Source of the DNA: Martelella sp. NC20 | GTDB taxonomy: Bacteria; Pseudomonadota; Alphaproteobacteria; Rhizobiales; Rhizobiaceae | Assembly (NCBI RefSeq): GCF_013459645.1 | Contig: NZ_CP054861.1 | Location: 3,460,001 to 3,524,000, forward strand | Length of the DNA: 64,000 bases | Direction: 5' to 3' | The notes under the pieces: model-generated | What the model was told of the DNA's origin: nothing | Databases searched by the model: none | The model's input: the letters and a program-made list of their open reading frames with translations, nothing else | In this document: in pieces, positions 1 to 64,000 of the stretch | How positions within the stretch are numbered: position 1 is the first letter of the stretch | Layout of the letters: each line of letters starts with the position of its first letter | Position numbers and translations under genes: made by a program

Positions 1-728
1 TCCAGGTGCTCCATTCGACCAATCGACTTTCGTTCCGTAGCTGGATCGGCAGCACGCAATACCGCTGCAAGGTCGGGGTTGAAACTCAGGGCTCCGGCAA
101 TCGCCGCCTGTTGAGCGGAATTCAGCTTCGCGAGTTTTGCCAGATATGTCCGATCCCGAACATACTCACTGCCCCGAAGCGCTTCGCGAAGGGTTTTATG
201 GATCGATCCATACTTAAATAGGCGATGAGCCGTTCTTTTCGATATCCCAAAAATATCATTTAAGTCATTGAATAAATTTGGAATTTCTTGATTGTTAGCT
301 TCATCTATCAAAGCGCCATTCTGTCGCTTTGATTTTCGATCACCACCGCGTCTGACAGGACCGTTTTCCGCTTCCCATAGCTCGCGAAAAGCCACGACAT
401 ACTCTGCCTCTTCCAACGCGTCGAGCGTAGGCATCGCCAGATTGTCCGATATCGATAGCATAGGCGCGTCCGCCTTGCTGCGCAAGACAGCCTCGATTTC
501 GTCACGGCCGAGGAGTTGCATCGCCCGCAAGCGACGGGCTCCGTAGATGAGGGTGTAAGGCTTCCCGTTTGCTCTGGCGCTGCTAGCATAAACCGCGATG
601 GGGCTTTTCTGCCCTTCGCTCTTGATAAGCTGCGCCAAGCCATGGGCGGCCGCTTCGCTGATCGGCCGAAGGTAGTCTTCTGGCACATGGATTTTGTCGA
701 CAGGGATCGAGAGCCGCCGATCAGTCAT
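1..728 (-). CDS. ParB-like nuclease-domain protein (partial, C-terminus beyond window)
   Basis: Read on the minus strand from the ATG at 726-728; 242 codons are visible and the frame is still open at base 1, so the C-terminus lies outside the window. Residues about 5-90 look like a ParB/Srx N-terminal domain: a start with SIPVDKIHVPEDYLRP, then IYGARRLRAMQLLG, which is the conserved GxRRxxA signature of ParB CTP-binding domains. A basic linker (RRGGDRKSKRQ) and a helix-turn-helix-like stretch (FGISKRTAHRLFKYG) follow. ParB-type proteins bind DNA in plasmid, phage or integrative-element partition or regulation. Here it is coupled by an ATGA overlap to an upstream ribbon-helix-helix gene, and no ParA is visible, so I infer an accessory or mobile-element ParB rather than the chromosomal one. 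Codon use is less GC-rich than the core genes to the right. Confidence 0.75.
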   Translation of the reverse strand, partial: MTDRRLSIPVDKIHVPEDYLRPISEAAAHGLAQLIKSEGQKSPIAVYASSARANGKPYTLIYGARRLRAMQLLGRDEIEAVLRSKADAPMLSISDNLAMPTLDALEEAEYVVAFRELWEAENGPVRRGGDRKSKRQNGALIDEANNQEIPNLFNDLNDIFGISKRTAHRLFKYGSIHKTLREALRGSEYVRDRTYLAKLAKLNSAQQAAIAGALSFNPDLAAVLRAADPATERKSIGRMEHL

Positions 729-877
729 ATATCCAGGTATCCCCTTTCCTTCAGCCAGTCGGTTACGACCTTCTCAAGAAGGGATGACGTCGAACGCGTG
801 TCGTCCTTCGCCGCTTTCTCAAGAGCGGCTTTTGTCTCCGGCGGCAATCTGAAGGAGATCGGCAAGCTTTTTTGCAT
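725..877 (-). CDS. Small ribbon-helix-helix (CopG/Arc-like) DNA-binding protein, 50 aa
   Basis: A short minus-strand gene, ATG at 875-877 and TGA at 725-727, overlapping the ParB-like ATG by ATGA, so the two are probably translationally coupled. The product opens MQKSLPISFRLPPETKAAL, a beta strand followed by the P-x-E-x-K-x-x-L helix pattern typical of MetJ/Arc RHH proteins, then a second amphipathic helix STSSLLEKVVTDWLKERGYL. RHH proteins dimerise and bind operator pairs through the N-terminal strand. The 10-bp inverted repeat at 881-890/921-930 lies immediately upstream of its start, which suggests autoregulation (inference). It may act as partner or repressor of the ParB-like protein. 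No toxin is visible beside it. Confidence 0.7.
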   Translation of the reverse strand: MQKSLPISFRLPPETKAALEKAAKDDTRSTSSLLEKVVTDWLKERGYLDI

Positions 878-880
878 TAT

Positions 881-930
881 TTGTAGTTATCCGTAGTTGA
901 CGCAAATCACTGCGCTACATATAACTACAA
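881..930. promoter_or_regulatory. Perfect 10-bp inverted repeat upstream of the RHH-ParB pair (operator candidate)
   Basis: TTGTAGTTAT at 881-890 is the exact reverse complement of ATAACTACAA at 921-930, with 30 bp between; a third partial copy (CGTAGTTG) sits in the spacer. The repeat starts 3 bp upstream of the RHH gene start and also precedes the rightward gene at 1012, so it could control both directions. Two half-sites about 40 bp apart would place dimers on one helix face. Function is inferred from position. Confidence 0.5.
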
Positions 931-1011
931 ATGCATCAAGCAAGCAAGCGGCCCGACGAGGAAGGTGGAAGCTCCCGCGTCAGGCCTAACCACAGGCAAA
1001 GGAGAGTCCCC

Positions 1012-1215
1012 ATGCCCGCAGCTGCGCAAAGCTATAGCAGCCCGACGCCGGAACGTCAGCAGTCCGGCGAAATCAGTATACCTTCTCACATCGCCGACAG
1101 TTTCGATGATATTCGTTGTATGCTGGAAGCCTTCAATGCCATGAACAACGCTATTCTTTTCACGGGAACGGATCATTCAGGCATCAGCTACGGCGTTCAC
1201 CGGCTTCACGATCTA
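1012..1215 (+). pseudogene. 5' fragment of a 202-aa unknown gene interrupted by an IS element
   Basis: ATG at 1012 follows a strong ribosome-binding site (AAAGGAGA, 7-8 bases upstream). The 68 codons up to CTA at 1213-1215 encode a product beginning MPAAAQSYSSPTPERQQSGE with later IADSFDDIRCMLEAFNAMNN. The reading frame runs into the IS and would stop at 1239. Removing the IS and one copy of the TA duplication joins codon 68 to ATA at 2059 in frame, giving RLHDL-IEDRLEE and a continuous 202-residue protein. I do not recognise the family. The restored frame is direct evidence for a single ancestral gene. An ATG at 931 is also in frame but lacks the good ribosome-binding site. Confidence 0.75.
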
Positions 1216-1982
1216 GGCCGTAGACTCGTAACGCTTTAACCATAGTCGCACAGAGAAGAGCTTGATTGCCGCGAGATAGTTGTCGGCGCGTTTGTCGTAA
1301 CGCGTTGCAATTCCACGCGCTTCTTTGATGCGGTTGAAGAACCGCTCGACGAGGTTTCGATAGCGATAGAGGAACGAACTGAAAGCGAAGGTCTTTTTTC
1401 GGTTTCGCTTCGCCGGGATGTTGGCGAATGCCTTCGCCTGAGTTGCCGTGGCGCGGATGGCGTTGGTGTCATAGCCACGATCTGCCAAAAGCGTCGTTCC
1501 GGCATGAAGTCTGGTGAGCAGATCTTCGGCGTAGCGACAATCAGCATGCTGACCTTCTGAGAGGCGAAGATCAATCGGCAGCCCATCGGCATCGACGAGA
1601 GCGTGGATCTTCGTTGTCAGGCCGCCTCTGGAACGTCCCATGCTTCGATTGGCGCCCCCTTTTTACCGGTGGCGCCATGCTGATGCACGCGAACACAAGA
1701 CGAGTCGATCATCTGAATATCGCCGTCGAAGGCGGAAGAAATCGCCGTGAGAAGGTGATCCCAGACACCAGCCCGCCGCCAGCGGACAAAGCGATTATAA
1801 CAGGTGGTGTGAGGGCCATAGCGTTCCGGAACATCGGCCCATGGGCTGCCGGTACGAAAGCGCCAGAGTATGCCGTTGATCACACGGCGGTCATCGACCC
1901 GCGGTACGCCGCGGCTGTTATTGGGCAGAAGCGGCTCGATCACCGCCCACTCGAAATCCGTCAGGTCAAAACGTCGGCGCAT
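1213..1982 (-). CDS. IS5-family DDE transposase, two overlapping frames joined by predicted -1 frameshift
   Basis: Frame A starts at ATG 1980-1982 behind a strong AAGGAGA site and begins MRRRFDLTDFEWAVIEPLLP, the DUF4096 N-terminal domain; it ends at 1617. Frame B (to 1213) holds the catalytic part. The first catalytic Asp is in MIDSSCVRVHQHG (frame A), the second in LLADRGYDTNAIRA, and Glu is probably that of RIKEARGIATRYDK (frame B). At 1655-1664 the coding strand reads AAAAAGGGGG; a -1 slip there gives GKKGGANRSMGRSRGG, the usual transposase continuity. The frame B stop codon is made from the duplicated TA plus one flanking base, so the C-terminus depends on the insertion site. Confidence 0.85.
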
Positions 1983-2056
1983 CAATGGTCTCCTTTCCAG
2001 AAACCATTGAATCAAGTCATCGCACCCATGTGAACCCCATTTATGGGTTTACGGCC
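1216..2056 (-). mobile_element. IS5-family (IS427-group-like) insertion sequence, 841 bp, with TA target duplication
   Basis: The ends are imperfect inverted repeats: the left end reads GGCCGTAGACTCGTAA from 1216, and the right end read inward from 2056 on the minus strand is GGCCGTAAACCCATAA (13 of 16 identical). Both are flanked by TA (1214-1215 and 2057-2058), a 2-bp target duplication as expected for this group. The element encodes one DDE transposase split over two frames (see the transposase entry). It is inserted in the 202-aa unknown gene, whose frame is exactly restored when the element and one TA are removed. The intact ends and transposase suggest a fairly recent, possibly active insertion. 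Group assignment rests on gene layout and recalled family features, not a database match. Confidence 0.88.
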
Positions 2057-2058
2057 TA

Positions 2059-2463
2059 ATAGAGGACCGGTTGGAAGAGACGGTTAAAGATGTACACACA
2101 TTCGCAAAGAAATTGGAACTAAGCGCAGATTCCAGAGCGGACCAAGGGCACCCCGACAAAACCGGCTTTCTTCTGATGATGCGGTTGATCACACTCACTG
2201 CTTCGGTTTGGCGAGAGACCGGCCGTGAATTTGATGAAAGTGATCCCGCCTGCACACTTGCCGTCACCGACATTGCAAGCGCTATTTGCAGCAGGATCAT
2301 GTCCAGGTTAGAAGATAAGAGTGATTTGCTAGAGGCTGGAGCCCTTTTGCCTTGGGCTGAAGGGCAAATTCGCGAGGCAGTCGCTCAGAGTGCCGAAGAG
2401 CCCAATTCCCTTGATAGCATCACTCGCCGTCTTACGTCGAAGGAAGTGGTTCGTAAGGCTTAG
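2059..2463 (+). pseudogene. 3' fragment of the IS-interrupted unknown gene
   Basis: 134 codons continuing the frame of the 1012-1215 fragment when the IS and one TA are removed; it starts IEDRLEETVKDVHTFAKKLE and ends with TAG... region at KEVVRKA before the stop at 2461-2463. The content is mostly helical: hydrophobic stretches such as GFLLMMRLITLTASVW and several acidic helices (ADQGHPDKTG, EGQIREAVAQSAEEP). No catalytic motif or membrane anchor is evident. A TTG at 2071 could restart translation but has no convincing ribosome-binding site. The function of the intact protein is unknown; its placement beside a ParB/RHH pair suggests it belonged to the same accessory block (inference). Confidence 0.65.
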
Positions 2464-2608
2464 GTACGCAAACAAACAAGAAGCAGGGGGACGCGGGACA
2501 ATTTCGCGTTCCTTTATTGTCAAAACTGGGCGTTCATTTTTGGAGTTATCAGCCGAGCAAAATTACGTCACCGTATGAGAACAATGAAAGCTAACGGTGA
2601 CCGACCTC

Positions 2609-2818
2609 ATGACAAAGCCAGCTCCAATCAATCTCTCCAACGCCCACAGTAACGTCACGCCTGTTTGGTTATTGACCTACTGGCGAGTACTGCGTGGTCC
2701 GGCGAATGGCAATTACGCTTTAGCCTGGACAGCGTTAAGTGATCACCTGCCACCGAACACAACGATGCCAACAATAGAAGAGGCTGCTTCAATTCTCGCC
2801 CAACACCACCTGGTTTGA
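2609..2818 (+). CDS. Small hypothetical protein, 69 aa
   Basis: A short open frame (ATG 2609; an in-frame GTG at 2597 is an alternative) encoding MTKPAPINLSNAHSNVTPVW... and ending ASILAQHHLV. I recognise no domain. It is convergent with the three-gene cassette whose last gene ends at 2830, and lies after the IS-split gene. No clear ribosome-binding site; coding status is uncertain. The 133 bp between 2464 and 2596 hold nothing I can identify. Confidence 0.35.
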   Translation: MTKPAPINLSNAHSNVTPVWLLTYWRVLRGPANGNYALAWTALSDHLPPNTTMPTIEEAASILAQHHLV

Positions 2819-2829
2819 TTTGACAGCAG

Positions 2830-3519
2830 CTACCGTGCCCTCCGACGCGGCGTTTGTAGCTGGTAAAGGCTTTCGCGAAGCGCATCAAGCCATTGGTCAT
2901 CATACCCCGAAGACAATACGACACTCGAATTTCGCTGAAAGGAAATCGCTCCTCTAGCAGAGCTAAATCTTAACTGTACTTTCTCCAACGAATATGATGC
3001 CGGGGCAACAAATTTGATCGCTGCATCAGCAACTTCGCCGCTACCTTTGACCAGGACTTGACCAACAACACCATCAGCTACCGCGATAGACCCAATTTGT
3101 ATTCTTTCGATCACACCGAACAGGCCCACAAGGTTTCGGAAGCCATTTGCCCATGCCAACGGATCGATGTAGGCCTCTTCTATCGAAAACCGTTGATCCA
3201 ATGCTTCCGCAAGCCGACCGATCAGTCGAGAGTTGCCCCTCTTGGGGTCGTGCATTTCTAAACTATTAGTTTCTGGTGTGATCCGGAATTTAGTGCGTAG
3301 GTATTCAACTATCTCATATGATTCTTGATTTCCGAAAGGATCGACTGCCTCATGTGTTATCTGCTGCCTTTGAATAAGGCAGGCCTCAACATAATTGGAG
3401 CGTAGCTGTTCAACTACAAACCCATCAGGTGCACCACTTTCGTAAGGCCTCTTCCTGAGGAGTGTGGCAATCGCGCCAGCATCAAGTTCCGTATGTAAGC
3501 CATACCAGCGAATCCGCAT
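2830..3519 (-). CDS. Unknown protein, third gene of a leftward three-gene cassette (229 aa)
   Basis: Starts at the ATG of a TAATG junction with the preceding gene (1-base overlap), so it is translationally coupled to it. The product starts MRIRWYGLHTELDAGAIATL and appears soluble alpha/beta, without signal peptide or membrane segment. It has a stretch of hydrophobic beta strands (IQIGSIAVADGVVGQVLVKG) and a C-terminal helix ending in a basic tail (QTPRRRAR). I do not recognise the family. The tight coupling with a PD-(D/E)XK-like protein and a highly charged protein suggests a component of a multi-protein complex, possibly the sensor or effector partner (inference). Base composition is clearly more AT-rich than the core genes in the window. 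Confidence 0.7.
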   Translation of the reverse strand: MRIRWYGLHTELDAGAIATLLRKRPYESGAPDGFVVEQLRSNYVEACLIQRQQITHEAVDPFGNQESYEIVEYLRTKFRITPETNSLEMHDPKRGNSRLIGRLAEALDQRFSIEEAYIDPLAWANGFRNLVGLFGVIERIQIGSIAVADGVVGQVLVKGSGEVADAAIKFVAPASYSLEKVQLRFSSARGAISFQRNSSVVLSSGYDDQWLDALRESLYQLQTPRRRAR

Positions 3520-4643
3520 TAGCCATTACCTTTCGAGGGAGACCGCTCCCTACGTATCTCCGCGAGCACATTTTTTGCTGTTGTCTCAAGCCGAGAAAAA
3601 AGGGCCTTTCGAGTGGCGTCGTCAGGCAATTTGAAATTCTGCGGGTGGGTGCCAGTTCTGACTGAAACCCTTGAGTGCCTCGCCCTATATTGGAAGCCAG
3701 TGCCTTGCTGAGCACCTTCAAATAGAGCTTCGAACTCAACTTTGTCGAAAGGATGCTCAGTTTGGGTAGCCGTCCACTTGATGGCCGTAATGAAAAAGCC
3801 ATCTTCCTCCATCTGCCTATATTGTTTAGATACCAACAAATCGCTACCAGTGAGCGCTACGTTCTCAACGAGGTGGGCTAAAGCTTTCTCAACCTCTTCT
3901 TTCTCGACACTTTCCTCTTCTTCGTTCTCGTCTACATCGATATCTTCTGAATCAAGCATTTTGGAAGAAACCTTAAGCCTTGTGACCGTATCTACTTTAT
4001 AACCGGCCATGTTTCCAACGATCTTGACAAAAAAACGAGTTCTCTCTCTGGGGGTGAGGTCTTCTACCGATATGTGCTCTTGAGGAATCGCCGTTTTCTT
4101 TTTTCTTTCAAGCTTCTCAATCAAACTTTCTACAAGCTCCCGCCCTTTGTCACTTCCTGGGAACCGTATTACAACTCCGTCATCGCCGATTTTGAAGTCT
4201 AGTGTAGCCACCTTGTCTTGTCTTTGCGCAAGGGTGGTTCGGGAAAGGTCAAACTCACTGTAGGCGACGGAGGCGACTATCGCATCCTTCCTTTTCAGAG
4301 GTATCTTGACCTCTTCGCTTTCCCCCTCGGTGTTAGCGTATTCCTGAATGACGTCTTGGATCTCCGATGGCGAGAGCTGCATTTTGACAGTGATTGAGCT
4401 CGTGCGTTCCCGCCGCGTGCCTGGCTCGGCGTCTTTTACCAAGTCAATAACGTCTTCCAGATCATGAATGGTTGTCGAAATATAGTTGGCCAGATCAGCG
4501 CGACTCGTGTCTGGGCCGAAGAAGACGCCACGTTCTCGTGAAAGCTGATGAAGGACACGATACGTGATCCTTTTCTTCGACGAAAACATTAAATCGTAAA
4601 GCTCTTTGTCGCTTGCAAAGAGTCGCAGATGCTTACCCTGCAT
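3519..4643 (-). CDS. Unknown charged protein, second gene of the three-gene cassette (374 aa)
   Basis: Overlaps the upstream gene by 11 bases and abuts the downstream one. The N-terminus (SSKKRITYRVLHQLSRERG, then FFGPDTSRADLANYIS) reads like a small helical or winged domain. A central alpha/beta region is followed by a strongly acidic linker around residues 236-258 (DIDVDENEEEESVEKEEVEK), then a C-terminal beta-rich domain with YRARHSRVSVRTGTH. No nucleotide-binding P-loop, signal peptide or membrane helix is visible. A sampled 60-base line (4081-4140) is about 38% GC against roughly 60% in core genes, a sign of horizontal transfer. Function unknown; probably the partner subunit of the nuclease-like first gene (inference). 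Confidence 0.75.
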   Translation of the reverse strand: MQGKHLRLFASDKELYDLMFSSKKRITYRVLHQLSRERGVFFGPDTSRADLANYISTTIHDLEDVIDLVKDAEPGTRRERTSSITVKMQLSPSEIQDVIQEYANTEGESEEVKIPLKRKDAIVASVAYSEFDLSRTTLAQRQDKVATLDFKIGDDGVVIRFPGSDKGRELVESLIEKLERKKKTAIPQEHISVEDLTPRERTRFFVKIVGNMAGYKVDTVTRLKVSSKMLDSEDIDVDENEEEESVEKEEVEKALAHLVENVALTGSDLLVSKQYRQMEEDGFFITAIKWTATQTEHPFDKVEFEALFEGAQQGTGFQYRARHSRVSVRTGTHPQNFKLPDDATRKALFSRLETTAKNVLAEIRRERSPSKGNG

Positions 4644-5631
4644 AATTCATTCCCATTTCCACCGTAGAATAAGAGGTCAAAATTTCTGGGACGTGTGAAA
4701 TTTTTATTTTCGAGAGCCGCTTTGCAAGATCGGTATGGTGGTTCTCACCGGGAATAAAAGCAAGGTATTCCTGAATCGCTTTCTGAAGATTTTGTCGTGC
4801 TTCACCGTCATCCGGCTGAACTTTAATGTCAATTCTCGTCTTGTTTGCGATCAACTCATGTTGCCGCATATAATCAAGCAAGTACATTAAACCTTCCAAG
4901 GTTGTTTTGCGGCGGTGAAAAATCACGAAACCCTGACGTGCTCCGTCTTCGTTAAAATACTCCATAATGATCCAGGGCGACTTCAACATTTCCATTGTTG
5001 CAGCACGGGCATGCTCGCTTCGTACAACTGCATTTCGGACGAGCTGAGGATAAAAAAAAGCACAGTACTGCCTCGCCGGCAGGCGTTTGTCGTCATCGTC
5101 GTCGCCCCGCATTTGCTGTATCTCGCGAGCAACTCTTTGCAGCCAATTGATCTCCTCTGGTCCGAGAACATAGAGGCGTAACTTTTGCCGCAGTCTAATA
5201 TCCTCAGCCCGAATGTCCGAGATCAAACTATCGAATGGCTTATGAAAGTCCCTGTCATGATTATAGACAAAAAGGAGCCCCGAAACCTCGAACGAGGTAC
5301 TCGGATGTGCGTAACGGTTCTGCCAAGTTTCGCTAATATCGGCGCAGGAAACCTGCTCAGCAAGGCTGAACAGCGCGCTCTTTATAGATGCACTTTTGAT
5401 GCTGTCCTTGCTATAGCTTTTCAGATCGCACTGAATATACCGCCGAACATTTGAATATGGCTCATCATAGTAAAAGACAACATCTGTTGGATGGGATTTC
5501 GTCCCGTGAATTTCTTGTTGTTCGCAAGGCCAATTTTCATTCATCGGGCCAGTTGTCTGCCACAAAAACTCTGCAAAAATCTTGCTTGCAAGATCTTCCG
5601 CCATTTGCGCCCGGTTTACTGTTTCCGCCAT
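4633..5631 (-). CDS. PD-(D/E)XK-like nuclease-domain protein, first gene of the three-gene cassette (332 aa)
   Basis: The N-terminal 80 residues show a plausible PD-(D/E)XK core: a helix with Glu at 20-21 (KIFAEFLWQ), then PTDVVFYY with Asp50, a turn, and YIQCDLKSYSK giving D69-x-K71, followed by helices. This spacing (E...D...D-x-K) matches restriction-like phosphodiesterases. The remaining 250 residues are unfamiliar, with an aspartate run near residues 175-180 (RGDDDDDKR) and a C-terminal helical part. It begins the leftward operon and is AT-rich. The family is not one I can name with confidence; two-gene nuclease defence loci with PD-(D/E)XK subunits (for example some GAPS-type systems) are a possible relation that needs a profile search. 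DNA cleavage is inferred only from the motif. Confidence 0.7.
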   Translation of the reverse strand: MAETVNRAQMAEDLASKIFAEFLWQTTGPMNENWPCEQQEIHGTKSHPTDVVFYYDEPYSNVRRYIQCDLKSYSKDSIKSASIKSALFSLAEQVSCADISETWQNRYAHPSTSFEVSGLLFVYNHDRDFHKPFDSLISDIRAEDIRLRQKLRLYVLGPEEINWLQRVAREIQQMRGDDDDDKRLPARQYCAFFYPQLVRNAVVRSEHARAATMEMLKSPWIIMEYFNEDGARQGFVIFHRRKTTLEGLMYLLDYMRQHELIANKTRIDIKVQPDDGEARQNLQKAIQEYLAFIPGENHHTDLAKRLSKIKISHVPEILTSYSTVEMGMNYAG

Positions 5632-6321
5632 TGCTAATACCCCGAATCACGACTCATGGACCTCAGATAGGATATTAAACAATGTATGTTATTAAGAGTA
5701 CCCAATGCAATTCTAGCACCCCTGACCTGAGACCGAAAATTAATCCCACGCGACGGACACTTGCAGGTTCGAAAACCTGAAATTTTCGGCAATCGCTTTG
5801 ATTTCTTTGATATTTTTTTAAACATGCAAGCGTCTTGCATGTTCGGTTTGGATTTTTGCCCGACCTGGCCGCCGGAAGCCGGCTGGGCGGATATTTTTTG
5901 AAGCCCTTTGAAGGGCATTTGAAGCCGGTCCGTGAAAACGCCCCTGCAGCCCCTGAAGCCTTATATCGCAGGCGCTCGGCGGGGGACGGGCCGGTTCAGT
6001 TCCATAAGCAAGCTTATGGTGCGCGTGACGGACGCTTCTGCTTTCACGCCTTTTGAAAAGGGTTGACTGGGGCCGGGCCATGATCGCGCTGACGGTGGCA
6101 GTCTCAAAACCTCAGCTGTCAAAGGCGATGCCCGCCGCTGCCGACCGGAATACTTGCAGATCGCTTGAGAAACAAGGCATTCGCACGGCTTCCCGCCTGT
6201 TTTCGCCTTTTCCCGAATATTGCAGTCTCATCTGTCAAACAACATTCAGCCAGGCGAAGCATCATTGCTCGGCCGATCGGCGTGTCGCGCGGATCGGACA
6301 CGAAGCATCCGAACTCGTCGC
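5632..6321. other. 690-bp intergenic region without recognisable gene; contains two hairpins
   Basis: No frame here has convincing codon use or similarity. It contains a 6-bp stem with a CGAA loop at 5764-5779 and a perfect 10-bp inverted repeat at 5821-5843. It marks the boundary between the AT-rich accessory block on the left and the GC-rich core on the right, so a recombination or attachment site could lie here, but no direct repeat was seen. The promoter of the three-gene cassette must lie near 5635-5760. Confidence 0.5.
5821..5843. repeat. Perfect 10-bp inverted repeat with 3-bp loop
   Basis: AACATGCAAG at 5821-5830 and CTTGCATGTT at 5834-5843 are exact reverse complements around CGT. 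No T-run follows on either strand, so it is not a typical intrinsic terminator; an operator or structured RNA near the cassette promoter is possible. It lies about 190 bp upstream of the nuclease-like gene start. Confidence 0.5.
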
Positions 6322-9057
6322 TTATGACACTCCATCTGCGCCCGGCGTGTCGGGCTGACCCGAACTCCTGTTCCAGCGCAGGTTCATGGCGCGGTCGAGC
6401 CAGCCGAGACCGGCGAGCGCGAGCCCGAGTCCGATGAAGGAAACCACGCGCAGGAGGCCTTCGAGGCCGGAAATATCCACGAGGAAGACCTTTGCGATTG
6501 TCAGGCCGGCGGCGGCCATGGCGACCTTGCGCAGGACATGGGAGCGGCGGGAAAAACTGACCAGAAGCAGGGCTGCGCAGACGACCACCAGCGCGATCGT
6601 GTAGCTGTAGAGCTCGGGCTGGGTGACGCCCGGAACCGAAAGATCATTGCCGCGCCAGAACCGCCTTATCTCGCATCCGACATAAAAGCCGGCAAGCAGG
6701 CTCGAGACGCAGATGAAGCCGATCCGCAGCCTCCGTCCGAGATTGCCGATCTTCCAGGCGCCGATCGCCAGCACGGCGGCGAGCGGCAGGTAGCTGAGCG
6801 CCAGACTGTCGAAAATCGCCGGCCCCGTAACCAGGTTGAAGCGGAACAGCACCGGATTTGTGATCGTCAGCGGCACGGCGATCAGGGCGGTGGCGATCAG
6901 CCCGAACAGCACCGCAAGCGCCACCCTGAAATGCCGAAGCCACCTGCCGGTCGTCGGCAGACGGTTGATCTGGGCGAGCATGGCGATCGCCATCACGGCG
7001 GCAAGCAGCCCCGGCTCATCCGGCACCAGCCGTTGCAGCAGCGCACAGGCAAAGACGGCGGCAATTGTCCATGTGGTGGTCTCGATTGCGACCTGCACGG
7101 ATTGGCGCGGGCGCAAAACCGTAAGTCGCCAGCCGATATAGAGCAGCGCCAGCGTGCCGCCATAGGCCTCGACGAATGCCAGCCATGAGGTGCCGCTGGC
7201 CACCGCCCAGAAAAACCCGGGACTGGCCACCAGCCGGAAGGCGATGATCGCAAGCGCCACCTTGGTGAAGACGCCGATAAGGGCAAGATCGAAACGCCGG
7301 TCGAGCCAGATCGTGAGGATAACCACAATGCCGAGCGCCAGTGTAAGCGCCGTCTGGGTAAGCACAACGAACAGCGCCAGCGCCAGCATCGAGAGCGCGG
7401 CAATGGCAAAAAGCGCCGCGCGCAGCTGACGCCCGGCGCTATCTGCGCTCCGCAAGCTCCGATCCGCCAGAACAGCCATGATCGCCGAGACCGCGAGAAT
7501 ATGGAGGCTCCAGAGATAGTCCCCGAATGCCGCGGTCGGCGACCACAGGAACTGGAAGATGAAAGCGCTTGCCGGCGCAAACGTCGCCGCACCCAGCGCG
7601 AATCCGAAAGCCGCACGGGCGTCGCCGCCGGATCGGGTCATCCGCCAGAAGGCCATGACAGAGGCGATTGCCGACAGGACGAGCGCCAGTGTGATGAAGG
7701 ATGTCGCGGAGGTCGTCACTGTCGTGGACTGCCGGGCGGCGGCGAAATGGCTGAAAAGCGGTCCGTATTCAACAGCCTGCAGGACGGGCACAGCCAGAAA
7801 GGCGGCAGCGGGGAGAAGCGGGATATCCTTCAGCGCCTCCGCCCGGTACATCCATATCAGCGAGGCGCCGAGAACCAGGGTGATGAGCGTGACGGCCACG
7901 TTCGCCTCCGTCACCGACGATGCATTAAGAGACAGGAGAACGCCTGCGCCGCTGACGAACAGCGTCATCGCGGCGACGATCCGGGTCGGGAAATCGGCGC
8001 GCGGCCGGAGACCCGAAAGGGTTGCCAGAACCGTCTGGCCTGCATGCGATGGCACGAAGCTCTGAACCGGAATGATGACGGCCACCAACCAGGAAAGCGC
8101 AAGGAAGGCCGCATAATGGATCAGGCCGCCTGTCGTGACGTAAAGCAGGGTGGCGGCCGTCGCGGTTGCGATCAGCACGATGGCGGATACCCATGCCCAG
8201 CGCTTCACGCTGTCGACGGCAAGGCCGGCAATGGCGATGAATGCGAAATAGTAGAAGAACAGCCAGCCGCTCTCCGCTTCGCCGCCGACGAGAAAGGGCG
8301 CAGCCGTGGCGCCGATAATGCCGACGGCGCTCAGCACCGAGCCGTATAGCCAGCCGAGCGCCACCGCCAGAATGCTGACCAGAACCAGCCCGGCAAGCGT
8401 CGTCTCGGGGGAAACCAGCCCATAGAGAAGACGGGCGGCGAGCACGGCGGAAAAAAGCGTCACCAGCCCCGCCCCGGCAAAGACCGAGGGCAGGGAGCGT
8501 GTCGATGCGGTTGTGTCGTCACCGTAGCGGCGGCGGAGCGCCTCGCCGGCGCCGACCAGCAGCGCTCCCAGCAACAGTGCCCCGGCGACACGCCAGAACG
8601 GCGTCAGAAGCCCGTTTTCAACCCCGTACTGAACCATGAAGATGCCGCCCAGCGCCAGCGAAAGCGCCGCAAGAGCGATCGTCCAGTTCTGACGAAGCCA
8701 TTGTCCGAACTGCCGCATGAGTGTTGCGGTAAACACAAAGGCCCGCGGAGGTCCCTTGACGGCGGCGGATGTCTTTCCGGCGTCTTCCGGCTTTGCATGT
8801 TCCGGCGGCACGATGGTTTCGGCTGCGGACGGTCCCAAACTGCCGGCGGGCATACCAGTTTGCGTTTTCGCGGTGCCGTCTGTTGCGGCAGCAACATCCT
8901 TTTCCGCATCGCCCTGGGTCCGGCGCTCCAGCATTTCCAGCCGGTCACGGGTTTTCCGCTGCTCATCCTCCAGACTCTTGAGACGGCTTTTCACCCTTGC
9001 GTTCGAAATCGCCAGCGCCAGGAGGAGGATAACAAGAAGCCCAAGAACCGAAGACAT
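6322..9057 (-). CDS. DUF2339-family polytopic membrane protein (911 aa)
   Basis: A very long membrane protein: an N-terminal anchor (LGLLVILLLALAISNARVK), a short coiled-coil segment around residues 25-50 (KSRLKSLEDEQRKTRDRLE), a low-complexity Ala/Pro linker to about residue 105, then more than 20 hydrophobic segments to the C-terminus. Length and layout (coiled coil, linker, many helices) fit the DUF2339 predicted membrane protein family, whose role is unknown. It stands alone on this strand, with large gaps on both sides. The ATG at 9055-9057 has only a weak purine stretch upstream. Confidence 0.85.
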   Translation of the reverse strand: MSSVLGLLVILLLALAISNARVKSRLKSLEDEQRKTRDRLEMLERRTQGDAEKDVAAATDGTAKTQTGMPAGSLGPSAAETIVPPEHAKPEDAGKTSAAVKGPPRAFVFTATLMRQFGQWLRQNWTIALAALSLALGGIFMVQYGVENGLLTPFWRVAGALLLGALLVGAGEALRRRYGDDTTASTRSLPSVFAGAGLVTLFSAVLAARLLYGLVSPETTLAGLVLVSILAVALGWLYGSVLSAVGIIGATAAPFLVGGEAESGWLFFYYFAFIAIAGLAVDSVKRWAWVSAIVLIATATAATLLYVTTGGLIHYAAFLALSWLVAVIIPVQSFVPSHAGQTVLATLSGLRPRADFPTRIVAAMTLFVSGAGVLLSLNASSVTEANVAVTLITLVLGASLIWMYRAEALKDIPLLPAAAFLAVPVLQAVEYGPLFSHFAAARQSTTVTTSATSFITLALVLSAIASVMAFWRMTRSGGDARAAFGFALGAATFAPASAFIFQFLWSPTAAFGDYLWSLHILAVSAIMAVLADRSLRSADSAGRQLRAALFAIAALSMLALALFVVLTQTALTLALGIVVILTIWLDRRFDLALIGVFTKVALAIIAFRLVASPGFFWAVASGTSWLAFVEAYGGTLALLYIGWRLTVLRPRQSVQVAIETTTWTIAAVFACALLQRLVPDEPGLLAAVMAIAMLAQINRLPTTGRWLRHFRVALAVLFGLIATALIAVPLTITNPVLFRFNLVTGPAIFDSLALSYLPLAAVLAIGAWKIGNLGRRLRIGFICVSSLLAGFYVGCEIRRFWRGNDLSVPGVTQPELYSYTIALVVVCAALLLVSFSRRSHVLRKVAMAAAGLTIAKVFLVDISGLEGLLRVVSFIGLGLALAGLGWLDRAMNLRWNRSSGQPDTPGADGVS

Positions 9058-9438
9058 ATCAAAAACATTCCACTTTCAGGATAATGCGACAGCTGTAACG
9101 GAGATCACCGTCACCGTTAAGCGCGAACTTGCAGTTGCGCATATGGCGAAAATGGGAAGCGGCTAAAACTATGTTCTGGAATCAACTGAAATGGCTGTTG
9201 TCAGGGTTCTGCGCCTTCAGGAGCAATCGCCCGGCAGCGAAATGATCAAGGCCTGCCGACAAGCCTCTTCCTTCAGGCATCGGACAATCGTCTTGAGGGC
9301 GGCATCGCCGGCCGAATGACCGTGCCGTCAACCTTTTTGAAGCCACAGCGCGCTCCCGAGCAAGGGTTCGCTCTCTACGCATTGCGAACGCCACTTGCAC
9401 GCATGCCAATGTGGCCGTTCAGGCGCTTATATCGGCGG
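9058..9438. other. 381-bp gap with no recognised gene
   Basis: The region upstream of the DUF2339 gene and downstream of dedA. Short frames are present on both strands but none has a ribosome-binding site or familiar product. The DUF2339 promoter should lie within 9060-9180; no clear -35/-10 pair was identified. Confidence 0.4.
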
Positions 9439-9975
9439 TCAGTGCAAGGTGAGGTGCAGGCGCTCGGCGATAACATCCCCGAACATATAGGGTCCGATGG
9501 TCCAGACCGTGGCCCACAACAGGCCGCCGACGAGATTGGCGGCGAAAAACGGCGGCCAGCGCATCCCCATGGAGCCCGCCGCAATCCCGTTCAACTGCCT
9601 GAGGATGACGACGAAGCGGGCGCCGACCACGACCCATGCGCCGCGTCTTTCATAAAGTCCCTCGATCCATTTCTGGCGGTCTTCCGTCATTCCGATGAAA
9701 CGTCCATAGCGCAGGATCAACGCCCGGCCGCCAAACCGGCCGATCAGATAGCCCGTGCTGTCACCCAACACGGCAGCGCAGACAACGACGAAAAATATGC
9801 CTCCGATTGACAATTGTCCGTCGGCTGCCAGCAACGAAGCGCCGATCAATGCGCTTTCGCCCGGCAGCGGCGCGCCGAGCGATTCGAGATAGATGATCAC
9901 GAACAGCGCAAACAGACCATAATGGTGGAGATAGGGTTCGATGAAGGTGATCGACTCTCGAAGAAAATTCGCCAT
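9439..9975 (-). CDS. DedA-family inner-membrane protein (178 aa)
   Basis: Starts MANFLRESITFIEPYLHHYG at ATG 9973-9975; longer in-frame starts upstream would add a hydrophilic extension unlike the family, so this start is preferred. DedA/VTT features are visible: ESLGAPLPGESALIGASLLA near residues 32-51 (the re-entrant E-x-x-x-P-x-P-x-E motif), GDSTGYLIGRFGG near 72-84, then GARFVVILRQLNGIAAGSMGM near 120-140 (the R-x3-P-like arm). DedA proteins act in the inner membrane and are linked to lipid-carrier (undecaprenyl phosphate) or phospholipid flipping and to membrane potential. It diverges from the exopolysaccharide operon, which uses lipid or nucleotide-sugar precursors, but a link is not shown. 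Confidence 0.9.
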   Translation of the reverse strand: MANFLRESITFIEPYLHHYGLFALFVIIYLESLGAPLPGESALIGASLLAADGQLSIGGIFFVVVCAAVLGDSTGYLIGRFGGRALILRYGRFIGMTEDRQKWIEGLYERRGAWVVVGARFVVILRQLNGIAAGSMGMRWPPFFAANLVGGLLWATVWTIGPYMFGDVIAERLHLTLH

Positions 9976-10266
9976 GGGGACCTGCTGCCTGATGACACCG
10001 GCATGCGTTTCAAAGCCGGTTTGGTTGGTCTTGTTTGGTTGGTCATGGCTCACCTTGCCCGATTTCCGTCCCTGACGCCACAGCGCTCTTTCGCCTGCGA
10101 GGCCAGCGTCGTCGGCGCGAGCATTGACCGGCTCTGGTCGCCACACGCGCCATGGAAAAACGGAAGGTTAACGAAACGTAATCCGTACAAAAGACACGTT
10201 CTGCCAATATTTGGTGTTTCCCAATCCGGGACCACCGGATTCCTCTGTTATGGATCGGAATTCTCA

Positions 10267-11466
10267 TTGGCCAAGATTCTCTGTGTTTTCGGCACCCGCC
10301 CGGAGGCCATAAAAATGGCTCCTGTGGTTAATGAGCTGAGACTTGATAGCGCTATCACAACCGAAGTTTGTGTCACCGGCCAGCATCGGAGCATGCTCGA
10401 TCAGGTGCTGTCGCTGTTCGAAATCAAACCGGATTTCGACCTTTCGGTTATGGCCCCCAATCAGGGGCTGAATGCGCTCTGCGCGAAGATGATCGCGGGT
10501 CTCGACCAGGTGTTCGAGCAATCGCGGCCCGATTTCGTCCTTGTCCATGGCGATACGACCACGGCAATGGCGGCGGGCATTGCCGCCTTTCACCGCGGCA
10601 TTGCCATCGGCCATGTCGAGGCGGGCCTCAGAACCTACGATCTTTCAAAGCCCTGGCCCGAAGAAATGAACCGGCGCGTTGTCGATGTCATGTCGGCCTA
10701 TCATTTCGCTCCGACCCTATCGAGCGCGCGCAATCTCGCGGGCGAGCATCTTCAGGGCACGGTTGTCGTTACCGGCAATACGGTGATCGATGCGCTGACG
10801 GAGATTGCGGCCCGCATCCGCCGCGACGCCGCCCTGCGGGCCCGGCTGGACGCCCGTTTTCCGTTTCTGGATTCCGAGTTGAAGACCCTGCTTGTCACCG
10901 GGCATCGCCGCGAGAGTTTCGGCGGCGGATTCATCAATATCTGCAAGGCGCTGCGTGAACTCGCCCGGCGCGAAGACCTGCAGATCGTCTATCCCGTGCA
11001 TTTGAACCCGAATGTCGCGGGGCCGGTCAAGGATATGCTGGGCGGCCTGAACAATGTGCATCTGATCGAGCCGCAGGCCTATCTCGAATTCGTGTATCTG
11101 ATGGAGCGCTCCCATATCATCCTGACCGATTCGGGCGGCGTGCAGGAAGAGGCGCCCTCGCTTGGAAAACCTGTCCTGGTGATGCGCGACGTCACCGAGC
11201 GACCGGAAGCGCTTGCGGCCGGAACGGTGAAACTGGTCGGAACCGACACGGACAAGATCATGCGCGAGGTCGCCCGGCTTTTGGACGATCCCCGCGCCCA
11301 TGCACTCCAATCCGCCGCCATCAACCCCTATGGCGACGGCAAGGCCGCGCAGCGCATCGTCGATACGCTGGCCGGAAGAACCGTCATTCCCTTCGCTGCG
11401 GGCGCCGCCCCGCATGCCCGCCCGTATGCAATGCAGGCTGCTGCACTGAGGACTGCCACGAAATGA
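10267..11466 (+). CDS. wecB: UDP-N-acetylglucosamine 2-epimerase (non-hydrolysing)
   Basis: Interconverts UDP-GlcNAc and UDP-ManNAc in the cytoplasm. The protein from the TTG at 10267 begins (M)AKILCVFGTRPEAIKMAPV, the typical N-terminus, and shows VHGDTTTAMA, GHVEAGLRT (UDP site), VTGHRRESFGGG and TDSGGVQEEAP, all hallmark motifs. The length of 399 residues matches the family (about 375) with a slightly longer C-tail. The frame extends upstream but no better start exists; GGATCGGA lies just before the TTG. It overlaps the next gene by ATGA. Its place at the head of an NfrB/NfrA-like operon suggests that it supplies UDP-ManNAc for the polysaccharide made by that operon, as WecB (NfrC) does for E. 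coli phage N4 receptor. Confidence 0.93.
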   Translation: MAKILCVFGTRPEAIKMAPVVNELRLDSAITTEVCVTGQHRSMLDQVLSLFEIKPDFDLSVMAPNQGLNALCAKMIAGLDQVFEQSRPDFVLVHGDTTTAMAAGIAAFHRGIAIGHVEAGLRTYDLSKPWPEEMNRRVVDVMSAYHFAPTLSSARNLAGEHLQGTVVVTGNTVIDALTEIAARIRRDAALRARLDARFPFLDSELKTLLVTGHRRESFGGGFINICKALRELARREDLQIVYPVHLNPNVAGPVKDMLGGLNNVHLIEPQAYLEFVYLMERSHIILTDSGGVQEEAPSLGKPVLVMRDVTERPEALAAGTVKLVGTDTDKIMREVARLLDDPRAHALQSAAINPYGDGKAAQRIVDTLAGRTVIPFAAGAAPHARPYAMQAAALRTATK

Positions 11467-13706
11467 AGAACAATAAATCCGTCCTGTCCAGGAACGCCAT
11501 GATCGCCACCCTGCTTGCGAGCACTGTGGCGCCAGTCCTGCTGGTCCCGCAGGTGAGCCATGCCGGCGCCATCGCGGATACGCTTGCGGCAAGGGCCGAG
11601 GATCGCGTGATTACCCGCAAGGTCACGCTGGAGGAACTCGGCATCGGCACGCCGGTGACGCTTGGATCAATCGGGGCCGAACACGATATCTATATCCCCG
11701 TTCCTGCGGGCGTCGAACTGATCGACCCCACGCTTTATTTCGAAGGCCGGTATCTGCGTGCGGATGGCGGGCAGACCACCTACACCCTGTCGGCCGACAA
11801 TCGGATGCTCCTTGCCCGCTCGCCGACGGATGATGGCGGCACGGCCGATATCAAGGTCGGCATTGACGGCGCGGCGCGCGACAATGGTTTCGTTCATCTC
11901 AAGGTGAACTGGTCTTCCTCCACCGGGCAGTACTATTGCGACGATGCGCGTTCGATCGGCAATTTGCTCGAGATCGAGCCCGACACCTATCTGGAATACG
12001 GCTATGCCGCCGCCGCGGTGAAGGATATCAGCACGGCATGGTCGGCGCTTCCCGCGGAAGTCACGCTGCTGGTGTCGGGAAACCGTCTCGACAAGGGCAG
12101 CTATGATGCCGCATGGCGCATCGGGACCGCGCTCCAGCGCGACGGCAAGACCGTCAGGACCATCGCCTTGCCGAAGGTCGGCGACCGGGTCTATACCGCG
12201 GCGCTGACGGTGCCGCCATCGCTTGCGGGCGTTCCGGCCTTCAAGGCCTTTTCTGGTGGCGGCGAGGTCCAAATCGCCAATGAAGCCGAGATCGGCGCGC
12301 TGATGCTGCTGGACGCTCCGCAATTCAGCGCCGATATCGCCGTCGCTGACGACGCGATGGCGCAGGCGCTGAAATCCGCGCTCGATGCGGTTTCCGCGGA
12401 ACTCGTTGCGGCCGATGGCGCAGCCGTCGCCGCGGTCGCAACCGCCCGACAGGATCTCAACTCGCTTGGCCAGACCGTCGGTTCGGATACCGTCGGGCTT
12501 CGCACGCTTTCGGGCCGGCCGGTGATCGCGATCTCGCCGGATGCGGCCAATGCGGCCGTCGGCCTGTTCAATACGTTGTGGCGCCAGTCGGCGGTGTCGG
12601 GAGACCTCACGCTTGCCGCTGCGGCGATGCCATCGGGGGAGGGCAACGCCATTCCGCTTGGTGCGCTGGGCAAAGCGCCAAGCCGGCTTGACGTTGTGGC
12701 AAAGGGCGACTGGTCCACGAAATTCGACCTCGGCGCGGCTGCACCCGGAAAGGTGCCGAGCCGGCTCGATATCAACGTCTCGGCGGCCCCCGGTGCCACC
12801 GCGACGCTGCCCGTCGCTTCGGTTTCGATCAACGGCTATCTGCTGGGAGCCAAACAGCTGAGGGCCGACGGCACGCCCGAGCGGATCTCGGTCGACATAC
12901 CCGCCTATACCCTGCTGCCGCGCAATGTCGTCAATGTCGAGTTCCAGCGCCAGCCCGCGAGCGACCAGTGTCGCGAAGTCCCGCAGGCCTATCCCGCCGC
13001 GGTATTGCCGGACAGCCGCGTCCTGTTCAAGGACGCGCCCGCCGCCGATAATTTCACGTCGCTTGTGGCAAGGCTTGCCGGCGATAGCGAGGTCGCCGTG
13101 CCGGCTTCATGGCTCGACGATGCGCTCAGGACATTGCCGACAGTGATGAGCGTGGCCGACGCGGCGGGCGTTTCGCCGGCGCGCGCCGAACTCGCGGTTG
13201 TCGATACGGCCACCGCCGCGGTGCCGGACAAGCCCTTCCTGTTCTTCGATATCGCGCCGGAACAGGGCTCGCACCGCATCACCGTGACGGGTGACAATAT
13301 CCGGATAGATTCCGCGCGCGGCGAGCGGCTTTTCGATGCCACGGGGCTCTCCGACGTTTCCGTTGCCGAGGCCGTGCTCGACCAGAACCAGCCGGGGCTT
13401 TATTACCGGACGGTCGGCGCCGGGGCCGACCTCAGCAAGCCGTTCAGCTTCGGGCAGGGCGATGTGGCCATTATCGGCGAAAGCGGCGTTCTGACGGCGC
13501 TGAACGCCGGCGGCAACACGATCTACGCCGCGTCCGGGGCGCAGCGCGACGAAAGCGACGGCTCGACGCTGCGCTTGATCACGAGCCCGAAATTCTGGGT
13601 GGAACAGGCGCCATGGGCGCTCACCACGCTGATCATCGGCGGCTTCATCCTTCTTGTTTTGCTGGCCGGGATCGCGCGCCGCAGGAATCGGGACAAGCAG
13701 GACTAG
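11463..13706 (+). CDS. BcsB-like periplasmic polysaccharide-synthase accessory subunit (747 aa)
   Basis: The ATGA overlap with wecB fixes the start. A signal peptide (residues 1 to about 35, ending near SHAGA) leads to a large beta-rich periplasmic domain, with one C-terminal membrane helix (ALTTLIIGGFILLVLLAGIA) and a basic cytoplasmic tail RRRNRDKQD. This is the layout of BcsB, the periplasmic partner of cellulose synthase BcsA, and the family resemblance includes the carbohydrate-binding-like repeat regions. The partner here is the NfrB-like synthase, so it probably guides that polymer through the periplasm (inference). In E. coli the nfr operon encodes the small YbcH instead, so this is a different accessory arrangement. 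Confidence 0.75.
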   Translation: MKNNKSVLSRNAMIATLLASTVAPVLLVPQVSHAGAIADTLAARAEDRVITRKVTLEELGIGTPVTLGSIGAEHDIYIPVPAGVELIDPTLYFEGRYLRADGGQTTYTLSADNRMLLARSPTDDGGTADIKVGIDGAARDNGFVHLKVNWSSSTGQYYCDDARSIGNLLEIEPDTYLEYGYAAAAVKDISTAWSALPAEVTLLVSGNRLDKGSYDAAWRIGTALQRDGKTVRTIALPKVGDRVYTAALTVPPSLAGVPAFKAFSGGGEVQIANEAEIGALMLLDAPQFSADIAVADDAMAQALKSALDAVSAELVAADGAAVAAVATARQDLNSLGQTVGSDTVGLRTLSGRPVIAISPDAANAAVGLFNTLWRQSAVSGDLTLAAAAMPSGEGNAIPLGALGKAPSRLDVVAKGDWSTKFDLGAAAPGKVPSRLDINVSAAPGATATLPVASVSINGYLLGAKQLRADGTPERISVDIPAYTLLPRNVVNVEFQRQPASDQCREVPQAYPAAVLPDSRVLFKDAPAADNFTSLVARLAGDSEVAVPASWLDDALRTLPTVMSVADAAGVSPARAELAVVDTATAAVPDKPFLFFDIAPEQGSHRITVTGDNIRIDSARGERLFDATGLSDVSVAEAVLDQNQPGLYYRTVGAGADLSKPFSFGQGDVAIIGESGVLTALNAGGNTIYAASGAQRDESDGSTLRLITSPKFWVEQAPWALTTLIIGGFILLVLLAGIARRRNRDKQD

Positions 13707-13716
13707 GCCGAACATC

Positions 13717-15897
13717 ATGCAGCTTTACTGGCCATTCCTGTTCGCCGATTATTATCGGCTGCTCGAGGATTTCACCGCGATCGTCGCGGTGATCATCCTG
13801 CTGTCGTGCCTCGACGACCTTTTCATCGACGCGGTGTTCTATGCGCGGGCGATCAAGCGGCGGTTCGCGGCAAAGCGGCACCAATACCAGCCGCTTCAGC
13901 CGGAACAACTCTATAACCGCCCGGAGCAGCACATGGCGATCATGGTTCCGGCATGGCTGGAACACGACGTGATCGCGGCCATGATCGAGGGCATGGTGCG
14001 CACGCTCGACTATCGCAATTACACGATTTTCGTCGGCACCTACCGCAATGACAGCGCCACGATCGACGAGGTCGAGCGGATGCGCAAGCGGTACCGTCAG
14101 CTCGTCCGCGTCGAGGTTCCCCATGACGGTCCGACCTGCAAGGCGGATTGCCTCAACTGGGCGGTTCAGGCGATTTTCGCCCATGAGAAGAAACACGGCA
14201 TCACCTTCGCCGGCACCATTCTTCACGACAGCGAGGATGTCCTGCATCCTCTGGAACTGCGTTTCTTCAACTATCTTCTGCCGAGAATCGATCTGATCCA
14301 GATTCCTGTGAACTCGCTGGAACGCAACTGGTACGAGCTCGTCGCCGGCGTATACATGGATGAGTTCGCCGAATGGCACGGGAAGGATATCGTCGTGCGC
14401 GAGGTCCTGTCGGGGATGGTGCCGTCTGCCGGCGTGGGAACATGCTTCTCGCGCAAGGCGCTCCTGACCCTTTCGGCCGAAACCGACAATCAGCCGTTCA
14501 ACACCCAGACGCTCACCGAGGATTACGATATCGGCGTGCGCCTTGCCGGGCACGGCATGCGCTCGATTCTCGCGCGGTTCAGCGTCGATTACAAAATCCG
14601 GCGCAAGAGCTGGTTCGGCTTCGGGCCGGAGCGCGAGAAGACCGTGCGCATGCCGCTTTGCGTACAGGAATATTTTCCCAACAAGTTCCGCACCTCCTAT
14701 CGCCAGAAGGCGCGGTGGTCGCTCGGGATCTGCTTTCAGGGCTGGGCCTATTTCGGCTGGTACGGCTCGCTGGTCGACCGCTATTTCCTGCTCAGGGACA
14801 GAAAGGCGATCGTGACCAGTTTCGTCACCGTTTTCGCCTATCTGCTGGCGATCCAGTATATCGCGTTCCAGCTCGCCATCAGCCTCGGTCTGTTTACCAC
14901 CACATATCCGCCGCTGCTTTCGGTCCATGGCTGGGTCGGCGTGGTGCTGATTCTCAACGCCATCGCGCTGGTCCTGCGGGTCGTGCAGCGCTTCTATTTC
15001 ACATCGCGGTCTTTCGGCTGGGAGCACGGATTGCTGTCGATCCCGCGCATGGTCGTCGGCAATTTCGTGAATTTCATGGCGATGGCGCGCGCGCTCAAGC
15101 AGTATGTCGCTCACCTTGTGACCGGCAAGCGGCTGGTCTGGGACAAGACCATGCACGACTTTCCGTCGGGCGACGGGCTGGTGGAGCGCAGCGCCAAGCT
15201 CGGCGATCTTCTCGTCACCTGGCAGGCGATCGACGACGCCCAGCTTGATGAGGCGCTGGTGAAACAACGTCAGCAGCGCCGCCCGCTCGGTCGTATCCTG
15301 CTCGATGAGGGTTGGCTTCAGGAGGAGGTGCTGGCCGAAGCCGTGGCCTTTCAGGCGAGGCTTGAAATGCGGGTGATCTCCGAGGACGACGTGTTGAACG
15401 CGCGTGGCCGGCTCTCCACCGATCTCTGTCTTCGCTTGCGCGTCGTTCCGTTGCAGGACGCCGGCGACGGGCATTTGATGCTGGCAACAGCGGTGCCGCT
15501 GGAGCCGAAGGCGCAGGCCGAGATCGTTGCGGCGTGCGGCGAAATTCCGCAATTCTGTATCGTCCGCGACAGCCAGATCACCGCCGGTCTCGACCTTCTT
15601 TGCGAACGGGATGCCGCGGACGGCAGACCCGTTTCGCGTTTTCTCAACGACGAACTGCCGCGTCTCGGCGATATCCTCGTTGAAAGAGGCGATATCTCCA
15701 TGGAGGCGCTGCAGGCGGCCCTGGCCGATTATTCTCCCCAGCGCGACGGGCTGATCGGCGCCTATCTCGCCGCCCGGGATGCGGTCTTCAACCACGCGAT
15801 CGAGAATGCGCTGGCAGAGCAGCGCCGCAGGATCGAGCGCCTGCGCGAGAACCAGAAGGCCTCGCCACTTCACCCTGTTGCCGGAAAGGCGATATGA
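13717..15897 (+). CDS. nfrB: NfrB-like family-2 glycosyltransferase with C-terminal MshEN/GspE_N domains (726 aa)
   Basis: An inner-membrane processive polysaccharide synthase. N-terminal membrane helix (residues 17-34), then a GT2 catalytic domain with HDSED (about 170), TEDYD (about 267) and RQKARW (Q-x-x-R-W, about 330), followed by membrane helices around 365-430. The C-terminal part (from about 490) carries MshEN-type repeats: KLGDLLVTWQAIDDAQLDEA, PLGRILLDEGWLQEEVLAEA and RLGDILVERGDISMEALQAA. MshEN modules bind c-di-GMP, and E. coli NfrB is known to be c-di-GMP-activated through this domain. Start chosen at MQLYW (ATG 13717), 10 bases after the BcsB-like stop. It overlaps the NfrA-like gene by ATGA. 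Confidence 0.88.
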   Translation: MQLYWPFLFADYYRLLEDFTAIVAVIILLSCLDDLFIDAVFYARAIKRRFAAKRHQYQPLQPEQLYNRPEQHMAIMVPAWLEHDVIAAMIEGMVRTLDYRNYTIFVGTYRNDSATIDEVERMRKRYRQLVRVEVPHDGPTCKADCLNWAVQAIFAHEKKHGITFAGTILHDSEDVLHPLELRFFNYLLPRIDLIQIPVNSLERNWYELVAGVYMDEFAEWHGKDIVVREVLSGMVPSAGVGTCFSRKALLTLSAETDNQPFNTQTLTEDYDIGVRLAGHGMRSILARFSVDYKIRRKSWFGFGPEREKTVRMPLCVQEYFPNKFRTSYRQKARWSLGICFQGWAYFGWYGSLVDRYFLLRDRKAIVTSFVTVFAYLLAIQYIAFQLAISLGLFTTTYPPLLSVHGWVGVVLILNAIALVLRVVQRFYFTSRSFGWEHGLLSIPRMVVGNFVNFMAMARALKQYVAHLVTGKRLVWDKTMHDFPSGDGLVERSAKLGDLLVTWQAIDDAQLDEALVKQRQQRRPLGRILLDEGWLQEEVLAEAVAFQARLEMRVISEDDVLNARGRLSTDLCLRLRVVPLQDAGDGHLMLATAVPLEPKAQAEIVAACGEIPQFCIVRDSQITAGLDLLCERDAADGRPVSRFLNDELPRLGDILVERGDISMEALQAALADYSPQRDGLIGAYLAARDAVFNHAIENALAEQRRRIERLRENQKASPLHPVAGKAI

Positions 15898-18044
15898 ACA
15901 TGGCCGCGATAAACACGATACGCACCTACCGCAATGCCGTGTCCCGGGTCGCGCTTGCGGCAGCGATTGCGGCGATCGCCCTTTCCATGGCCTCGCCTTC
16001 CGCTGCAACTGATGATCAGGCATCGCCGCCGATCTCGCAGAGCAGCCCAGCCTATCAGGCCGCCGATGCGGCTTATCGGGCTTATAGCGCGGGCGATTAT
16101 GACAAGGCGGTGGAGGAGGCGGAGAAGGCCGTTCAGCTTGCGCCGGATCATGATGCCTACAAGACCCTGCTGAAGAATGCCGATGCGGCGCGCGACCTTG
16201 AAAAACAGGAGAGTGACACGGGCGAGGGAGAGGCCGTTTCCGAGATCAGTCCCGGTTATGAAGCCGCCGATGCTGCCTACCGGGCCTATTCCGCGGGCCA
16301 GTACCGGAAAGCGCTGGATGAGGCCAGGAAGGCCGTAGCGCTTGCGCCGGACAATGCGGACTACCGCAAGCTTCTGGACAACGCAGAGGCCGCGGTCAAC
16401 CGGCCGCCCGTCGCCAAGGCGAACCCGGCCGCCATACAGGCAGATGCGGCCTACGCCGCCCAGCGCAAGGGCGATCTGGCAGGTGCCATTGGCCATGCCC
16501 GCAAGGCCGTCCGCCTTGCGCCCGGCAATCTGTCCTTCCGCCTGCTGCTGATCGATCTGCTGAACGGTAATGGCGACAGCGCCGCCGCACTGACGGCAAC
16601 GGATCAGGCGATCGCGGCGCTCGGCGAAAACCGCGAACTCCTGCGCCGGCGCGGCGTGCTGGAGCAGATGAGCGGCGATCAGGCCGCGGCGCTTTCCGAT
16701 CTTTCCCGCGCGCTGGAGTTTCCCGGCCCGGCGGGCGCGGAGCGCCAGCTCAGGCTGGATCTCGCCGCCGCCGCGATGGCGACCTCGGACCCTTTGCTGG
16801 CCTATCGGACGTTGCAGCCTTTGGGCGACGATGCCGGCTACAGCGTCTGGCTGCAACGCGGCAATGCGTTGACCGCGATGGCGGATTATGACGCCGCCGA
16901 CAGCGCGTTCGCGCAGGCAGGCGCGCTGGCAGGGACCGATATCGAGCGGGCGGGCGTTGCTGCAGCCGAAATCAGGCTTGCATCCGCTCAGGACGGCAAG
17001 CGGCAGGCGAGGGCGATATTCTCGCAGGCCTCCGAAGATGGCACGCTCGCGCCGCTCGGCTCCGCCGATATCGCCTATCTCGCCGCAAACGTCGGCAACA
17101 GCGACATCGCCTATCAGGCTTTCAAGGATGCCTATGATCAGGGCCAGCTGAAGGGCGCGCAACTGATCGACGCCGGTTATGCCGCCGTCGGGGATTATCA
17201 CAACACGCAGGCGGTGGCGCTGTTCAAGGAGGCGATCGACCAGGCCGATGCCGGCATATTCGCGCTTGACGAGGTGCAGCGCTTCAATCTTCGCCGCCAG
17301 ATCGGCGACGTCTCGCGCCAATGGGGCGCCTATGCGAGTTTGATCTATGGCACCAGCGGCATCTCGGATGGCTATCTGTCGCCGGCAGCCTCCGCCGGTG
17401 AGGTCATGCAGGTGGGGACCGAGATATACTGGCGTCCGCCGATGTTCGGCTATCGTGACGGGCGCACGGTCGATCTGTTCCTGCGCCAGTTCACGACGCT
17501 CTACGATTCGCTCGACGGTCCGGTGGGTGCTTCAACCACGCAGGGGGCGGCGGGTATCCGGATCAAGCCGTTCTCCGATTACAATTTCATTGTCGAGGGC
17601 GCGCGCTACTTCAAGATCGGGCGCGACAGCCGGGATGACTATCTGCTGCGGGCGGCAATCTCGGGCGGGTTCAACACCGACCTGATGCCCGCGCGGACTT
17701 CGTGGTGGACCGGGCAGTATTTCGGCGAGGTCGGGCGCTATCTTGAAAGCAACCAGAACTTCGCCGACGGCTATGCGCAACTGGGGCGCAGCTTCAAGCT
17801 CGGCGGCGACGACGGAAAGTTCGTCCTCACGCCGTATCTCGGGATCGCCGCCGACTACAACAGCACCGATGCCAATGAATTCGCGCTCGGCGCCGGCCCC
17901 GGCCTCAAACTCAGCTACTGGTTCCGCGAAACCGAATACCAGGCGCCGATGTCGCATATCGACCTCAATGTGCAGTACCGGGCGCGTCTCGGCGGCGATG
18001 ACAGGGCAAAGGGGTGGTTTGCAAGCCTCGGCCTGTCATTTTGA
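15894..18044 (+). CDS. nfrA: NfrA-like TPR outer-membrane protein, polysaccharide export (716 aa)
   Basis: Signal-peptide-like N-terminus (to about residue 39), TPR-rich N-terminal half, and a C-terminal beta-barrel-like region ending in Phe (WFASLGLSF), as in NfrA (phage N4 adsorption protein A C-terminal domain) and BcsC-type exporters. Three TPR-like units are near-tandem: AADAAYRAYSAGDYDKAVEE, AADAAYRAYSAGQYRKALDE and a more diverged QADAAYAAQRKGDLAGAIG. The first two look recently duplicated. It is the last gene of the wecB-bcsB-nfrB-nfrA operon (ATGA overlap) and ends 9 bp inside the convergent ROK gene. Likely role: periplasmic scaffold and outer-membrane pore for the exopolysaccharide; possibly a phage receptor. 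Confidence 0.85.
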   Translation: MNMAAINTIRTYRNAVSRVALAAAIAAIALSMASPSAATDDQASPPISQSSPAYQAADAAYRAYSAGDYDKAVEEAEKAVQLAPDHDAYKTLLKNADAARDLEKQESDTGEGEAVSEISPGYEAADAAYRAYSAGQYRKALDEARKAVALAPDNADYRKLLDNAEAAVNRPPVAKANPAAIQADAAYAAQRKGDLAGAIGHARKAVRLAPGNLSFRLLLIDLLNGNGDSAAALTATDQAIAALGENRELLRRRGVLEQMSGDQAAALSDLSRALEFPGPAGAERQLRLDLAAAAMATSDPLLAYRTLQPLGDDAGYSVWLQRGNALTAMADYDAADSAFAQAGALAGTDIERAGVAAAEIRLASAQDGKRQARAIFSQASEDGTLAPLGSADIAYLAANVGNSDIAYQAFKDAYDQGQLKGAQLIDAGYAAVGDYHNTQAVALFKEAIDQADAGIFALDEVQRFNLRRQIGDVSRQWGAYASLIYGTSGISDGYLSPAASAGEVMQVGTEIYWRPPMFGYRDGRTVDLFLRQFTTLYDSLDGPVGASTTQGAAGIRIKPFSDYNFIVEGARYFKIGRDSRDDYLLRAAISGGFNTDLMPARTSWWTGQYFGEVGRYLESNQNFADGYAQLGRSFKLGGDDGKFVLTPYLGIAADYNSTDANEFALGAGPGLKLSYWFRETEYQAPMSHIDLNVQYRARLGGDDRAKGWFASLGLSF

Positions 18045-19163
18045 CGCAGCAGGCGGCGCGGAGACGCGCAGACCCATCAGTTGCGCGCCGATCGGCAGCA
18101 GCGCCGCGGCCTGGGCGAAGCCTTGCGGGCCCAGAAGTTCGGAAACGCAGAGCGCGGGTTTGAGCACCGGCCGGCGGTTTGCGATATCGTGGGCGTCGAG
18201 GGTGACCGCGCCAAGCAGCGCCTCAAGAACCGAGCGAGGCAGGAAGCCGCCGATCACGATCGTGTCCGGATTGAACAGCTGGACCACGCTCGACAGCGGC
18301 TCGGAAAGGCGGTGCCCGCGATCGCCGATCCATTCCAGAAGCGCCGGATCGCCGCCGGCGTGCAGGTTTGCGATGAAGCGCTCGTCCAGCCGTTCGACCG
18401 GGACGGCGAGATGGCGCGCGAGATCGGTGAGATTTGGGCGCGGCCCGGTTTCGGGAATGAGGGCGCCGATATTGGCGGCCTGATTATAGGCGCCGCGAAA
18501 TATCCGGCCGTCCATCACCAGCCCGCCGCCGACGCCGTAATCGAGCGTGAGGTGGAACACGCAGCGGCGGTTGCCGTCCGGCTTGTGCGCCTCGTAGCCG
18601 GCGGCGCAATAGGCTGCGTTCTCCCAGAAATGCGGGAGACCGAACGTCGTGCGGATGGCCGAGGCGATCTCCATCAGCGGCAGGCCAGCCTGGCTCGGCA
18701 CGATCTCGAACAGGCTGCCATCGTCGCGAACGATCGCCGGAACGGACTGGCCGATGCCGATGACCGGCGCTTCTGACGCGGCCAGGAGTTCGCCGATATC
18801 GCTGACGACCCGTTCGACGATCCCCTCGAAAGGGCCTTCGCTGGCAATGCAGCGCTTGCTCCTCCCGCCGAGATCAGACAGCACCGTGACGCAGTGTCGA
18901 CGGGTGACGTAGACCCCGATGCTGTGAAAGGCGCTGTCGTTGAGCGAGAGCTTGATCGGCGGCTGCCCCCGGTCGCCTTCACCGGGCCTGCTGCGCTCGG
19001 CGGCCACCAGATTCGTTTGTTCGAAAGTACCGACAGCCTTCGACAGCATCGATTTGGACAGGCCGAGACGGGCCGCGATTTCGACGCGGCTGCGGCCGGG
19101 ATTGAGGCGGATGAAGCGCAATACCGACTTTTCGACCTCGGTGAGATTCAATTCCTGTTTCAA
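18036..19163 (-). CDS. ROK-family transcriptional regulator (375 aa)
   Basis: N-terminal winged helix-turn-helix (EIAARLGLSKSMLSKAVGTF, residues about 25-45) followed by a ROK sugar-kinase-like domain (GIGQSVPAIV near 135, DYGVGGGLVMDGRIFRGAYN near 207). The zinc motif C-x-C-G-x-x-G-C usual in ROK kinases is absent, which fits a sensor rather than an enzyme. The start is the TTG at 19161-19163, preceded by CGGAG at good spacing. The palindrome at 19176-19200 sits immediately upstream of that ribosome-binding site. It is divergent from an ABC importer operon, so it most likely represses the importer and itself, with a sugar or sugar-like inducer (inference). Confidence 0.87.
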   Translation of the reverse strand: MKQELNLTEVEKSVLRFIRLNPGRSRVEIAARLGLSKSMLSKAVGTFEQTNLVAAERSRPGEGDRGQPPIKLSLNDSAFHSIGVYVTRRHCVTVLSDLGGRSKRCIASEGPFEGIVERVVSDIGELLAASEAPVIGIGQSVPAIVRDDGSLFEIVPSQAGLPLMEIASAIRTTFGLPHFWENAAYCAAGYEAHKPDGNRRCVFHLTLDYGVGGGLVMDGRIFRGAYNQAANIGALIPETGPRPNLTDLARHLAVPVERLDERFIANLHAGGDPALLEWIGDRGHRLSEPLSSVVQLFNPDTIVIGGFLPRSVLEALLGAVTLDAHDIANRRPVLKPALCVSELLGPQGFAQAAALLPIGAQLMGLRVSAPPAASK

Positions 19164-19175
19164 ATGGCTGCTCCG

Positions 19176-19200
19176 GATAATTTGTGACTCGCAAATTATC
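19176..19200. promoter_or_regulatory. Palindrome GATAATTTG-N7-CAAATTATC, likely ROK operator
   Basis: Perfect 9-bp arms (19176-19184 and 19192-19200) with a 7-bp centre in the gap between the divergent ROK regulator and the ABC importer. ROK regulators (NagC, Mlc, XylR) bind AT-rich palindromes of about this size. The site is next to the regulator's own ribosome-binding site, consistent with autoregulation. Confidence 0.6.
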
Positions 19201-19210
19201 GGGTTGTCAT

Positions 19211-19249
19211 GTTCATGTCATGCACTTAACATAAGTACATGCCATGAAC
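19211..19249. promoter_or_regulatory. 39-bp imperfect palindrome upstream of the ABC importer (operator candidate)
   Basis: Left arm GTTCATGTCATGCACTTA (19211-19228), centre ACA, right arm TAAGTACATGCCATGAAC (19232-19249); 16 of 18 positions are complementary. It ends 31 bp before the ATPase start. Its sequence differs from the neighbouring 25-bp palindrome, so either two proteins bind here or it forms an RNA structure in the leader. Confidence 0.6.
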
Positions 19250-19280
19250 TAAAAAACAGAAGACTGGCTAGGGAGGCACT

Positions 19281-20351
19281 ATGGCACGGCTCGAGGTGAG
19301 GGAGGTCTCGAAGACCTTCCCCATTGGTTTTCAGGTGTTGCGGGAAATTTCCCTTGATGTGCGCTCGGGAGAGTTCCTCACGCTTCTGGGGCCTTCCGGT
19401 TGCGGCAAGACCACCTTGCTCAAGGCGATCGCGGGGTTTCACCCGATCTCCGCCGGTTCGTTTCTGATCGATGGGGTGGACGTGACCGGAAAGCCGCCGG
19501 AGCGGCGCGACACCGCGATGTGTTTTCAGTCCTATGCGCTGTTTCCCCATATGAGCGTTGCCGAGAATATCCTGTTCGGTCCCCGGCAGAACCGCCTCGG
19601 CAGGGACGAATGCGCGGCGCGCCTTGCCGATTCTCTGCGTCAGGTCGATCTTGCGGCCCATGCCGAAAAACTGCCCTCGGCGCTTTCCGGCGGCCAGCAG
19701 CAGCGCGTGGCACTTGCCCGTGCGATGGCGATGCGGCCCGGCATCATTCTGTTCGATGAGCCGCTTTCCAATCTCGATGCCAAGCTGCGCCATCAGGTGC
19801 GCTTCGAGATGCGGGCGTTGCAGGCCGAACACGGTTTCACGGCGATTTACGTGACCCACGATCAGGCCGAGGCGCTGGCGATGTCGGACCGGGTGGCGGT
19901 GATGCACGGCGGGCGGGTCGAGCAGATCGCGCCGCCGGCGGAAATCTACGATCATCCGGTCAACCGCTTCGTGGCCGATTTCATCGGCGCCGCCAATATC
20001 GTCAAGGCGAAGATCGAGGGGCCCGCCGGCCCCGGACAATGGCGGGTCGAAACCGAACTTGGCAATTTCACGATCGCCTCTGAACGCGCGCCTTCGGCGG
20101 CTTGGCATTACATCTGCTGGCGTCCCGAAAGCGCGGTGATCGGCTCGGACGAAGAGCGTCTCGACGGCAATATTTTCATGGGTGAGGTCGTTACCCAGGC
20201 CTATCAGGGCAATGTCACCGATGTCGTCATTCGTCCGGACCGGGCCGCCGACACCGTCAATATCCAGACCCGCCGGCCTCTGCCCGTCGGCGCGCGGATC
20301 GCGGTCCGTCTCGCCCCTGAGGCCTTTTCGCTTCTGGAGGCTGCCGAATGA
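19281..20351 (+). CDS. ABC importer ATPase, PotA/FbpC-type (356 aa)
   Basis: Energises the importer encoded by the following genes. Motifs: Walker [10 protein letters not shown] (37-45), Q-loop near CFQSYALFP, signature [16 protein letters not shown], Walker [14 protein letters not shown]-loop VTHDQAEA. The C-terminal 120 residues form a TOBE-like regulatory domain ([20 protein letters not shown] and onward). AGGGAGG lies 6-7 bases before the ATG. The stop overlaps the first permease by ATGA. This class carries polyamines, iron, thiosulfate, phosphonates or sugars, so the substrate cannot be read from the ATPase. The ROK regulator suggests a carbohydrate-related compound. Confidence 0.93.
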
Positions 20352-21217
20352 CGGTCTCGCCACGCCTCGGGAACGGCATTCTGGTTGCGGTCTGCCTTCT
20401 GCCCGGCCTCGGTCTCATTGTCGCGCTGATCGGCACGGTGGTGTCGATGGCGGTGGCGCAATCGGTTGGCTATTTCAACTTTTCCGGGGCAAGCGGCTTT
20501 TCGCTGGAGTTCTGGCAGAACCAGCTTGCCTCGCCGCTGTTGCGCCGTTCGGTGTTCTATTCGGCGAAGATCGCGCTTCTTTCGGCGCTGATCTCGGTGG
20601 CGATCGCCTATGTCTTCGCGCTCTGGTTCCGCAAGCCGTTCACGGGTTCGGCAACCCTTGGCGGGCTGTTGAAGGCGCCGATGATGGTGCCCGGACTGGT
20701 CGCCGCCTTCCTGCTGCTCAACGTCATCGCCTATCACGGCTTCATCAACGAGGCGCTGCTTGGCCTCGGCATCATCGACAAGCCGCTCAGAATGCAGAAT
20801 GACCGTTTCGGCGCGGCGGTGATCTTCCTGCAGGTGTGGAAACAGATGCCGTTCGCGCTGTTGATCCTGACCGCGCCGGTCCAGTCCATCCACGAGGAGA
20901 TATTCGATGCCGCGCGCGATCTCGGCGCCGGCGCCTGGACCCGGTTTCGCAAGATCGTGCTGCCGCTGACGGTCAAGGCGCTTCAGGCCGCGCTGATCCT
21001 GATCTTCATCCGGGCCGCCGGCGACTTTTCCTTCCAGGTCGTGGTCGGGCCACGTCAGGTCAATTCGCTGGCGCAGTATATGTACACAGTGCAGCGGCTG
21101 TTCGGGCAATGGAACGAGGCGGCGGTGGTTGCCGTGATCCTGATGGCGATGTCGCTTGTCGGCGCGGTGCTGCTCGCTGGCATTACCCAGCTTGTCGTTT
21201 CGGGCAGGAGGGCGTGA
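20348..21217 (+). CDS. ABC transporter permease 1 (289 aa)
   Basis: A six-helix inner-membrane permease. The EAA loop is visible as EEIFDAARDLGAGAWTRFRKIVLPLTVKA (positions about 180-208), which docks on the ATPase. N-terminal helix LVAVCLLPGLGLIVALIGTVV. Start by ATGA overlap with the ATPase; its TGA overlaps the next permease ATG (TGATG). The pairing with a second permease of similar size shows a heterodimeric importer of the spermidine/putrescine-Fe type. Confidence 0.9.
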   Translation: MTVSPRLGNGILVAVCLLPGLGLIVALIGTVVSMAVAQSVGYFNFSGASGFSLEFWQNQLASPLLRRSVFYSAKIALLSALISVAIAYVFALWFRKPFTGSATLGGLLKAPMMVPGLVAAFLLLNVIAYHGFINEALLGLGIIDKPLRMQNDRFGAAVIFLQVWKQMPFALLILTAPVQSIHEEIFDAARDLGAGAWTRFRKIVLPLTVKALQAALILIFIRAAGDFSFQVVVGPRQVNSLAQYMYTVQRLFGQWNEAAVVAVILMAMSLVGAVLLAGITQLVVSGRRA

Positions 21218-22041
21218 TGCGCAACACGAACCTCAATCGCGTCCTGGTCGTGATCCTGTCGGTGGTGCTGGTGTTCTGGCTGGCCATGCCCTTTGCCATG
21301 GCCGTGCTGTGGTCGCTGGTTGATCCCGACAAGGCCTGGAGCTATCCGGATCTCTTCCCGCAAAAGCTGTCCTTCAGGCGCTGGAGCGAAATCTGGGAGA
21401 CGACCAGCCTCTCGCTTGCCATGCGTCACAGCTATACGCTCGCGCCGGTCGTTGCCGTCGCGACGCTGGCGATGGCCGCGCCGACCGCCTTTGCCTTTGC
21501 CCGGCTGGAGTTCCGGGGCAAGACCGCGGCGCAGATGCTGTCGCTGCTGCCGCTCGCCGTGCCCGAATTCGTGACGGCGCTGTTCTTCACGTCGCTGCTC
21601 TACAGCCTCGGCATCTACGCCAAGTTCCCCGCGATCGTGCTGGGTCATGTGGTGTTGTTCCTGCCCTATGCGATCCGGATCCTCACGGTGTCCTTCGCCC
21701 AGGTGCGCAAGGATCTGATCGATGCCGCGCGCGATCTCGGCGCGAGCCGCTGGTCGCGGTTTTCGGTGGCCTATCTGCCGGTGCTCAAACCCGGCATTCT
21801 GGCTGCGCTCATCATCGTATTCATCCAGAGTATCGAGGAATTCGCGATGTCCTTCGTGATCGGCTCGCCCGATTTCACGACTATTCCGACCATTCTCTAC
21901 TCCTATCTCGGTGAAAACTTCATTCGATCGAACGCGGCCGTCGTGTCGCTGATCCTGGTCGTCCCCAATGTCATCCTGCTGCTGGTCTTCGAACGCCTCC
22001 TCAAGAGCGAGGGCGCGGTGACGCTTGGCGGCAAGGGATGA
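21217..22041 (+). CDS. ABC transporter permease 2 (274 aa)
   Basis: Second half of the permease pair. Start at ATG 21217 (TGATG junction; CAGGAGGG just upstream). Hydrophobic helices from residue 9 on; EAA loop DLIDAARDLGASRWSRFSVAYLPVLKPG. Late motif EEFAMSFVIG is typical for PotC-like subunits, often involved in the periplasmic gate. A 36-bp gap with its own AGGAAACGGAGG site precedes the binding-protein gene. Confidence 0.92.
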   Translation: MRNTNLNRVLVVILSVVLVFWLAMPFAMAVLWSLVDPDKAWSYPDLFPQKLSFRRWSEIWETTSLSLAMRHSYTLAPVVAVATLAMAAPTAFAFARLEFRGKTAAQMLSLLPLAVPEFVTALFFTSLLYSLGIYAKFPAIVLGHVVLFLPYAIRILTVSFAQVRKDLIDAARDLGASRWSRFSVAYLPVLKPGILAALIIVFIQSIEEFAMSFVIGSPDFTTIPTILYSYLGENFIRSNAAVVSLILVVPNVILLLVFERLLKSEGAVTLGGKG

Positions 22042-22077
22042 TCATAAAGCTCCATAACAGAGGAAACGGAGGTTATC

Positions 22078-23169
22078 ATGCTCAGGAAATTCATCGCACC
22101 CTTGGTGCTTTCAACCATGCTCGTGGCCACAGGCGCCGCAGCCGACGATCTGACGTCCAAGCCCTGGGACGAGATCGTCGCCCAGGCGAAGCAGGAGGGC
22201 GAGGTTGTCTGGTACAACTGGTTCCTGCAGCCGAAATTCCGCGAGCTCATGAAGGGCTTCGAGGATGAATACGGCATCAAGGTCACGATCCCGGACGGCA
22301 CCAATGACGGCAACTTCAACAAGTTCCTGGCCGAGCACAACCGAAAGACAGGCGATATCGATGTGATGTCCGTTCCGGGCGATGCGCTCGCGAAGTTCGA
22401 TCCCACCGCCTATTTCGTCGGGCCGCTCGACATCCTGCCCGATTTCGCAAACCTGCGCACCGAGATCAACAATGGCGACGGCCAGGACCATGCCGTTGCC
22501 TTCTGGGGCAACCAGACGGGGTTCGCCTATGATCCGACCGCTGTCGACGAGGCGACATTGCCGCAGTCGTTCGAGGAGGTGACCGCCTGGATCAAGGACC
22601 ACCCGATGGCGTTCGCCTTCAACGATCCGCAGGGCGGCGGCGCCGGCAAGGCCTTCATTCAGATGGCGGTCCGTTCCACCGTGAGCGACGCGGAGATCGA
22701 GGCCGGCAATTTCGACGGGGCGTGGGCCTGGTTTGCGTCCGTAAACGGCGACTACGGCTACACCGCCTCCAATGCCGACAGCCTGACGCGGCTCAATGGC
22801 GGCGAGTTTCATCTCGTTCCCGCATGGGAAGATCATCTCGCCGGCCTGCAGAAGAAGGGCGAGATCGACAAGCGGATGCAGTTCTACATTCCCGAATTCG
22901 GCATGCTTGGCGGCGGCAACGCGGTCGGCGTTCCGGCAAATGCGCCGCACAAGGCGGCTGGCCTCGTCTTCGTCGACTGGCTGACCTCGGCAGAAACTCA
23001 GGACATGTTCGCCGCCGAAATGGGATCTTCGCCCGTCAATGCCTCGGCCAAGGGCGTCCCGGGCGGTGTGCCGCCGGAGCAGCGCGCCTATTCGCGTGAC
23101 TGGCTGAGTGCGGCCACCACCGACGACATCACCAGACAGTTTCTGGAAAAGGTCGTTCTCGGCCAGTAA
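22078..23169 (+). CDS. ABC transporter periplasmic substrate-binding protein (363 aa)
   Basis: Signal peptide MLRKFIAPLVLSTMLVATGA with predicted cleavage near AAA-DDL. The mature protein is a two-lobed extracellular solute-binding protein: EVVWYNWFLQPKFRELM and an ABC-Fe/polyamine-type pattern. The opening EGEVVWYNW and late VFVDWLTSAETQDMFA resemble family-1/PotD-AfuA types. Strong ribosome-binding site ACGGAGG at 22067-22073. Substrate unknown. It is followed 18 bp later by a DUF1868 gene, an association that could indicate the substrate pathway. Confidence 0.9.
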   Translation: MLRKFIAPLVLSTMLVATGAAADDLTSKPWDEIVAQAKQEGEVVWYNWFLQPKFRELMKGFEDEYGIKVTIPDGTNDGNFNKFLAEHNRKTGDIDVMSVPGDALAKFDPTAYFVGPLDILPDFANLRTEINNGDGQDHAVAFWGNQTGFAYDPTAVDEATLPQSFEEVTAWIKDHPMAFAFNDPQGGGAGKAFIQMAVRSTVSDAEIEAGNFDGAWAWFASVNGDYGYTASNADSLTRLNGGEFHLVPAWEDHLAGLQKKGEIDKRMQFYIPEFGMLGGGNAVGVPANAPHKAAGLVFVDWLTSAETQDMFAAEMGSSPVNASAKGVPGGVPPEQRAYSRDWLSAATTDDITRQFLEKVVLGQ

Positions 23170-23187
23170 TGCAAAGAGTGCATATTC

Positions 23188-23910
23188 ATGAATGAAACCA
23201 GCAACAACGAGGAGCGTCAGCCGCCGGCTGACGCTTCGCTGCCGGCCGGCGTCGGCAGCAAGTTCCATGCCGACGGCACGGTCCGGCGCTTTCCCGGCAA
23301 TACCATCCTCTGCCATCTTCCGACAGACAGCGCGTTGCGCGGTCCGCTTGCCGCGCTGTGGCAGACGCTGGACAGTTCACCGCTCGAGCCGCTCTATTCG
23401 CTGTTGCCGGCTTCGAGCTGGCATATGACGGTTTTCGAAGGCGTGTGCGACGAGATCAGGGCGCCCGGCCGGTGGCCATCCGATCTTTCCGCCGCCGCCG
23501 GGCTTGCCGATTGCCATGCGCTCTTTGAAAGCAAGCTGGCCGGGTTCGACCCGCGGATCGATCCGCCGCTCAGGATCACGGTCGCCGGCTGGCAGCCGCT
23601 GAACGAAGGGATAGCGCTCAGTCTGGAGCCGGCAACGCCTACGGAAAACGCAAGGCTTCGGGACCTCAGGGATCGCCTTTCCGATCTGCTGAAGATCAGG
23701 GCGCCTCAGCATGACAGCTACGAATTCCACCTCAGCATCGGCTATCTGATGCGCCGCCCGGATGCCGCGGACAAGGCGCAACTGATGGCGCTGCTTGCCG
23801 AGGCGCTTGAGCGGATGCCGAAGACGTTCGAACTGGGCGTCCCCGAATATTGCCGCTTCGAAAACATGTTCGCTTTCGAAAAGCTGTTCTTCCTCGGCGG
23901 AAAGGCCTGA
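23188..23910 (+). CDS. DUF1868 protein of the 2H phosphoesterase superfamily (240 aa)
   Basis: Two H-x-(T/S)-x motifs define the family: WHMTVFEGVCDE (about residue 74) and FHLSIGYLMRR (about residue 180), which together form the catalytic pair of 2H (2'-5' RNA ligase-like) phosphoesterases. These enzymes open cyclic phosphodiesters (for example cyclic nucleotide or ADP-ribose 1'',2''-cyclic phosphate). The gene is 18 bp after the binding-protein gene and in the same operon, so the imported compound may be a phosphodiester or its hydrolysis product (inference). An N-terminal linker rich in Glu/Pro precedes the domain. Ends before a convergent hairpin. Confidence 0.85.
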   Translation: MNETSNNEERQPPADASLPAGVGSKFHADGTVRRFPGNTILCHLPTDSALRGPLAALWQTLDSSPLEPLYSLLPASSWHMTVFEGVCDEIRAPGRWPSDLSAAAGLADCHALFESKLAGFDPRIDPPLRITVAGWQPLNEGIALSLEPATPTENARLRDLRDRLSDLLKIRAPQHDSYEFHLSIGYLMRRPDAADKAQLMALLAEALERMPKTFELGVPEYCRFENMFAFEKLFFLGGKA

Positions 23911-23931
23911 ACGCACTGTGGCATACTGACT

Positions 23932-23957
23932 GACGTCAGGCGGCTCAGCCTGACGTC
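23932..23957. terminator. Hairpin between convergent genes (terminator candidate)
   Basis: GACGTCAGGC (23932-23941), loop GGCTCA, GCCTGACGTC (23948-23957): a perfect 10-bp stem between the DUF1868 gene (stop 23910) and the MOSC gene (stop 23962). It lacks a long T-run on either side, so it may be a weak or bidirectional terminator, or block read-through by another mechanism. Confidence 0.55.
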
Positions 23958-23961
23958 GTGT

Positions 23962-24810
23962 TCACGCCCGCTTCTTCAGCGGCCAGCGCTCCGTGGCGCT
24001 GCGGGTTATCGTGACCGGATCACCGACACGCAGCAGGCCTTCGCCGCGCGGCACGGCATTCCAGCCGAACAGCGGGCCCGGCACACGGCGGTCGGCGGAC
24101 ATGCGCAGGCGACCGAGTGCCGGCAGCGGGTTGGCGCCTTCGCGTGAGCCGGTGGTCTGGTCCTGGGTCGTCATGATGCAGCGGGTGCAGGGTTTGACGA
24201 AGTCGAAGGCGATGCCGCCGATCTCGATGCCCGCCCAGCCGTCCTCGGCCCAGGCCTCGTCGTTCTCGATCACGATATTGGGCCGGAACCGCTCCATGCC
24301 GACTTCTTCCGCGCCATGGGCCTTCAGATCGGCGTTGAGCGCGGCAAGCGAGCCGGTGGTGGTGACCAGCACCTGAAATCCATCGGCGAAGGACATCGGC
24401 GTTTCATCGCCGACCCAGTCGCGGCTCGCGATCCGATGCGATGCTTCGTCGAAGAAAGCGAGGCGGACCGGACGTTCGAACCAGTCCGAAAGCACGGCAT
24501 CGGCATCGCCGGTACTTGCCGCCGCATTGACGCTATCTCTCCAGACGGCGACCTCGAGCCGCCGGTCGGGAGAAGCCCCGGTTTCGATCTCGCCCTTGTC
24601 CTCCATCGAGAGCAGAAGCCCACTCGTACCCGGACGCACTGTCAGCCGCGCCAGCACCGGCAGATCGCGCTGGGTGATGAAGCGGCCGGCCGGATCGACA
24701 AGCAGCGCGATGCGATCGCCTTCAAGGCCCGACGCACCGCAACGCGCGGCATCGAGGGCGATGCCGCGCGCGCTTTTCATGGGGTAGATGTTGAGTTCCG
24801 CGACTTTCAA
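23962..24810 (-). CDS. MOSC-domain protein (YcbX-like, 282 aa)
   Basis: N-terminal MOSC beta-barrel domain (MKVAELNIYPMKSARGIAL) then a MOSC catalytic domain with the conserved cysteine in FVKPCTRCIMTTQDQTTGSR (about residues 207-226) and ERFRPNIVIE upstream. MOSC proteins use the molybdenum cofactor and an active cysteine, for example in reducing N-hydroxylated compounds (YcbX, mARC). No C-terminal 2Fe-2S ferredoxin domain is present, so an external electron donor would be needed. It is 13 bp from the MscS gene, probably one transcript. Confidence 0.88.
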   Translation of the reverse strand: MKVAELNIYPMKSARGIALDAARCGASGLEGDRIALLVDPAGRFITQRDLPVLARLTVRPGTSGLLLSMEDKGEIETGASPDRRLEVAVWRDSVNAAASTGDADAVLSDWFERPVRLAFFDEASHRIASRDWVGDETPMSFADGFQVLVTTTGSLAALNADLKAHGAEEVGMERFRPNIVIENDEAWAEDGWAGIEIGGIAFDFVKPCTRCIMTTQDQTTGSREGANPLPALGRLRMSADRRVPGPLFGWNAVPRGEGLLRVGDPVTITRSATERWPLKKRA

Positions 24811-24823
24811 CGCCGGTCTCCGA

Positions 24824-25762
24824 TCATTCGGCCTGCTTCTTCGCGCCGGCCTTGGTTGCCTTATCTGATTTTTCCGCCGTGTCGGGCTTTTCCGGCTTTA
24901 CCGGGAGACCGTCATCGTCAAGCGTCGACAGGGTGACCTGCGGGAACGGTATCGAGATGCCGGCATCGTCGAAGGCAAGCTTGGCGTCGCGGGTCATCAC
25001 ATGGGTGGTCTTCCACCACAGCGGGCCGGGGACCCAGTAGCGCATGGCCACGACCACGGCGCTATCACCGAGTTCCTTGACGAAGGCGTAGGGTTCGGGA
25101 TCGGAGAGCACATTCTCGTTGTTCTTCGCCAGATCGAGCATGATGTCGATCGCCTGCCGGAGATCGTCCTCATAGCCGATGCCGATGGCGAGTTCGTGCA
25201 TGCGCTGGGTGACGCGGGAATAATTGGTGATCGAGACGTTCCAGAGCGTCGAGTTCGGCGCGAGCCGATACAGCCCGTCGAAGGTCTTGAGCTCGGTCGC
25301 GAACAGCCCGACTTCCTCCACCGTGCCGTCGATCGAGCCGGTGGAGATATATTCGCCGACCTTGAACGGACGCAGCACCAGAAGCATGATTCCGGCGGCG
25401 ATGTTCTGCAGCGTGCCCTGCAAGGCCAGACCGATGGCGAGGCCGGCGGCGCCGAGAGCGGCGAGGATCGATGCGGTCTGCACACCGAACTGGCCGAGCG
25501 CCATGACGATGACGATGGTGAGAACGCCGTAGCGCGCGATCGCGCCAAAGAAACCGGCCAAGGTCTTGTCGACATTGTCGAATTTCATGAATGCCGTTTT
25601 GACCGAACGCTGGGCGATTGCCGCGCAGATCCAGCCGACGATCAGCAATATGATGGCGCCGAGCACCGAGAATGCGTAGGTGACGACCAGAGCCATCATC
25701 GCTTCGGCAAAATCACTCGACGCGTTCAGCAGATCGGCGGCTTGTTTCTCTATGGAATCCAT
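24824..25762 (-). CDS. mscS: Small-conductance mechanosensitive channel (MscS family, 312 aa)
   Basis: Three N-terminal membrane segments, the third being the pore helix SILAALGAAGLAIGLALQGT (about residues 97-116), followed by the beta domain PFKVGEYISTGSIDGTVEEV and a C-terminal alpha/beta domain. The C-tail (from about residue 285) is Lys/Ala/Glu-rich low complexity (KSDKATKAGAKKQAE). MscS opens under membrane tension to release solutes during hypo-osmotic shock. The ATG at 25762 is preferred over a TTG one codon earlier because AAGGACC lies just before it. Confidence 0.93.
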   Translation of the reverse strand: MDSIEKQAADLLNASSDFAEAMMALVVTYAFSVLGAIILLIVGWICAAIAQRSVKTAFMKFDNVDKTLAGFFGAIARYGVLTIVIVMALGQFGVQTASILAALGAAGLAIGLALQGTLQNIAAGIMLLVLRPFKVGEYISTGSIDGTVEEVGLFATELKTFDGLYRLAPNSTLWNVSITNYSRVTQRMHELAIGIGYEDDLRQAIDIMLDLAKNNENVLSDPEPYAFVKELGDSAVVVAMRYWVPGPLWWKTTHVMTRDAKLAFDDAGISIPFPQVTLSTLDDDGLPVKPEKPDTAEKSDKATKAGAKKQAE

Positions 25763-25815
25763 CAATTGGTCCTTCTGTCATTTCGGAGAGAGGCGGGGCC
25801 AATGTTACGGTTCCT

Positions 25816-26358
25816 TTACCTATCACGCAACGGGGCCATGGCAAGACCATCGAGATCAAGTCTGAAAGGCGCGTTGAGCCGGCAATCGCGACCGCGGCCG
25901 ATGGTCCTGACGGCCGCCGCAAACCGGCCGCCGCGCGCAAGCGCCGCATCGCCAAGCGCCACCAGCCGCCTGTTCGGCGTGGCGGAGGGCGAGGCAGCCC
26001 TCAGTGCCTCGGCAAGCCGTCCGTCATCGATCTCGGGCGCCACAGCAAGAGCTGCAATCATGGCTGCTGCGGGCGAACGGGAGACGCCCATCCAGCAATG
26101 GACCAGCAGCGGACCGTCAGCCGCCCAGCGCCGGGAAAAATCGATAATCTGATCGACATGGTCCCGTCCCGGCGCCACCAGATCGCCCGCGCCGGCAAAC
26201 GCGATATCGTTCATGCGCAATACGAGATGACGGTCGATCATCCCGGGGCGGGCGAAATCATGGTTTTCGGCCATCAGCGAGATCATCTGCCGGCAGCCGT
26301 GACGCGCCGCCATCTCGCCGATACGCTCCAGCGGCGATACGATGATCGCGGCGCTCAT
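25816..26358 (-). CDS. Tyrosine/dual-specificity phosphatase-like protein (180 aa)
   Basis: Contains HCWMGVSRSPAAA (about residues 93-105), the C-x5-R phosphatase loop, and a possible general-acid Asp in the FAGAGDLVAPGRDH region. It resembles the small rhizobial tyrosine phosphatase family of unknown substrate. The ATG lies in an ATGA overlap with the HD-hydrolase gene, so they are coupled. It lacks a signal peptide, hence cytoplasmic. Confidence 0.85.
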   Translation of the reverse strand: MSAAIIVSPLERIGEMAARHGCRQMISLMAENHDFARPGMIDRHLVLRMNDIAFAGAGDLVAPGRDHVDQIIDFSRRWAADGPLLVHCWMGVSRSPAAAMIAALAVAPEIDDGRLAEALRAASPSATPNRRLVALGDAALARGGRFAAAVRTIGRGRDCRLNAPFRLDLDGLAMAPLRDR

Positions 26359-26987
26359 GTCCCCGTTTTCTTTCCTTTTGGGCGCGGCGCGGCGCGCGTC
26401 GCCTCGATCTCGCCGAACCGGTCGAGAAAGCGCTGCTGGGCAAGCGCCGTCGGCATCGGCTCGATCGGCAGCATGTCGATGGAGACGCCGTTCGGCTCGC
26501 CGAAGAAGCGTCTGGCCTCGTCGATCGAAAAGCCGGCAAGGCTTACCGATTCGAAATAGGCGGCGATCCGGTCGGCCGCCTTGATCTTCGCCTTCAGCGC
26601 CGGGCGGGGGTGGGACGGCAGGCCGAACCGGAGGTGCACGGCCGCCTCCAGCCGCTTTTCCACCGCCTTGTAGCCGCCGCCGACCACGGCTTTGAAGGGC
26701 GAGATCATGTCGCCGATCACATATTCGGGCGCGTCATGGAGCAGCGCCGCCTGACAATCATCCGGGTTTGCGCGGTTGAGATGCGTAAACACGACCTCGA
26801 CCACCAGCGAATGCTGGGCGACCGAATAGGCGTGTTCGCCAAGCGTCTGGCCGTTCCAGCGCGCGACCCGCGCAAGTCCGTGGGCGATATCGGAAATCTC
26901 GACATCGAGCGGCGAGGGGTCCAGCAGATCGAGCCTGCGGCCCGAAAGCATGCGCTGCCAGGCGCGGCTGTCGGCTTTCGGCGGCAT
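26355..26987 (-). CDS. HD-domain hydrolase, YfbR-like (210 aa)
   Basis: Metal-dependent phosphohydrolase: EHAYSVAQHS (about residues 51-60) and ALLHDAPEYVIGD (about 81-93) give the H...HD...D metal ligands, with a distal AADRIAAYFES that supplies the last Asp. YfbR-type HD proteins are 5'-deoxynucleotidases; this one begins WQRMLSGRRLDLLDPSPLDV, a rhizobial pattern. It is 3 bp from the ygfZ stop and overlaps the phosphatase gene, so they form one leftward operon. Confidence 0.85.
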   Translation of the reverse strand: MPPKADSRAWQRMLSGRRLDLLDPSPLDVEISDIAHGLARVARWNGQTLGEHAYSVAQHSLVVEVVFTHLNRANPDDCQAALLHDAPEYVIGDMISPFKAVVGGGYKAVEKRLEAAVHLRFGLPSHPRPALKAKIKAADRIAAYFESVSLAGFSIDEARRFFGEPNGVSIDMLPIEPMPTALAQQRFLDRFGEIEATRAAPRPKGKKTGT

Positions 26988-26990
26988 GAC

Positions 26991-27809
26991 CTATTCCGCC
27001 TCCGCGCCCGCAAGCGTGATGCCGCTCCAGGCATAAGGGGCGACGGTGAGCGCGACATCGCCGGCGGTGAGGCTTTCGGCCGATGCCGCCCGGTCGATCC
27101 TCAGGATCGCCATGGCCGTGTCGCCGGCAACCGAGCCGAGTTCGCCAGCGGGTTTTCCATCCGCATGGACTGTCGTGCCGGCGCCTGGCAATGCTGCCGC
27201 GCCATGAACCGCGACCAGCCTGCGTCGCGCCGTGCCGCGATGCTGCATCCGCGAGACCACCTCCTGGCCGACATAGCAGCCCTTCTTGAAGGAGATGGCG
27301 CCGTTCCTGTCGAACAGCAGATCATGCGGAAACGCATCCTGCGCGGCGTAGTCGGCATGCATCTCCGGCACGCCGGCCTCGATCCGGAGCGCGATATAGG
27401 CTCCGGCATCGGCCTCGCCATGGCGGCCGGGCAGGCGCTTCACGGCCAGGCCGGCCGGCGCGAAACGCATGTCGGTCACGGCGGCTTCGGGCGCATCGCC
27501 GGTATAAACCGTCACGCCGTCGGTTTCTTCGGTCGCGATTGTGACCTTGGCCCGCAATTTGTAGAGCGTCAGCCGCTGCGTCAGGTTTGCGGCATCCTCG
27601 GCGTGGGTTTCGATCGCAAAACCCGCTTCGGTCCGGCTTATCAGAAACTCGAACATCACCTTGCCCTGCGGGGTCAAGAGCGCGCCCGGCCAGGCCTCGG
27701 CGGGCCCGATGCGGTCGAGATCGGTGGTGATCAGGTTTTGCAGGAAATGTTCGGCGTCATCGCCGCCAAGCGTGATGACGGCCCGTTCCGGAAGGTGGAT
27801 CTCAGCCAT
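26991..27809 (-). CDS. ygfZ: Folate-binding YgfZ/GcvT-like protein (272 aa)
   Basis: Shows the signature FKKGCYVGQEVVSRMQHRGT (K-G-C-Y-x-G-Q-E, about residues 185-204), which is diagnostic for YgfZ, a tetrahydrofolate-dependent helper of Fe-S enzyme maturation such as MiaB. N-terminal GcvT-like fold: MAEIHLPERAVITLGGDDAE. The start at 27809 follows AGAGGAAA; a longer in-frame start at 27857 lacks family similarity. Confidence 0.9.
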   Translation of the reverse strand: MAEIHLPERAVITLGGDDAEHFLQNLITTDLDRIGPAEAWPGALLTPQGKVMFEFLISRTEAGFAIETHAEDAANLTQRLTLYKLRAKVTIATEETDGVTVYTGDAPEAAVTDMRFAPAGLAVKRLPGRHGEADAGAYIALRIEAGVPEMHADYAAQDAFPHDLLFDRNGAISFKKGCYVGQEVVSRMQHRGTARRRLVAVHGAAALPGAGTTVHADGKPAGELGSVAGDTAMAILRIDRAASAESLTAGDVALTVAPYAWSGITLAGAEAE

Positions 27810-28019
27810 GATCGTTTCCTCTGGCGTACCGGCGGCTTTGGGCCGGGGCCATTTCAAGATGTCGGGCCCAGCGAGCGAGCCGCAAGGTCGTCGCGACCTC
27901 GAAACGCTCCGGTCAACCGGGCAATTCCCGTGTTGTCACGCGCTACAGCGGATTCGTCAATGCCGAAGGTGCGGGCCGAATATGCGGGCCGAAGGTACGG
28001 GTCGAAGGAAAAGGGGAAA

Positions 28020-28277
28020 TTACTGCAGGATTCGTTCGGGTGAAAACTCGCCGGCAAGCATGCGTTCACGCAGCGATTCGAGCATGGCCTCGGCGCCTTC
28101 CTCACCGATCATCCGAACGGTTTCGCGCATGGCAAGCGCGAGCGCGGCGTCCGCGATGATCTCCGGCTCGATGCCGTCGGCGACGCCATCGGCCCAGGCT
28201 TCGTTCTGATATTCGAGAGCCACCTGCATCTTCTCGCGCACGATCATGTCGTCGATCTCGTTGGCGTTCGGCTTCAT
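28020..28277 (-). CDS. Conserved small protein of unknown function (85 aa)
   Basis: Encodes MKPNANEIDDMIVREKMQVA and then mostly helical, acidic sequence (EIIADAALALAMRETVRMIG). Good codon use in a GC-rich gene and a plausible AAGGATATGCG region before ATG 28277 support it. No domain recognised; the composition suggests a soluble helical bundle. It lies 210 bp upstream of ygfZ on the same strand and 126 bp downstream of the Nudix gene. Confidence 0.65.
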   Translation of the reverse strand: MKPNANEIDDMIVREKMQVALEYQNEAWADGVADGIEPEIIADAALALAMRETVRMIGEEGAEAMLESLRERMLAGEFSPERILQ

Positions 28278-28403
28278 CGCATATCCTTGTAGGCTTCTTC
28301 TTCGTTGTTCATGCTATCAATTTTTTCGGCCTTGTGTCAGCGCGGCCGTTCGAAAAAGTGAATTTCCGGTTAATTGCAGCGCGTTGACGCCTATTTCCCG
28401 GCG

Positions 28404-28847
28404 CTAATGTGATTCTTTCGCCACACCGTCGCGGCGCTCCCGGTCGAGCGCTTCGGCGCATTCGCGTACACTGGCGGGAACGTTCAGCCGGGCGATATCG
28501 GAAAGCGTGAACCAGCCGAGATCGTCGGCATCATCAGCGGCCGCCGCAATGGCGCGGTCATCGACCTCGGCCACAAACACGCTGAGCCGGTAAAAGCTCG
28601 ACACCGCGCCTGTTTTATTCCTGTCGATAAGATCGTAAACAGAAAAAAGACTGATATTTTCTGCGGTTAGGCCTGTTTCTTCCTGTAGTTCCCGAATTGC
28701 CGCCTGTTCGGCCGTTTCACCAGCTTCCGCCTTGCCGCCGGGAAAGGCATACATGGCCCTGGCCGGAGGATTGGCGCGGCGCACCAGCAGGAACGTGTCT
28801 TTCCGGCGGATGATCACCGAGGAGGCGGGTTTTGGCGTTTCTGTCAT
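28404..28847 (-). CDS. Nudix hydrolase (147 aa)
   Basis: The Nudix box is complete: GGKAEAGETAEQAAIRELQE followed by ETGL (about residues 38-61), with the R-E-L-x-E-E metal-binding helix. Nudix enzymes cleave nucleoside diphosphates linked to other groups (ADP-ribose, oxidised dNTPs, NADH, and others); specificity cannot be deduced. N-terminus SSVIIRRKDTFLLVRR is the usual beta strand. It is divergent from the SRAP gene with an 79-bp gap. Confidence 0.88.
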   Translation of the reverse strand: MTETPKPASSVIIRRKDTFLLVRRANPPARAMYAFPGGKAEAGETAEQAAIRELQEETGLTAENISLFSVYDLIDRNKTGAVSSFYRLSVFVAEVDDRAIAAAADDADDLGWFTLSDIARLNVPASVRECAEALDRERRDGVAKESH

Positions 28848-28926
28848 GCTATATACGGGCGGTGATACCGAATGGATGTATTGAGGAAGGTGCGCCTTCC
28901 GTTTTCAGGATGAGTTTCAAGCTGCA

Positions 28927-29670
28927 ATGTGTGGACGTTTCGGCCTTATAGCAACCCCCGGGCAGGTGGGCGAGGCTTTCGACATATCGGCGATCGACCC
29001 GTTCCCGCCGCGCTACAATATCGCGCCGTCGCAACCGATCCTCATGGTCGTGAGCGCTTCCGAACTGACCGGCGGCGGGGAAGGGCGCAATGCGCTGCTG
29101 GTGCGCTGGGGGCTGATCCCCGCCTGGGTGAAGGACGCCGGCGCGTTTTCCCTGTTGTTCAATGCGCGCAGCGAAACGGCCGCGGAAAAACCGGCCTTTC
29201 GCGGCTCGATGCGCCATTTCCGTACGCTGGTCCCGGCCTCCGGCTTTTTCGAATGGCGCAGGACCGGAGAAAAAGGCGGCGCGCAGCCATACTGGATCCG
29301 GCCGCGTCATGGCGGGCTGATCGCCTTTGCCGGCCTGATGTCGCCATGGCTGGGCGCCGACGGCACGGAGATCGATACCGGCGCGATCCTGACGACAGCT
29401 TCAAGCGGGGTTATCGCCAGGATCCACGAGCGCTCGCCGGTTGTGATCGCGCCGGAGGATTTTGAACGCTGGCTCGATTGCCGACATAACGAACCGCGCG
29501 ACGTCGCCGATCTGCTGAGACCGCCAGCCGCCGATTTCTTCGAGGCGCTGCCGGTCTCAAAAGCCGTCAGCAACGCTCGCAATCTCGGCGCGGACCTGAT
29601 CGAACCGGTCGGCCCGGCACTGGAGGCAGCGCCGGAGGATGATGGGCCGGGGCAGATGGATTTGTTTTGA
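28927..29670 (+). CDS. SRAP/HMCES-domain abasic-site protein (YedK-like, 247 aa)
   Basis: Begins MCGRFGL, where Cys2 forms the thiazolidine crosslink to abasic DNA after Met removal. Further SRAP motifs: PRYNIAPSQ (Asn near 36), VRWGLIPAWVKD, NARSETAAEKPAFRG, RCLVPASGFFEW-like (RTLVPASGFFEW, catalytic Glu) and ERSPVVI with the catalytic His just upstream. These proteins shield abasic sites in single-stranded DNA and self-reverse. A C-terminal Pro/Gly/Asp tail ends PGQMDLF, which is a plausible beta-clamp-like Q-x-x-L-F peptide. Confidence 0.9.
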   Translation: MCGRFGLIATPGQVGEAFDISAIDPFPPRYNIAPSQPILMVVSASELTGGGEGRNALLVRWGLIPAWVKDAGAFSLLFNARSETAAEKPAFRGSMRHFRTLVPASGFFEWRRTGEKGGAQPYWIRPRHGGLIAFAGLMSPWLGADGTEIDTGAILTTASSGVIARIHERSPVVIAPEDFERWLDCRHNEPRDVADLLRPPAADFFEALPVSKAVSNARNLGADLIEPVGPALEAAPEDDGPGQMDLF

Positions 29671-29734
29671 GGCGGGGGCTCGCAGACTTAAAGTCAGTCT
29701 CGGACTTTCGGCAATTTGTCGAACGTGCAGCCCA

Positions 29735-29875
29735 CAATCTCCCCCCCTTGAGGAGGAGATGTCGCGAAAGCGACAGAGAGGGGTATAGGGCATAAGCCGC
29801 TTGCTCCGCGCTCTCGGAGAGGGTTCACCCCTCTCTGCCCCTGTCGGGGCATCTCTCCCTCAGGGGGAGAGATTG
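29735..29875. repeat. Family A intergenic mosaic repeat, copy 1 (inverted-repeat arms)
   Basis: The left arm (AATCTCCCCCCCTTGAGGAG, then GAGATGTCGCGAAAGCGACA, then GAGAGGGGT) is mirrored by the right arm (ACCCCTCTCTGCCCC, then TGTCGGGGCATCTCTCCCTC, then AGGGGGAGAGATT). Each arm also contains its own small hairpin (TCGC-GAAA-GCGA or CCCC-TGT-GGGG). The same pattern recurs at 51933-52186 and 59158-59402. It resembles rhizobial mosaic elements (RIME-like), non-coding. Located between the SRAP gene and pssA. Confidence 0.75.
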
Positions 29876-29970
29876 ATGGCGGGAAAGCTTTCGGGTGAAA
29901 TTGGCGCAGAAGGAAGCGGCTCGGTTTCGAAAAAAAACATTCCAAGATCAAGGTATGGCGAGCAAAAACC

Positions 29971-30846
29971 TCAGATATCCAGATCCAGCCGGTTCTTGCG
30001 CGGCTGGCTGTCGTCCTCCTCCTCGGCATCGTCCTCCATCACCAGCGTGCCGTATTTGCGGTGCCAGGCGCGCGCGCCGAGCGGCAGGCTCGCGAGATAA
30101 AGCGCGGAGCCGACAACCATGACATGCCAGGTGTAGGCGACGAGCAGCGCGACCGAGAGGACGGCGAGCAGCATCATCGGCAGCGCGAAATCGCGCCGGA
30201 CGGTGAAGCCGAGGCTCTTGCCGGACCATACCGGCAGGCGGCTGATCAGCAGGAAGCCGATGAGCACGGTATAAGCGGAAGAGGCGAGCGCCACGCTGGA
30301 ACCGCGTTGCATGCCGAGAAAGCCGAGATAGACCGGCAGAAGCATGATGATGGCGCCAAGCGGGGCAGGGACGCCGACGAAATATTCCCCCTGCCAGCTG
30401 GCCTTGCGCTTGCGGTCCGCCATCACGTTGAAGCGGGCAAGGCGCAGTGCTGCGGCAATGGCGTAAAGCAGGGCGGCGATCCAGCCGAGCGTGCCTCCGT
30501 CCTTCAGCAAATAGATGTAGGATACGAGCGCCGGCGCGATGCCGAAATTGACCACGTCGGCGAGCGAATCCATCTGCTCGCCGAATTTCGAGGTGGCCTT
30601 CAGAAGCCGTGCCAGCCGGCCGTCGATGCCATCCAGGAACGCCGCGACCAGCAGCATCGCCACGGCCTGGGGAAACTGGCCGACGATCGCGAGCCGGACG
30701 CCGGAAAGCCCGGCGCAAAGCGCAAGCACGGTCACCAGATTGGGAATGATCAGGCGGAGCGGTATTTCTCTCAGGCGCGGCCCCCGGCCGGATTTGTCCG
30801 TGCCGGGTTTGGGCCGCGCCGCGGGAACGCCGTTCTGCTCGGCCAT
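29971..30846 (-). CDS. pssA: CDP-diacylglycerol-serine O-phosphatidyltransferase (phosphatidylserine synthase, 291 aa)
   Basis: CDP-alcohol phosphatidyltransferase motif D-G-x2-A-R-x8-G-x3-D-x3-D is present as DGIDGRLARLLKATSKFGEQ followed by MDSLADVVNFG (about residues 92-122). About eight membrane segments follow (LVAAFLDG through the C-terminal SALYLASLPLGAR). It makes phosphatidylserine at the inner membrane for the next gene, psd. The stop of psd overlaps this ATG by one base (TGATG), so the pair is co-translated. The C-tail is acidic, then basic (EEEDDSQPRKNRLDLDI). Confidence 0.93.
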   Translation of the reverse strand: MAEQNGVPAARPKPGTDKSGRGPRLREIPLRLIIPNLVTVLALCAGLSGVRLAIVGQFPQAVAMLLVAAFLDGIDGRLARLLKATSKFGEQMDSLADVVNFGIAPALVSYIYLLKDGGTLGWIAALLYAIAAALRLARFNVMADRKRKASWQGEYFVGVPAPLGAIIMLLPVYLGFLGMQRGSSVALASSAYTVLIGFLLISRLPVWSGKSLGFTVRRDFALPMMLLAVLSVALLVAYTWHVMVVGSALYLASLPLGARAWHRKYGTLVMEDDAEEEDDSQPRKNRLDLDI

Positions 30847-31544
30847 CAGATGCTCCGTCCGACGACCGGAAGCGCGAAGCCGCCGAAGGCCGCCAGCACG
30901 GTTTCGCCCGCCGTCGCAATCTGCCCGACGGCGACGCGCGGGGTGGCGGTTGTCGGCAGATAGACGTCGAGCCTTGAGCCGAAGCGAATCAGGCCGAAGC
31001 GCTCGCCGGCATCGATGGCGTCGCCGGTTTCGGAAAAGCAGACGATCCGACGGGCGACGAGGCCCGCGATCTGCACCACGCCGATCGGGCCATGGGCGGT
31101 ATCGAGCACCAGGCCATTGCGCTCATTGTCTTCGCTGGCCTTGTCGAGTTCGGCGTTGAGGAACTTGCCGGGCCGATAGTGAATGCCGGTGATGCGGCCG
31201 GCCATCGGCGCGCGGTTCACATGGCAGTTGAAAACGTTCATGAACACGCAGATGCGCAGCATCGGCTCCGCGCCGAGGCCCATTTCGGCCGGCGGTATTT
31301 CCTCGCTGATCGAGGAGACGCGGCCATCGGCCGGGCTGATGACGATATCATCGTCCTGGGGCACGACCCGGTCGGGATCGCGGAAGAAATAGGCGCACCA
31401 GAGCGTGGCGATGAGCCCGATCCAGAACAGCGGCTGGGCAATCCATCCAAGGATCAGGGTCGCCACCAGAAAGATCGCGACAAAGCGGTAACCTTCCTTG
31501 TGGATCGGCGCCATCGACTGCCGGATCGAATCGATAATGGTCAT
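30846..31544 (-). CDS. psd: Phosphatidylserine decarboxylase proenzyme (232 aa)
   Basis: Converts phosphatidylserine to phosphatidylethanolamine. The self-cleavage site is [11 protein letters not shown] near residue 197 (Gly-Ser); the Ser becomes the pyruvoyl group. Two N-terminal membrane helices ([20 protein letters not shown]) and [14 protein letters not shown], with the conserved His, are seen. This is the short psd class typical of rhizobia. Start at 31544 chosen because GCGAGGAACC lies just upstream; a longer frame start has no such site. Confidence 0.92.
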
Positions 31545-31640
31545 GGTTCCTCGCTTGATTGCCCGGGTTTTGAAAGGCGACAATACAGACTGGGCGCGGC
31601 CTTGGAAATATGGCCGTCCACTGCTTTTCGGGTCTGGACC

Positions 31641-33527
31641 TCAGTTGGCGGGATCGAGCCGCATGATCACGCCCATATCGTCGCTCTCGCGTACTTTGCG
31701 CAGGTGCTCCTCGGCAAGGGTCGCCTCGCGCTGACGCTCCCACATCTGGGCGTAAAGCCCGTTTTCGGCGATCAGGGCGTCATGGGTGCCGCGTTCGGCG
31801 ATCTCGCCGCGTCTGAGCACGATGATCTCGTCGGCGCCGATCACGGTGGAAAGTCGGTGGGCGATGACCAGCGTGGTGCGGTTCTTGGAAACGATGTCGA
31901 GGGCGGCCTGGATCTCGCGCTCGGTATGGGTGTCGAGCGCGGAGGTAGCCTCGTCGAGCACCAGGATCGGCGGGGCCTTGAGGATGGTGCGGGCGATCGC
32001 CACGCGCTGCTTCTCGCCGCCCGACAGCTTCAGGCCGCGCTCGCCGACCTGGGTTTCGTAGCCCTCAGGCAATTGCCGGATGAAATCGCCGACCTGGGCG
32101 AGTTCGGCTGCGGCGTTGACCTCTTCCTCGGTCGCCGAGGTGCGGCCATAGCGGATGTTGTAGGCGATGGTGTCGTTGAACAGCACCGTATCCTGCGGCA
32201 CCATGCCGATCGCGTCGCGCAGGCTTGCCTGGCGCACTTCGCGCAGATCCTGTCCGTCGATTGTGATCGCGCCTTCGTTGACGTCGTAGAAGCGGAACAG
32301 CAGGCGAGAGATCGTCGACTTGCCGGCGCCGGTCGGGCCGACGATCGCGACCGTCTTGCCGGCCGGCACCTCGAAGGATACGCCCTTGAGGATCGGGCGG
32401 GCGGGGTCATAGGAAAAATGCACGTCCTTGAAGGCGATCGCGCCCTGCCGGATCTGCAGGTCCTCGGCATCGGGCTTGTCGGTGATTTCGAGGTCGACCT
32501 CGAGAATATCGAACATCTGCTCGATATCGGTCAGGCCCTGGCGGATTTCGCGGTAGACCGAACCGATGAAATTGAGCGGGATAGCAAGCTGGATCAGCAT
32601 CGCGTTGACGAACACGAAATCGCCGATGGTCTGGGTGCCGTTCTTGACGGCGATCGCCGACAGCACCATCATGATGGTCATGCCGATGCCGAAGATGATG
32701 CCCTGGCCGAAATTGAGCCAGCCGAGCGAGGTCCAGATGCGGGTCGCCGCGTTCTCGTAAACCGCCATGGAAGTGTCGAAGCGACGCGCCTCCATCTTCT
32801 CGTTGCCGAAATATTTGACGGTTTCGTAGTTCAGAAGTGAATCGACGGCCTTGGTATTGGCGTCGTTGTCGCTGTCGTTCATTTCGCGGCGGATGGCGAT
32901 GCGCCAGTCGCTGGCCTTGATCGTGAACCAGACATAGAGCACCACGGTGACGGCGGTGATCGCCAGATAATCGAAGCCGTAACCCCACCAGAAGATGATC
33001 GCCACCAGCACGAATTCGAGCACGGTCGGCAGCGTGGCGAGGATCGTAAAGCGTACGATCGTCTCGATGCCCTTGGTGCCGCGTTCGATGATGCGCGACA
33101 GCCCGCCGGTCTTGCGCGAGAGATGAAAGCGCAGGGCGAGCTGGTGCATGTGCACGAAAACCCGGTGAGCGAGGCGGCGCACCGCATACTGGCCGACGCT
33201 GGCAAACAGCGCATCGCGCAACTGGTTGAAGCCGAGCTGGCCGATGCGCGCGAGATTGTAGAACAGCACCAGCGTGACCGCTCCGAACAGGATGGCCGGC
33301 AGCACGGTATTTATCTCCAATTCGCCGGTCAGCGCGTTGGTCGCCCATTTGAAGGTGTAGGGGACCAGCAGGAGAATGAGCTTGGCGATCACCAGCGCGA
33401 TGGTGGCCAGCACCACCCTGCGCTTCAGGTCCGGACGGCTGGATGGCCAGATATACGGCCAGAGGTTGATGATCGTATGTAGCGGATTGGATGAATCCGC
33501 TGAAACGGTTTTCCCGCGATCTGCCAT
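31641..33527 (-). CDS. Atm1/HMT-type ABC exporter, half transporter (628 aa)
   Basis: Membrane domain with six helices (residues about 35-310), then ATPase: Walker A GPTGAGKST, Q-loop VPQDTVLFND, signature LSGGEKQRVAIARTI, Walker B ILVLDEATSALD, H-loop IAHRLSTV. The sequence pattern (PYIWPSSRPDLKRRVVLATI, NYETVKYFGNE, EREIQAALD) is that of bacterial Atm1/HMT proteins, which export glutathione-linked metal or sulfur compounds and matter for Fe-S biogenesis and heavy-metal tolerance. The start at 33527 (MADRGKTVSAD) is preferred over a longer hydrophobic in-frame start at 33581. It lies upstream of psd by 96 bp, same direction. Confidence 0.92.
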   Translation of the reverse strand: MADRGKTVSADSSNPLHTIINLWPYIWPSSRPDLKRRVVLATIALVIAKLILLLVPYTFKWATNALTGELEINTVLPAILFGAVTLVLFYNLARIGQLGFNQLRDALFASVGQYAVRRLAHRVFVHMHQLALRFHLSRKTGGLSRIIERGTKGIETIVRFTILATLPTVLEFVLVAIIFWWGYGFDYLAITAVTVVLYVWFTIKASDWRIAIRREMNDSDNDANTKAVDSLLNYETVKYFGNEKMEARRFDTSMAVYENAATRIWTSLGWLNFGQGIIFGIGMTIMMVLSAIAVKNGTQTIGDFVFVNAMLIQLAIPLNFIGSVYREIRQGLTDIEQMFDILEVDLEITDKPDAEDLQIRQGAIAFKDVHFSYDPARPILKGVSFEVPAGKTVAIVGPTGAGKSTISRLLFRFYDVNEGAITIDGQDLREVRQASLRDAIGMVPQDTVLFNDTIAYNIRYGRTSATEEEVNAAAELAQVGDFIRQLPEGYETQVGERGLKLSGGEKQRVAIARTILKAPPILVLDEATSALDTHTEREIQAALDIVSKNRTTLVIAHRLSTVIGADEIIVLRRGEIAERGTHDALIAENGLYAQMWERQREATLAEEHLRKVRESDDMGVIMRLDPAN

Positions 33528-33589
33528 GCTTGTCCCCGCGCTCAAAGCCGGACGGCCGAGCCGAAATAAGAGAAGTATCAAAGATGAAA

Positions 33590-33607
33590 GGCGCCCCGTG
33601 GGGTGCC
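33590..33607. terminator. Hairpin upstream of the Atm1-type gene, downstream of the LysM gene
   Basis: GGCGCCCC (33590-33597), loop GT, GGGGTGCC (33600-33607), followed by GTTTT on the plus strand and TTTC on the minus. It lies after the leftward LysM gene stop (33781) and may end that transcript; the T-run is short, so confidence is moderate. Confidence 0.45.
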
Positions 33608-33780
33608 GTTTTATCGCGACATAAGGTCGCCGCGAGGGGATTGCAATGGCAATGGGGCGAAACGAATTTCACCGTCGCCCCGCCGTTTTCGGAAAATCAC
33701 CGGCCGGTCCGGCCGGTTTCAAACCGATGCGGGAGCGCCCCGAAACCCGGCTTTGACGTTACCGGAAACGCATCTGCCGC

Positions 33781-35256
33781 TCAGCGGTCACCCGCCGGCA
33801 GATGGTATTCCGGTCCGATCGGCATGCCGTCCAGCAGGCGGCGGTGGATGGTTTCCGCTTCCCCGATCGGCAGCGGTTCCTTCGGCAGGGAGAATACCTG
33901 GCCGGGCAGGATCAGGTTCGGGTTGACGATCTGGGGTTCGTTGGCGAGATAGATCGTGGTGTAGCGTACGCCGCGTCCATACACGCGCCGCGATATCCGC
34001 CACAGATTGTCGCCGCGGCGGATGATGACGGCATTGTCGCTGCTTTCAAGCTGGGGCTGGGTGAAGGTCTGCGTGCCGTCCTGTTGCTCGCCCGCCGTTG
34101 CCGGCGTGCTGGAGACTGCCGCGACCTGATCGCCGGGCGGGCGGTCGAAGGGCACGACGGCACGGGCGATCACCTTTCCTTGATCATCGAGCATATCGAC
34201 GCGGATGGTGTGCAGGCCAACCGAAACGTCGATCTCGGCGTCCAGAACATAATTGCCTTCGACATTGACCTTGGCGTCGCCGATGAGCGCGTCGTCGATA
34301 TAGCCGCGAATGGTGGCCTCCGGTGCGCCTTCTCCGGCCACGAACAGGCGGTTGCCTTCGATCTCGACGGCCTTGATGCTGACAAGGGCCGTGACCGCGC
34401 CGCCGCCGTTCTGCTCTGTCTTCTCGGCATCGGTTTCAACCGTCACCGGCGAAAGCTCGGTCTCGTCCTGCCTGCCGGCGTCCGCCGTTCCGCGATCGCC
34501 CTTCGTTGAAGCTGTTTGCCCTGCGGAATTGTCCTCGGCGGAGCTCCCGTCCGTCGCGCGCTCGTCTGCAGCGGCCGTATCGCCGGAGCTGTCGCCATTG
34601 GCATTCTGCTGTGCAGAAGGTTGTCCACCGCTGTCCTGACCGGAAGCGTCCTTGTTGTTGACGCGCGCTATCACGGAGCCTTCGGGCGCGTCCTCGTCGC
34701 CATCGGGCGCGGCGACGATCTCTGAAGCCTTGCCGGGTTCGGTGATCAGCGCGAGCAGATCGCCATCCGGGGTTTCCGGTATCGAGATCGTCGCGGTCTG
34801 CATCGAACGGGCGGTGCGGCCGTCGGGCATGGTGACGTCGAGATAGATCAGATGATCGCCGGGTTTCAGCGGGGTATCGATGATGGCGACGAAATCGCCG
34901 GAACTGCCCACTTCGGAGGAAGCGACCACCGTCTCGCCTTCCTTGACGTCGAGAACGCCGAGCGGCTCGGCGGCGCCTGCGATGACGGCGGTGCCATCGG
35001 GTTCGACGCGCAGCACGTCGAACGTCGGTATGCGCAGGCCCGCCTGCTGCCGATCCTCGCCCGTGTCGCCATCAATGCTCGGGCTGTCCATGCTTTGCCC
35101 GGATGCATCTCCGGGCTCGCTCTGCTCGGCCTGAGATGCGCCGCCGTCAGTACTGCTGGTCTCGGCACCATCGTCGCGCATAAAATAATAGAGGCCCGCC
35201 GCGATGAGGATGAGCAGGATAACGGCGATGATGATACCGGACCGGTTGCTTTTCAT
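33781..35256 (-). CDS. LysM-domain protein with N-terminal membrane anchor (491 aa)
   Basis: A single membrane helix (SGIIIAVILLILIAAGLYYF, residues 6-25), then a long low-complexity region rich in Ser, Asp, Gly and Gln (about 30-75 and 200-270), two beta-rich Ig-like segments, and a C-terminal LysM motif: DNLWRISRRVYGRGVRYTTI with NLILPGQVFSLP (about 425-460). It is probably anchored to the inner membrane with a periplasmic peptidoglycan-binding end. The acidic linker length is unusual. It diverges from the LOG gene. Confidence 0.85.
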   Translation of the reverse strand: MKSNRSGIIIAVILLILIAAGLYYFMRDDGAETSSTDGGASQAEQSEPGDASGQSMDSPSIDGDTGEDRQQAGLRIPTFDVLRVEPDGTAVIAGAAEPLGVLDVKEGETVVASSEVGSSGDFVAIIDTPLKPGDHLIYLDVTMPDGRTARSMQTATISIPETPDGDLLALITEPGKASEIVAAPDGDEDAPEGSVIARVNNKDASGQDSGGQPSAQQNANGDSSGDTAAADERATDGSSAEDNSAGQTASTKGDRGTADAGRQDETELSPVTVETDAEKTEQNGGGAVTALVSIKAVEIEGNRLFVAGEGAPEATIRGYIDDALIGDAKVNVEGNYVLDAEIDVSVGLHTIRVDMLDDQGKVIARAVVPFDRPPGDQVAAVSSTPATAGEQQDGTQTFTQPQLESSDNAVIIRRGDNLWRISRRVYGRGVRYTTIYLANEPQIVNPNLILPGQVFSLPKEPLPIGEAETIHRRLLDGMPIGPEYHLPAGDR

Positions 35257-35429
35257 TCAGTGCTCCAGAGGGGCGGCGACGTCAATCTTCTGAAAACGCT
35301 AGCCATAGTGCCGTATATATACAAGAGTTCATTGGCTGTGCGAGCAAAGCGTGAACAGGGTAAACGCAGGATTGTGTTCGTTTTGCAATGAACTTGACCT
35401 GTCCGGGCCCAATGGGATTGATTGGCGGC

Positions 35430-36053
35430 ATGAAAAAGAAAGATGAACCGATTCGCAGAATCTGCGTCTATTGCGGCTCGCGGCCGGGCGTGGCGCCGGA
35501 ATATATGCGCGCCGGCAAGGCGCTTGGCGCCGCCATCGCAATCGCCGGCTACGGCCTCGTCTATGGCGGCGGCACCAAGGGCATCATGGGCGCGGTCGCC
35601 GAGGGCGTGCTGGAAAACAACGGCCATGTGCTCGGCATCATCCCGGAATTCCTCGTCGACATGGAGGCCACCCGCGACCAGCTCGAGGCCCTCGACGAAC
35701 TTGTGATCACGCCGGACATGCATGTGCGCAAGCATACCATGTTCGAACAGGCGGACGCCTTCGTCGCGCTTCCCGGCGGGATCGGCACGCTTGAGGAAAT
35801 CGTCGAGATCATGACCTGGGCGCAGCTTGGCCGCCATACCAAGCCGATGATCCTTGGCGACATCGGCGGTTTCTGGCAGCCGATGGTCGAACTGCTCGAT
35901 CATATGCTGAAGGAGGGCTTCCTGCACACCAGCCATCAGGTGCGCCCGCGACTGATCGGAAGCGTCGCCGACATGATCCCGGCGATCGAGGCCGGCTGGG
36001 CGGAGAGTGGCGACGACGATGACGGCAACCCCCGGATCATCGGCAAGATGTAG
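35430..36053 (+). CDS. LOG-family protein (cytokinin-type nucleoside monophosphate phosphoribohydrolase, 207 aa)
   Basis: Contains PGGIGTLEEIVEI (P-G-G-x-G-T-x-x-E, about residues 115-127) and VYGGGTKGIMGAVA (about residues 46-59), the two LOG hallmarks. LOG enzymes release free bases from nucleoside 5'-monophosphates; in bacteria many are described as TIGR00730 lysine-decarboxylase-like proteins by old naming. In-frame ATGs at 35388 and 35412 are possible, but the family normally begins near KKKDEPIRRICVYCGS, so 35430 is used. Ends 5 bp before the convergent rarD. Confidence 0.9.
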   Translation: MKKKDEPIRRICVYCGSRPGVAPEYMRAGKALGAAIAIAGYGLVYGGGTKGIMGAVAEGVLENNGHVLGIIPEFLVDMEATRDQLEALDELVITPDMHVRKHTMFEQADAFVALPGGIGTLEEIVEIMTWAQLGRHTKPMILGDIGGFWQPMVELLDHMLKEGFLHTSHQVRPRLIGSVADMIPAIEAGWAESGDDDDGNPRIIGKM

Positions 36054-36058
36054 CGCGG

Positions 36059-36991
36059 CTATTCTGCCGCCGCGGGTGCCTTGCGTCGTCGTCTGACCAT
36101 CGGCGCGGTATAGATCACGAGCGCCACCCAGATCAGCCCGAAGGCGACGAGTTTCACCGGCTCGAGCGGCTCGCGGAAGATAAGCACGGCGATCAGGAAG
36201 ATCACGCTCGGCGCGATATACTGCATGATGCCGATCGTCGACAGACGCAGCAATTTGGTCGCGTTCGCATAGATCAGCAGCGGGATGGCGGTGACCGCGC
36301 CGCAGCCGACAAGCAGCAGCGCCGTCACCGGCGAATTCAGGAAATGGCCGGCGCCTGTCGCTTCCAGATAGATGATATAGCCGAGCGCCGGGCCGCTCAG
36401 CACCAGCGCCTCCAGCGTGAACGCCGTGGTGCCCTCGACCGGCATCACCTTGTGCAGGAAGGCATAGAGCCCGAAACTGAGCGGCAGCAGCAGCGCGACC
36501 AGCGGAAGACGGCCAAGCTCCACGGTCAGAAGGACCACCGCCCCGAAGGCGAGCGCGACCGCGACCATCTGCCCGCGACCGAGTTTTTCCCGAAGGATCA
36601 GCGCCGCAAGCGCGATCGAAAACAGCGGATTGATGAAATAGCCGAGGGCGGCGTCCACCGTCTGGGCGCTGCTGACCGCGTAGATATAGGTGCCCCAGTT
36701 GAGGGTGATGAAAAGGCTGCACAGAACCACCAGCGCCATCATCTTCGGACGTCGCAACACGCCGGTGACGGTGCGCGACTGGCCGGAATAGGCGACCATG
36801 GCGCCGGCAAACGGCAGCGACCAGACGATCCGGTGAGCCAGAATTTCGCCTGTCGGAAGGTCGGTGACGAGCTTCATGTAAAGCGGCAGCACACCCCACA
36901 GCATGAAGACGATGAAGGCAAGGACGAAGCCCTTCGTGGTATCGCCCTGCGGCGCCGGTGCTTCATGGGCAGCAGTGATTTCGGCAGACAT
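36059..36991 (-). CDS. rarD: RarD-type EamA-family permease (310 aa)
   Basis: Ten hydrophobic segments of the DMT superfamily; N-terminus after a hydrophilic tag is KGFVLAFIVFMLWGVLPLYM, typical for RarD. Further: HRIVWSLPFAGAMVA, ALGYFINPLFSIALAAL, SFGLYAFLHKVMPVEGT, GIMQYIAPSVIFLIAVLIF. Function is metabolite transport, chloramphenicol-sensitivity phenotype in E. coli; substrate unknown. Start at ATG 36991 after an AAGGAAACACC site. Confidence 0.92.
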   Translation of the reverse strand: MSAEITAAHEAPAPQGDTTKGFVLAFIVFMLWGVLPLYMKLVTDLPTGEILAHRIVWSLPFAGAMVAYSGQSRTVTGVLRRPKMMALVVLCSLFITLNWGTYIYAVSSAQTVDAALGYFINPLFSIALAALILREKLGRGQMVAVALAFGAVVLLTVELGRLPLVALLLPLSFGLYAFLHKVMPVEGTTAFTLEALVLSGPALGYIIYLEATGAGHFLNSPVTALLLVGCGAVTAIPLLIYANATKLLRLSTIGIMQYIAPSVIFLIAVLIFREPLEPVKLVAFGLIWVALVIYTAPMVRRRRKAPAAAE

Positions 36992-37092
36992 GGTGTTTCC
37001 TTAACGTCTTTTGCCATGACGCCATAGACCTTCGCCATGGCCGCGGCCACACGAAACTTGCGATCTGGTCATCAATTGAATTGAACCGAGGC

Positions 37093-38712
37093 CTATTCTG
37101 CGGCCGCGCGCCCGGCGAGCTTGCGGTTTTTCATCAGCTTGAAGGTGATCGAATCCATCAGCGCCTGGAACGAGGCGTCGATGATGTTTTCGGAAACGCC
37201 GACCGTCCACCACCGGACGCCGTCATCGTCGATGCTTTCGATCAGCACGCGGGTTATCGCCTCCGTGCCGCCATTGAGGATACGCACCTTGTAATCGGCA
37301 AGCTTGAGATCGGCGATTTCGCCCTGGAACTTGCCGAGGTCCTTGCGGAACGCCTTGTCGAGGGCGTTGACCGGACCGTCGCCTTCCGAGACGGACATCA
37401 CCCGGCGGCCGTCGATTTCGAGCTTGACCACGGCTTCCGACACGGTTTTCACCCGGCCGTGGCTGTCGAAGCGCCGCTCGACCATCACCCGGAAACTGTC
37501 GACGCGGAAGAAATGCGGCACGCTTCCGAGCTCGCTCAGCGCCAGAAGCTCGAAACTGGCATCGGCGGCCTCATAGGCATAGCCCATGGCCTCGCGTTCC
37601 TTGACGATCGTGATCAGCTTGTCGAGGCGCGGATCGTCTTTGGCAACGGAAATTCCGAGCCGGTTGAGTTCGTTGATGAAATTCGATTTGCCGCCCTGGT
37701 CCGAGACCATCACCCGCCGGCTGTTGCCGACGGCCGATGGATCGATATGCTCGTAGGTGCGCGGGTCTTTCAGAAGCGCGGAGGCGTGAATGCCGGCCTT
37801 GGTGGCAAAGGCCGAGGCGCCGACATAGGGAAGCTGCGGGTCTGGCGCGCGGTTCAAAAGCTCGTCGAAGCCGTGGGAAAGCGCGGAGATCTCGGTCAGC
37901 CGCGCGGCGTCGATGCCGAGCTCGAAACGGCTATTGTAGCGCGCCTTCAGCGCCAGCGTGGCGGCGAGCGTGATGATGTTGGCATTGCCGCAGCGCTCGC
38001 CGATGCCGTTCAGCGTGCCCTGCACCTGGCGCACCCCGGCGCGCACGGCGGCAAGCGAGTTGGCGACCGCCTGTCCGGTATCGTTATGCGCATGGATGCC
38101 GAGGTTTTCGCCCGGAATGCCGTTTGCGATCACATCGGCGATGATTTCGGCGATCTCGTCGGGCTGGGTGCCGCCATTGGTGTCGCACAGCACCACCCAG
38201 CGCGCGCCGGCCTCGTAGGCGGTCCTGGCGCAGGCGAGCGCATAGGCGGGGTTGGCCTTGTAGCCGTCGAAAAAGTGTTCGCAATCGAGCAGCGCCTCCT
38301 TGCCGGACGCGGCCACGGCGGAGATGCTGTCCGCGATGCATGCGAGATTGTCGTCGTTGGAGATGCCGAGCGCCACCTTGACGTGGTAGTCCCAGCTCTT
38401 GGCGACCAGACAGACCGCATCGCCCGCAGCATCGATGAGGGCTGCAAGGCCCGGATCGTTGGACGCCGAGACGCCGGCCCGCTTGGTCATGCCGAAGGCC
38501 GTCAGCTTTGCCCTGCCGGTGCGGCTTTTGGCAAAGAAGGCGGTGTCGGTGGGGTTGGCGCCCGGATAACCGCCCTCGACATAATCGATGCCGAAATGGT
38601 CGAGCATATTGGCGATGGCGATCTTGTCCTCGACCGAGAAATCGACGCCCGGCGTTTGCTGGCCATCGCGCAAGGTGGTGTCGAACAGGTAGATGCGTTC
38701 GCGGTCTGACAT
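37093..38712 (-). CDS. cimA: Citramalate synthase-like enzyme (CimA, 539 aa)
   Basis: Condenses pyruvate and acetyl-CoA to (R)-citramalate in the isoleucine route. The HMGL-like barrel shows FDTTLRDGQQTPGVDFS (R-D-G-x-Q) and GIHAHNDTGQAVANSLAAVR (metal His ligands), GERCGNANIITL and a C-terminal LeuA-allosteric domain from about residue 410. Length and the paralogue pattern fit the CimA type rather than LeuA (2-isopropylmalate synthase). The start at 38712 is preceded by GGAGA. Confidence 0.9.
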   Translation of the reverse strand: MSDRERIYLFDTTLRDGQQTPGVDFSVEDKIAIANMLDHFGIDYVEGGYPGANPTDTAFFAKSRTGRAKLTAFGMTKRAGVSASNDPGLAALIDAAGDAVCLVAKSWDYHVKVALGISNDDNLACIADSISAVAASGKEALLDCEHFFDGYKANPAYALACARTAYEAGARWVVLCDTNGGTQPDEIAEIIADVIANGIPGENLGIHAHNDTGQAVANSLAAVRAGVRQVQGTLNGIGERCGNANIITLAATLALKARYNSRFELGIDAARLTEISALSHGFDELLNRAPDPQLPYVGASAFATKAGIHASALLKDPRTYEHIDPSAVGNSRRVMVSDQGGKSNFINELNRLGISVAKDDPRLDKLITIVKEREAMGYAYEAADASFELLALSELGSVPHFFRVDSFRVMVERRFDSHGRVKTVSEAVVKLEIDGRRVMSVSEGDGPVNALDKAFRKDLGKFQGEIADLKLADYKVRILNGGTEAITRVLIESIDDDGVRWWTVGVSENIIDASFQALMDSITFKLMKNRKLAGRAAAE

Positions 38713-38749
38713 TGTCGGGTCTCCATCCCTTCGGGCCTTTGCGGCCTTT

Positions 38750-39214
38750 TTATGCATCGTCTTCTGGCGGCCATTGGTCGGTGTCGTGATCGGGGTGCTG
38801 GCGCGAGACGATCTCGCTTTCCTCCAGCGTCTGCGGGCGGCCGGGCTTTTCGAACAGCGTGTCGATCCAGGGCAGGCGGCGGTCGTGATTGACCTGGATT
38901 TGCGGCTCGAAATGCTCCGGCTCGTCAAATGCGCCGATCGCAAGCTCGATGCCACCCGAAAACTGATAGGTCAGCGGCGTACCGCACTCTCCGCAAAATC
39001 CGCGCAGCACTTTTTTGGAGGATCGGAACATTTTCGGCTTGCCCCGCGTCCATTCGAGATGCGCGATATCGGCGGTCACCAGCGCGCCGAACAAATTGCC
39101 GAAAGCCTTCTGGCACATCCGGCAATGACAGATCGACGGCCGGCCGAGATGGCTGGCGCGAAACCTGACCGCGCCGCACTGGCAGCCGCCGCTGAAAACC
39201 CTGCTATCGTTCAT
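38750..39214 (-). CDS. GFA-family (glutathione-dependent formaldehyde-activating-like) zinc protein, copy 2 (154 aa)
   Basis: Zinc ligands C-x-C in GGCQCGAVRF, C-x-C-x-x-C in CHCRMCQKAF and C-x-x-C in CGECGTPLTY fit GFA/Mss4-like proteins; substrate unknown. It overlaps the upstream GFA gene by 11 bp. The tail VSRQHPDHDTDQWPPEDDA is nearly the same as in the neighbouring copy, showing a tandem duplication. Ends 37 bp before cimA. Confidence 0.87.
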   Translation of the reverse strand: MNDSRVFSGGCQCGAVRFRASHLGRPSICHCRMCQKAFGNLFGALVTADIAHLEWTRGKPKMFRSSKKVLRGFCGECGTPLTYQFSGGIELAIGAFDEPEHFEPQIQVNHDRRLPWIDTLFEKPGRPQTLEESEIVSRQHPDHDTDQWPPEDDA

Positions 39215-39695
39215 GCTGGTCTGTCTCCGGCCATTGGTTGGTGTCGTGATCGGGATGCTGGCGGCTGCTTCCGGCAACGCCTTCGGTTCCGCCGGGTAGG
39301 TCGGAACGGTCGGTCAGCCGCTCGGGAAGATGGGGCAGGGCGGCGAAAAACCTCACGCGCCCCTCGACGCCATCCTGCGTTGCCGGGGGAATCAGAGACG
39401 GATCATCGAGACTGCCGAGCGTCACCGAAATGTGGTCGCCGCCCTCCGTCATGAAGAACAGCGGGGTGCCGCAGTTCCCGCAAAAGCCGCGCTTGACGAA
39501 TTCCGACGAAAAGAACCAGCGCGGCGCGCCGCGCGTCAGCGAAAAGGCGCTGTTGTCCGCGCCCGCCAGCGGCATGAAATAATTCCCCGCCGCCTTCTGG
39601 CACATGCGGCAATGGCACAGATGCGGCGATGAAAGCGCGCCCTCGACGCGGTAGCGCACCGCCCCGCACTGGCATCCGCCGGAGAAGGCGCTCAT
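39204..39695 (-). CDS. GFA-family zinc protein, copy 1 (163 aa)
   Basis: Same domain as its neighbour: GGCQCGAVRY, CHCRMCQKAA and CGNCGTPLFF hold the zinc ligands. About a third to half of the residues match the next gene by eye; the C-terminal tail SRQHPDHDTNQWPETDQHER is shared, suggesting duplication followed by drift. The ATG at 39695 follows TCTCGGAGGCC. Function beyond metal binding is unknown. Confidence 0.88.
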   Translation of the reverse strand: MSAFSGGCQCGAVRYRVEGALSSPHLCHCRMCQKAAGNYFMPLAGADNSAFSLTRGAPRWFFSSEFVKRGFCGNCGTPLFFMTEGGDHISVTLGSLDDPSLIPPATQDGVEGRVRFFAALPHLPERLTDRSDLPGGTEGVAGSSRQHPDHDTNQWPETDQHER

Positions 39696-39762
39696 GGTCG
39701 GCCTCCGAGATTAAGCGTCGAGACGGGTATGGTTTTTGGAGAGGTGCTTCCATACCTCAAGG

Positions 39763-39842
39763 TGTCATGCTCGGGCTTGACCCGAGCATCCAGGCCACTC
39801 GGAAAACGCTGTATGGATCCTCGGGTCAAGCCCGAGGATGAC
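39763..39842. repeat. Family B palindromic intergenic element, copy 1
   Basis: GTCATGCTCGGGCTTGACCC followed by GAGCATCCA on the left and, inverted, ATCCTCGGGTCAAGCCCGAG followed by GATGAC on the right. Each end is itself a palindrome (CTCGGGCTTGACCCGAG and CTCGGGTCAAGCCCGAG). A related element is at 54123-54231. It may be a RIME-type repeat. Located between the GFA genes and cysS. Confidence 0.7.
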
Positions 39843-39894
39843 GCGCCGATAAGGTGCATCGAGATCGATGAGGGCAAGAGGCCAGCGACAGTGC

Positions 39895-41478
39895 TCACCG
39901 CTTCACCTCCCAGGTGGTGATCCGTTCGCCGGTTTCCTTGTCTTTTGAATCCTTTAGCTGGATTCCCTGAGCGGCGAGTTCATCGCGGATGCGGTCGGCC
40001 TCGGCCCAGTTTTTGTCTGATAAGTATTTATTCCTAATTTCGATTGAATTATTGACGTTCACACGCGACCAGATTGCATTGAAAGTTTCAAGTTCTTCCA
40101 GTGTCTTACATTGGTTGGCGAAATAGTAGCGGTACTTGAATTCTTCAGCGTGCCCCAGCTTTTCTACAGCAGTAGATAGGTCATCCAACGGATCCGCGAT
40201 TTTAAGAAAATAAAGGCATTGCGCTATCTTAAGACCTGTCCCTTCAGCGGTTTGTTCTGCGCAAAGTTGATCAATCACCATCAACGCCGCATTTATATCG
40301 AGGTCATTCATTAGCGCGTTTTTGAACGCGACTGGCAATTCGGGGTAGTTCGGATCAAACGATATAGCGGATGATTGCTTTTTTCTCCATTTGCGAAGTC
40401 GGTTTTCCGCTTCCTCCAGCCGCTTCACCGAAAAATCGATCGGCTCGCGGTAATGCGTCATCAGCATTGCAAGCCGAAGCACCTCGCCCGGCCATTTGCG
40501 TCCGCCGAATTTTTCGGTTTCCAGCAACTCATGGATGGTAACGAAGTTCCCCTCCGACTTCGACATCTTCCGCCCCTCGACCTGCACGAAGCCGTTATGC
40601 ATCCAGACATTGGCCATCACGTGGTTGCCGTGGGCTGAGCAGGACTGGGCGATCTCGTTTTCGTGGTGGGGGAAGATCAGGTCGAGGCCGCCGCCGTGGA
40701 TGTCGAACTGGTGTGGCTTTTTTTGAGCTTCCACCGACAATCGGTCCTGAATATCTTCCCACAGATGCTTGTCCGACATCACCGAGCATTCGATATGCCA
40801 GCCGGGGCGGCCATGGATCGCGACATCCTCGCCCAGATAGGCAAAAACGCCGTCCCAGCCCGGTTCATTCGGGTCACTTTCCTTCCACAGGACAAAATCA
40901 GCGGGGTTCTTCTTGTGCGCTTCAACGGCAATGCGGGCACCCGCCTGCTGATCATCGAGATTGCGTTTCGAGAGTTTTCCGTAATCGGGCATTGAATGTA
41001 CATCGAACAGAACCTCGCGGCCGTCACGGCCCTGCGCGACATAGGCATTGTCCTTGTCGAGCAGCGTCTGGATCATCGCCACCATGCCGTCGATATGATC
41101 GGTGGCGCGGGGCTCGACCGTGGGCGGCAGCACGCCGAGGGCTGCTATATCCTTGTGGAACTGGTCGGCGGTCTTTTCGGTGACGGCGCGGATCGCGTCG
41201 TTCAGCGGCAGGTCGGGATAGTCGCGTTTGGCGCGCGCGTTGATCTTGTCGTCGACGTCGGTGATGTTGCGCACATAGGTGACATGGTCGTCGCCGTAGA
41301 GATGGCGCAGCAGCCGGTAGAGCACGTCGAACACGATCACCGGTCGGGCGTTGCCGATATGGGCGAAATCATAGACCGTCGGCCCGCAGACATACATCCT
41401 CACATTGTCCGGATCGATCGGCCGGAAATCCTCCTTCGTGCGGGTCAGCGTATTATAGAGCCTGAGGGCTTCGCCCAT
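39895..41478 (-). CDS. cysS: Cysteinyl-tRNA synthetase (527 aa)
   Basis: Class I synthetase charging tRNA-Cys. The HIGH-type motif is FAHIGNARP (about 38-46), the KMSKS motif is RKMSKSEGN (about residues 300-308), and zinc ligands are in YVCGPTVYD and WHIECSVMS with HHENEIAQS. Start at 41478; a long upstream frame is non-homologous. The C-terminal segment encoded around 40015-40390 has a very different base composition (three sampled 60-base lines 33-42% GC) from the N-terminal part (58% in a sampled line), see findings. It is immediately after a family B repeat. Confidence 0.95.
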
Positions 41479-41689
41479 TTCGTGTCTCCCGAAATCAGTA
41501 ATGCCGATCTGAGCCGCGCCCCGAAGCCGGGTCGTCTGTCTGGGATGGATTTTCAGGACAAGAACGGCCGGCCAGCGAAGCGCTAGCGAATAATGATGCA
41601 AATCGTGCAAGGGGCCGTGTTCATGTGAGGCGTTATGCCGGGTGGCGGGGCAGGCGTCAAGCCCGGAGCGTGATTCGAAAGCCGGAATG

Positions 41690-41870
41690 AAAGTAAGCAA
41701 TAAGTAATGTTAAATTTAGTAATATATATAATGTTAAATTACCTTAAATTACAATTACATGCATATTTTATAAGTATAAATGAGTTCATATTTAAATATA
41801 AATTTGACTTAAACTTTATCGTGCTATGATTTTTCTGCAATTATGATTTCGAATCAAACGGGGGTAAAGA
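41690..41870 (+). promoter_or_regulatory. Extremely AT-rich leader with likely promoter for the outer-membrane protein gene
   Basis: Bases about 41690-41830 are almost all A/T, with several TTAAAT/ATTTAA runs, in a GC-rich chromosome. At its end TTGACT (41804-41809) and TATGAT (41825-41830) form a -35/-10-like pair with 15-bp spacing, 40 bp before the ATG at 41871 (ribosome-binding site GGGGGTAAAG). AT-rich upstream tracts (UP elements) or H-NS-like silencing are possible. The gap from cysS start (41478) to 41690 holds nothing I can identify. Confidence 0.5.
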
Positions 41871-42578
41871 ATGATCAACAAACTGACGATCTGCGCGGCG
41901 GCGTTCCTGCCGGCCGCAGCAAGTCAGGCCGCGGACATAGTGTTTATGCCGCCGCCTGCAGCAAACGACATCATTATGGTCGAGCAGGCCAGCTTCACAT
42001 GGACCGGGTTCTACCTCGGTGCGCTGGCCGGCTATCACTGGACCGATACCGATGTCGACACCTGGCGTCTGGTGGACAAGGACCTCCAGCTCGACAACTG
42101 GCTGGCCGGCGGGTTCTTCGGGGCCAACTATCAGTTTGACAACAATATCGTTGTCGGCATGGAGGGCGAGTTCGACTATGCCGCCGGCGCCAGCGGCCAG
42201 AACCTCCAGGTCATCATTGCCGGCGTACCCGAAACCGCGACCGGCGACTTCGACTTTGGCTGGGGTGGTTCGCTCAGGGGCAGGCTCGGCTACGCCCTCG
42301 ACCGGACGCTGATCTATGCGACGGCCGGCGGCGAGGTCGCCACGGGCAGCGTGACCGGCAGTGCGCTGACCTATTCCCTCGACACCGGTCAAAAGGTCAG
42401 GTTGGGCTGGACGGCCGGGGCGGGTATCGAGCAGGCTTTCACCGATCACCTGTTCGGTCGGCTGGAGTACCGCTACTCCTATTATCCGTCAGTCGATCAC
42501 AGCTACGCTTGGGACCCGGATTTCAGCCTGAAGGCAAGCCAAAGCCTGCTGAAGGCCGGGCTCGGCTACAAGTTTTAG
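41871..42578 (+). CDS. Omp25/RopB-like outer-membrane beta-barrel protein (235 aa)
   Basis: Signal peptide MINKLTICAAAFLPAAASQA, then repeated amphipathic strands (FTWTGFYLGALAGYHWTDTD, FFGANYQFDNNIVVGMEGEF) and a terminal strand ending in Phe (LLKAGLGYKF). The W-T-G-F-Y-x-G start and C-terminal Phe are hallmarks of the Omp25/Omp31/RopB family of Rhizobiales, small 8-stranded barrels binding LPS or peptidoglycan. The strong AT-rich promoter region suggests high expression. Confidence 0.88.
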   Translation: MINKLTICAAAFLPAAASQAADIVFMPPPAANDIIMVEQASFTWTGFYLGALAGYHWTDTDVDTWRLVDKDLQLDNWLAGGFFGANYQFDNNIVVGMEGEFDYAAGASGQNLQVIIAGVPETATGDFDFGWGGSLRGRLGYALDRTLIYATAGGEVATGSVTGSALTYSLDTGQKVRLGWTAGAGIEQAFTDHLFGRLEYRYSYYPSVDHSYAWDPDFSLKASQSLLKAGLGYKF

Positions 42579-42794
42579 CCGGAGCCCGATGGCTACGACG
42601 CGGTTGGAGACCGGACTGCCGTCCGGTCTCCAACGAGGCCTGGACGGCTGATTTCCGGATTCTTTGCGGGCGACAGGTGATGGCGTCTGATCGCGAAATG
42701 CTATGTTGGCGGGGAAGATCGCGGCGGATGCACCCGAGCGGGGCCTGTCTCCAGTGCCAGGCTGCGGCTTGCGCGGTGACCTGAACGGGCCATA

Positions 42795-43982
42795 ATGACA
42801 GCCCGTGAATCACTTTCGACAGGTCTTTCCTTGCCAACCCCCCTCACATTCCGGTTGCGGCTCGCCGCGCTGGTCATCGGCATATTCCTGATCGGGGCGA
42901 ATTCGTTCATCCTCAGCCCGATCCTGAGCGATGTTGCGGAATCGCTGAACACCGATGCCGTTCCGATAGCCTGGGCGATATCCGCCTTTGGCGGGGCGAC
43001 CGGCCTGTCGGCTTTTTTTCTCTCGCGCTTGATCGATCGCTTCGATGCGCGACTGATATTTTCGGCCGCATTTGTCGTGATGGCGCTCGGCTTTCTGGGA
43101 TCGGCGATCACGCCGGTCTGGCAAGGGCTGGCCGCCGGGCAGGCGCTGGTGGGCGTTGCGACCGGTATTCTGCTGCCGGCAATCTATTCGGAAGCGGTGC
43201 GGATCGCGCCGGCAGGCGAAGGCGCGCGGTTTCTTGGGATCGTGCTTTCGGGCTGGTCCATTTCGCTCATCGGCGGCGTTCCGATCTCGGCGCTGCTCAG
43301 CGATATGCTGGACTGGCGCATTGCCTACGCCGTGCTGTGCGGCGTCGCTGTGCTGCTGGCTCTCGCCTTTGCGATGTTTCGCCCGTCACAACCGGCCTCC
43401 GTAGCCAGTTCGGCGGGACCGGCGCGACTTGAGGTGTTGCACATAGAAGGCGTGAAGAGCCTGCTTGTCACCTGTCTCTGCTTCATGAGCTCCTTCTACG
43501 GCACCTATGCGCTGCTCGGACATCATATGCGCGAGACGCTGGGCATCAGCGCTTCGGCGGCCAGCATGGCGGCTTTGACCTACGGCGTCGGCTTCGGCGT
43601 GGGCGGATTGGCTGCCCGGCATGTGGATCGCCTCGGCCCGGGGCGCGTGTTTCCATACTTCCTGGCGGGTTCGTGCGTGATCTACCTGATGCTGACAGCC
43701 GCGACGCAGGCTTACTGGACCGCGCTGCTGGCGACGTTGCTTCTGGGCTTCGTCAATCATTTCGGACTGAGCCTGACCGTTCTGCGGTTGGCTGAGCGCA
43801 ATCCCGCGGCGCGCGGCATGCTGATCGGCTTCAATATCACCGCGACCTACATTGCCGTCTTCTGCGGTCCGCTTCTGATGGGCGCGCTTTATGCGGCTGC
43901 GGGTTTCGGCGCCGTCTCAGCCGCCGCCGCCATCCTGGTTGCGGTCGCGGTTATCCTGAACTGGCGCATCCGGCGGATCTGA
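42795..43982 (+). CDS. MFS transporter (395 aa)
   Basis: Twelve hydrophobic segments with the loop 2-3 motif SRLIDRFDARLIFSAA (G-x3-D-R-x-x-R-R-like) typical of drug or sugar efflux. The opening segment ALVIGIFLIGANSFILSPI matches the DHA1 (drug:H+) type. Its substrate is unknown. Abuts the convergent DUF1349 gene directly (stop 43980-43982, next stop from 43983). About 210 bp before it have no gene. Confidence 0.85.
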   Translation: MTARESLSTGLSLPTPLTFRLRLAALVIGIFLIGANSFILSPILSDVAESLNTDAVPIAWAISAFGGATGLSAFFLSRLIDRFDARLIFSAAFVVMALGFLGSAITPVWQGLAAGQALVGVATGILLPAIYSEAVRIAPAGEGARFLGIVLSGWSISLIGGVPISALLSDMLDWRIAYAVLCGVAVLLALAFAMFRPSQPASVASSAGPARLEVLHIEGVKSLLVTCLCFMSSFYGTYALLGHHMRETLGISASAASMAALTYGVGFGVGGLAARHVDRLGPGRVFPYFLAGSCVIYLMLTAATQAYWTALLATLLLGFVNHFGLSLTVLRLAERNPAARGMLIGFNITATYIAVFCGPLLMGALYAAAGFGAVSAAAAILVAVAVILNWRIRRI

Positions 43983-44546
43983 TCAATCGTGAAGCTGCCG
44001 TGAAATCGGCGGTCCGATCTGAAACGCGCTGAATCGCACATTGAGACCGGCGCGTTCCGGCGTGCATGCGGTCATTCCGACCATTGCATCAGCGACGGGG
44101 AAGGGGCAGAGCCGGGCCATCTGCCATCTTTCGTCGCCGAGATGAAACTGGACGCGAACGGCATCGCCATGCCGGGTGAGGCGGATCGAGACCGGCGTCT
44201 CGGGCGTCGCCTCAGGAAGCGGGATCACGGACCAGTCGGAGACATTACGGGTGACGACCGTCGAAAAATGCATCAGTCCGTCCGTGAACTCGATACCCGC
44301 CTTGATCCAGCTGGTCTCGTCGACCCGCAACATGATCCCGGCCTGGTCGTAAAGCGCCTGATAATCGGCCTGAACGGTGAGGCTCGCGGAAAAATCGCCG
44401 GTTACTGGTTCCAGACAGGCATGGCCGCTGTCGCGGGTGAAACCGTAAAACGTCTCGCGCCAGAAATCGGTGGCCTTTTCGGTGACGAGCGTCAGCGACG
44501 CGGCATCGTCAGTCCACTCAGCCGGCTCGTTCAGCCATTTGCGCAT
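43983..44546 (-). CDS. DUF1349-family protein (187 aa)
   Basis: Concanavalin-like beta-sandwich family: ADYQALYDQAGIMLRVDETS, IKAGIEFTDGLMHFSTVVTR and GLNVRFSAFQIGPP fit DUF1349 (YdfR-like). Role unknown; possibly carbohydrate binding. Start ATG at 44546. It lies 15 bp after the SDR gene in the same direction; both may be one transcript. Confidence 0.85.
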   Translation of the reverse strand: MRKWLNEPAEWTDDAASLTLVTEKATDFWRETFYGFTRDSGHACLEPVTGDFSASLTVQADYQALYDQAGIMLRVDETSWIKAGIEFTDGLMHFSTVVTRNVSDWSVIPLPEATPETPVSIRLTRHGDAVRVQFHLGDERWQMARLCPFPVADAMVGMTACTPERAGLNVRFSAFQIGPPISRQLHD

Positions 44547-44561
44547 CGCCTTGTCTCCGGT

Positions 44562-45305
44562 TCATTGCGGCAGTTGATAGTCCTTGAACCGGTCCTCGCG
44601 GACGGAATAGAGCTTGCCGCTTTCGGTGAAATCCGGTCGCGTCAACGCCACGATTTTTGCCGCCACCTCGCTTGGATGCGGCAGCGTCATCGGATCTTCG
44701 CCCGGAGCGGCCTGGGCCCGCATCGCGGTGCGGGTGCGGCCCGGATCGACGCTGTTGACCTTGATCGTGGTATGGGCGGTTTCACCGGCCCATGTACGCG
44801 CTAAGGCCTCGACGGCCGCCTTCGAAGCGGCATAGGGGCCCCAGAAAGGGCGACATGTATGGGCGACGCCGGAGGAAAGCAGCACCGCGCGTGCGGCATC
44901 CGATTGTTTCAGCAACGGCTCCAGCGAGCGGATCAGCCGCCAGGTCGCGGTCACATTGACGGCCATGACCTGCTCGAACACCTTCGCTTCGACATGGGCA
45001 AGCGGCGAGACGACGCCGAGCACGCCGGCATTGGCCACCATGATGTCAAGCTTGCCCCAGCGCGTGAAGATCGAACCGCCGAGCCGGTCGATCGCGCCCA
45101 TATCGGCCAGATCCATCGGCACCAGCGTGGCCGAACCGCTGCCTTCGGCCTGGATCGCGTCGTCCAGTTCTTCCAGTCCGCCGACGGTGCGCGCGCAGGC
45201 AATCACATGCGCGCCTTCGCTTGCCAGCGCAAGCGCCGTGAAATAGCCGATCCCGCGGGAGGCGCCGGTGACGACGGCCAACCGCCCTTCAAGTGGTTTG
45301 GACAT
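44562..45305 (-). CDS. Short-chain dehydrogenase/reductase (247 aa)
   Basis: Rossmann motif TGASRGIGYFTA (G-x3-G-x-G), NAG motif VANAGVLG, catalytic Ser in LSSGVAH, and Y-x3-K as PYAASKAAVEAL. The product is an NAD(P)-dependent oxidoreductase of unknown substrate. It is 20 bp after purF, same direction. Confidence 0.9.
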   Translation of the reverse strand: MSKPLEGRLAVVTGASRGIGYFTALALASEGAHVIACARTVGGLEELDDAIQAEGSGSATLVPMDLADMGAIDRLGGSIFTRWGKLDIMVANAGVLGVVSPLAHVEAKVFEQVMAVNVTATWRLIRSLEPLLKQSDAARAVLLSSGVAHTCRPFWGPYAASKAAVEALARTWAGETAHTTIKVNSVDPGRTRTAMRAQAAPGEDPMTLPHPSEVAAKIVALTRPDFTESGKLYSVREDRFKDYQLPQ

Positions 45306-45325
45306 GATATGCTCCGGAGGTGTTT

Positions 45326-46819
45326 TCAGCCGTTGCCGGCCAGAAGCTCGATTTTCGAAAACTCGCCCTCATGCTCCTTGTCGAGCAGGCGGGTCGGGTA
45401 ATCGCCGGTGAATTGATGGTCAGTGAATTGCGGCAGCGCATTGTTGCGCTTCTGGCCGCCGACAGCCATGTACAGCCCGTCGAGCGACAGGAACTGAAGC
45501 GAATCCGCGCCGATGAAGCGGCACATGTCGGCAAGCGTCTCGTGATTGTTCGCCAGCAGCTTGTCGCGGTCGGGCGTGTCGATGCCGTAATAGTCCGAAT
45601 AGTAGATCATCGGGCTGGCCACGCGGATATGGACTTCCTTGGCGCCCGCCTCGCGCAGCATCTGGACAATCTTGACCGAGGTGGTGCCGCGCACGATCGA
45701 ATCGTCGATCAGCACCACGCGGCTGCCGGCAATCACCGCCTTGTTGGCCGAATGCTTCAGCTTGACCCCGAAGGCGCGGATCTGCTGGGTCGGCTCGATG
45801 AAGGTGCGTCCGACATAGTGATTGCGGATGATGCCGAGCTCGAACGGAATGCCGCTTTCCTGGGCGTAGCCGATCGCAGCCGGCGTGCCGCCATCGGGAA
45901 CCGGCACCACGACATCGGCCTCGACCGGCGCTTCCTTGGCCAGGTTGAAGCCCATATTCTTGCGGGTCTGATAGACGTTGCGGCCGCCGACGATCGAATC
46001 GGGACGGGCGAAATAGACATATTCGAACAGGCAGAGCCGCTCCGGCTGCTTCAGCGCCGGCTTGCGGGAATCGATCGAGATCGTGCCGTCGGGCTGGACT
46101 TCGCAGATCACCACTTCGCCGTTTTCGATATCGCGCACGAATTTGGCGCCGATAATGTCGAGCGCGCAGGTCTCCGAGCAGAATATCGGCTTGCCGTCGA
46201 GTTCGCCCATCACCAGCGGGCGGATGCCGGTCGGGTCGCGCGCGGCGATCAGCTTGGTGCGGGTCATCGCGATCATCGAATAGCCGCCCTCCATCTGGCT
46301 GATCGCATCGATGAAACGGTCGGATGAGGTTTTCGCGCGCGAGCGGGCAATCAGGTGCAGCACCACTTCGGTATCGGAGGTCGACTGACAGATCGCGCCG
46401 TCGGAGATCAGCTTGCGCCGCATCGACAGTCCGTTGGTGAAATTGCCGTTATGGGCGATCGCGATGCCGCCGACGCCGAGTTCGGCGAAAAGCGGCTGGA
46501 CGTTGCGCAGCACGGTTCCGCCGGTGGTCGAATAGCGCACATGGCCCATCGCCATCGAACCGCTCAGGCTTTCGAGCATGGCGGGATCGGTGAAGTGGTC
46601 GCCGACGAGGCCGAGATGGCGTTCGGAGCGGAACTGCTGGCCGTCATAGGATACGATGCCCGCCGCTTCCTGTCCGCGGTGCTGCAGCGCATGAAGGCCG
46701 AGGGCGGTGAGTGCCGCGGCATCGGGGTGGCCCAGAATGCCGAATACGCCGCATTCCTCATGCAGCGTATCGTCATCAATGCTGAAATCGTCGCTCACGT
46801 CAAAACTGGTTTTCATCAT
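45326..46819 (-). CDS. purF: Amidophosphoribosyltransferase (497 aa)
   Basis: First committed step of purine synthesis. The N-terminal nucleophile cysteine is in EECGVFGILGH (about residue 23) after a propeptide, followed by HRGQEAAGI, HNGNFTNG, and the PRPP motif VVLIDDSIVRGTTS. C-terminal metal cysteines are not evident in the tail CRFIGADSLQFLS. cvpA precedes it by 50 bp, an arrangement known in many proteobacteria. Confidence 0.95.
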   Translation of the reverse strand: MMKTSFDVSDDFSIDDDTLHEECGVFGILGHPDAAALTALGLHALQHRGQEAAGIVSYDGQQFRSERHLGLVGDHFTDPAMLESLSGSMAMGHVRYSTTGGTVLRNVQPLFAELGVGGIAIAHNGNFTNGLSMRRKLISDGAICQSTSDTEVVLHLIARSRAKTSSDRFIDAISQMEGGYSMIAMTRTKLIAARDPTGIRPLVMGELDGKPIFCSETCALDIIGAKFVRDIENGEVVICEVQPDGTISIDSRKPALKQPERLCLFEYVYFARPDSIVGGRNVYQTRKNMGFNLAKEAPVEADVVVPVPDGGTPAAIGYAQESGIPFELGIIRNHYVGRTFIEPTQQIRAFGVKLKHSANKAVIAGSRVVLIDDSIVRGTTSVKIVQMLREAGAKEVHIRVASPMIYYSDYYGIDTPDRDKLLANNHETLADMCRFIGADSLQFLSLDGLYMAVGGQKRNNALPQFTDHQFTGDYPTRLLDKEHEGEFSKIELLAGNG

Positions 46820-46869
46820 CTGGTCCGGATATGGCGGGGCAGGGAGGTCCGCAATAAATTCGTTTCGAC

Positions 46870-47460
46870 TTATATAGTGCTGGTCGAAGCCTGTACATCG
46901 GGCTGCAGGATCACGATCGTCTTACCATCGATTTTAGCCACCACGCGATCGTTCGCTGGCGCGAGATAGGTCTCGATCTCTCCGCCGCCCGGCAGAAGGG
47001 CCTCGAGCTTGTCGGCGAGGATATCCAGGACCGGCTTGGACTTGGCGTTTTTGATCCAGTCCGGGCTCTGCGCATCGCCGACGAGCCAGTTCCAGAAGGC
47101 GACGGCGACCGCGAGGATCAGAATTCCGCGCAGCACTCCGAAAACGAAACCAAGCGAACGGTCGAGCACGCCGGCGCGACTGTCGATAATATAGTCGGCA
47201 AATCGCGTTGTAACCAGCGAAAGAAGCAGAAGGGCCACCAGAAAAATAATTGCGAAGGCGGCGGCCATCGCCAGACGCGAATCACTGAGCAGATTTTGAA
47301 GCGAAGGTGCGAGGTAGGGATAACCGAGATAGGCGATCAGCGCGGACAGGCCCCAGGCCAGCAGCGCCAGGACTTCGCGTGAAAATCCCCTGACCATGGC
47401 GAGCAGCGCGGAAAACAGGACAACCAAAACGACGATCAGATCAAACAGGGTCACCGGCAT
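46870..47460 (-). CDS. cvpA: CvpA-family membrane protein (196 aa)
   Basis: Four hydrophobic segments (LFDLIVVLVVLFSALLAMVR, EVLALLAWGLSALIAYLGY, FAIIFLVALLLLSLVTTRF, GFVFGVLRGILILAVAVAFW) and the G-F-x-R-E-V motif of CvpA. The family is named from colicin V production and is commonly upstream of purF, as here. Role: inner-membrane, unclear. Confidence 0.92.
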   Translation of the reverse strand: MPVTLFDLIVVLVVLFSALLAMVRGFSREVLALLAWGLSALIAYLGYPYLAPSLQNLLSDSRLAMAAAFAIIFLVALLLLSLVTTRFADYIIDSRAGVLDRSLGFVFGVLRGILILAVAVAFWNWLVGDAQSPDWIKNAKSKPVLDILADKLEALLPGGGEIETYLAPANDRVVAKIDGKTIVILQPDVQASTSTI

Positions 47461-47526
47461 TCATTGCTCCGCTCGTCTTTCGGCCATGGCTGCGGCCGGA
47501 TGCTGGTTGGTTCGACGCCGGAGACC

Positions 47527-48933
47527 CTAGAAGTCGCCGTCATCATCCGTACGCTCTAACAGTTTGCCGCCCGCTATCTCTGCCACAAGCTCAGGTAGAG
47601 TCTCGAATCCTTTTAACCCGTTTCCCGTGACCGTTGCAATTTCAACCGTGCCGGCTGGAAGAACTGCGCGGGAAAAACCGAGTTTGGCGGCCTCTTTCAG
47701 CCGTTGTACGGCGTGGGCGACGGGTCTGATCGCGCCGGACAGGCTGATTTCGCCGAAATAAACAGAATCGGCGGGCAGGGCAAGACCGGCCAGCGACGAA
47801 ATCAGCGCTGCCGCCACCGCGACATCGGCGGCCGGTTCGCTGACGCGGTAGCCGCCGGCGACGTTGAGATAGACGTCGTGATTGCCGAGCCTGACGCCGC
47901 AATGGGCCTCGAGCACCGCAAGGATCATCGAAAGCCGGGCCGAATCCCAGCCGACGACCGCGCGTCGCGGCGTGCCGAGCGAGGTCGGCGCCACCAGCGC
48001 CTGGATTTCCACCAGCACCGGGCGGGTGCCCTCGATGCCGGCGAAGACGGCGGCTCCCGGCGCCTTCTCGTTGCGTTCGCCGAGAAAAAGCTCGGACGGA
48101 TTGGCGACCTCGCGCAGGCCCTTGTCGCCCATTTCGAACACGCCGATCTCATCGGTCGCGCCGAAGCGATTCTTGACGGTGCGCAGGATGCGGTAATGGT
48201 GGCCGCGCTCGCCCTCGAAATAGAGCACGGCGTCGACCATGTGCTCGACCACGCGCGGCCCCGCGATCTGTCCATCCTTGGTGACGTGGCCGACAAGCAC
48301 GATCGCGGCCCCGGTCTGCTTGGCGTGGCGAATCATCGCCTGTACGCCGATGCGCACCTGCGTCACCGTGCCGGGCGCGGCTTCCGCCTGATCCGACCAG
48401 AGCGTCTGGATCGAATCGATGATCACGAGATCGGGGCGAGGCCCCTCGGCAAGCGTTGCCAGAATGTCCTCGACATTGGTTTCGGCGGCGAGCATCACCT
48501 TTGTATCGGCGGCCCCCAGCCGTTTTGCCCGGAGCCGGACCTGGGCGATTGCTTCCTCGCCGGAGACATAGATCACCCGCTGGTTCTGGCGCGACAGGGC
48601 CGCGGCCGCCTGCATCAGCAGCGTCGATTTGCCGATGCCGGGATCACCGCCGACCAGCACCGCCGAGCCGCGCACGAAGCCGCCGCCGGTGACCCGGTCG
48701 AGTTCGGAAATCAGGCTCTGGACGCGCGGCGCTTCCTCGCTTTCGCCATCGAGCGGGACAAGCGCCACCGGGCGGCCCTTTTTCGGGGAGCGGGCGGGGC
48801 CGCCGCCGATACCGGCGGTCGGGTTTTCCTCGACAATCGTGTTCCACGCGCCGCAGGCATCGCAGCGTCCGGACCAGCGCGGGGTAACCGAGCCGCAATT
48901 CTGGCAGATGAACTGGGTTTTCGCTTTTGCCAA
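47527..48933 (-). CDS. radA: DNA repair protein RadA (Sms, 468 aa)
   Basis: N-terminal C4 zinc finger FICQNCGSVTPRWSGRCDAC (about residues 8-27), RecA-like core with Walker A VGGDPGIGKSTLLMQ, Walker B LVIIDSIQTL, the RadA-specific KNRFG motif (VKNRFGATDEIGVF) and a Lon-like C-terminal domain. RadA processes recombination intermediates with RecA. It is between alr and cvpA. Confidence 0.95.
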   Translation of the reverse strand: MAKAKTQFICQNCGSVTPRWSGRCDACGAWNTIVEENPTAGIGGGPARSPKKGRPVALVPLDGESEEAPRVQSLISELDRVTGGGFVRGSAVLVGGDPGIGKSTLLMQAAAALSRQNQRVIYVSGEEAIAQVRLRAKRLGAADTKVMLAAETNVEDILATLAEGPRPDLVIIDSIQTLWSDQAEAAPGTVTQVRIGVQAMIRHAKQTGAAIVLVGHVTKDGQIAGPRVVEHMVDAVLYFEGERGHHYRILRTVKNRFGATDEIGVFEMGDKGLREVANPSELFLGERNEKAPGAAVFAGIEGTRPVLVEIQALVAPTSLGTPRRAVVGWDSARLSMILAVLEAHCGVRLGNHDVYLNVAGGYRVSEPAADVAVAAALISSLAGLALPADSVYFGEISLSGAIRPVAHAVQRLKEAAKLGFSRAVLPAGTVEIATVTGNGLKGFETLPELVAEIAGGKLLERTDDDGDF

Positions 48934-48954
48934 GGTTTCTCTTTTTCGGCGGTT

Positions 48955-50121
48955 TCAGTCCGGCTGGATATAACGGCGGTTGTAGCGCAAGCCAAGGGAT
49001 GTCAGCAATTCATATCCGATCGTCCCCGCCGCCGCCGCCGCATCGTCGAGCGCGACATTGGTTCCGAACAGTTCGACGTAATCGCCCGCCCGGACGGCGT
49101 CTTCCGGCAGATCGGTAATGTCGAAAATTGTCATATCCATGGTGATGCGGCCAAGAATTGGCACCTTGTGCCCGGCGACAAAGCCGACGCCGCCGGAGGG
49201 AACGGCCTCGCGCAGCGGCACGCCGGCGCCCGATTTGGCGCGAAGATAGCCATCGGCATAGCCCGCAGAAACAATGGCGAGCCGGCTGTCGCGGGCAAGT
49301 TGCTGGGTCGCGCCATAACTGACATTGTCGCCCTTCAGCGCGAACCGGGTCTGGATGATCCGGGCTTCGGCTATGGCCGCCGGCTGCAGCCGTTTGGCGG
49401 CGCCCGGCGCCGAATCACCGCCGTAAAGCGCAATCCCCGGCCGCGTCAGATCGAAATGATAATCCGCGCCGAGCAGAATTCCGGCGGAGGCGGAAAGGCT
49501 CGCCTCGACCCCCTCGAAAGCATTGGCGATGGTGCGGAACCTTGCGAGCTGCTCCCGGTTCATCGGCGCTGCCGGATCATCGCCGCAGGCAAGGTGCGAC
49601 AGCACCAGAACCGGCGAAAAGCTTGCGGGCCTCGCGCCGTCTGCGACAAGACGCAGCGCTTCCTCATGGGAAAGGCCGAGCCGGTTGAAGCCGGTGTCGA
49701 CCTGCAGGGCGCAAGGGTAGTCGCCATATTCCGCGATCGCGGCAAAGAAGAAGGCGAGCTGTTCCTCGCTCGCCAGTACCGGCACGAGACCGTTTTCGAA
49801 AAACACCGCCTCCGTGCCCGGCCACATGCCGGACAGCACGAAGATGCGGGCGTCGGGCGCAAACCGGCGCAGCGTCGCGCCTTCCTCCGGAACCGCGACG
49901 AAGAAATCGGCCGCGCCCGCGCCATAAAGCGCCTCGCCGACATCCTCGATGCCGAGCCCGTAGCCATCCGCCTTGACCACGGCTCCGGTGCGCGCCCTGC
50001 CGGAAAGCGCGCGCATCGTCTGCCAGTTGCCGACGATGGCCGCAAGGTCGACCGTCAGCCGGGCAGGGGCGGCATCGAAGCCGATTTCCGCCTCGGTGAA
50101 TTCATTCGAATATTCAGTCAT
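48955..50121 (-). CDS. alr: Alanine racemase (388 aa)
   Basis: PLP enzyme converting L- to D-Ala for peptidoglycan. The PLP lysine is in AVVKADGYGLG (K51 or so), the second catalytic residue Tyr in NVSYGATQQL, and the fold type III pattern (RPGIALYGG, GFNRLGLSHEEAL) is complete. 21 bp before radA in the same direction. Confidence 0.95.
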   Translation of the reverse strand: MTEYSNEFTEAEIGFDAAPARLTVDLAAIVGNWQTMRALSGRARTGAVVKADGYGLGIEDVGEALYGAGAADFFVAVPEEGATLRRFAPDARIFVLSGMWPGTEAVFFENGLVPVLASEEQLAFFFAAIAEYGDYPCALQVDTGFNRLGLSHEEALRLVADGARPASFSPVLVLSHLACGDDPAAPMNREQLARFRTIANAFEGVEASLSASAGILLGADYHFDLTRPGIALYGGDSAPGAAKRLQPAAIAEARIIQTRFALKGDNVSYGATQQLARDSRLAIVSAGYADGYLRAKSGAGVPLREAVPSGGVGFVAGHKVPILGRITMDMTIFDITDLPEDAVRAGDYVELFGTNVALDDAAAAAGTIGYELLTSLGLRYNRRYIQPD

Positions 50122-50183
50122 GAAACTGCCGTTTGTTGCATCGATACGGCAAGCATAGCGCGATTATCGCGTTCAACACAGAT

Positions 50184-51665
50184 TTATTCGTCAAAACTTG
50201 AATAGGATGGGTCCGCCAGATCGGCAAACCGGGTATAGGCCGCCTGGAAGGCGAGGTTGGCCGTGCCGGTCGGTCCGTGACGCTGCTTGGCGATGATCAC
50301 GTCGGCGGTGCCCTTCACCTTGTCGAATTTCATCTTCCACTCGTCATAGGCGGGATCGTCCGGATCGCGCGGCTCCTGATTCTGGACGTAATATTCCTCG
50401 CGGTAAACGAACAGCACCACGTCGGCGTCCTGCTCGATCGAGCCCGATTCGCGAAGGTCGGATAGCTGCGGGCGCTTGTCCTCGCGGTTTTCGACCTGAC
50501 GGGAGAGCTGGGAGAGCGCGATGACGGGGACGTTGAGTTCCTTGGCCAGCGCCTTCAGCCCGGTGGTGATCTCGGTCACCTCCTGAACGCGGTTCTCGCC
50601 GGACTTTTTCGAGCCGGTCATGAGCTGCACATAGTCGACCACCAGCACATCGAGGCCGCGCTGGCGCTTCAGCCGCCGGGCGCGCGCGGAAAGCTGCGCG
50701 ATCGAGATGCCGCCGGTCTGGTCGATATAGAGCGGCACTTTCTGCATGGTCTGCGAACAGGCGACCAGCTTGTCGAAATCAGCCTCGGTGATATCGCCGC
50801 GGCGGATTTTCGAGGAGGACACCTCGGTCTGCTCCGAGATGATACGGGTGGCGAGCTGTTCGCCGGACATTTCCAGCGAATAGAAGGCGACGATGCCGCC
50901 CTGCTTGGCTTCCGTCGTGCCATCGGGCAGGATTTCGGGCTCATAGGCGGAGGCGACATTCCAGGCGATGTTGGTCGCAAGCGAGGTCTTGCCCATGCCG
51001 GGACGGCCGGCGAGGATGATCAGGTCGGAGCGCTGCAGGCCGCCCATCTTGGCATCGAGCGTGGCAAGTCCGGTGGAGACGCCGGAGAGGTGGCCGTCGC
51101 TTTCGAATGCCTTGCCGGCCATGTCGATGGCGATCGACACCGCGTTCTCGAAGCTCTGGAACCCGCCCTCGTAGCGCCCGGTTTCGGCGAGCGCGAACAG
51201 TTTGCGCTCGGTTTCCTCGATCTGCTCGGACGGCGGCATGTCGATCGGCGCGTCATAGGCGATGTTGACCACGTCCTCGCCGATCTCGATGAGCTGGCGG
51301 CGGATCGCGAGATCATAGATCGTGCGGCCGTAATCCTCGGCGTTGATGATGGTGACGGCCTCGGCGGCAAGGCGGGCGAGATACTGCGCCACCGTCAGGT
51401 CGCCGACCTTGACGGCCGCGGGCAGGTGGGTCTTGAGCGTGATCGTGTTGGCGATCTTGTCCATGCGGATCGTATCGCCGGCAAGCTCGTAGATCTTGCG
51501 GTGCAGCGGCTCGTAGAAATGCTCCGGCTTCAGAAAGTCCGACACCCGGTAGAAGGCGCTGTTATTGACCAGGATCGCCCCAAGGAGCGCCTGTTCGACT
51601 TCCAGGTTGTTCGGCGCCTCGCGCTGCTGTGCTGCGGCTTGGAAGGATGGCGCAAGATCGTTCAT
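50184..51665 (-). CDS. dnaB: Replicative DNA helicase DnaB (493 aa)
   Basis: N-terminal DnaB-N domain (NNLEVEQALLGAILVNNSAF), RecA-like core with Walker A AGRPGMGKTSLA, IDQTGGISIAQLSARARRLK and LSQLSRQVENREDKRPQLSD (family motifs). Hexameric 5'-3' helicase at the replication fork. The start MNDLAPSFQ (51665) with GGAAAG upstream is preferred over a longer frame at 51827. Confidence 0.95.
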   Translation of the reverse strand: MNDLAPSFQAAAQQREAPNNLEVEQALLGAILVNNSAFYRVSDFLKPEHFYEPLHRKIYELAGDTIRMDKIANTITLKTHLPAAVKVGDLTVAQYLARLAAEAVTIINAEDYGRTIYDLAIRRQLIEIGEDVVNIAYDAPIDMPPSEQIEETERKLFALAETGRYEGGFQSFENAVSIAIDMAGKAFESDGHLSGVSTGLATLDAKMGGLQRSDLIILAGRPGMGKTSLATNIAWNVASAYEPEILPDGTTEAKQGGIVAFYSLEMSGEQLATRIISEQTEVSSSKIRRGDITEADFDKLVACSQTMQKVPLYIDQTGGISIAQLSARARRLKRQRGLDVLVVDYVQLMTGSKKSGENRVQEVTEITTGLKALAKELNVPVIALSQLSRQVENREDKRPQLSDLRESGSIEQDADVVLFVYREEYYVQNQEPRDPDDPAYDEWKMKFDKVKGTADVIIAKQRHGPTGTANLAFQAAYTRFADLADPSYSSFDE

Positions 51666-51932
51666 ATTGGCTTTCCGGAGGTTCCCGATTGGATTGGCGA
51701 AGCATAGACCATCGTCACTGAGTCGCGCAGATAATCCCGTGGTCGCAGCGAACGCTCCCCAGTGTACCCGCTTTCCACAGGCTGCAAAAATAAACACCCC
51801 TGCCAGAGCGCGGTGAGTCGCATTCATGCCTTGACATGCTGCCCTGGATTATACCGCGCCGGCCGCCGAAACGAAATGCATCGGGTTATCGCAAACCCCG
51901 GATGCTGTGGCGGGCGTGAGCTTCTCCACGAC

Positions 51933-52186
51933 CAATCTCCCTCCTTGGTGCAGGGGAATCGCATATGGCCTTGCGGCTTGCTCCCAATATTCTCTCCCGC
52001 CTGCGGGAGAGATGCCCCGAAAGGGGCAGTGAGGGTGAAACAGCATTTCTGACTCGTGAGGGCTTCCGTGTGGATGGACTCACCCCTCACTGTCGCTGTC
52101 GCGACATCTCTCCCCTCCGGGGCGAGAAGGTTTGCGGGCTGTGCGGCGAAGCCATATGCAACAAGCCCTGCCTTGAGGGGGAGATT
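51933..52186. repeat. Family A intergenic mosaic repeat, copy 2 (about 254 bp)
   Basis: Contains CTCTCCCGCCTGCGGGAGAG and a complementary-pattern GGGGCAGTGAGGG, and, in the other half, CCCCTCACTGTCGCTGTCGC then GACATCTCTCCCCTCCGGGG. The order and strand are the reverse complement of copy 3 at 59158-59402, including long near-identical stretches. It lies between dnaB and the rplI terminator. Confidence 0.78.
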
Positions 52187-52250
52187 GAATGCCGGGAGGC
52201 CGGCTTTTTGCTCGTTTCTCAACACGGTTCGAGGTGAACGTCGTCAGAAA

Positions 52251-52280
52251 CAAAAATGCCCGGTCTCGCAAGACCGGGCA
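52251..52280 (-). terminator. Rho-independent terminator of the rpsF-rpsR-rplI transcript
   Basis: On the minus strand: ATGCCCGGTCT, loop TGCG, AGACCGGGCAT then TTTTTG. An 11-bp perfect stem followed by five T residues, 25 bp after the rplI stop (52305). This is a textbook intrinsic terminator. Confidence 0.9.
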
Positions 52281-52304
52281 TCAAAACGCAGTCGGGCGTA
52301 AGCC

Positions 52305-52940
52305 TTACTTGTCGTCTTCGTCTTCGCCGGCTTCTTCCGAAGCTTCGGCCTCGGTTGCCTCCTCGGCGTCGTCGTCGAGATCGAAATCGGCATCCGGGTT
52401 GAAGAAGTCTTCCGGACGCAGGGCGTCCTCGTCGATGCCGTAGATCGCGTCGGCGGAGGTGAGGTCTTCACCCTTGGACTGGCGCTCGGCTTCTTCTGCC
52501 GTACGGGCGACGTTCAGCTCGATCGCAATCTCGACTTCGGCATGAAGCTGAAGCTGGACCGGATGGACGCCGACGGTCTTGATCGGGGTGTTGAGCACGA
52601 CCTGGTTGCGCGAGACGTTGAAGCCCTCCTTGCCGAGGATCTCGACGACGTCGCGGGCGGCAACCGAACCGTAAAGCTGGCCGGTTTCGCCGGCGGCGCG
52701 CACGGCGATGAAGGACTTGCCTTCGAGCACGTCGGCAACCGTCTGGGCTTCGTTCTTGCGCTCGAGGTTGCGGGCTTCGAGGACCGAGCGTTCGGCTTCG
52801 AAACGGGCCTTGTTGGCGGCGTTGGCGCGCAGCGCCTTGCCGGTCGGCAGCAGGTAGTTACGGGCATAGCCGTCGCGAACCTTTACGGTTTCGCCCATCT
52901 GGCCGAGCTTGGCGATGCGTTCAAGCAGGATTACGTCCAT
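52305..52940 (-). CDS. rplI: 50S ribosomal protein L9 with acidic C-terminal extension (211 aa)
   Basis: Starts [40 protein letters not shown] is the conserved rRNA-binding domain. The C-terminal 45-60 residues are a strongly acidic low-complexity tail ([20 protein letters not shown]). Usual length is near 150; a longer acidic tail is common in alphaproteobacteria. Confidence 0.96.
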
Positions 52941-52942
52941 GG

Positions 52943-53923
52943 TTAATTCCTTTCATCATCATCATTGTTGGCGTCGGTGGGCGCGCCCGGAGAAAGCGCG
53001 ATCGCCCGCCGCGTGTCGAGAAGGCCCATGGTCACGAACACCAGGGCCGGGAAGGTGAAGATCAGCGAGAGATAGGAGAGAATGATCACCGGCACGGCCC
53101 AGCTCTTGCCGCGGGCGGCAAGATGCATGCGGGCGAGACCGGCAAGCAGGAACCCGCCGCCGAAGGCGCCGAGGCAGGCAGCCCCGATCAGACCGATCGT
53201 GCCGCCGAAAAAGGTCGCGACCAGCGCGCCCAGAAACACGAACAGCGCGTTCTGGTGCATGCGCAGCGACCGGGCCACATCCTCGCGCGGGCGTGTGGAA
53301 AGCCCCGATGCGATGGCGATGCGGCTTGCGAAGTGAAAGGCGACGAACAGCAGGATCACCGAGGTCGCGCCCTGCACCATCGGCAGCAGCACGGCGAACA
53401 TCCCCTTGAACTGCGCGATCGTTTCCGCATCGGCGGCAAGTTCGGGGTTCTGGGTGGTCAGGGCCGCGCTGAAGGCATCGATGAGCTGGCCTGCGGTTTC
53501 CGGCCCATAGCCCGCGACCGCGCCGACGACGATCAACGCCAGCGTGACGGCGGTGCACAGATGCATCATGATGTCGGCGATCGGATACCACGCGGTCTGC
53601 CCTTCCGGACCGCCGATCTCGGAGGCCGGACGGGCGAGGTTGCCGAGATGGCTGAGCCAGCCGGCCGGGATCAGCGTGACCGCAAGCGTATAGAGCGCGA
53701 AGAACGGCGAGGCGAGCGCGAGGCCGAGCGCGCCGGCAACGACGATGCCGATGATCGCGGGCGCCAGGCCATAGCCGAGCCCGGCAATCAGAATGGGAAG
53801 CGCGGAAGCTGCCGCAAGCAGCGTTGAAAACACCACGGTCACGCCCGCGCCATAGGCCAGCGCGAAGGCCGCGACGCCGGAAAGCACGCCGATCAGCAAT
53901 GTCTTTGCGTTCAGTGTCTTCAT
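52943..53923 (-). CDS. DUF2232-family membrane protein (326 aa)
   Basis: Eight or so membrane segments ([20 protein letters not shown] at the start). It lies between rpsR and rplI, the usual rhizobial position of DUF2232 proteins. Its role is unknown. Starts 2 bp before the rplI gene in transcript order (rplI ATG at 52940). Confidence 0.87.
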
Positions 53924-54055
53924 CTCGCTGTCCTGCCAATCAAGCAGTTAGGGAAATCACGTTTCCCAACCTGGGTTCAAGTTTTCGGCTGCTGCGCGCC
54001 CACCGCGCCGGAGCCGTTTCGGAGGTCGCCCTCCGTATTCCAGTCTTCCGTTCAT

Positions 54056-54231
54056 TCTCCCCCCTTGAGGGGGAATTGCCGGCAAAGCCCGCGAGCAATT
54101 GCTGCGTTGCTTCCCTCACCGCCGTCATCCCGGACTTGATCCGGGATCCAGCAAGCGCAAGTCCTTGCGCTAAGAGTTTACTGAACCTCCCTGCAAGCGG
54201 CCCTGGATGCCGGCTCAAGGCCGGCATGACG
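54056..54231. repeat. Composite intergenic repeat: short family A half-site and family B element (copy 2)
   Basis: CTCCCCCCTTGAGGGGGAAT at 54056 onward is a half of family A. GTCATCCCGGACTTGATCCG followed by GGATCCA, and inverted GGATGCCGGCTCAAGGCCGG followed by CATGACG (54123-54231), form a family B element like the one at 39763. Located between DUF2232 and rpsR. No promoter recognised. Confidence 0.65.
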
Positions 54232-54300
54232 GACGAAACGGCAGAGAGTGCGGCGGACGAGGGGCGTTGCCGCGGCCCCGCCCGCCAAAACCGTAAAACC

Positions 54301-54549
54301 TTACGAAACGACGTAGGGCAGAAGGCCGAGGAAGCGGGCGCGTTTGATGGCGCGGGCCAGTTCACGCTGCTTCTTCTGGCTGACGGCGGTGATGCGCGAA
54401 GGCACGATCTTGCCGCGTTCGGAAATGTAACGCTGCAGGAGACGCACGTCCTTGTAATCGATCTTGGGCGCGTTGGCGCCGGAGAACGGGCAGGTCTTGC
54501 GACGGCGGTTGAACGGACGACGCGTCGGGATAGAAGCGATGGCTACCAT
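54301..54549 (-). CDS. rpsR: 30S ribosomal protein S18 (82 aa)
   Basis: Contains [20 protein letters not shown] and [20 protein letters not shown], which are diagnostic; partner of S6 in the platform of the small subunit. It belongs to the rpsF-rpsR block. Start ATG 54549. Confidence 0.96.
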
Positions 54550-54651
54550 TGTAATAATCCTTTAACTTCGCGACCGGAGCAATTCCAGCAAAAGTGGGAA
54601 CCGGTTTTGCGTCCGGACATTGCGCAAAAACAAGTCTAAGAGCATAAGCTC

Positions 54652-55101
54652 TTAGAAGCGCGGGCGGCGTTCGCCGCGGTCACCGCCACGGTCGCCTCGG
54701 TCACCGCGATCGCGGTCGCCGCCACGGTTGTCACGGCCGCCTTCGCGTCCGCCGTCACGGCGGGGACGGTCGTCGCGGTCGCGCTTCTGCATCATCGCCG
54801 AAGGACCTTCCTCATGCGCTTCGACCTTGACGGTCATGTAGCGCAGGATGTCTTCGTTGATGCGCATCTGGCGTTCCATCTCGTGGATCGCGGCGGCCGG
54901 CGCTTCGATGTCCATCAGCGCGTAATGCGCCTTGCGGTTCTTGCGGATGCGGTAGGTGAGGGACTTCAGGCCCCAGTTCTCGATACGGCCGACCTTGCCG
55001 CCGTTTTCCTCGAGCAGCGCTTTGTACTGCTCGACGAGACCGTCGACCTGCTGGGCCGTGATGTCCTGGCGGGCCAGGAACACGTGTTCGTAAAGTGTCA
55101 T
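54652..55101 (-). CDS. rpsF: 30S ribosomal protein S6 with Arg/Gly/Asp-rich C-terminal tail (149 aa)
   Basis: Core fold: [40 protein letters not shown]. The last about 40 residues are an RG/RD repeat tail ([20 protein letters not shown]) typical of rhizobial S6, longer than in E. coli. First gene of the ribosomal block. Confidence 0.95.
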
Positions 55102-55509
55102 TGATATCTTGCCTTTCTTGCGTTTCCAGGACCCGGAATTCGGCGGCTAAGCCTCAACGACTGCTCCTGAGGGGAAACCCCGGCAAGAAAAGCGTTAGAC
55201 GAGACGGTCGAGAGCGGCGACACGGGAGGCAGGCGCTTTTACCGCGCCAGGCATTTCCGCCACAGCGAAAACAGCCCTCCGTTCAGCCACCAGCCTGAAG
55301 ACCGGACCTTTGGATGAGCGGCTTATACGGATTTTCGGGCGGAATGCAAGGGGTGGGGGCTTCGTTCATGAGTTGTGCGGCAGGTGTGCTGGTCGCAATT
55401 GTTTTCACAGGTGTCTATAAATGTTATTGAGATAAAATTATCTGTCCTCAGTTGCCCCGGTTGCGTCATGTCGTCGCTGAAGGTTTGTCTGAAAACTGGT
55501 TTTGTCGAA
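55102..55509. other. 408-bp gap between the rpsF start and the AbiTii gene
   Basis: Must contain the rpsF promoter and 5' leader (55102-55330, GC-rich) followed by AT-rich DNA (55376 onward) that marks the start of the accessory island. A leader structure binding S6-S18 is possible but none was found by eye. An in-frame longer reading of the AbiTii gene from 55375 adds a hydrophobic, unlikely extension. Confidence 0.4.
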
Positions 55510-56211
55510 ATGAGTTTATTGCGAGAAATTCAGCAATCGTTGATGCAAGAAAACAGCGAAATTGGTCCTGTGCTCCTAAAGCTTCGCTTTTTGGCGTCCA
55601 AGCTTGGTAGTGATCTCTTGGAAGAGTGGGTGAAACATGAAGGTGAGGGTTACCCAAAGGATGTAGAAGTACCTGAATACCGAAAGCTCACTGTTACCTA
55701 CAAAGCAACGTTTTCTGGTGCGTTTGGCTCTGGTATAACGAATGCGCCAATTCCGCCTTTCTTGATCGAGAAGTACTGCGGAGACGGCTGGAATGAATAC
55801 TCTATTCGCCAGAGCGTCGCAGCGGTCGACAGTCTCTTGAGTGGAGGCGAAGGTGGGGTTTTACAAATTAACGCTTCAGATCTTATCCTATTGTTGCAGG
55901 GTAAAATATACGAAAATATGGCATGCAATAGTGTTACCGGAATTCTGTCTAAGGCTGGCCTGGTCGAGCTCCAGTACGCTGTGCGCTCAAAAATTCTAGA
56001 ATTCACAATCGAATTGGAGAAGAAGATACCCGCTGCTGCGGAGGTAAAGATCGGTGCGGCGGAACAGCTGAATGTACAAGACACCGAAAAGGTTACTCAA
56101 TTAACTCATCAGATTTTTCTAGGTGATGTCACGACCATTCATAGCAGCGGTGGAGAAAACAATCGTGTGAATCTGAATTCAAATGACAGTTCAGCCAACG
56201 CGTCTGAATGA
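55510..56211 (+). CDS. AbiTii-domain protein with C-terminal RVNLNS motif (233 aa)
   Basis: N-terminal 60 residues MSLLREIQQSLMQENSEIGP, then LLKLRFLASKLGSDLLEEWV and HEGEGYPKDVEVPEYRKL, match the AbiTii domain, named for Lactococcus abortive-infection proteins (phage defence). A central helical stretch follows, and the extreme C-terminus has GGENNRVNLNSNDSSANAS. The same short motif occurs in the convergent neighbour. A sampled line is 30% GC, far below the flanks, so the gene looks acquired. Start chosen at MSLLREI (ATG 55510); the upstream extension lacks domain similarity. Confidence 0.78.
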   Translation: MSLLREIQQSLMQENSEIGPVLLKLRFLASKLGSDLLEEWVKHEGEGYPKDVEVPEYRKLTVTYKATFSGAFGSGITNAPIPPFLIEKYCGDGWNEYSIRQSVAAVDSLLSGGEGGVLQINASDLILLLQGKIYENMACNSVTGILSKAGLVELQYAVRSKILEFTIELEKKIPAAAEVKIGAAEQLNVQDTEKVTQLTHQIFLGDVTTIHSSGGENNRVNLNSNDSSANASE

Positions 56212-56237
56212 GTTGGAGCCATATCGCGACCCCACGT

Positions 56238-56843
56238 CTAAATGAGTTTGCCAATCAAGTGAAGTATTCCAGCAGCTACTAAGTTTCCAGACGCACTCTC
56301 GGCCACTGTCTTTATCGATTGAAGGGCTACTAGTATTGATATTTTCGAAGATTTTGGTTTTTTCGCCTCTTCTTCGATGCTGGTGAGCTGAGCGTTTATG
56401 GTCTCCTGACTCGACGGTGGCAACTGCGATACAACAGGTCTAACTTGATTTACAAAGTTGAATAATGCCTCCGATGGGATGTCGTTCGAGATATTGATCG
56501 AATTATCAATCGAATTGATGTTCACGCGTGAGTTTGAGCCCGAAAAATTGTTCGTAATCCCTTGGATTACAGTCGCTTGCTGCTTCGGTGCGCCTGTCTT
56601 GCGGACATCAATTTGAAAATGAGAATCCTGCCCCAAATTATAGAACTTTGGATCGACGACCTCATAGTCTTCTACCAATCCACTCGGTAGTTTTCGAAGA
56701 AAATGATCTCCCGTCTCAATAGGCAAAGTCTTGTCGGCTGTAAATACCTGATCGCCCGTAACAAGAGCCGGAATTTCGTCTTTCTCGACCTTACCGCTTG
56801 ATTTTACTAGAGTAACTCGATCCTTGTTGAAATCACGAAGCAT
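56238..56843 (-). CDS. Unknown protein with N-terminal globular domain and central RVNINS motif (201 aa)
   Basis: An N-terminal domain (about 1-85: DFNKDRVTLVKSSGKVEKDE, PIETGDHFLRKLPSGLVEDY, EVVDPKFYN) precedes ITNNFSGSNSRVNINSIDNS (96-115) and a C-terminal helical bundle with a hydrophobic last helix (VALQSIKTVAESASGNLVAA). I have seen this layout only as unnamed proteins. The RVNINSIDNSIN block mirrors the C-terminal motif of the convergent AbiTii protein. The 26-bp gap between the convergent stops is short. AT-rich, likely horizontally acquired. Function unknown. Confidence 0.7.
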   Translation of the reverse strand: MLRDFNKDRVTLVKSSGKVEKDEIPALVTGDQVFTADKTLPIETGDHFLRKLPSGLVEDYEVVDPKFYNLGQDSHFQIDVRKTGAPKQQATVIQGITNNFSGSNSRVNINSIDNSINISNDIPSEALFNFVNQVRPVVSQLPPSSQETINAQLTSIEEEAKKPKSSKISILVALQSIKTVAESASGNLVAAGILHLIGKLI

Positions 56844-57264
56844 GGGCAGATTTTCCTATTCTCAAAATTGCACAGATGTCTCGTTTACATGTAGTCTAAA
56901 TTGAATAAAAACTGAACCATCTAAGATGGAATGGCCGTCATCATTCTGATGAAGCTTCATACAAGCGCATGAGGAACGATCTCGAAAGCTGATCGGCGTT
57001 TGACCGCTTCAGTCCCTTTTAAGGCAATAGCGGATAGTCTTTACTGACTTTCTTTATTGTGATTAGTGACACGCGATGGAAGTCTGTTGGTAGCATACTA
57101 TCTTGGTCAGCACCCAACGCCAAATTGTAGATACATCCCGCACAAACTATCAGCGTCACCGCGTCAGAAGATGTTTAGGTGTATGAGCTGGCGACATCGC
57201 AGACTGCGGTATCACAAGGGTAGCGGAATAATGCCGCCAGCCCCATTCCACATTTCGCCGCCTC
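56844..57264. other. 421-bp gap with no recognised gene
   Basis: AT-rich at first, then GC-rich toward 57264, so the island probably ends here. No convincing coding region, tRNA or direct repeat was seen. The minus-strand promoter of the 201-aa gene should lie in 56860-56930. Confidence 0.45.
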
Positions 57265-58020
57265 TCACCCCGCCGCAGTCTCTGCATCAGCCCTTTTCAC
57301 CACCCGATGCTGATCCTCCCCGAGCCCCTGTTTCCAGTAGCTGGAAATATAGAGTTGATCGGACCCCAGCCCGCATTCTCCCCTCAGATAGGTCCTGACG
57401 CGCCGCATCACCTCGAATTCCGTTGCGGACCAGGCATAGACGCGGCCCTTGCGCCAGGCGAGGGAACGGACGATCTGCTCGAACATCTCAGGCTGATGAC
57501 CGGGCTCGGGGTTGATGACCCAATGCAGGCGGACGCCTTCGGGATGGCGAAGGTCCTGCCGGTCGTCCTCGGTCTGGATCTCGATCACGGCATCGCCAAC
57601 CGCGTCATCGGGCAGCGCCTCAAGATTGACGGCGATGGCGGGAAGGGCGGTCATGTCGCCCAGCACGAGGTACCAGTCGGCGCCGGGCGGCAGCGTCTTG
57701 GCCGGTCCCGGTCCGCCGACCCTTATGGTTTCGCCGGGGTTCACGTCCTGCGCCCAGGAAACGGCCGGGCCGCCGCCGCCGCCAATTCCGTGCAATGCAA
57801 AATCGATGTCGAGCGCCTCGGCGCTCTGGCTGCGGATCGTATAGGTCCGCAGCAAGGGCTTTTCATCGGCGCCTGGAAGCATCAGCTTCACATAGCCGCC
57901 ATCCTGTCCGGCGGGAAACGCTGCCATGGCAGGACCGCCAATGGAGACGCGGCGCATGTTCGGGGTGACTTGCTCCGCGGAGAGGACTTCGAAGAGTTTG
58001 GGTTCTGGTCGTTTGTTCAT
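57265..58020 (-). CDS. Siderophore-interacting protein (ViuB/YqjH-like ferric reductase, 251 aa)
   Basis: FAD-binding domain RTYTIRSQ (about 58-65, R-x-Y-T/S) and a C-terminal NAD(P)-binding domain: WYLVLGDMTALPAIAVNLEA, YAWSATEFEVMRRVRTYLRG, ISSYWKQGLGEDQHRVVK. These reduce ferric siderophores. Start MNKRPEPKLF at ATG 58020. Iron-regulator sites were not identified. Confidence 0.9.
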   Translation of the reverse strand: MNKRPEPKLFEVLSAEQVTPNMRRVSIGGPAMAAFPAGQDGGYVKLMLPGADEKPLLRTYTIRSQSAEALDIDFALHGIGGGGGPAVSWAQDVNPGETIRVGGPGPAKTLPPGADWYLVLGDMTALPAIAVNLEALPDDAVGDAVIEIQTEDDRQDLRHPEGVRLHWVINPEPGHQPEMFEQIVRSLAWRKGRVYAWSATEFEVMRRVRTYLRGECGLGSDQLYISSYWKQGLGEDQHRVVKRADAETAAG

Positions 58021-58089
58021 CGTTTTAATATGATTGTTATTGTCCGGTTTTGCAATATTCCCGGCGGCAACGGGCTCCGGCGTCTGTCG

Positions 58090-59010
58090 CTACACCAAGG
58101 TCCAGATATACCCCCCATAGGCCGCCATCATCACGACCCCCGTCGCCCTGTGAAATTTCGGCGCGAAGAACAGCATCAGCGCGAAGAACACGGTCGCCGC
58201 CAGCATCACCGGCACGTCGAAGCTTGCAAAGCCTTGCGGCACGGGGAGCGGCGCGATCGCCCCGGTGGCGCCGATGATGCAGAGCACGTTGAAGATGCAG
58301 GAGCCGGTGACATTGCCGATCGCGACGTCGGAATGGCGCTTGAGGGCGGCGACGACGGCGGTGGCGAGTTCCGGCAGGCTGGTGCCCAGCGCCACGACCG
58401 TCAGGCCCACCACCGCGTCGGATATGCCGAAATGGCTGGCAAGCTCGGTCGCGCCGCGGATCAGCAGTTCGGCGCCGACGACCAGCAAGGCGAGCCCCGC
58501 GATGATCAGGACCGTCATCTTCCTGACCGGAATCGCGCCGTCGGCGGGCAGTTCCGGGCCGGTTTCGGTGGCAACGGCGAAGCGGTAGGTTCTGAACAGG
58601 AACAGCGCCAGCAGCGCCAGCAGCACGAGGCCCGCAACCCGTCCGATCACATCATATTGCACCAGAAACAGCAGGAACACGGCGGAGGCAGTCATGGTCG
58701 CGGCATCGCGGCGCACATTCCGGTCCCAGCCGGAAATCGGAAAGATCACCGCGGCAACGCCGACGATCAGCAGGATATTGGCGATGTTGGAACCGACCAC
58801 ATTGCCAAGCGCGATGCCCGGCGCGCCGGCAAGCGCTGCGCGGACGGAGACCAGAAGTTCGGGAAGCGAGGTGCCGAAGCCGACGATCACGATTGACGCC
58901 ACCAGCGGGGAAATCCCCACCCGCCGCGCCGTCGCCACCGCACCCGAAACCAGCCATTCCGCACCGAAATAAAGCCCGACCAGCCCGAGCGCGATAAACA
59001 GAAAATCCAA
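58090..59010 (-). CDS. Calcium/sodium antiporter (CaCA family, YrbG-like, 306 aa)
   Basis: Two alpha repeats: VASIVIVGFGTSLPELLVSV and VVGLTVVALGTSLPELATAV hold the G-T-S-x-P-E ion site; ten membrane segments. It exchanges Ca2+ for Na+ (or H+). The start is a TTG at 59008-59010 giving MDFLFIALGLVGLYFGAEWL, with GGGGAC upstream; the frame upstream of it is a non-homologous Pro/Ala extension through the repeat region. Confidence 0.9.
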   Translation of the reverse strand: MDFLFIALGLVGLYFGAEWLVSGAVATARRVGISPLVASIVIVGFGTSLPELLVSVRAALAGAPGIALGNVVGSNIANILLIVGVAAVIFPISGWDRNVRRDAATMTASAVFLLFLVQYDVIGRVAGLVLLALLALFLFRTYRFAVATETGPELPADGAIPVRKMTVLIIAGLALLVVGAELLIRGATELASHFGISDAVVGLTVVALGTSLPELATAVVAALKRHSDVAIGNVTGSCIFNVLCIIGATGAIAPLPVPQGFASFDVPVMLAATVFFALMLFFAPKFHRATGVVMMAAYGGYIWTLV

Positions 59011-59157
59011 TAGAAGTCCCCATGCTAGCCGGATGTTGCCGGCGTTTGGAGGGGATATGGGGGCTTGCGGGCGCGAGACAATGTGTCGGGGTGGAAATTG
59101 GTGGGTGAGGAACGCTGCGGGCAAAGGGGTAGTGTGTTTGCGCGGCGTTGCAGCCAC

Positions 59158-59402
59158 CAATCTCTCCCTTTGAGGGCGAGATTGTTATGGAGGAGGCTGA
59201 TCGCTCCCGCACCCGAAGGCGACCACTGACGTCACCGCACAGCCCCCCAATCTTCTCGCCCCGGAGGGGAGAGATGTCGCGAAAGCGACAGTGAGGGGGG
59301 AGTCTATCCACACGGACACCCCCACGGGACCGACATGCTGCTTCACCCTCACTGCCCCTTTCGGGGCATCTCTCCCGCAGGCGGGAGAGAGTATTGGGAG
59401 CA
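59158..59402. repeat. Family A intergenic mosaic repeat, copy 3
   Basis: Contains CTTCTCGCCCCGGAGGGGAG then AGATGTCGCGAAAGCGACAG then TGAGGGG, and farther CACCCTCACTGCCCCTTTCG then GGGCATCTCTCCCGCAGGCG. It is the reverse complement of most of copy 2 (51933-52186). Between the antiporter and the aldo/keto reductase. Confidence 0.78.
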
Positions 59403-59471
59403 AGGACGGCTTTCCGGATGCCATCGCTACGCCCAGCAATAGACAGGGTCGTGGGGGCTATGCGGCTTTTC

Positions 59472-60515
59472 TCAGATCGGCGCCGGAAATGCCCGGTGCA
59501 GCCTTGCGATATCGCCGAGAATGTCGTCGGTCATGGCCACATCGGCGGCGGCGATGTTGGTTTTCAGCTGTTCCATCGAGGTGGCGCCGATGATGGCGGC
59601 GGTCACGAACGGGCGCGACAGCACGAAGGCGAGCGCCATCTGCGCCGGGTCCAGCCCGTGGGTTTCGGCGAGTTTGCAATAGGCATCGACGGCGGGCTCC
59701 TGATGCTCCTGCATCCGGCCGCCGAGATCGGGCGAGATGGTCGCGCGCGAGCCTTCCGGCACCCTGCCATTGCGATATTTGCCGGTCAAAAGCCCGGTCG
59801 CGAGCGGCGAGAACGCCAGAAGTCCGACATCTTCATGATGGGCAAGCTCGGCCATGTCGAGATCGTGGTGGCGGTAGAGAAGATTGTATTCGTTCTGCAC
59901 GGTGGCGATACGCGCCCGGTCCATCGTCTCGGCGCGTTCGAGATATTTCATCGTGCCCCATGAGGTTTCGTTGGAAAGGCCGACCGCGCGGATCTTGCCG
60001 GCTTTCACCAGATCATCCAGCGCGTCGAGCGTCTCGGCGATATCGATGCGGGCCTGGAACCGGTCCTGGCCGAAGGGGGAGTAGGACCAGGAATTGCGGA
60101 AATGGAAATGATTGCGATTGGGCCAGTGCACCTGGTAGAGGTCGATGTAGTCGGTCTTCAGCCGCTTCAGGCTCTGGTCCAGCGCGGTGCGGATGCCCTG
60201 CGGCGTCAGTGGACCGCCATTCCGGACCCAGGGCCTTCCGGGGCCCGCGACCTTGCTGGCGAGCACGATATCGTCGCGCTTGCCGCGCGCCTTCAGCCAT
60301 TCGCCGATGAATTCCTCGGTGCGGCCATAGGTTTCCGGACCGATCGGGGTCACCGGATACATCTCGGCGGTGTCGAAGAAGTTGACGCCGTTTTCCACGG
60401 CATAGTCCATCTGGGCGCTCGCTTCCTCCAGCGAATTCTGGCTGCCCCAGGTCATGGTGCCGAGACAGATTTGCGAAACCTCGATGCCGGTGCGGCCCAA
60501 ACTTTTGATTTTCAT
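59472..60515 (-). CDS. Aldo/keto reductase, Tas-like (347 aa)
   Basis: TIM-barrel NADPH reductase. Catalytic set: FFDTAEMYPV (D, Y), DDIVLASKVAGPG (K), YIDLYQVHWPNRN (H). Extended middle loop (RNHFHFRNSWSYSPFGQDRF) fits the Tas/YajO-like class. C-terminal IIGATSMEQLKTNIAAA is the NADP-binding end. Divergent from fabD with a 222-bp gap. Confidence 0.9.
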   Translation of the reverse strand: MKIKSLGRTGIEVSQICLGTMTWGSQNSLEEASAQMDYAVENGVNFFDTAEMYPVTPIGPETYGRTEEFIGEWLKARGKRDDIVLASKVAGPGRPWVRNGGPLTPQGIRTALDQSLKRLKTDYIDLYQVHWPNRNHFHFRNSWSYSPFGQDRFQARIDIAETLDALDDLVKAGKIRAVGLSNETSWGTMKYLERAETMDRARIATVQNEYNLLYRHHDLDMAELAHHEDVGLLAFSPLATGLLTGKYRNGRVPEGSRATISPDLGGRMQEHQEPAVDAYCKLAETHGLDPAQMALAFVLSRPFVTAAIIGATSMEQLKTNIAAADVAMTDDILGDIARLHRAFPAPI

Positions 60516-60737
60516 GAAATTACCTTAAGAAATGGCTGACGTGAACGGTTTCGGGAATTTAGCCGGAACCGCTCTGAACGCAAGCGCGTCCGGGGATTTT
60601 TCGGTCACGGTTTCCGGTCGGGGCGGTAGGCCCGCCCTTGACTTGGGCGAGTGAAACGTCAATTGGAGAACGCAAACCGCTGCGACCCGGACATGAAGGG
60701 ACGCGCGGGAGGTTTCAAGGCGAAGGGGCAGACCGAG

Positions 60738-61682
60738 ATGAGCGTTGCATTCACCTTTCCCGGACAGGGAAGCCAGACTGTCGGCATGGGCAAGGCAATG
60801 GCGGATGAATTCACCGCCGCCCGGCTGGTCTTCGAGGAAGTGGATGATGCGCTCGGCGAAAAGCTCTCGAACATCATCTGGGAAGGCCCCGAAGACCAGC
60901 TTCAGCTCACCGCCAACGCCCAGCCGGCGCTGATGGCGGTATCGCTTGCCACCGTGCGGGTGATGGAGGCCGAAGGGCTCGATCTTGCGACCGATATTTC
61001 CTATGTCGCCGGCCACTCGCTTGGCGAATATTCGGCGCTCTGCGCCGCCGGCACCTTCTCGCTTGCCGATACAGCAAGGCTTTTGCGTATTCGCGGCAAT
61101 GCCATGCAGCGCGCGGTACCGGTCGGAAAAGGCGCGATGGCGGCGATCATCGGTCTCGAATTCGAGGATGTCGAGGCGCTTTGCGCGGCGGCCGCGGCCA
61201 CCGGCGTCTGCCAGATCGCCAACGATAATGGCGGCGGCCAGATCGTGATCTCCGGCGAAAAAGAGGCTGTCGAAAAGGCGGTCGCGCTCGCCACCGAAAA
61301 GGGCGCCAAGCGCGCGCTGCTGCTGCCGGTCTCCGCACCCTTCCATTGTTCGTTGATGGCGCCCGCCGCCGACGCGATGGAGGAAGCGCTGGCGGAAGTG
61401 CGTCGCGGCGAACCGGTGGTGCCGGTGATCGCCAATGTCCGCGCCGCACCCGTTTCCGATCCCGATGAAATCATGAAACTGCTGGTCGAGCAGGTCACCG
61501 GAAGGGTGCGCTGGCGCGAGACGGTGAGCTGGTTTGCGGCAAATGAAATCGAAACGCTCTATGAAGTCGGCGCCGGCAAGGTGCTGACCGGTCTTGCGCG
61601 CCGCATCGAGCGCTCGCTCAACGGCGTCGCGATCGGCGCGCCGGGCGATATCGACGCGGCGCTGAAAGCGATCAAGGGCTGA
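60738..61682 (+). CDS. fabD: Malonyl-CoA-ACP transacylase (314 aa)
   Basis: Starts MSVAFTFPGQGSQTVGMGKA; the active Ser is in AGHSLGEYSAL (about residue 92) and His near SAPFHCSLMAP. It transfers malonyl to ACP for chain elongation. The start at 60738 (upstream GACCGAG) is chosen by family length; an earlier in-frame start adds non-homologous residues. Confidence 0.95.
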   Translation: MSVAFTFPGQGSQTVGMGKAMADEFTAARLVFEEVDDALGEKLSNIIWEGPEDQLQLTANAQPALMAVSLATVRVMEAEGLDLATDISYVAGHSLGEYSALCAAGTFSLADTARLLRIRGNAMQRAVPVGKGAMAAIIGLEFEDVEALCAAAAATGVCQIANDNGGGQIVISGEKEAVEKAVALATEKGAKRALLLPVSAPFHCSLMAPAADAMEEALAEVRRGEPVVPVIANVRAAPVSDPDEIMKLLVEQVTGRVRWRETVSWFAANEIETLYEVGAGKVLTGLARRIERSLNGVAIGAPGDIDAALKAIKG

Positions 61683-61693
61683 AGTGTTGAAAC

Positions 61694-61712
61694 GGCCCGC
61701 CTCGCGCGGGCC
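61694..61712. terminator. Hairpin GGCCCGC-loop-GCGGGCC between fabD and fabG
   Basis: A 7-bp GC stem (61694-61700 with 61706-61712) after the fabD stop, followed by TCCATC, so no strong T-run. Possible processing or attenuation site. A near-identical hairpin follows fabG (62478-62496). Confidence 0.5.
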
Positions 61713-61733
61713 TCCATCTGACGAGGTTGTGAC

Positions 61734-62471
61734 ATGTTGGATCTGACTGGCCGCAAGGCGCTTGTTACCGGTGCCAGCGGCGGCATAGGCGAGGCGATCG
61801 CCCGTATGCTCCACGCCCAGGGCGCGACCGTCGCGCTTCACGGCACGCGTGCTGAAAAGCTCGAGGCGCTGGCCGGAGAGCTTGGCGAACGCACCCATGT
61901 ATTTCCCGCCGATCTTTCCGATCGCGCCGCCGTCAAGGCGCTCGGCGAAAAGGCCGAGGCCGAGCTCGAGGGCGTCGATATCCTGGTCAACAATGCAGGC
62001 ATCACCAAGGATGGGCTGTTCGTGCGGATGAGCGATGCCGATTGGGAAAGCGTGCTGGAGGTCAACCTCACCGCAGCCTTCGTGCTGACCCGCACCATCA
62101 TGCATCCGATGATGCGCCGCCGCTTCGGCCGGGTCGTCAACATCACCTCGATCGTCGGCGTCACCGGCAATCCGGGCCAGGCCAATTATTGCGCGGCCAA
62201 GGCCGGGATGATCGGGTTCTCGAAATCGCTGGCGCAGGAAGTGGCGCCGCGCAACGTCACCGTCAATTGCGTGGCCCCCGGTTTCATCGAAACCGCGATG
62301 ACCGACAAGCTGAACGACAAGCAGAAAGAGGCGATCCTTGGCGCCGTGCCGATGAAGCGGATGGGCAGCGGTGATGACATTGCGGCCGCGGTCACCTATC
62401 TTGCCTCCAACGAGGCTGGCTATGTCACAGGTCAGACCTTGCATATCAATGGCGGTATGGCCATGATCTGA
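61734..62471 (+). CDS. fabG: 3-oxoacyl-ACP reductase (245 aa)
   Basis: SDR fold with TGASGGIGEAIA, NNAGITKDGLFVRMSDADWE, Ser in VNITSIVGVTG and Y-x3-K in ANYCAAKAGMIGFSKSLAQE. These match FabG, the NADPH reductase of type II fatty acid synthesis. 51 bp after fabD. Confidence 0.95.
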   Translation: MLDLTGRKALVTGASGGIGEAIARMLHAQGATVALHGTRAEKLEALAGELGERTHVFPADLSDRAAVKALGEKAEAELEGVDILVNNAGITKDGLFVRMSDADWESVLEVNLTAAFVLTRTIMHPMMRRRFGRVVNITSIVGVTGNPGQANYCAAKAGMIGFSKSLAQEVAPRNVTVNCVAPGFIETAMTDKLNDKQKEAILGAVPMKRMGSGDDIAAAVTYLASNEAGYVTGQTLHINGGMAMI

Positions 62472-62477
62472 CTTTGC

Positions 62478-62496
62478 GGCCCGCTTTGCGCGGGCC
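62478..62496. terminator. Hairpin GGCCCGC-loop-GCGGGCC after fabG
   Basis: Same stem as the fabD-fabG hairpin: GGCCCGC (62478-62484), TTTGC, GCGGGCC (62490-62496), then GTTG. No T-run; may be an attenuator. A 250-bp gap follows before acpP, which probably has its own promoter. Confidence 0.5.
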
Positions 62497-62750
62497 GTTG
62501 AAAATGCTGGAGAGACCGGCGACACGGTGCTTTTTGGGCTTTGCGCTCAGAACAAAGCGTGGTAAGCGGGCCGGGACTGACAAGAACAGTCCAGTGAGCG
62601 AAGCCCGGTCCATCGGCCGGGATTTCGGTCATAAGTGGGCTTTGGTTCACATATCTGCCGCGGCACCTTCCCTGTTGGAAGGCTGGCGGCTTTCACATAG
62701 CGGATGTTTCAGGCATGCCGCGGAACTTGAGACAGGTCGAGGAAACCGAC

Positions 62751-62987
62751 ATGAGCGATATCGCAGAACGCGTTAAGAAAATTGTAGTTGACCACCTGGG
62801 CGTGGATGCCGACAAGGTTGTCGAAAGCGCAAGCTTCATCGACGATCTCGGCGCCGACTCGCTCGATACTGTCGAGCTGGTCATGGCCTTCGAAGAAGAG
62901 TTCGGTGTGGAAATCCCCGACGATGCGGCCGATTCGATCCTCACGGTCGGCGATGCCATCAAGTTCATCGAAAAGGCTCAGGCCTGA
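62751..62987 (+). CDS. acpP: Acyl carrier protein (78 aa)
   Basis: [20 protein letters not shown] and [20 protein letters not shown], with Ser in D-S-L as the phosphopantetheine site. The ATG at 62751 follows GAGGAAA. Highly acidic helical protein. 249 bp before fabF. Confidence 0.97.
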
Positions 62988-63040
62988 TCGACTGAAAATT
63001 CAGGGCGGCGTTCGGGTCAGACCTGCAACCCGCCTCGAAC

Positions 63041-63066
63041 GGCCCGGTTACACGGGCCATTTTTTT
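63041..63066 (+). terminator. Intrinsic terminator after acpP
   Basis: GGCCCG (63041-63046), GTTACA loop, CGGGCC (63053-63058), A, then T7 (63060-63066). A stable stem and long T-run between acpP and fabF; it would separate or attenuate the two transcripts. Confidence 0.85.
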
Positions 63067-63235
63067 GTCCGGCGTTCCGGGGTGAAAACGCATCAAGGAC
63101 GGTTTTGCTGACGGTTTTGCGCTTGTGACGAGAGCGTCTATAGTCAGGCGAAGGCCGATTCAGGCTGATGCGTGTCGGGCTCAAAACGTCGGCCACGATG
63201 ACAAGAAACTTGAAAAAAATGGGGGCGATCCACCA

Positions 63236-64000
63236 ATGAGGCGTGTCGTAATCACCGGTCTGGGCATGGTCACACCGCTCGGCTGCGGGACCGAGGTAAC
63301 CTGGTCGCGTCTGCTTGACGGCGTCAGCGGAGCAAGCAAGGTCACCGCGTTCGAAACGGAAGACCTTGCGGCCAGGATCGCCTGCTCTATCCCGCTCGGC
63401 GATGGCAGCGATGGCAGCTTCAATCCCGATCAGTGGCTTGAACCGAAGGAACAGCGCAAGGTCGATCCGTTCATCACCTATGCCATGGCGGCCGCCGACA
63501 TGGCGCTTTCGGATGCCGACTGGCACCCTGAAAGCGATGATGACCAGATCGCGACCGGCGTTCTGATCGGCTCCGGCATCGGCGGTCTCAACGGCATTGT
63601 CGAAGCCGGCTATACGCTGCGCGACCGCGGCCCGCGCCGCGTCTCTCCGTTCTTCATTCCGGGGCGGCTGATCAACCTCGCCTCCGGTCAGGTGTCGATC
63701 CGCCACAAGCTGCGCGGCCCCAACCATTCCGTCGTCACGGCCTGCTCCACGGGCGCGCATGCGATCGGGGATGCCAGCCGGATCATCGGCTTCGGCGATG
63801 CCGATGTGATGGTCGCCGGCGGCACGGAATCGCCGATATGCCGCATTGCGCTCGCGGGTTTTGCCGCCTGCAAGGCGCTCTCCACCAATTTCAACGATGA
63901 ACCCGAGCGCGCCTCGCGCCCCTATGATGTTGATCGCGACGGTTTCGTGATGGGCGAGGGCGCCGGTATCGTCGTTCTCGAGGAGTTGGAACATGCCAAG
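63236..64000 (+). CDS. fabF: 3-oxoacyl-ACP synthase II (partial, C-terminus beyond window)
   Basis: ATG 63236 begins MRRVVITGLGMVTPLGCGTE; 255 codons are seen to the edge. Active Cys is in SVVTACSTGAHAIGDASRII (about residue 168). The product elongates acyl-ACP with malonyl-ACP. The frame is open at base 64000. The Shine-Dalgarno is weak (GGGGGCG). Confidence 0.95.
   Translation, partial: MRRVVITGLGMVTPLGCGTEVTWSRLLDGVSGASKVTAFETEDLAARIACSIPLGDGSDGSFNPDQWLEPKEQRKVDPFITYAMAAADMALSDADWHPESDDDQIATGVLIGSGIGGLNGIVEAGYTLRDRGPRRVSPFFIPGRLINLASGQVSIRHKLRGPNHSVVTACSTGAHAIGDASRIIGFGDADVMVAGGTESPICRIALAGFAACKALSTNFNDEPERASRPYDVDRDGFVMGEGAGIVVLEELEHAK

Follow-up and report, generated by a model that had tools for sequence, protein, structure and literature searches.

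Three overlapping genes on the minus strand of a 64,000-nucleotide stretch of the Martelella sp. NC20 chromosome (the window) raise the question of whether they form a new anti-phage system or a copy of a known one, and of how their products might act. The initial annotation had read them as an unrecognised defence system comprising a nuclease-like protein and two unfamiliar partners, and had stated that none of the proteins belonged to a family that it could name. We therefore compared the three proteins with defence-system and phage protein models, analyzed their relatives in other genomes, phages and plasmids, and weighed several explanations of their function.

Identity of the cassette

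The layout proposed for the locus was confirmed, as three co-directional open reading frames span positions 5631 to 2830 on the minus strand and overlap by 11 bases and 1 base. The features of the cassette are:

4633–5631, minus strand: Hp1, 332 aa, predicted PD-(D/E)XK-type nuclease with residues E3, D50, D69 and K71 (PADLOC PDLC03004, PHROG 7059)
3519–4643, minus strand: Hp2, 374 aa, partner protein (PADLOC PDLC03005, PHROG 6531)
2830–3519, minus strand: Hp3, 229 aa, least conserved partner (PADLOC PDLC03006, PHROG 5850)
4633–4643, minus strand: overlap of the Hp1 stop and the Hp2 start, 11 bases
3519, minus strand: overlap of the Hp2 stop and the Hp3 start, 1 base (TAATG)

The 11-base overlap recurs in three other loci (L009, L010 and L011), as judged from the aligned Hp2 start. 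The PADLOC models Hp1, Hp2 and Hp3 match the cassette proteins in this order (E = 4.9e-41, 4.1e-33 and 1.9e-6), as do PHROGs 7059, 6531 and 5850 (1.3e-88, 3.5e-67 and 1.2e-24), and across the alignments the same PADLOC models match all 93 Hp2 proteins and 89 of the 101 Hp3 proteins. We take these PADLOC models to be the components of Rst_3HP, in line with the annotation of a Vibrio phage, in which the same cassette is labelled Rst_3HP Hp1/Hp2/Hp3 and Hp1 is split in two. Likeness to Rst_3HP thus extends to all three protein families, the gene order and the tight spacing, and the cassette is almost certainly a complete Rst_3HP anti-phage system in a rhizobial-type copy. The system was hence wrongly called unrecognised, and family models exist for each of its proteins; what stands of that reading is a phage-defence cassette whose first protein is PD-(D/E)XK-like and is accompanied by dedicated partners, the whole lying in a variable block of low GC.

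Three genes without clear predicted domains from a P2-like hotspot of E. coli, cloned by Rousset et al. 2022, protect against phage P1 (PMC9122126). The table of a later review places 3HP under unknown mechanism (PMC10855318), and we found no mechanism for 3HP or Rst_3HP in the literature searched. Whereas the E. coli and Klebsiella copies lie in the P2-like hotspot, the window copy sits on a rhizobial-type chromosome with an insertion sequence as its neighbour, and its surroundings showed no P2-like prophage. Its Hp1, Hp2 and Hp3 are approximately 28, 25 and 15% identical to the E. coli proteins. The E. coli cassette comprises WP_000508501 (Hp1), WP_001085272 and WP_000756244.

Nuclease signature of Hp1

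A conserved D...(D/E)xK motif preceded by an E marks the PD-(D/E)XK superfamily, and Hp1 carries both elements. The E...D50...D69-L-K71 arrangement first noticed in the window protein is conserved across an alignment of 91 Hp1 proteins, which includes the window protein itself and otherwise consists mostly of sequences less than 50% identical to it: D50, D69 and K71 are invariant (91/91), and E3 is present in 90 of 91, with one gap. Existing annotation partly points the same way. Pfam family PF26115 (precomputed assignments) is recorded on 120 listed of 171 Hp1 relatives, the window protein (P0001) included, and the UniRef name of one relative (P0102) begins 'GAPS4 PD-(D/'. The E. coli Hp1 WP_000508501 is named 'PD-(D/E)XK nuclease domain-containing protein' by NCBI in one genome (NZ_CM166341), and an identical protein is labelled hypothetical in another E. 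coli record.

In profile comparison by hhalign, the Hp1 N-terminus scored 26.6 against the catalytic core of Mrr-type nucleases (Mrr_cat, PF04471), a score reached by 0 of 200 column permutations. The match covers Hp1 residues 48–92 and depends on alignment treatment, since removal of the insert columns lowered the score to 14.8, reached by 9 of 200 permutations, with the reversed profile at 17.0; no other domain common to Hp1 and the Mrr-type enzymes was found. DUF4365, which we take to be another PD-(D/E)XK family, was tried as the nearest nuclease family of Hp1 and gave no match (3 usable sequences of 4). Taken together, the sequences suggest that Hp1 is a DNA-cutting enzyme with two constant partners.

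Properties of the partner proteins

The long acidic linker attributed to the second protein is real and occupies Hp2 residues 229–252; by raw count, at least 9 D/E residues within some 20-residue stretch occur in 69 of 93 aligned Hp2 proteins. Hp2 residues 26–52 give a weak helix-extension-helix (Rho_N-like) signal, with 3 of 200 permutations reaching its score. Rho_N was used for this comparison (29 of 30 loci usable), as the SAP source sequence came from just 2 of 150 genomes; a SAP match to Hp2 (E = 0.14) was present in only 1 of 10 members. Hp2 may be a DNA-binding tether.

Hp3 is labelled RdgC (Pfam PF04381) in Pseudomonas phage 54-4, and comparison with 30 RdgC proteins gave an hhalign probability of 0.04%, so that we regard this as a label only. 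Searches for relatives of Hp3 outside its own family found none. Hp1, Hp2 and Hp3 show no similarity to one another (P = 0.14 to 0.32), and searches by sequence and by profile returned no significant PDB relatives for any of the three.

These properties bear on the reading of the cassette as a restriction enzyme that is modification-dependent or sequence-specific, with Hp2 and Hp3 reading a DNA mark or site, by analogy with type IV restriction. Mrr is a type IV enzyme, and the resemblance of the Hp1 N-terminus to Mrr_cat, seen in most treatments and weaker with insert columns removed, is consistent with such a reading, as is the lack of a methyltransferase among the three genes. However, the Mrr match spans just part of the catalytic core, and neither an NTPase nor a known DNA-mark reader domain appears in Hp2 or Hp3 among the Pfam matches listed (E up to 0.1; best 25 of 70 and best 25 of 31 families), and we consider a type IV-like enzyme improbable. 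Type II restriction-modification systems differ from the cassette by their partner methyltransferase: in the cassette proteins, the searches turned up no methyltransferase, helicase or ATPase.

Linkage and constraint across relatives

Of the 168 Hp1 loci compared with that of the window (a partly redundant set, sampled as the best 80 of 134, the best 80 of 91 and a further 8), 159 hold the full trio, and all 159 agree in order and strand. Eight of the nine incomplete loci break off at a contig end, and the ninth (L063), which has a broken Hp2, is the sole Hp1 locus without intact partners where the contig continues. In tblastn searches, all phage and plasmid records that Hp2 or Hp3 retrieved were retrieved by Hp1 as well; the queries were an E. 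coli-type trio for phages and an Enterobacter/Klebsiella-type trio for plasmids, by which distant solitary copies would be missed. The initial annotation had named homologues occurring as single genes in core positions as evidence against a defence role; these were looked for and were not seen in the sampled loci and records.

The three proteins co-vary strongly over 81 loci (r = 0.90, 0.81 and 0.81, against permutation maxima of 0.10 to 0.12). Mean identity falls from 36% for Hp1 to 26% for Hp2 and 21% for Hp3, so that conservation is highest in Hp1 and lowest in Hp3. In 8 gene comparisons with three relatives, non-synonymous change stayed at 0.13–0.42 per site, well under the synonymous values of 0.73–0.95, which are saturated in 7 of the 8; this difference argues for strong constraint on the family.

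Eight phage records, of P2-like and Pf phages, and 22 plasmid records carry relatives; where the element is P2-like, in Klebsiella and E. coli, the cassette lies between portal and replication genes. Of 8 annotated loci, 4 (two in P2-like and two in Pf phages) have methyltransferases in the vicinity, in varied places and apart from the cassette, and the other 4 have none.

Abortive infection is common among small phage-borne systems, and Rst_3HP could act in this way, with a phage product being sensed, the Hp1 nuclease attacking host DNA or RNA so that the infected cell stops, and Hp2 and Hp3 serving as inhibitor and sensor. Except in L063, every retrieved locus whose contig extends far enough pairs Hp1 with its partners, as would fit a nuclease needing restraint. 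Conversely, protection against P1 was reported without the system being called abortive in the part of that study consulted (PMC9122126). We regard abortive action as a serious contender that is nonetheless somewhat doubtful.

A proposed model for Rst_3HP and its possible relation to GAPS4

We propose instead a mechanism directed at phage DNA. Hp1 would be the effector, cutting DNA through a metal-dependent active site formed by D50, D69 and K71 with assistance from E3, and would be kept inactive in a complex with Hp2. Hp2, which also carries the acidic stretch, would perhaps contact DNA via its N-terminal helix-extension-helix segment. The fast-evolving Hp3 would recognise an infection-specific cue, upon which the complex would destroy phage DNA. 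With no methyltransferase, helicase or ATPase found, it would be the cue, and not DNA modification, that distinguishes self from non-self. Drawn from sequence comparisons, the model as a whole is about evenly poised between right and wrong; its nuclease part is the only well-supported part.

PF26115 links the window Hp1 and its listed relatives with GAPS4, a link that runs through the domain family and the name of P0102. In work by Mahata and colleagues from 2024, GAPS4 is said to be Gamma-Mobile-Trio anti-phage system 4, made up of two genes including GAPS4b. Such a two-gene layout contrasts with the company of both Hp2 and Hp3 in nearly all the Hp1 loci sampled. We tentatively suggest, while thinking it rather less probable than its opposite, that a single superfamily of immune nucleases, independent of modification and sharing an Hp1-type core (PF26115), unites Rst_3HP and GAPS4, and that its tripartite branch would have added the helix-extension-helix DNA tether of Hp2 and a rapidly evolving Hp3 recogniser, yielding an ATP-free, methylase-free complex licensed by a phage-specific cue.

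As a further copy of a catalogued defence system, the finding is in itself ordinary, and its value lies with Rst_3HP. That the catalytic residues are invariant, that the three genes are strictly linked and that conservation declines from Hp1 (high) to Hp3 (low) leads to a nuclease-plus-sensor model open to testing, and the tie between Hp1 and the nuclease family of GAPS4 may point to an effector common to two separately named systems.

Genomic setting of the window copy

The cassette has a GC content of 47.8%, compared with 62.0% in window positions 6322–64000. The value near 38% given initially for a sampled part was not found, the lowest 200-bp stretch being at 40.0%. As for the proposed neighbours, an insertion sequence and a ParB/RHH pair, the former was borne out by inverted ends to the left of the cassette and contains two frames that we take to be transposase-like; an ORF left of the cassette is presumably ParB-like. 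The flanking features are:

1214–1231 and 2041–2058: inverted ends of the insertion sequence, 18 nt, 83% complementary
5906–6244: stretch in common with a sister genome (G126), 339 bp, 82%, near the same chromosomal gene

An Rfam scan of window positions 1–12000 and tRNA scans of the window and of one further locus (L200) returned nothing, and counts of promoter-like sites (4 versus 3.0 in shuffles) and terminator-like sites (8 versus 4.7, sd 2.2) were uninformative.

Among 13 genomes of the genus, the cassette occurs in the source genome alone. This distribution, the low-GC block and the adjoining insertion sequence would fit a prophage or plasmid remnant inactive as defence in this genome. 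Against this, all three frames are open, and the strong constraint and three-protein co-variation, both properties of the family and not of this copy alone, also argue for function; we judge an inactive remnant very unlikely. For the block carrying this Rst_3HP copy, the stretch at 5906–6244 is a possible right limit of acquired DNA, and in one sister genome other defence-type genes occupy the cassette site.

Identity of the cassette

The three genes of the cassette overlap by 11 bases (Hp1/Hp2) and by 1 base (Hp2/Hp3), the latter junction being a TAATG stop-start, as translational coupling would predict.

Open reading frames of the cassette (window coordinates)
4633-5631, minus strand, Hp1, 332 aa
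3519-4643, minus strand, Hp2, 374 aa
2830-3519, minus strand, Hp3, 229 aa

GC content is 47.8% in the cassette versus 62.0% in window 6322-64000. The initial annotation had put it near 38%, which is too low, as the minimum measured per 200 bp was 40.0%.

The PADLOC models Hp1, Hp2 and Hp3 matched the three proteins in order (E = 4.9e-41, 4.1e-33 and 1.9e-6), and PHROGs 7059, 6531 and 5850 matched them more strongly than the PADLOC models; Pfam and NCBIfam scans of the same proteins gave no match above cut-off. A Vibrio phage record labels the corresponding genes Rst_3HP Hp1, Hp2 and Hp3. The cassette is a further copy of this already known phage-defence system, and the claim that it was unrecognised fails, given that PADLOC models match all three proteins. 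We take Rst_3HP to be the three-gene P2-hotspot system of Rousset et al., a tie based on a DefenseFinder passage and on position: in both E. coli and Klebsiella, P2-like elements carry the cassette with portal genes on one side and replication genes on the other. The DefenseFinder passage names Rst_3HP among systems discovered in prophages or phages and cites Rousset et al. (PMC9090908). Rousset et al. 2022 (PMC9122126) describe three genes without clear predicted domain, cloned from a P2-like prophage hotspot, as protecting E. coli from P1; the name 3HP is absent from the text searched. Klebsiella phage NC_049448 / MK416011 also carries Rst_3HP, and a GAPS1-like protein has been reported in it, in passages that name no gene (PMC12774648).

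Conservation and distribution of the trio

We assembled 169 partly redundant loci from Hp1-alignment scans (the best 80 of 134 genome loci and the best 80 of 91 viral-contig loci), 8 annotated loci and the window's own copy; the 164 usable Hp1 proteins gave 85 at 80% identity. The full trio was present in 160/169 loci (159/168 without our own copy), with identical order and strand in all 159 other complete loci. Eight of the nine incomplete loci break off no more than 330 bases from the end of a contig; in the ninth (L063) Hp2 is broken and no Hp3 was found. The largest Hp2-Hp3 gap among complete trios, ~1.3 kb, occurs in a viral contig (L146). Pairwise identities co-varied among the three proteins across 81 loci (r = 0.90, 0.81 and 0.81; maxima of 0.10 to 0.12 in 500 permutations), with mean identity falling from Hp1 (36%) to Hp2 (26%) and Hp3 (21%). 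The three genes are linked, open and constrained.

Among phage records, E. coli-type Hp1 and Hp2 queries found the same 8, and Hp3 found 5 of those. On plasmids, Enterobacter/Klebsiella-type queries matched 23 records with Hp1, 2 of them only over its first 44 residues; all records matched by Hp2 (16) or Hp3 (15) fall within these 23. In the Klebsiella pneumoniae plasmid NZ_MT815555 (2313-3406), also among the 23, Hp1 matched in two pieces (78%) and Hp2 and Hp3 at 99.8-100%, so Hp1 may be interrupted there. Hp1 is rare in the phylum (3/398 sampled genomes, own included), Hp2 and Hp3 coming next in both other genomes, and within the order only our own genome has it (1/397 sampled). Of 5426 E. 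coli genomes, 18 carry the E. coli cassette, and 17 of these have 80% or more of it.

Hp1 as a predicted nuclease

Across 91 aligned Hp1 proteins, D50, D69 and K71 show no variation, and 90 have E3, the remaining one having a gap. These four residues form the PD-(D/E)XK signature, D...(D/E)xK plus an upstream glutamate. W24, Y55, P58, P48, L70, S72, F121 and P158 are likewise invariant, as are C36, H42, H47 and C96 (91/91), which may constitute a metal site besides the nuclease motif. NCBI annotates Hp1 in one E. coli genome as a PD-(D/E)XK nuclease domain-containing protein, the identical protein being called hypothetical in another record. Pfam PF26115 is assigned to the 120 listed of 171 Hp1 relatives, and the UniRef name of one relative starts 'GAPS4 PD-(D/', GAPS4 being a separately named anti-phage system.

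We compared the first 135 columns of the Hp1 profile with Mrr_cat (the catalytic domain of Mrr-type nucleases, PF04471) built from 30 sequences. The score of 26.6 was reached by 0/200 column permutations, and under two other column treatments the score was reached by 0/60 permutations in each; with insert columns removed, it was 14.8, reached by 9/200 permutations, and the reversed profile scored 17.0. At the sequence level, the motif evidence for a nuclease is strong, and the match to Mrr_cat moderate at best. The nuclease motif, the cassette and its defence role, all proposed initially, are upheld.

Hp2, Hp3 and a possible mechanism

Hp2 residues 26-52 gave an alignment to Rho_N (29 sequences) that was equalled or exceeded by 3/200 permutations; Hp3 and Hp1 were not distinguished from permutations in this comparison (20/100 and 51/100). 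Weak DUF4518 matches occurred in 14/93 Hp2 members (best 1.6e-5); in the three members inspected (of 10), they covered residues 10-90 and stayed below the family cut-off. Together, the two matches suggest nucleic-acid binding by Hp2, whose family commonly has an acidic stretch. For Hp3, no relative was detected outside its own family. One phage record labels it RdgC, which our comparison did not support.

Literature searches, in a collection with few subscription journals, gave no mechanistic paper on Rst_3HP among those listed. We infer an immune nuclease complex built from Hp1, Hp2 and Hp3, in which Hp1 would cut, probably DNA, Hp2 would tether and restrain, and Hp3 would recognise. The main rival is abortive infection, which would use identical parts. 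PADLOC, PHROGs, Pfam and NCBIfam scans detected no methyltransferase or NTPase in the three proteins, and methyltransferases occur elsewhere in 4/8 annotated loci (P2-like and Pf phages), with none in the other 4; modification-based self-recognition by Rst_3HP therefore seems unlikely.

Chromosomal site

A long gene (window 6322-9057) lies to the right of the block and is present in 10/13 genus genomes, own included; Hp1 occurs in 1/13, our own. In G126, the sister genome with the most similar copy of the long gene, the corresponding side holds different genes, a defence-type cluster (L213:3338-12115).

Genes of the G126 cluster
C5 methyltransferase
1003-aa protein, weak type II endonuclease match
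578-aa protein, without match
HEC-07/NsnC-like protein
Second methyltransferase

The variable site thus houses other defence-type genes in at least one sister genome. Window 5906-6244 (339 bp) is common to our genome and G126, and in G128 and G130, the other sister genomes compared, matches are confined to the long gene and its right side.

An insertion sequence at 1214-2058, with 18-nt inverted ends and two overlapping putative transposase-like frames, seems to terminate within flanking ORFs (window 925-1236 and 2071-2463). Our own genome also has, to the left of the window, an ORF of 1342 aa (L200:2767-6795) that lies in a 51% GC stretch adjoining a Y-family polymerase gene and had no match in a Pfam search at 0.001. 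A protein at L200:16452-17393, a few kb left of the cassette, matches Phage_cap_E (3.1e-7), a phage capsid trace.
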